Shown in pieces: positions 1-10,670 of a stretch of 10,670 nucleotides of DNA; within the stretch, counting starts at the first letter, position 1; each line of letters begins with the position of its first letter. A program made the position numbers and the translations under genes. The notes below the pieces were generated by a model, which was not told the DNA's origin, searched no databases, and saw only the letters and a program-made list of their open reading frames with translations. Source of the stretch: Candidatus Altarchaeales archaeon A3 (GTDB lineage Archaea; Altiarchaeota; Altiarchaeia; Altiarchaeales; Altiarchaeaceae); the NCBI GenBank assembly GCA_002083985.1, contig MTER01000041.1, positions 1-10,670 of the forward strand, written 5' to 3'.

Positions 1-43
1 TGATGCCGATACCTATACCTGCCGATACAATTTCTTTTTTCAT
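1..43 (-). CDS. N-terminus of an unidentified protein (partial, leaves window)
   Basis: An ATG on the minus strand at 43-41 opens a frame that stays open to the window edge and reads MKKEIVSAGIGIGI. The two lysines followed by a small, glycine- and isoleucine-rich hydrophobic stretch would suit a membrane segment or signal peptide, but 14 residues are too few to name a family. An A-rich stretch lies directly upstream of the ATG, as at other starts here. It would be transcribed divergently from the DUF447-family gene, sharing the AT-rich gap 44-171. It could also be a chance frame. Confidence 0.4.
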   Translation of the reverse strand, partial: MKKEIVSAGIGIGI

Positions 44-96
44 TTTGTTTGTCTTGTTTTTGATGTTATTTATTTTATTTATTTATTAAAATTTTG

Positions 97-130
97 TTTT
101 TAAATTAAGATATTTTTAAATTAAGATATT
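97..130. repeat. Tandem 16-bp-period repeat in the divergent promoter gap
   Basis: The 18-mer TTTTTAAATTAAGATATT occurs at 97-114 and again at 113-130, a period of 16 bp (about 1.5 helical turns). It lies between the divergent starts at 43 and 172. It may be a regulator site or only AT-rich slippage. Confidence 0.5.
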
Positions 131-149
131 AAAACTTAAACTTTAATAA

Positions 150-161
150 TTTAAATTTATA
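150..161 (+). promoter_or_regulatory. TATA-like box for the DUF447-family gene
   Basis: TTTAAATTTATA lies 11-22 bp upstream of the TTG at 172 and 26-37 bp upstream of the GTG at 187. The usual archaeal TATA-to-transcription-start distance of about 25 bp puts the transcript start near 180-185. That would favour the GTG at 187 as a nearly leaderless start over the TTG at 172. Assigned from sequence only. Confidence 0.35.
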
Positions 162-171
162 ACAATAAACT

Positions 172-744
172 TTGATAATATTTAATGTGGCATTTAAAAA
201 AAATTACACCTATGAAGTAATTGTTGAAATTGATACAGGAGTTAAGAAAAATTTTGCCCCGATGGGAATAAAATATCTCGGGATGAAAGACGGAACAAAG
301 AAATTTGAAATTTTTGTATTTAAAAACACAAATACGGCGTACCTTTTACAGAAGAATTTTGTATCCTTTGCAGCCGTTTTTAGTACAGATATAAATCTTT
401 TTTATGAATGCATTACAAAAAAATTTTCCGATGACTTTAGCAGTAAAATTGAAAAATTTCCGAAGGTTGTGTTTGAAATAGAGAAGGTTGAGGAATTAGA
501 CACAGGACTGAAAGTCGTATGTGTGCTAAAACATATTGACAAAGGGACAGAAAAAGATATGAGGAAAAATTTAATAAACCGTGCAAAATACATTGCATTA
601 GAATCACTGATTTATTACACAAAACCAATAGCAGATGATGAGATGAAGAAGAAAATTTCCGAAGCATTAAGGGTAATAAAAAAGGTTGCTCCGAAGTCGG
701 AATATGAACAGTTCGTCTCTGATTTGCTGGCGAGGATAAAATAA
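172..744 (+). CDS. DUF447 family protein (FMN-binding split-barrel type)
   Basis: The protein has 190 residues, the usual size for archaeal DUF447 proteins. Family marks seen are N-F-A-P-M-G at residues 27-32 and, near the C-terminus, N-R-A-K-Y at 136-140 followed by a helix (ALESLIYYTK), then a lysine-rich helical tail. DUF447 proteins adopt a flavin-reductase-like split barrel and bind FMN. The physiological reaction is not settled; homologues in methylotrophs sit with tetrahydromethanopterin genes, so a redox or cofactor role is possible but not shown here. No ATG exists upstream of residue 31. TTG at 172 gives the longest form; GTG at 187 (MAFKKNYT...) is an alternative that fits the TATA-like box better. 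The gene appears monocistronic, 74 bp before the next start, with no Shine-Dalgarno sequence. Confidence 0.75.
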   Translation: MIIFNVAFKKNYTYEVIVEIDTGVKKNFAPMGIKYLGMKDGTKKFEIFVFKNTNTAYLLQKNFVSFAAVFSTDINLFYECITKKFSDDFSSKIEKFPKVVFEIEKVEELDTGLKVVCVLKHIDKGTEKDMRKNLINRAKYIALESLIYYTKPIADDEMKKKISEALRVIKKVAPKSEYEQFVSDLLARIK

Positions 745-818
745 CAGAATAAAAACTATAATAAGATGATAAATTTATAATTTAATTAATAAAAAATATA
801 AGCACAAAATTTAAAACA

Positions 819-1487
819 ATGGATAATGATGTTAATGCCCACAAGGATATGACAAATAAATCGGCAGAAGAAGATATATTCTCAATTAAACCCGGGACAT
901 TAAGAGACATGCTCATAAGAAAGCACGACAAATTTCTGGAAAATTATAGAAAAGAATTAACGGGGATAAAAGAAAAGAAAGGGCGGGAAGTTGTATTGAA
1001 AAAAATAGTTGAAATTCTGCCCGATAAAACTGACCTGCTGGAGTATTGGAGTAAAAATCTGGAAGAAAATTTAAGTAGAATAAACGATGACGCACTTGCA
1101 CAGGAAATAAGAGAGAAAATCATGGAATACAGAAAAGAGAAACAGGATGCTGAAATAGAATTCTCTGCAAAATTAGATGAGCTGGATGAAATAGAAAAAG
1201 AAATAAGCAGAGATAGTGTTGAAAACAGCGGAGAATGGCTGGCAAGAAAGATTGAATCACACGAGAAGTCGTTAAATTTCTGGAAAAGTTATAAAACCGA
1301 GGAAGAGAAAAGAGCAGAGGAAATAAAGAGAAAGGAATCAGAGAAAAAGGCAGAGGAAATAAAAAGAAAGGAATCAGAGAAAAAGGCAGATGAAGAAAAG
1401 AAAATAATGGACTTGAAGAATAAGCTGGCAGAAGAAAAGAAAGTTATGAGTAAAAAAGCCAAAAAAGAAAAGATTGAGGATAAATAA
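819..1487 (+). CDS. Charged coiled-coil protein with an internal 12-residue tandem repeat
   Basis: No family recognised. The 222-residue protein has no signal peptide or membrane segment and is dominated by Lys and Glu. A short N-terminal linker leads to a helical region (roughly residues 28-150). The C-terminal third is a nearly continuous charged helix, probably a coiled coil or single alpha-helix. Residues 166-177 and 178-189 are the same 12-mer AEEIKRKESEKK twice, followed by a partial third copy (ADEEKK). The ATG at 819 follows AAATTTAAAACA, like other starts here. It is the first gene of a likely operon: the next gene begins 11 bp after its stop, then pheS overlaps that one. A structural or scaffolding role is only an inference. 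Confidence 0.75.
   Translation: MDNDVNAHKDMTNKSAEEDIFSIKPGTLRDMLIRKHDKFLENYRKELTGIKEKKGREVVLKKIVEILPDKTDLLEYWSKNLEENLSRINDDALAQEIREKIMEYRKEKQDAEIEFSAKLDELDEIEKEISRDSVENSGEWLARKIESHEKSLNFWKSYKTEEEKRAEEIKRKESEKKAEEIKRKESEKKADEEKKIMDLKNKLAEEKKVMSKKAKKEKIEDK
1314..1385 (+). repeat. 36-bp tandem duplication inside the coiled-coil gene
   Basis: Positions 1314-1349 and 1350-1385 match at 35 of 36 bases (one G/A difference) and encode the same 12 residues. Conservation at DNA level points to recent slippage or unequal recombination rather than old protein-level repeat conservation. Confidence 0.85.
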
Positions 1488-1498
1488 AAATTTAAAAA

Positions 1499-2419
1499 AT
1501 GAACGAACCCGAGATAAAGGAAAAATTAAATTTGCTGCGTGATGAAATAGGGATGAAAAATAAGGAAATAGAAGACAGTTTTAAGAATATAAATTTTCAT
1601 CGTGATGAAATAGCAAAAGCAAAAAATGCAAGAAACGAACTTCAGGAAGAAATCAGGAAAAAGGTTGCCGGATTAGAGGAATTCAACAAGAAAAAAGATG
1701 AGTCCAAAGCAAAAATAGATGACTTAAAGAATGAAAGAGGACATCTGATAAACGAATCAAAGGAATTAGCAAAGGTAGTAAAAGAAAAGAAGATAGAAAG
1801 GGACTCGCTTAATAAAGAATCAAGAGCGCCGCATAATATTCTTGAAGAACACTTAAAGAACACTTATGAAAAGCTGTTAACTTATGATGTATCTATTGAT
1901 TATGAAAAGGACTTATTTGACAGGATATTTCAGCTGAGAGAAAGAATAATAAAATCAAAAAATGCAACTGATGTGCATATTGCAATGACTGAAATTTATG
2001 TCTCCCTAAAACAGATAGATGGCAAAATTATTGATGTTCAGGCAAAATTAAACGATGAATGGACGAATCTGAAGAATATGTATGACGGCGTGAAGGACGC
2101 TTATGAAAGCATAAAAAAAATGAGGGATAGTGCTGATGTACAGCACGAAGCAGTTCTTCAGAATTACGCAAAATTAATTCAGTACAAAGATATAATTACC
2201 AAATCAAAGAACGAAATACAACAGATTAACGGGCAGATGAATCCGCTTGAAGAAGAACTGGAAAAAATAAAGGCTGACAAAGAAAAAGCAAAAATGAAGA
2301 AAAAATATGATGTGGTAAAAGATAAACTCACAGGCAAGAAACACAGATTTACCATTGATGAAATGAGGATTTTGCTGGAATCAGGAGTGGAAATCGGAAT
2401 AAGTGAAAAAACAGCATAG
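1499..2419 (+). CDS. COG1340-like archaeal coiled-coil protein
   Basis: This 306-residue protein consists of two long heptad-rich helical arms (about residues 1-110 and 175-275) separated by a less regular middle with a PHN turn and a compact helical part (about 111-170). The C-terminus carries KLTGKKHRFTIDEMRILLE at about 277-295. This resembles the conserved tail of the archaeal coiled-coil family COG1340 (basic GKK, then a helix with a hydrophobic face). The family has no established biochemical role. The ATG lies 11 bp after the stop of the upstream coiled-coil gene, with AAATTTAAAAA directly before it. The 3' end overlaps pheS by 17 bp, so translation of pheS is probably coupled to it. 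No catalytic motifs, membrane segments or cysteines are apparent. Confidence 0.75.
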   Translation: MNEPEIKEKLNLLRDEIGMKNKEIEDSFKNINFHRDEIAKAKNARNELQEEIRKKVAGLEEFNKKKDESKAKIDDLKNERGHLINESKELAKVVKEKKIERDSLNKESRAPHNILEEHLKNTYEKLLTYDVSIDYEKDLFDRIFQLRERIIKSKNATDVHIAMTEIYVSLKQIDGKIIDVQAKLNDEWTNLKNMYDGVKDAYESIKKMRDSADVQHEAVLQNYAKLIQYKDIITKSKNEIQQINGQMNPLEEELEKIKADKEKAKMKKKYDVVKDKLTGKKHRFTIDEMRILLESGVEIGISEKTA

Positions 2420-3902
2420 CAAATTGGAGTTTAATTTCCATCCGAACGAAATAAAAATTTTAAAAATTCTGGAAGGAAAGCAGAATATTAAGAAAATTTC
2501 AGAAGGAGCAAATTTAAACATAGATGCAGTAGCAAGAACAATTGACTGGCTTAAAACAAAAAATTTAGTTATTGTTTCGGAAAACATTCAGGATTATGTT
2601 TTTCTGAATGATGAAGGAAAGGAATATCTAAATAATGGACTTCCCGAAAGGAAGATATTAAATTTGGTTAGGAGCAAAGGAATTTCAGAGATAAGCATGG
2701 AAGATTTAAAAAAAAATATAGATGAAAGCAAAATTAATGTTAATATAAATTTGACAATCGGATGGCTTCGTAAAAAGAAACACATCACATTTAAGGATAA
2801 AGTTATTGTATTTTCCGATTTTGCCGTGCAGGATGATGAAATTTTATTGCAGAATATTGACGGAAAAGAGATAACTATATTATCAGATACTGACAAAAAG
2901 GCGTATGAAATTTTAAACAGCAGAAAAATACTTAACCCCAAGGAAACAAAGGAAATTTTTGCCTCACTTACTGATGAAGGAAAGAAAATTAAGGAAAATA
3001 TTGCCGATTTGAAGGAACAAATTTCACAACTGACTCCCGAAATGCTCGCAAAAAAATCATGGGAGGGTGCTGAATTCAGAAAGTATGATGTTAATGTTTT
3101 TGTTGAGCCGCAATATCCTGCAAAAGTTCATCCCCTGACAAATTTAATAAACCAGATAAGAGAAATTTTTGTCGGAACGGGATTTAAAGAGATGCAGGGA
3201 AATTTAATTGAGCCAACATTCTGGGATTTTGATGCGTTATTTCAGCCGCAGGACCATCCGGCAAGAGATATGCAGGATACATTTTATCTGAAAAATTTTA
3301 AGAGTGAAATTTACGGGTTTGAGAAATTTAAGGATAAAGTAAAGAATGCACATGAAAAGGGCTGGAAATATAAATGGAATGAAGAAGATGCGAAAAAATT
3401 TATTCTTCGCACACATACAACTGCTGTTTCTGCACATTACTTAACTACGCTCAAAAAACAGGACTTGCCTGCTAAAATTTTTACCATCGGAAAGGTATTC
3501 AGGAATGAGACAATTGACTTTAAACATTTGCCTGAATTTTATCAGGTTGAAGGAATTATTGTCGGCGAAGATGTCAATTTCAGAAATCTGCTCGGAATTT
3601 TGAAAAATTTTTACAATTCGCTCGGATTTGAAAAAATCAGATTCAGGCCAGGATACTTTCCTTATACTGAAATGAGCGTTGAACCGGAAATTTATCTTGA
3701 AAGCAAAGAGCAGTGGATGGAATTGGGAGGAGCGGGAATTTTCAGGCCGGAAGTAGTTAAGCCATTGCTTGGATTTGAATGTCCGGTATTGGCATGGGGA
3801 TTGGGATTAGACAGGATTGCGGCATTACGGCTAAATTTAAGCGATATCAGGGATTTGTATATCAGCGATATTGATTGGCTGAGAAAGAATAACAAAGGAT
3901 AA
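2403..3902 (+). CDS. pheS: Phenylalanyl-tRNA synthetase alpha subunit (archaeal type)
   Basis: PheS is the catalytic subunit of the (alpha-beta)2 enzyme that charges tRNA-Phe with phenylalanine. The 499-residue length is normal for the archaeal/eukaryotic form. An N-terminal winged-helix-type region (about 1-220) precedes the class II core. Motif 2 is clear at FRNETIDFKHLPEFYQVEG (F366, R367, E369), and motif 3 at GLGLDR (466-471) followed by IRDLYISDIDWLR. The Gly-rich ELGGAGIFRPEV segment before motif 3 is also typical. The GTG at 2403 gives MKKQHSKLEFNFHPNE and overlaps the upstream gene by 17 bp; GGAGTG at 2384-2389 is a possible ribosome site, the best in the window. A TTG at 2424, just past the upstream stop, is an alternative start. 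The beta-subunit gene pheT is not adjacent. Confidence 0.96.
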   Translation: MKKQHSKLEFNFHPNEIKILKILEGKQNIKKISEGANLNIDAVARTIDWLKTKNLVIVSENIQDYVFLNDEGKEYLNNGLPERKILNLVRSKGISEISMEDLKKNIDESKINVNINLTIGWLRKKKHITFKDKVIVFSDFAVQDDEILLQNIDGKEITILSDTDKKAYEILNSRKILNPKETKEIFASLTDEGKKIKENIADLKEQISQLTPEMLAKKSWEGAEFRKYDVNVFVEPQYPAKVHPLTNLINQIREIFVGTGFKEMQGNLIEPTFWDFDALFQPQDHPARDMQDTFYLKNFKSEIYGFEKFKDKVKNAHEKGWKYKWNEEDAKKFILRTHTTAVSAHYLTTLKKQDLPAKIFTIGKVFRNETIDFKHLPEFYQVEGIIVGEDVNFRNLLGILKNFYNSLGFEKIRFRPGYFPYTEMSVEPEIYLESKEQWMELGGAGIFRPEVVKPLLGFECPVLAWGLGLDRIAALRLNLSDIRDLYISDIDWLRKNNKG

Positions 3903-3908
3903 ATTTAA

Positions 3909-4085
3909 ATGCTAAATGTATCCCTGACAGGGAGTTTTGCTGTTTTGGTCTTAATTTTTATCTCAGTATTTGCTTAGACATCATCATCTGCAACAACACA
4001 AAATTTACGGAAAGATTTACTACCTACTTTACAAACTCTTGTTGTTTTATCTCCTGAATATCCTGACTATGATAGCGATGGCTGA
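3909..4085 (+). pseudogene. Decayed reading frame, signal-peptide-like start interrupted by TAG
   Basis: The ATG at 3909 follows AAATTTAA, the same context as real starts here. The frame reads MLNVSLTGSFAVLVLIFISV, then FA and a TAG at 3975-3977. It stays open for 35 more codons to a TGA at 4083-4085; the last part reads SPEYPDYDSDG. The opening hydrophobic core looks like a signal peptide or membrane anchor, and PDYDSDG resembles the calcium-loop motifs of dockerin, EF-hand or thrombospondin-3-like secreted proteins. This suggests the remnant of a secreted-protein gene. A 22-residue hydrophobic peptide ending at the TAG, or coincidence, are alternatives. Recoding of TAG as pyrrolysine is possible in some archaea, but nothing here supports it. 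Confidence 0.25.
3921..3933. promoter_or_regulatory. 13-bp perfect palindrome just after pheS
   Basis: TCCCTGACAGGGA has 6-bp arms around a single A. The loop is too short for a hairpin, but the shape suits a dimeric DNA-binding protein. It begins 19 bp after the pheS stop and is strikingly GC-rich for this window. No assigned regulator. Confidence 0.3.
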
Positions 4086-4211
4086 CAAAGAAATACAACT
4101 GGAAATCAGAAAATTTTAGTAATTCTATTAATGTTCTCAGATGTCAAAAATTTGCACAATAAAGAGTTGAGGTTATTCGTGATTTTTTGACGGTTACTAG
4201 TGATTTACTCC

Positions 4212-4263
4212 CTTAATATTGAGCAAGTTTATAATTATTAATAAATCCACTTAATATTGAGCA
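4212..4263 (+). repeat. Pair of 14-bp direct repeats
   Basis: CTTAATATTGAGCA occurs at 4212-4225 and 4250-4263, 38 bp apart start to start. Each is preceded by a short C-containing stretch (CTCC / CCA), and the spacer is almost pure A/T. They might be footprints of an old mobile element or regulator sites. Confidence 0.6.
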
Positions 4264-4401
4264 TATTCGTATTTTTTATAAAATGAACAGTTATGAAATT
4301 TATTTGTCCAACTTATTGAGAGAAAATTTAACATTTTAAATTTTAAAATTTTATATTTTATCTTTTTTTCATAATTTATAAAATTAAATTATAAAGCAAA
4401 A

Positions 4402-4546
4402 GTAACTATTCAGCCATCCAAAGAATTACGGGTAAATTTTTTAATTTTTACGCTCACTTCATTCGTGTCTTTCAAAAATTTCATTTTTGAAATTGTATTT
4501 TTTTGAAAGTTTTGCAGATAAAATTTGTTACCCTCTGAATATTTAC
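4402..4546. mobile_element. MITE-like foldback element, copy A (divergent)
   Basis: The ends are GTAACTATTCAG (4402-4413) and CTGAATATTTAC (4535-4546), inverted repeats matching at 11 of 12 bases. The first ~40 bp closely follow copy C, sharing a CAGCC..AAA..ATTAC..TAAATTTTTT skeleton. The interior differs: it carries a perfect 10-bp stem (TTTCAAAAAT 4470-4479 / ATTTTTGAAA 4483-4492) with a 3-nt loop. At 145 bp it encodes nothing. Related A/T-rich sequence with AGCAAA occurs just outside both ends, but no clean target duplication is visible. It ends 53 bp before the DJ-1-family gene. Confidence 0.65.
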
Positions 4547-4555
4547 AAGTAAAAA

Positions 4556-4562
4556 TTATATA
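4556..4562 (+). promoter_or_regulatory. TATA-like box of the DJ-1 / zinc-ribbon / TrmO operon
   Basis: TTATATA preceded by an A-rich BRE-like stretch lies 37-43 bp upstream of the ATG at 4600. Transcription would start about 4583-4588, leaving a short leader. It sits just outside element A, so the promoter is not part of the element. Confidence 0.35.
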
Positions 4563-4599
4563 GCAAAGCAAAATAAAAGAAAATCCCAAATTTTTTAAA

Positions 4600-5187
4600 A
4601 TGACAAACGAAGCAAAGGACTTAAAGATCCTGTATATTATAGGAAACGGATTCAGGCCTGAGGAATATTTCTACTCAAAGGAAGAAGTTGAGAACGGGGG
4701 ATTTAAGGTTATTACTGCAGGAAAACAGAAAATTGTTCCCGCGAGAATAATTTCGGGAATGCTAAAATCAGCAGAAGCAGATAAGACATTTGATGAAATT
4801 GAAATAGAAAATTTAGATAAAAATTTTATTGCAATTGTTGTTCCGGGTGGAAGTCCCGGCTGGCTGAATCTTTTAAAGGAAAACAAAGTGCTTCATCTGA
4901 TAAAACATGCAGAAGAAAAAGGAATGTTTGTTGCTTCAATCTGTTCATCGGTCGCAGTTCTTGCCAAAACAGGAATTTTAAAGGGCAAAAAAGCGACAAT
5001 CTGGCCCGGACAGGACAAAGATGTAATTGCGGGAGGTGGCGTTCCGATTGATGCTGACGAGAGTTTTCTGCAAAAGACGGTGATTGTAAAGGATGAAAAT
5101 TTAATTACTGCTAATGGTCCGTGGGCGTCAAGGGAATTTGGAAAAGCAATTGTTGAGGAACTGAATAAAAAATTTAAAGTAAAATAA
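4600..5187 (+). CDS. DJ-1/PfpI family protein
   Basis: A cytoplasmic protein of 195 residues, the single-domain size of the DJ-1/PfpI (class I glutamine amidotransferase-like) superfamily. Seen are an N-terminal strand (LKILYIIGNGF), a candidate acidic residue at E21/E22, the PGGSPGW turn at 82-88, and the nucleophile elbow VASICSSVAVLA with Cys115. Then follows G-I-L-K-G-K-K-A-T, the usual post-elbow segment. A GPWASREFGKAIVEEL helix at 173-188 matches the family's C-terminal helix. Cys115 is followed by Ser116, whereas PfpI-type proteases have Cys-His, so protease activity should not be assumed. Glyoxalase/deglycase-like, chaperone or redox-sensing roles are known in the superfamily; the substrate is unknown here. 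It is first in a three-gene operon, 8 bp before the zinc-ribbon gene. Confidence 0.88.
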   Translation: MTNEAKDLKILYIIGNGFRPEEYFYSKEEVENGGFKVITAGKQKIVPARIISGMLKSAEADKTFDEIEIENLDKNFIAIVVPGGSPGWLNLLKENKVLHLIKHAEEKGMFVASICSSVAVLAKTGILKGKKATIWPGQDKDVIAGGGVPIDADESFLQKTVIVKDENLITANGPWASREFGKAIVEELNKKFKVK

Positions 5188-5195
5188 AATTTAAA

Positions 5196-5351
5196 ATGGG
5201 TCAAAAAGAAAAGATGAGGGTATGTGCAATATGTAAAAAGGACTTTGATATAACACTTACAGGCCGGCTAAAAATTTTAAAGAGGGAGAAAAAAGGTGAA
5301 AAAGGTATATGGATTTGCAGGGAATGTGCGGAAAAAGTAAAGATAGGATGA
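5196..5351 (+). CDS. Small two-CxxC zinc-ribbon protein
   Basis: A 51-residue protein too short for most gene finders. It has two CxxC knuckles, CAIC (Cys10, Cys13) and CREC (Cys41, Cys44), separated by 27 residues rich in Lys and Arg (TLTGRLKILKREKKGEKG). That is the layout of a single treble-clef or zinc-ribbon domain binding one Zn2+, with a basic loop that could contact nucleic acid. The start at 5196 follows AAATTTAAA, as at well-supported genes. It lies 8 bp after the DJ-1-family stop, and its TGA overlaps the proposed start of the TrmO-like gene in an ATGA. The arrangement implies co-translation with that tRNA-modification enzyme, so an RNA-related role is a reasonable but unproven inference. 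No named family recognised. Confidence 0.8.
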   Translation: MGQKEKMRVCAICKKDFDITLTGRLKILKREKKGEKGIWICRECAEKVKIG

Positions 5352-5842
5352 AAAATAATATATGTGTATTAAAGGATAACCTGAAGATAAAACCTATTGG
5401 TATTATTCATACGCCATACCTTACAAAAGATGAGTGTCCCATCCAGCCGATTTATTCGTCTAAATCAATCGGTAGCATAGAGGTATTTGATAAATTTGGA
5501 GCAGGATTGAAAGATATAGAAACCTTCTCGCATATATATTTGCTTTATCTCTTCGACCGGGCGGGTGATATAGAAATGGTGCGCGCAACATTCTTAGATG
5601 ATGAGCCACACGGAATCTATGCATCGAGGCATCCATGCAGGCCAAACAATATAGGTATATCCATCGTGAAATTGCTGAAGCGTAATAAGAATATCCTAAC
5701 TGTTGAAGGTGTTGATATATTAAACAATACGCTTCTTTTAGACATAAAGCCATACATCCCAAAATTTGATATTATTGATTCCGCATCGGAAGGGTGGACT
5801 GCCGGCAAGAAATGGTGTTCCAAACCTATCGGAAGAGAATAA
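5348..5842 (+). CDS. TsaA/TrmO-like tRNA methyltransferase
   Basis: The gene encodes 164 residues of the TsaA (UPF0066, YaeB) beta-barrel family. E. coli TrmO of this family uses S-adenosylmethionine to N6-methylate t6A37 in tRNA-Thr. Seen in order are KPIGIIHTPY (15-24), the PIQP segment (31-34), GSIEVFDKFGAGLKDIETFSH (42-62), the signature HGIYASRHPCRPNNIGIS (88-105), and VDILNNTLLLDIKPYIPKFD (122-141). The signature follows the family form with RPN then IG, although most members have P where N101 stands (RPNP). A longer frame from the ATG at 5309 would run over the zinc-ribbon gene. I prefer the ATG at 5348, which overlaps that gene's stop by 4 bp and brings the family start close to the N-terminus. 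The exact tRNA substrate in this archaeon is unverified. Confidence 0.9.
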   Translation: MKNNICVLKDNLKIKPIGIIHTPYLTKDECPIQPIYSSKSIGSIEVFDKFGAGLKDIETFSHIYLLYLFDRAGDIEMVRATFLDDEPHGIYASRHPCRPNNIGISIVKLLKRNKNILTVEGVDILNNTLLLDIKPYIPKFDIIDSASEGWTAGKKWCSKPIGRE

Positions 5843-5851
5843 AATAATTTC

Positions 5852-5993
5852 GTAACTATTCAGAGAGTGCAAAAATTACTAAAAACTGCATGTTTTTAAT
5901 CTTTAAAAATCTATTGGATTTTTAAATTACCTATGAAAATTTCAAAAAAATCAAAAATTTACCTGTAATTTTTTTGGGTGGCTGAATAGTTAC
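5852..5993 (+). mobile_element. MITE-like foldback element, copy B
   Basis: The 142-bp element is bounded by a perfect 12-bp terminal inverted repeat, GTAACTATTCAG / CTGAATAGTTAC. Subterminal AAAAATTAC and GTAATTTTTTT extend the foldback. The centre forms a perfect 10-bp stem (TTTAAAAATC 5902-5911, loop TATTG, GATTTTTAAA 5917-5926). It is non-coding. Flanking 12-mers TAAAATAATTTC (5840-5851) and TAAAATAATTTT (5994-6005) match at 11 of 12, flush with both ends, as a target-site duplication would; the left copy includes the stop codon of the TrmO-like gene. It ends 27 bp before the aspartase ATG, so any promoter for that gene would lie largely inside the element. Confidence 0.8.
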
Positions 5994-6020
5994 TAAAATA
6001 ATTTTAAAATAAATTTTAAA

Positions 6021-7418
6021 ATGAAATTCAGGATAGAAAAGGACTCGCTTGGAGAAAAGGAAGTGCCAGGTAATGCATATTATGGAATTCACACAGTTCG
6101 TTCAATTGAAAATTTCCGGATTTCCGGAATTATGATGTATGAGGAGATGATTGAAGCAATTATTTATTTAAAAATTTCCTGTGCAAAGGCAAATCTGGAA
6201 TTAAAAGCGATTGACAAAAGAAAAGGAGATACAATTATCAGGGCATCCGAAGAAATTTTAAAAAATTCCGGGAAATATAAAGCTCAGTTTCAGATTGATA
6301 TTTTTCAGGCTGGCTCCGGAACTTCGCTGAATATGAATGTAAACGAAGTAATTGCAAATCTTGCTGTTGAAATTTTGGAAAACAGAAAGGAAAATTTCGG
6401 AAAGAAAATAATTCATCCGAATGACGATGTGAACAAAGGACAATCAACAAATGATGTGATGCCGAGTGCAATGAAAATTTCTGCTTACCTATTAAGTGAA
6501 AATTTAACCGATGCGATGAAAAATCTGGAAAAGGTGCTTTCCGATAAAGGCAATGAATTTAAGGATATTTTAAAGTCGGGAAGAACACATTTACAGGATG
6601 CAGTCCCGATGACACTCGGACAGGGATTTTATGCATACAGAAGAGCGATTGAGAAAGATATTGAAAGAGTAAATTTTGCCGGAAAATTTTTGGAGGAATT
6701 AGCAATAGGTGGGAATGCTATCGGAACCGGGATAAATACGCCTCCGAAATTCAGGGACTTGACAGTTGAATATTTAAATTTATATTTGTCAAAAAAATTT
6801 ATTCCTGCAAAAAACGGAATTGAGGAAGTGCAATTTTTAACAGATATTGCAAATTTTTCATCTGCGTTAAAGATGCTCGCAATTGACTTGAACAAAATTT
6901 CAAATGATTTACGACTGCTTAACTCGGGGCCTTATACGGGATTTAACGAAATTTTTCTGCCTGCGGTTGAACCCGGTTCATCAATAATGCCTGGAAAAAT
7001 AAATCCTTCAATTTGCGAGGCAATAAATCAGGTCTGCTTTAAGGTTATGGGAAATGATTTGACAATTACGAATTGCTGTGCAGCAGGACAGCTTGAATTG
7101 AACACCTATATGCCTGTAATTGCTTATTCTTTAATTGAATCAATAAAAATTTTAACGAACGGAACAAACATATTTGCAGAAAAGGCAGTTAAAGGAATCA
7201 AAGCAAATGAAGATAAATGTAAATTTTATGTGGAAAATTCGTTGTCTTTGATAACTGCATTAAATCCGGTTCTTGGATATGACAAATGTGCAGAAATCGC
7301 AAAAGAGAGGAGGATGACAAATAAAAGTATTAAGGAGATAATTATTGAAAAAGGATATTTGAGCAAAGAAGAAGTTGAGAAATTTTTGAATGTGAAATTT
7401 TTAACAGGACAAAAATAA
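6021..7418 (+). CDS. aspA: Aspartate ammonia-lyase (aspartase/fumarase superfamily)
   Basis: The protein has 465 residues, as usual for homotetrameric aspartases, which reversibly convert L-aspartate to fumarate and ammonia in the cytoplasm. Superfamily signatures are QSTND (141-145), GRTHLQDAVP (187-196) and the mobile loop GSSIMPGKINP (319-329) with the catalytic-base serine (S320/S321) and Lys326. Features favouring aspartase over class II fumarase are YGIHTVRSIENF near the N-terminus, NKISNDLRLLNSGP (291-304), and INQVCFKVMGND after the loop. Fumarases usually have ANDIRWLASGP and MVCAQVMGND. The MPGK loop itself occurs in both, so some doubt remains about the true substrate. The ATG follows AAATTTTAAA without a Shine-Dalgarno sequence. 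The gene stands alone between two MITE-like copies. Confidence 0.88.
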   Translation: MKFRIEKDSLGEKEVPGNAYYGIHTVRSIENFRISGIMMYEEMIEAIIYLKISCAKANLELKAIDKRKGDTIIRASEEILKNSGKYKAQFQIDIFQAGSGTSLNMNVNEVIANLAVEILENRKENFGKKIIHPNDDVNKGQSTNDVMPSAMKISAYLLSENLTDAMKNLEKVLSDKGNEFKDILKSGRTHLQDAVPMTLGQGFYAYRRAIEKDIERVNFAGKFLEELAIGGNAIGTGINTPPKFRDLTVEYLNLYLSKKFIPAKNGIEEVQFLTDIANFSSALKMLAIDLNKISNDLRLLNSGPYTGFNEIFLPAVEPGSSIMPGKINPSICEAINQVCFKVMGNDLTITNCCAAGQLELNTYMPVIAYSLIESIKILTNGTNIFAEKAVKGIKANEDKCKFYVENSLSLITALNPVLGYDKCAEIAKERRMTNKSIKEIIIEKGYLSKEEVEKFLNVKFLTGQK

Positions 7419-7427
7419 AATAAATTT

Positions 7428-7568
7428 GTAACTATTCAGCCCCCAAAAAATTACAGATAAATTTTTTGTATTTTTTGAAATTTTTAAAGGTAATTTAAAA
7501 ATCCAATAGATTTTTAAAGATTAAAAACCCGCAGTTTTTAGTAATTTTTGTACCATCCGAATAGATAT
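7428..7568 (-). mobile_element. MITE-like foldback element, copy C (inverted relative to B)
   Basis: This 141-bp element reads as the reverse complement of copy B with only scattered differences (roughly 85-90% identity by eye). It keeps the 10-bp stem TTTAAAAATC 7494-7503 / GATTTTTAAA 7509-7518. The left end GTAACTATTCAG is intact; the right end CCGAATAGATAT (7557-7568) has decayed from CTGAATAGTTAC. ATAAATTT (7420-7427) and ATAAATTC (7569-7576) sit flush outside both ends, matching at 7 of 8, as a weak target duplication. It begins 9 nt after the aspartase stop, the same spacing copy B has from its upstream stop. Confidence 0.78.
7462..7485 (+). terminator. Oligo-T terminator candidate inside copy C
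   Basis: Three T-runs (T6 at 7462-7467, T6 at 7471-7476, T5 at 7481-7485) follow the aspartase gene by 44 bp. Archaeal RNA polymerase terminates at such T-tracts. Copies A and B also carry T-runs of six or seven, so the elements may supply terminators to the genes they follow. Confidence 0.4.
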
Positions 7569-7717
7569 ATAAATTCAAAAATATCTTCCATCTTTTTAAG
7601 CAGTAACCCGTCACATTGTTTATATAATACTTTCAATACTTCATCTTTTAGTTGGTTTTCCACTACACTTTGCTTCTTAATAGTATTGTAGTTAAAATCT
7701 CGGCATTCAAAACAAAT
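7538..7717 (-). pseudogene. Open minus-strand frame without a start, running into copy C
   Basis: On the minus strand 59 codons are open from 7717 to a TAA at 7540-7538. They begin ICFECRDFNYNTIKKQ, continue with a lysine- and glutamate-rich helical run, and end YLFGWYKNY. The amino-acid composition looks protein-like (CFEC pair, alternating hydrophobic and charged residues), but there is no start codon until an internal ATG near the end. The frame ends inside copy C. This could be the 3' remnant of a gene cut by the element, or a chance frame. No family recognised. Confidence 0.25.
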
Positions 7718-7723
7718 TTAGAA

Positions 7724-7741
7724 TGAAACAAAAATGTTTCA
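7724..7741. promoter_or_regulatory. TGAAAC / GTTTCA inverted repeat upstream of the ATPase locus
   Basis: TGAAAC (7724-7729) and GTTTCA (7736-7741) are perfect 6-bp inverted arms around a 6-bp A-rich spacer. GTTTCA is also the core of the tandem repeats 60 bp downstream, so both may bind the same regulator. Confidence 0.35.
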
Positions 7742-7763
7742 AAAATGACTGAAGTTTTTAATA

Positions 7764-7773
7764 TTTATATAAC
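7764..7773 (+). promoter_or_regulatory. TATA-like box of the ATPase locus
   Basis: TTTATATAAC lies 87-96 bp upstream of the ATG at 7860. Transcription would be expected about 25 bp downstream, near 7790-7797, where the tandem-repeat array begins. The repeats would then lie at the transcription start and in the mRNA leader. Placement is from sequence only. Confidence 0.4.
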
Positions 7774-7788
7774 AAAACAGAATTAATA

Positions 7789-7851
7789 AAACGAAATCGT
7801 TTCATAACAAAATCGTTTCATAACAAAATCGTTTCATAACAAAATCGTTTC
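7789..7851 (+). repeat. 16-bp tandem repeats between promoter and ATPase start
   Basis: The unit CGTTTCATAACAAAAT occurs three times without change (7798-7813, 7814-7829, 7830-7845), followed by a partial CGTTTC (7846-7851). Just upstream AAACGAAATCGTTT (7789-7802) is a near-palindrome overlapping the first unit. The array ends 8 bp before the ATG. A 16-bp period is about 1.5 helical turns, so neighbouring copies face opposite sides of the helix. Operator, iteron or leader-RNA roles are all possible. There are no spacers, so this is not CRISPR. Confidence 0.85.
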
Positions 7852-7859
7852 AAATAAAA

Positions 7860-9332
7860 ATGCCCCAGTCAGAAGATTTAAAATTAAACTTATCGCCCCT
7901 TAAGGTTCCAAATCCCTTTGGAAGAGCTGGAGAACTAAAAGAAATAGAAAAACATATTTCCAATAATCAGAACTTGATATTATTGGGCCCAAGGAGGGTT
8001 GGAAAAACCACATTGCTAAATGCTATAGAAATAAGAAAAAGTAAAGAATATAACATCGTCAAATATGATTGTCAATCGGATAGAGATATAAGTTCTTTTT
8101 TTGCAAACTTGCTTGTATCTGCAAAGCATCCGAAAATTTTTGTAAGTTCCAAAGGAACAAAATACGAAGGAGAATTTAAAAAAGAAAGAGAAATTGTCGA
8201 AAAAATTATAAAAGAAAATAAATGTAGTCCTTTTCTTATTGAAAATATTGTATGTGGTGATGTAAAAAAAAGTGAAGAAGAGAATATTAAAGATTCCACA
8301 GCATTTCTTTTAATGTTGGGTTATGATGAATTAAGTAATGAAAATGGTGATAAGCCCGTTGTTGAGGAATATAAATTTGCACTACATTATAATATTCCTA
8401 TTTTGTGTATGATTAAAGGAACAGATGATGATAAGAGAAGCAAAGATGTAAAATTGATAATTGGGGATATAATAAATAAAAGAATAGGATTCTACTACCA
8501 GTACAAAAATTTAAAGGAATTAAAAAAAGTTTTAAAAGAGACAATAATAAGAAATAAAGAAAAATGGAATAAAGAAAAAACAATCAATCTCAAAAAGGAG
8601 AAATATAAGGACATAGGTGATATTTTTTTTAATTCTATAAAAGAACAAAAAGATGAGAAATTTTTAATACTTATTGACGAACTTGGGGAGTTAAGGCACG
8701 ATAAAACAATAGATAATTTTGAATCCTTTTTACCCTATTTTGATGCAAAAATTAAGGAAACAGATGTAAAAAATTCTACATTTGTAATTACAGGTTCTGA
8801 AAATATATTTACCACTTCTTATCAAAAATACTTTAGCTCGTTTTGGCCCATAGATATAGATGTTTTCAATGAAGAAACGGCAAAAAATTTTATAAGGTGT
8901 GTTTTGAAATTGAATAATGAGGATAAATATTTTGATAAAATTATTAGTGTGTGGGGAACCCTCCCTAAAGATTTAGTATCACTATATTACGAATTAAGCG
9001 AGAAAGAAGTAAACAATGAAAAAATAAAAGATGCTCTTATATCAGTCATAAAAAAACCCGAATTTAACTTGGAAGGACAATATCCTTATCTTGAAAAGGA
9101 AGATATTACCTGTCTTAAAAATATATCCCAATACCTTCCAGCTTCAGAGAATGAACTTAAACCTTATGTTTCTTCTGAAATTTTTGGAAGGGTATCAAGA
9201 GAGCAATTTATATTGAAAGAAAATAATGGAAAATACCATTTTGTATCGAAGTTGTTTTGGTGGGGGATAATGTATGACTTTGACAGGAAAATTTTTGAAA
9301 ATTTTTTAAAGAACATATTAGAAAATGGCTGA
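7860..9332 (+). CDS. AAA ATPase with an inserted DUF4062-like domain
   Basis: The 490-residue protein opens as an archaeal-type ATPase: NPFGRAGEL (18-26), then Walker A GPRRVGKTT (43-51) and a second strand (IVKYDCQS). Residues about 91-230 interrupt the ATPase with a domain having DUF4062 marks: KIFVSS (92-97), a KEREIVEKII helix (108-117), FLLMLGYDE (149-157), and EEYKFALHYNIPILCMIKG (169-187). The ATPase resumes with Walker B FLILIDELGEL (268-278), a sensor-like STFVITGSENI (306-316), and the FWPIDIDVFNEETA segment (328-341). The C-terminal ~85 residues look like a winged helix. DUF4062 is a Rossmann-like domain often attached to STAND-type NTPases. A conflict or defence role, with DUF4062 as effector or signalling part, is inference. 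The next gene overlaps it by 8 bp. No Shine-Dalgarno sequence precedes the ATG. Confidence 0.82.
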   Translation: MPQSEDLKLNLSPLKVPNPFGRAGELKEIEKHISNNQNLILLGPRRVGKTTLLNAIEIRKSKEYNIVKYDCQSDRDISSFFANLLVSAKHPKIFVSSKGTKYEGEFKKEREIVEKIIKENKCSPFLIENIVCGDVKKSEEENIKDSTAFLLMLGYDELSNENGDKPVVEEYKFALHYNIPILCMIKGTDDDKRSKDVKLIIGDIINKRIGFYYQYKNLKELKKVLKETIIRNKEKWNKEKTINLKKEKYKDIGDIFFNSIKEQKDEKFLILIDELGELRHDKTIDNFESFLPYFDAKIKETDVKNSTFVITGSENIFTTSYQKYFSSFWPIDIDVFNEETAKNFIRCVLKLNNEDKYFDKIISVWGTLPKDLVSLYYELSEKEVNNEKIKDALISVIKKPEFNLEGQYPYLEKEDITCLKNISQYLPASENELKPYVSSEIFGRVSREQFILKENNGKYHFVSKLFWWGIMYDFDRKIFENFLKNILENG

Positions 9333-10437
9333 AAAATTGATTGATAGATTGCAGGAGATATTGAAATCAGAAAGAACAACAAAAGAAGATGTTACTTTTC
9401 AAAAAGAAAGAATTTCCTACCAAATATTTAAAAATAATAATAAAGATGTGTTTGAAAATATAAAAAAATCATCCGGAGAGCAAATTATTTACTTATTGTA
9501 CGGAAAAGAGCATTCGGGAAAAACTACTATCCTTAGAAATCTGTATGTAAATTGCCCTACTGAAAAATGTGAATTTATAGAGGGCAAAAACATTTTTGTT
9601 TCAAGAGAATTTTTTTATAGAATCGGAATAGAAATAAAAGAAGGAGAGGATTACAAGTCCGCGGCAAAGATTTATTTTATGAATTTTGGTAAAATTTTAT
9701 TTATTGATGACTTTGACAAGATGCTTGCGAATTTGGGCGAGGATTTTGCCGCATATTTAAGAGCAACAATACAGGAATTTAGAATCAATATTATAAGCAC
9801 CGCGACATTAGGAAGCAACGAATTTAACAAATATTTTTTAAGATATGATACTCCTTTTTACAGGTTTTTTTTGTTTAAGCCGGTTGAATACCAAAGTAAA
9901 GATATAAAAGAAATAAATATAATTTTTCAAAAGGAAATAAAAGAGGAGGATATTAACTTAATCATAGAAAATGCTAATGACAATATAAAAGCGATAATCT
10001 CTGTAATAGAAGATTATAACGGCAATATATCTGTTGCTATTCAGAGTGCAATTATAAAAAATAGTTCTATTATTGCTTATTTAATTCAAAATTTGACACC
10101 TCAACAAAAAGTAATAATTGGGTATGTGAGTAAATATATAATTCAAAAAGAAAAAGAGAATGAAGGTGTGAAATTAAATGACCTTGCAAAATATTTATTT
10201 CAAAGTGATGATGTATTAAGGACACAAATAAACAGAATAATGAAAAATGGCTTGATAAAAAAACTGAAAAAAGAAAAAACTTTCCTCCCAAATATATTCC
10301 TTTTAGAAGAAAAGAAGATGGAAGAAGGAAAATCACACTTAATGATAGCAATAAAATTTCAAAACGATAAAAGATATGATGAAGCGGAGAAGGAATTTAG
10401 AGAAGCAATAAGGATAAATCCAAATTATGGCACATAA
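9325..10437 (+). CDS. P-loop ATPase with winged helix and first TPR; ends at a frame break
   Basis: The frame encodes 370 residues. An N-terminal helical part leads to Walker A GKEHSGKTT (60-68) and Walker B ILFIDDFDK (124-132), followed by a sensor-like NIISTATLGSNEF (155-167). Residues about 255-325 look like a winged helix (DLAKYLFQ...TQINRIMKNGLIKKL). A tetratricopeptide repeat starts near 336 (YDEAEKEFREAIRINPNY) and is cut by a TAA at 10435-10437. The order P-loop, winged helix, TPR is that of STAND-type signal-sensing ATPases, where the repeat region recognises the trigger. The ATG overlaps the upstream ATPase by 8 bp, implying coupled translation and a shared complex. TPR coding resumes at once in another frame, so this is either a frameshifted single gene or one half of a split gene. 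Confidence 0.8.
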   Translation: MAEKLIDRLQEILKSERTTKEDVTFQKERISYQIFKNNNKDVFENIKKSSGEQIIYLLYGKEHSGKTTILRNLYVNCPTEKCEFIEGKNIFVSREFFYRIGIEIKEGEDYKSAAKIYFMNFGKILFIDDFDKMLANLGEDFAAYLRATIQEFRINIISTATLGSNEFNKYFLRYDTPFYRFFLFKPVEYQSKDIKEINIIFQKEIKEEDINLIIENANDNIKAIISVIEDYNGNISVAIQSAIIKNSSIIAYLIQNLTPQQKVIIGYVSKYIIQKEKENEGVKLNDLAKYLFQSDDVLRTQINRIMKNGLIKKLKKEKTFLPNIFLLEEKKMEEGKSHLMIAIKFQNDKRYDEAEKEFREAIRINPNYGT

Positions 10438-10670
10438 TAATTTAGGAGTTTTATTGCATGATTTAAAACACTATGAAGAAGCAGAGAAAGAATTTAGGGA
10501 AGCAATAAGAATAAATCCATATGATGCTAAAGCACATTATAATTTAGGAGTTTTATTGTATGATTTAAAACGCTATGAAGAAGCAGAGAAAGAATATAGG
10601 GAAGCAATAAGAATAAATCCATATGATGCTAAAGCACATAATAATTTAGGAGTTTTATTGTATGATTTAA
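10427..10670 (+). CDS. TPR array protein, partial at window end (restart or frameshifted continuation)
   Basis: An ATG at 10427 opens a frame that runs to the window end, overlapping the ATPase stop by 11 bp. It reads MAHNNLGVLLHDLKHYEEAE and continues through two full 34-residue tetratricopeptide repeats and part of a third, each with the NLGVLL, YEEAEKE and AIRINP marks. Compared with the unit boundary GCTAAAGCA found in later copies, the first junction reads GGCA. That is a 5-base deficit, and it accounts for the shift away from the upstream frame. The natural reading is one ATPase-TPR protein broken here, or a deliberately separate repeat subunit made by reinitiation. A GGAT 15-18 bp upstream is at most a weak ribosome site. 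Confidence 0.7.
   Translation, partial: MAHNNLGVLLHDLKHYEEAEKEFREAIRINPYDAKAHYNLGVLLYDLKRYEEAEKEYREAIRINPYDAKAHNNLGVLLYDL
10430..10670 (+). repeat. Near-identical 102-bp TPR-encoding repeats
   Basis: Units begin at 10430, 10532 and 10634 (partial), each starting GCACAT(A/T)ATAATTTAGG. The first two differ at 4 of 102 positions (about 96% identical). The single TPR upstream in the ATPase frame is clearly more diverged at DNA level. This homogeneity implies recent expansion or gene conversion, and the array continues beyond the window. Confidence 0.9.

What the first reader, a model, noticed from the sequence alone, without database searches (positions are those of the whole stretch)
7860..10670. 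Candidate undescribed conflict/defence module: DUF4062-AAA ATPase plus STAND-like ATPase with a TPR array
Two overlapping genes encode two different P-loop ATPases. One carries a DUF4062-like domain; the other shows the P-loop, winged-helix, TPR order of STAND sensors and leads into a highly homogeneous repeat array. Paired NTPases, coupled translation, repeat-based sensing and a repeat-rich leader are typical of NTP-dependent conflict systems, where near-identical repeats diversify specificity. In such systems DUF4062 is usually N-terminal in a single STAND protein; here the functions seem split over two proteins. The defence role is inference: no nuclease or other known effector is visible, and the locus runs off the window.
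Basis: partly seen in the sequence, partly recalled or inferred. Interest (0 to 1): 0.8.

Follow-up and report, generated by a model that had tools for sequence, protein, structure and literature searches.

The report
Split TIR-like NADase immune gene pair
A deep-subsurface archaeon appears to carry a two-protein immune switch in which a probable NAD-destroying domain sits inside one ATPase and is partnered with a second ATPase bearing a repeat-array sensor; in a close relative the same chromosomal spot holds a classical immune TIR gene instead.

Summary
Gene A (7860-9332) is an archaeal ATPase_2-type P-loop ATPase with a DUF4062 domain nested between Walker A and Walker B. Gene B (9325-10437, 8-nt overlap) is a related ATPase running into a TPR array, where the contig ends. 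The pair occurs 7 times in 4 of 4 genomes of one genus (Candidatus Altarchaeum) and in 0 of 25 other genomes of the class; A and B were adjacent in 7 of 7 and co-diverge (r = 0.95). DUF4062 was reported in 2026 to be a TIR-like NADase (PMC13174449), so the effector is probably present; its catalytic-Glu position is invariant in 7 of 7. At the window's own site one relative is empty, one has no A, B or TPR gene, and one has a TIR-TPR gene behind the same kind of 16-bp leader repeats and joined to a homologous TPR array. This points to a modular NLR-like immune switch with interchangeable TIR-family effectors. NAD hydrolysis, ATP dependence, trigger and defence are inferred. AlphaFold models were useless, no pair lies in a recognisable defence island, and in 3 of 7 pairs, the window's included, the B frame breaks at the first TPR (real or assembly error, unresolved). 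New variant of a known kind.

The parts
7860..9332 (+). Gene A: archaeal ATPase_2-type P-loop ATPase with nested DUF4062 (490 aa)
   Evidence: 7 copies in 4 genomes
7986..8009 (+). Walker A of gene A (residues 43-50, GPRRVGKT; G43, G48, K49, T50 invariant in 7 of 7)
8133..8552 (+). Nested DUF4062 (TIR-like) domain, residues 92-231
   Evidence: insertion shown by two-block matches to relatives without it and to 2qen
8367..8369 (+). Glu170, position of the TIR-like catalytic Glu, invariant in 7 of 7
   Evidence: equivalence to the published catalytic Glu is inferred from alignment to plain DUF4062 domains
8661..8684 (+). Walker B of gene A (residues 268-275, FLILIDEL; I272, D273, E274 invariant in 7 of 7)
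9325..9332 (+). 8-nt overlap of the A stop and B start (translational coupling, inferred); other pairs: overlaps of 8, 8, 29 and 32 nt, and gaps of 1 and 85 nt, taking the listed ORF starts
9325..10437 (+). Gene B: second P-loop ATPase, probable winged helix, first TPR; frame ends in the first TPR
9502..9525 (+). Walker A of gene B (residues 60-67, GKEHSGKT; G60, G65, K66, T67 invariant in 7 of 7)
9694..9717 (+). Walker B of gene B (residues 124-131, ILFIDDFD; first Asp is Ala in 1 of 7)
10375..10670 (+). TPR array, 102-nt period; changes frame at about 10427-10437 and runs off the contig
7790..7853 (+). Leader array, four 16-nt units AACRnnnnYGTTTCAW with an inner dyad, between a TATA-like stretch (about 7763-7772) and the A start
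6021..7418 (+). Fumarase-like lyase: left flank of the variable site, 84-90% identical in the three relatives

Best explanation
A and B form a two-component NLR-like immune switch. B senses an invader product through its TPR array (inferred). ATP-driven assembly of the two related ATPases (inferred) brings the DUF4062 domains nested in A together. These then hydrolyse NAD+ and stop the infected cell, as reported for DUF4062 in bacteria (NAD+ hydrolysis also for human TEP1). The leader repeats probably keep the pair under transcriptional control. Shown here: nested DUF4062 with the Glu position conserved, Walker motifs in both proteins, strict pairing and co-divergence, one TPR family shared with TIR effectors, and an accessory, swappable chromosomal site. 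Inferred: NADase activity, ATP dependence, A-B contact, the trigger and the antiviral outcome.
For: DUF4062 profile match 98.1% / 1.3e-13 with E170 on the invariant Glu column, E170 invariant in 7 of 7. DUF4062 reported as a TIR-like NADase, antiphage and Glu-dependent in bacteria, and adjacent to a NACHT ATPase in human TEP1/NWD1/NWD2/NPHP3 (PMC13174449, text parts 1-2 of 6, legends and passages). Seven pairs in 4 of 4 genus genomes, A next to B in 7 of 7; distances of A and B correlate at 0.946, reached by 3 of 5,040 permutations, the true one included. Same site in four genomes: G001 empty (82 nt from lyase stop to Lrp-type gene), G002 no A, B or TPR gene (406 nt), G003 leader repeats plus TIR-TPR gene, G000 A-B. 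In DNA matches of 120 nt or more, window and G003 site agree up to 7414 and again only from 10356, in the TPR array: the effector part is replaced, the array is homologous. The TIR-TPR protein has TIR_2 2.1e-19 plus about nine TPRs. Leader 12-mers lie in the 150 nt (129 nt for C184) upstream of 7 of 7 A genes and of this TIR-TPR gene, 1-6 each; single-base-shuffle expectation 0.01 or less.
Against: No activity or infection data. NWD1, NWD2 and NPHP3 carry DUF4062 but only TEP1 was active in the same preprint, so the domain can be inactive. No strong PADLOC match (best for A: PDC-S01 E 1.4e-7 over a 50-residue P-loop stretch and mad8 E 1.1e-4 over residues 25-281; for B: mad8 E 6.6e-4). Readable neighbours are mostly housekeeping genes. 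A has no match in 50,697 phage or 72,556 plasmid records; neither A nor B was found in IMG/VR by the pattern scans. No B gene was read to a complete end: in 3 of 7 (C41, C184, G001 C23) the frame stops in or right after the first TPR, C153 stops after six TPR motifs with a detached TPR piece about 500 nt on, G002 C213 is cut by N, and G003 C88 and C102 run off the contig. Leader-type repeats also occur at 5 of 16 loci with no pair or TPR gene seen beside them, and follow a TPR gene at 3; 4 other TPR fusions lack them in 260 nt upstream.
Confidence: 0.6

Rival explanations
1. The DUF4062 domain here is a non-catalytic assembly part (as it may be in NWD1 or NPHP3); the pair is still a switch, but its output is another protein or the ATPases themselves.
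For: NWD1, NWD2 and NPHP3 showed no NADase activity in PMC13174449. DUF4062 in the window copy is divergent (below the Pfam cut-off).
Against: Glu170 invariant in 7 of 7 although pairwise identity of A goes down to 38%; the same site in a relative uses a true TIR domain.
Confidence: 0.17
2. A selfish or addictive cassette (toxin-like gene pair spreading between chromosomal sites), not a host immune system.
For: Empty, swapped and occupied sites; leader-type repeats on the far side of a TPR gene at 3 loci; a PemK toxin gene and, by my reading only, PIN, HTH-protease and transposase genes on some of the contigs.
Against: No recombinase or antitoxin was seen travelling with the pair; TPR family shared with TIR, STAND and other fusions fits sensing better than addiction.
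Confidence: 0.1
3. An ordinary regulatory or scaffold TPR-ATPase pair with no conflict role.
For: Housekeeping neighbours; the genus has many TPR proteins, some with lipoprotein-like starts.
Against: Accessory presence; 38-50% identity of other A copies to the window copy beside 84-90% for the flanking lyase; TIR exchange at the same site.
Confidence: 0.08
4. The window's B copy is a decayed or mis-assembled gene; the family is real, this copy is not functional. (Compatible with the best explanation for the family.)
For: Frame stops at the first TPR in C41, C184 and G001 C23 (unit spacing 97 nt in C41 and 103 nt in C184 instead of 102; 10 nt from the contig end in G001 C23), stop after six TPR motifs in C153, further frame change on C78.
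Against: Arrays stay open to the contig end in G003 C88 and G003 C102; the breaks sit at array edges and a contig end, where short-read assemblies of near-identical repeats commonly fail (general knowledge).
Confidence: 0.35

Closest known systems
Swarozyc (KpSwz), bacterial DUF4062 antiphage NADase (PMC13174449)
   Same: DUF4062 domain with the Glu position conserved; probable NAD+ depletion effector
   Different: KpSwz is one protein with an HTH/winged auxiliary domain that binds the phage portal; here the domain is nested in a P-loop ATPase with a partner ATPase-TPR
Human TEP1/NWD1/NWD2 and NPHP3 (DUF4062 next to a NACHT ATPase; NPHP3 TPRs inferred from the Pfam family name TPR_NPHP3)
   Same: DUF4062 + STAND-like NTPase (+ TPR) parts list
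   Different: Single chain with the domains in line; here split over two genes with DUF4062 inside the ATPase
Single-chain archaeal DUF4062-AAA-TPR protein, L101:3038-6142 (G026, other family of the same class)
   Same: Same three parts in the same class of archaea
   Different: One gene, DUF4062 N-terminal, AAA_16-like NTPase just under its cut-off, different best TPR families (TPR_10/TPR_12)
TIR-TPR protein of G003:C137 (L096:4476-6005)
   Same: Same chromosomal site, same kind of leader repeats, TPR array 82-85% identical in DNA to the window's
   Different: True TIR effector fused directly to the TPRs, no ATPase
Antiviral STAND (Avs) and other prokaryotic NLR-like proteins (recalled)
   Same: STAND-type NTPase with C-terminal repeat sensor and separate effector domain
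   Different: Single protein with the effector at the N-terminus; no model named Avs is among the PADLOC matches
Archaeal ATPase_2 family (PF01637, e.g. 2qen)
   Same: ATPase core of A, both halves
   Different: Seven relatives have 54-103 residues (2qen 77) between the two matched blocks where A has 159-195 (205 against 2qen): 92-105 (128) extra

Membership tests
DUF4062 / TIR-like NADase | Match to the DUF4062 family | tested here: met
   Pfam 7 of 7 at E<=0.1, over cut-off in 5 of 7 (one only with neighbours), window copy below it; hhalign 98.1% E 1.3e-13
DUF4062 / TIR-like NADase | Conserved catalytic Glu | tested here: met
   E170 invariant in 7 of 7 and aligned with the column invariant in 4 plain DUF4062 domains; equivalence to KpSwz E97 / TEP1 E1008 inferred, their sequences were not aligned
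DUF4062 / TIR-like NADase | NAD+ hydrolysis | not testable with these tools
   needs protein
Swarozyc | DUF4062 protein with C-terminal HTH/winged auxiliary domain | tested here: not met
   DUF4062 lies inside an ATPase core
Swarozyc | Location in or next to defence genes | tested here: inconclusive
   loci of the 7 pairs read by ORF, few neighbours searched by family, several contigs short; housekeeping-type neighbours dominate
Archaeal ATPase_2 (STAND-related P-loop ATPases) | Both halves of the ATPase_2 core with Walker A and B | tested here: met
   ATPase_2 in 5 of 7 and AAA_14 in 7 of 7 at E<=0.1; motifs invariant; two-block matches
NPHP3/NWD-type DUF4062-NACHT proteins | One chain, DUF4062 beside the NTPase | tested here: not met
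Avs / known PADLOC systems | Match to curated system models | tested here: inconclusive
   no model named Avs; weak PDC-S01 and mad8 matches; the library shows no cut-offs
TPR repeat | 34-residue TPR motif in tandem | tested here: met

The most novel reading that the evidence does not exclude
Ca. Altarchaeum runs a genus-wide combinatorial innate immune repertoire: one recombining pool of 102-bp TPR cassettes supplies the sensor, behind shared operator-like leader repeats, to interchangeable TIR-family effectors (TIR, or the DUF4062 ATPase that must be licensed by a second ATPase), exchanged at fixed chromosomal sites. It would be an archaeal split NLR in which the NADase is caged inside the ATPase fold and freed by ATP-driven hetero-assembly. 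If the frame breaks at the first TPR (3 of 7 pairs) are real, the sensor may even be phase-variable.
Probability: 0.35. Interest if true: 0.87.

Novelty: new variant of a known kind. Interest (0 to 1): 0.72.

Why it matters
In the DUF4062 preprint the experiments that I read were on bacterial and human proteins; archaea appear only in a figure legend. This pair gives an archaeal case with a different geometry (effector nested inside the ATPase, sensor on a partner ATPase) and a natural swap experiment: at one site the DUF4062-ATPase core and a true TIR stand in front of homologous TPR arrays. That makes it directly testable whether a sensor array is portable between NADase effectors, and how a split NLR is switched. 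Ca. Altiarchaeum is a known target of lytic viruses in the subsurface (PMC8324899, start of the abstract in the search listing and two passages seen), so a pressure for such systems exists.

Tried and rejected
Direct profile match of A to the two TIR domains is not significant (probability 1.6, E 0.032), so A is filed as DUF4062, not TIR. Mobile carriage: A has no match in plasmids or phages (B not searched there); A and B not found in IMG/VR. Wider spread: no A at E<=1e-12 in 115 genomes of another archaeal phylum (the tool notes that an empty answer without a positive control shows nothing; the same profile finds all 7 in the genus). In 61 relatives matches outside the genus were 1 weak P-loop hit. 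The window's exact leader pair occurs nowhere else in G000 at up to 3 mismatches; the family only shows with the looser pattern. Insertion test: of 10 ORFs other than A that matched the A profile, 7 matched in two blocks and 3 (L029, L033, L034) had no significant second block. I considered that contig G003:C102 (4,260 bp, TPR sequence at both ends) is a circle: no exact terminal overlap of 15-300 nt, so tandem pairs or another TPR gene upstream are equally possible; left open. I considered that the leader repeats are CRISPR-like or an RNA family: period 16 without spacers, no Rfam match in the window. Not in print: searches for 'Altiarchaeum' with 'tetratricopeptide' (none), for 'DUF4062' (nine papers, one relevant by title and abstract) and for NPHP3/STAND/TIR/bacteria/TPR (none) showed no description of this pair in the held open-licence library; subscription papers are not covered. 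Papers: PMC13174449, text parts 1 and 2 of 6, the figure legends and passages; PMC7159879, PMC8324899 and PMC12133352, passages only; others, search listing only.
Full report
What is there. The window is one whole contig (C41, 10,670 bp) of a 65% complete archaeal MAG, G000. A named record in the set, L022 (JAGWDQ010000102, Candidatus Altarchaeum sp. isolate HURL_140), is identical to contig C102 of G003, a genome of the same genus, so the window most likely comes from Ca. Altarchaeum (also written Altiarchaeum; lineage). Genes A (7860-9332) and B (9325-10437) overlap by 8 nt.

Gene A. Pfam gives ATPase_2 (E 8e-13) and AAA_14. The DUF4062 match in the window copy alone is weak (15.9 bits; cut-off 24.7), but 7 of 7 homologues match at E<=0.1, the best at 2.9e-8, and 5 of 7 pass the cut-off in a genome search, one of them only with its neighbours counted. 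Comparing the seven-sequence profile with four plain DUF4062 domains gives probability 98.1, E 1.3e-13, over residues 91-231, and puts Glu170 on their invariant Glu. The domain is nested. Ten ORFs other than A matched the A profile in the loci examined: seven of them, of 389-417 aa, six from other families of the class and one (L100) from the genus, match in two blocks around A residues 3-76 and 230-470; three matched significantly only in the first block. Between the blocks the seven have 54-103 residues and A has 159-195, a surplus of 92-105 in each comparison. The solved 2qen shows the same two blocks, 77 against 205 residues. So a TIR-like domain has been inserted between the Walker A and Walker B parts of an archaeal ATPase.

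Gene B. It has its own Walker A and Walker B (the first Asp of Walker B is Ala in 1 of 7), and its ATPase is related to that of A (hhalign probability 93.8, E 1.7e-7, from before the Walker B region to the C-terminal part). The winged helix is my reading of the sequence; no Pfam family matched. B then enters a TPR array of 102-nt period. In the window the frame stops inside the first TPR and the array goes on in another frame. In C184 and in G001 C23 the frame also stops in or right after the first TPR, in the latter 10 nt before the contig end; in C153 it stops after six TPR motifs, with a detached TPR piece about 500 nt on; G002 C213 is cut by N; G003 C88 and G003 C102 are open to the contig end. 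No B gene was read to a complete end. I cannot tell assembly error from real frame change; breaks at the same place in three contigs of two genomes leave phase variation possible.

Pairing. Full A and full B were found 7 times each, adjacent in 7 of 7, in 4 of 4 genus genomes and in none of the other 25 genomes of the class, where only partial ATPase matches and, in one genome (G026), separate DUF4062 matches were seen. A and B distances correlate (r 0.946; 3 of 5,040 permutations as high, the true order included).

The variable site. The lyase to the left is 84-90% identical in the three relatives. To its right G001 has an Lrp-type regulator (my reading) 82 nt away: an empty site. G002 has 406 nt and then the regulator, with no A, B or TPR gene. 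G003 has leader repeats, a TIR-TPR gene and the regulator. The window has leader repeats, A and B. The right side of the window's site is probably contig C78: it carries the only close copy of the regulator in G000 (the other match is 30% identical, E 1.8e-4), preceded by TPR sequence up to 93% identical to the window's and followed by the same next gene as in G002. The contigs do not overlap, so this join is inferred and was not made. In DNA matches of at least 120 nt, the window and the G003 site agree up to 7414 and then not until 10356, in the TPR array; C78 and G003 match in the array, a little beyond it, and in the regulator. Hence what lies between the lyase and the array differs, apart from leader repeats of the same kind, while the array is homologous. 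A second site, beside a gene that looks like ribB (my reading, no family search), has a broken TIR-TPR gene in G002 and a TIR-like ORF plus TPRs in G003.

A shared TPR family. Related TPR arrays in the genus follow TIR (C137, C35, and C193 broken), an AAA plus nSTAND5 protein (C92), an N-terminus for which no non-TPR family is among the 25 best of 29 Pfam rows (C129), lipoprotein-like starts, and B. The window's array matches other arrays at 74-93% in DNA, whereas its A-B core matches the other pairs at 63-72% where it matches at all (that output was cut in the middle, after the window's own rows). An earlier unit-by-unit comparison was less clear: 102-nt units agree at 0.64-0.96 within and 0.65-0.88 between arrays, partly because frame-shifted and edge units were included.

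Leader. In 150 nt (129 nt for C184) upstream of 7 of 7 A genes and of the C137 TIR-TPR gene there are 1-6 copies of AACR-N4-YGTT, against 0.01 or fewer expected from a single-base shuffle (a crude control); most come at a period of 15-16 nt. A stricter two-unit pattern occurs at 16 loci in the four genomes and nowhere for the reversed control pattern: 7 before A (within 500 nt), 1 before TIR-TPR, 3 just after a TPR gene, 5 elsewhere. In the window the array lies between a TATA-like stretch and the start codon, which suits an operator; the copies behind TPR genes could equally serve recombination. The C35 TIR-TPR gene and the C92, C129 and C53 TPR fusions show no such array in the 260 nt read upstream.

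Function. A 2026 preprint (PMC13174449; parts 1-2 of 6 of the text, the legends and passages read) reports that DUF4062 is a TIR-like NADase, that a bacterial form (Swarozyc) defends against phage by NAD+ depletion when a phage portal binds its auxiliary domain, that human TEP1 is active, and that NWD1, NWD2 and NPHP3 were not active in its assay. Together with the TIR exchange at the same site, the most likely mechanism here is a split NLR: B senses through its TPRs, the two ATPases assemble with ATP, and the DUF4062 domains in A are brought together to destroy NAD+. I give this 0.6. The chief weakness is that nothing enzymatic or antiviral has been shown for this pair and that no copy sits in a recognisable defence island.

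Novelty. The parts are known; the nested DUF4062, the two-ATPase split and the exchange with TIR on one TPR family were not found described in the searches made. New variant of a known kind.

Noticed in passing
L101:3038-6142 (G026:C256): Single-chain DUF4062-AAA-TPR protein (1,035 aa), NPHP3-like in parts, in another family of the same class.
   Followed up: partly
window 10427-10437, L017:2703-2719, L018:7277-7279: In three of seven B genes the frame stops in or right after the first TPR, by different length changes; assembly error, decay or phase variation.
   Followed up: partly
L042:1346-2839, L041:3149-4597, L043:118-2367: DUF4062-type N-terminus on a different kind of protein; in L042 and L043 near glycosyltransferase-like and sugar-nucleotide-like genes (my reading).
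   Followed up: no
L103:4078-5559 (G001:C59): Protein with what look like two tandem TIR-like copies followed by another domain (my reading; the family search that held it failed on a wrong frame).
   Followed up: no
L142 (G000:C28): One 8.8-kb contig with eight ORFs bearing TPR motifs, all on one strand.
   Followed up: no
L134:3736-6339, L137:3190-4176, L144:2832-3308: TPR proteins of the same repeat family with a lipoprotein-like N-terminus (hydrophobic stretch then SGC), 19 repeat motifs counted in the first.
   Followed up: no
window 5852-5993 and 7428-7567; L017:3431-3521: Short elements edged by GTAACTATTCAG and its reverse complement or a variant (MITE-like); the two window copies are 89% complementary over 108 nt, and one lies between the lyase and the leader array.
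   Followed up: partly
L095:3612-5210 (G003:C119): ATPase_2-HTH-Mrr nuclease gene behind a leader-type repeat cluster that follows a TPR gene end; possible further member of the same sites.
   Followed up: partly
L017:7010-9122: Two adjacent ORFs on the - strand that look like parts of a transposase, on the contig of the C184 pair (my reading; no family search).
   Followed up: no
window 1304-1401: 36-nt tandem repeat (2.7 copies) in a charged, coiled-coil-like ORF of unknown function.
   Followed up: no
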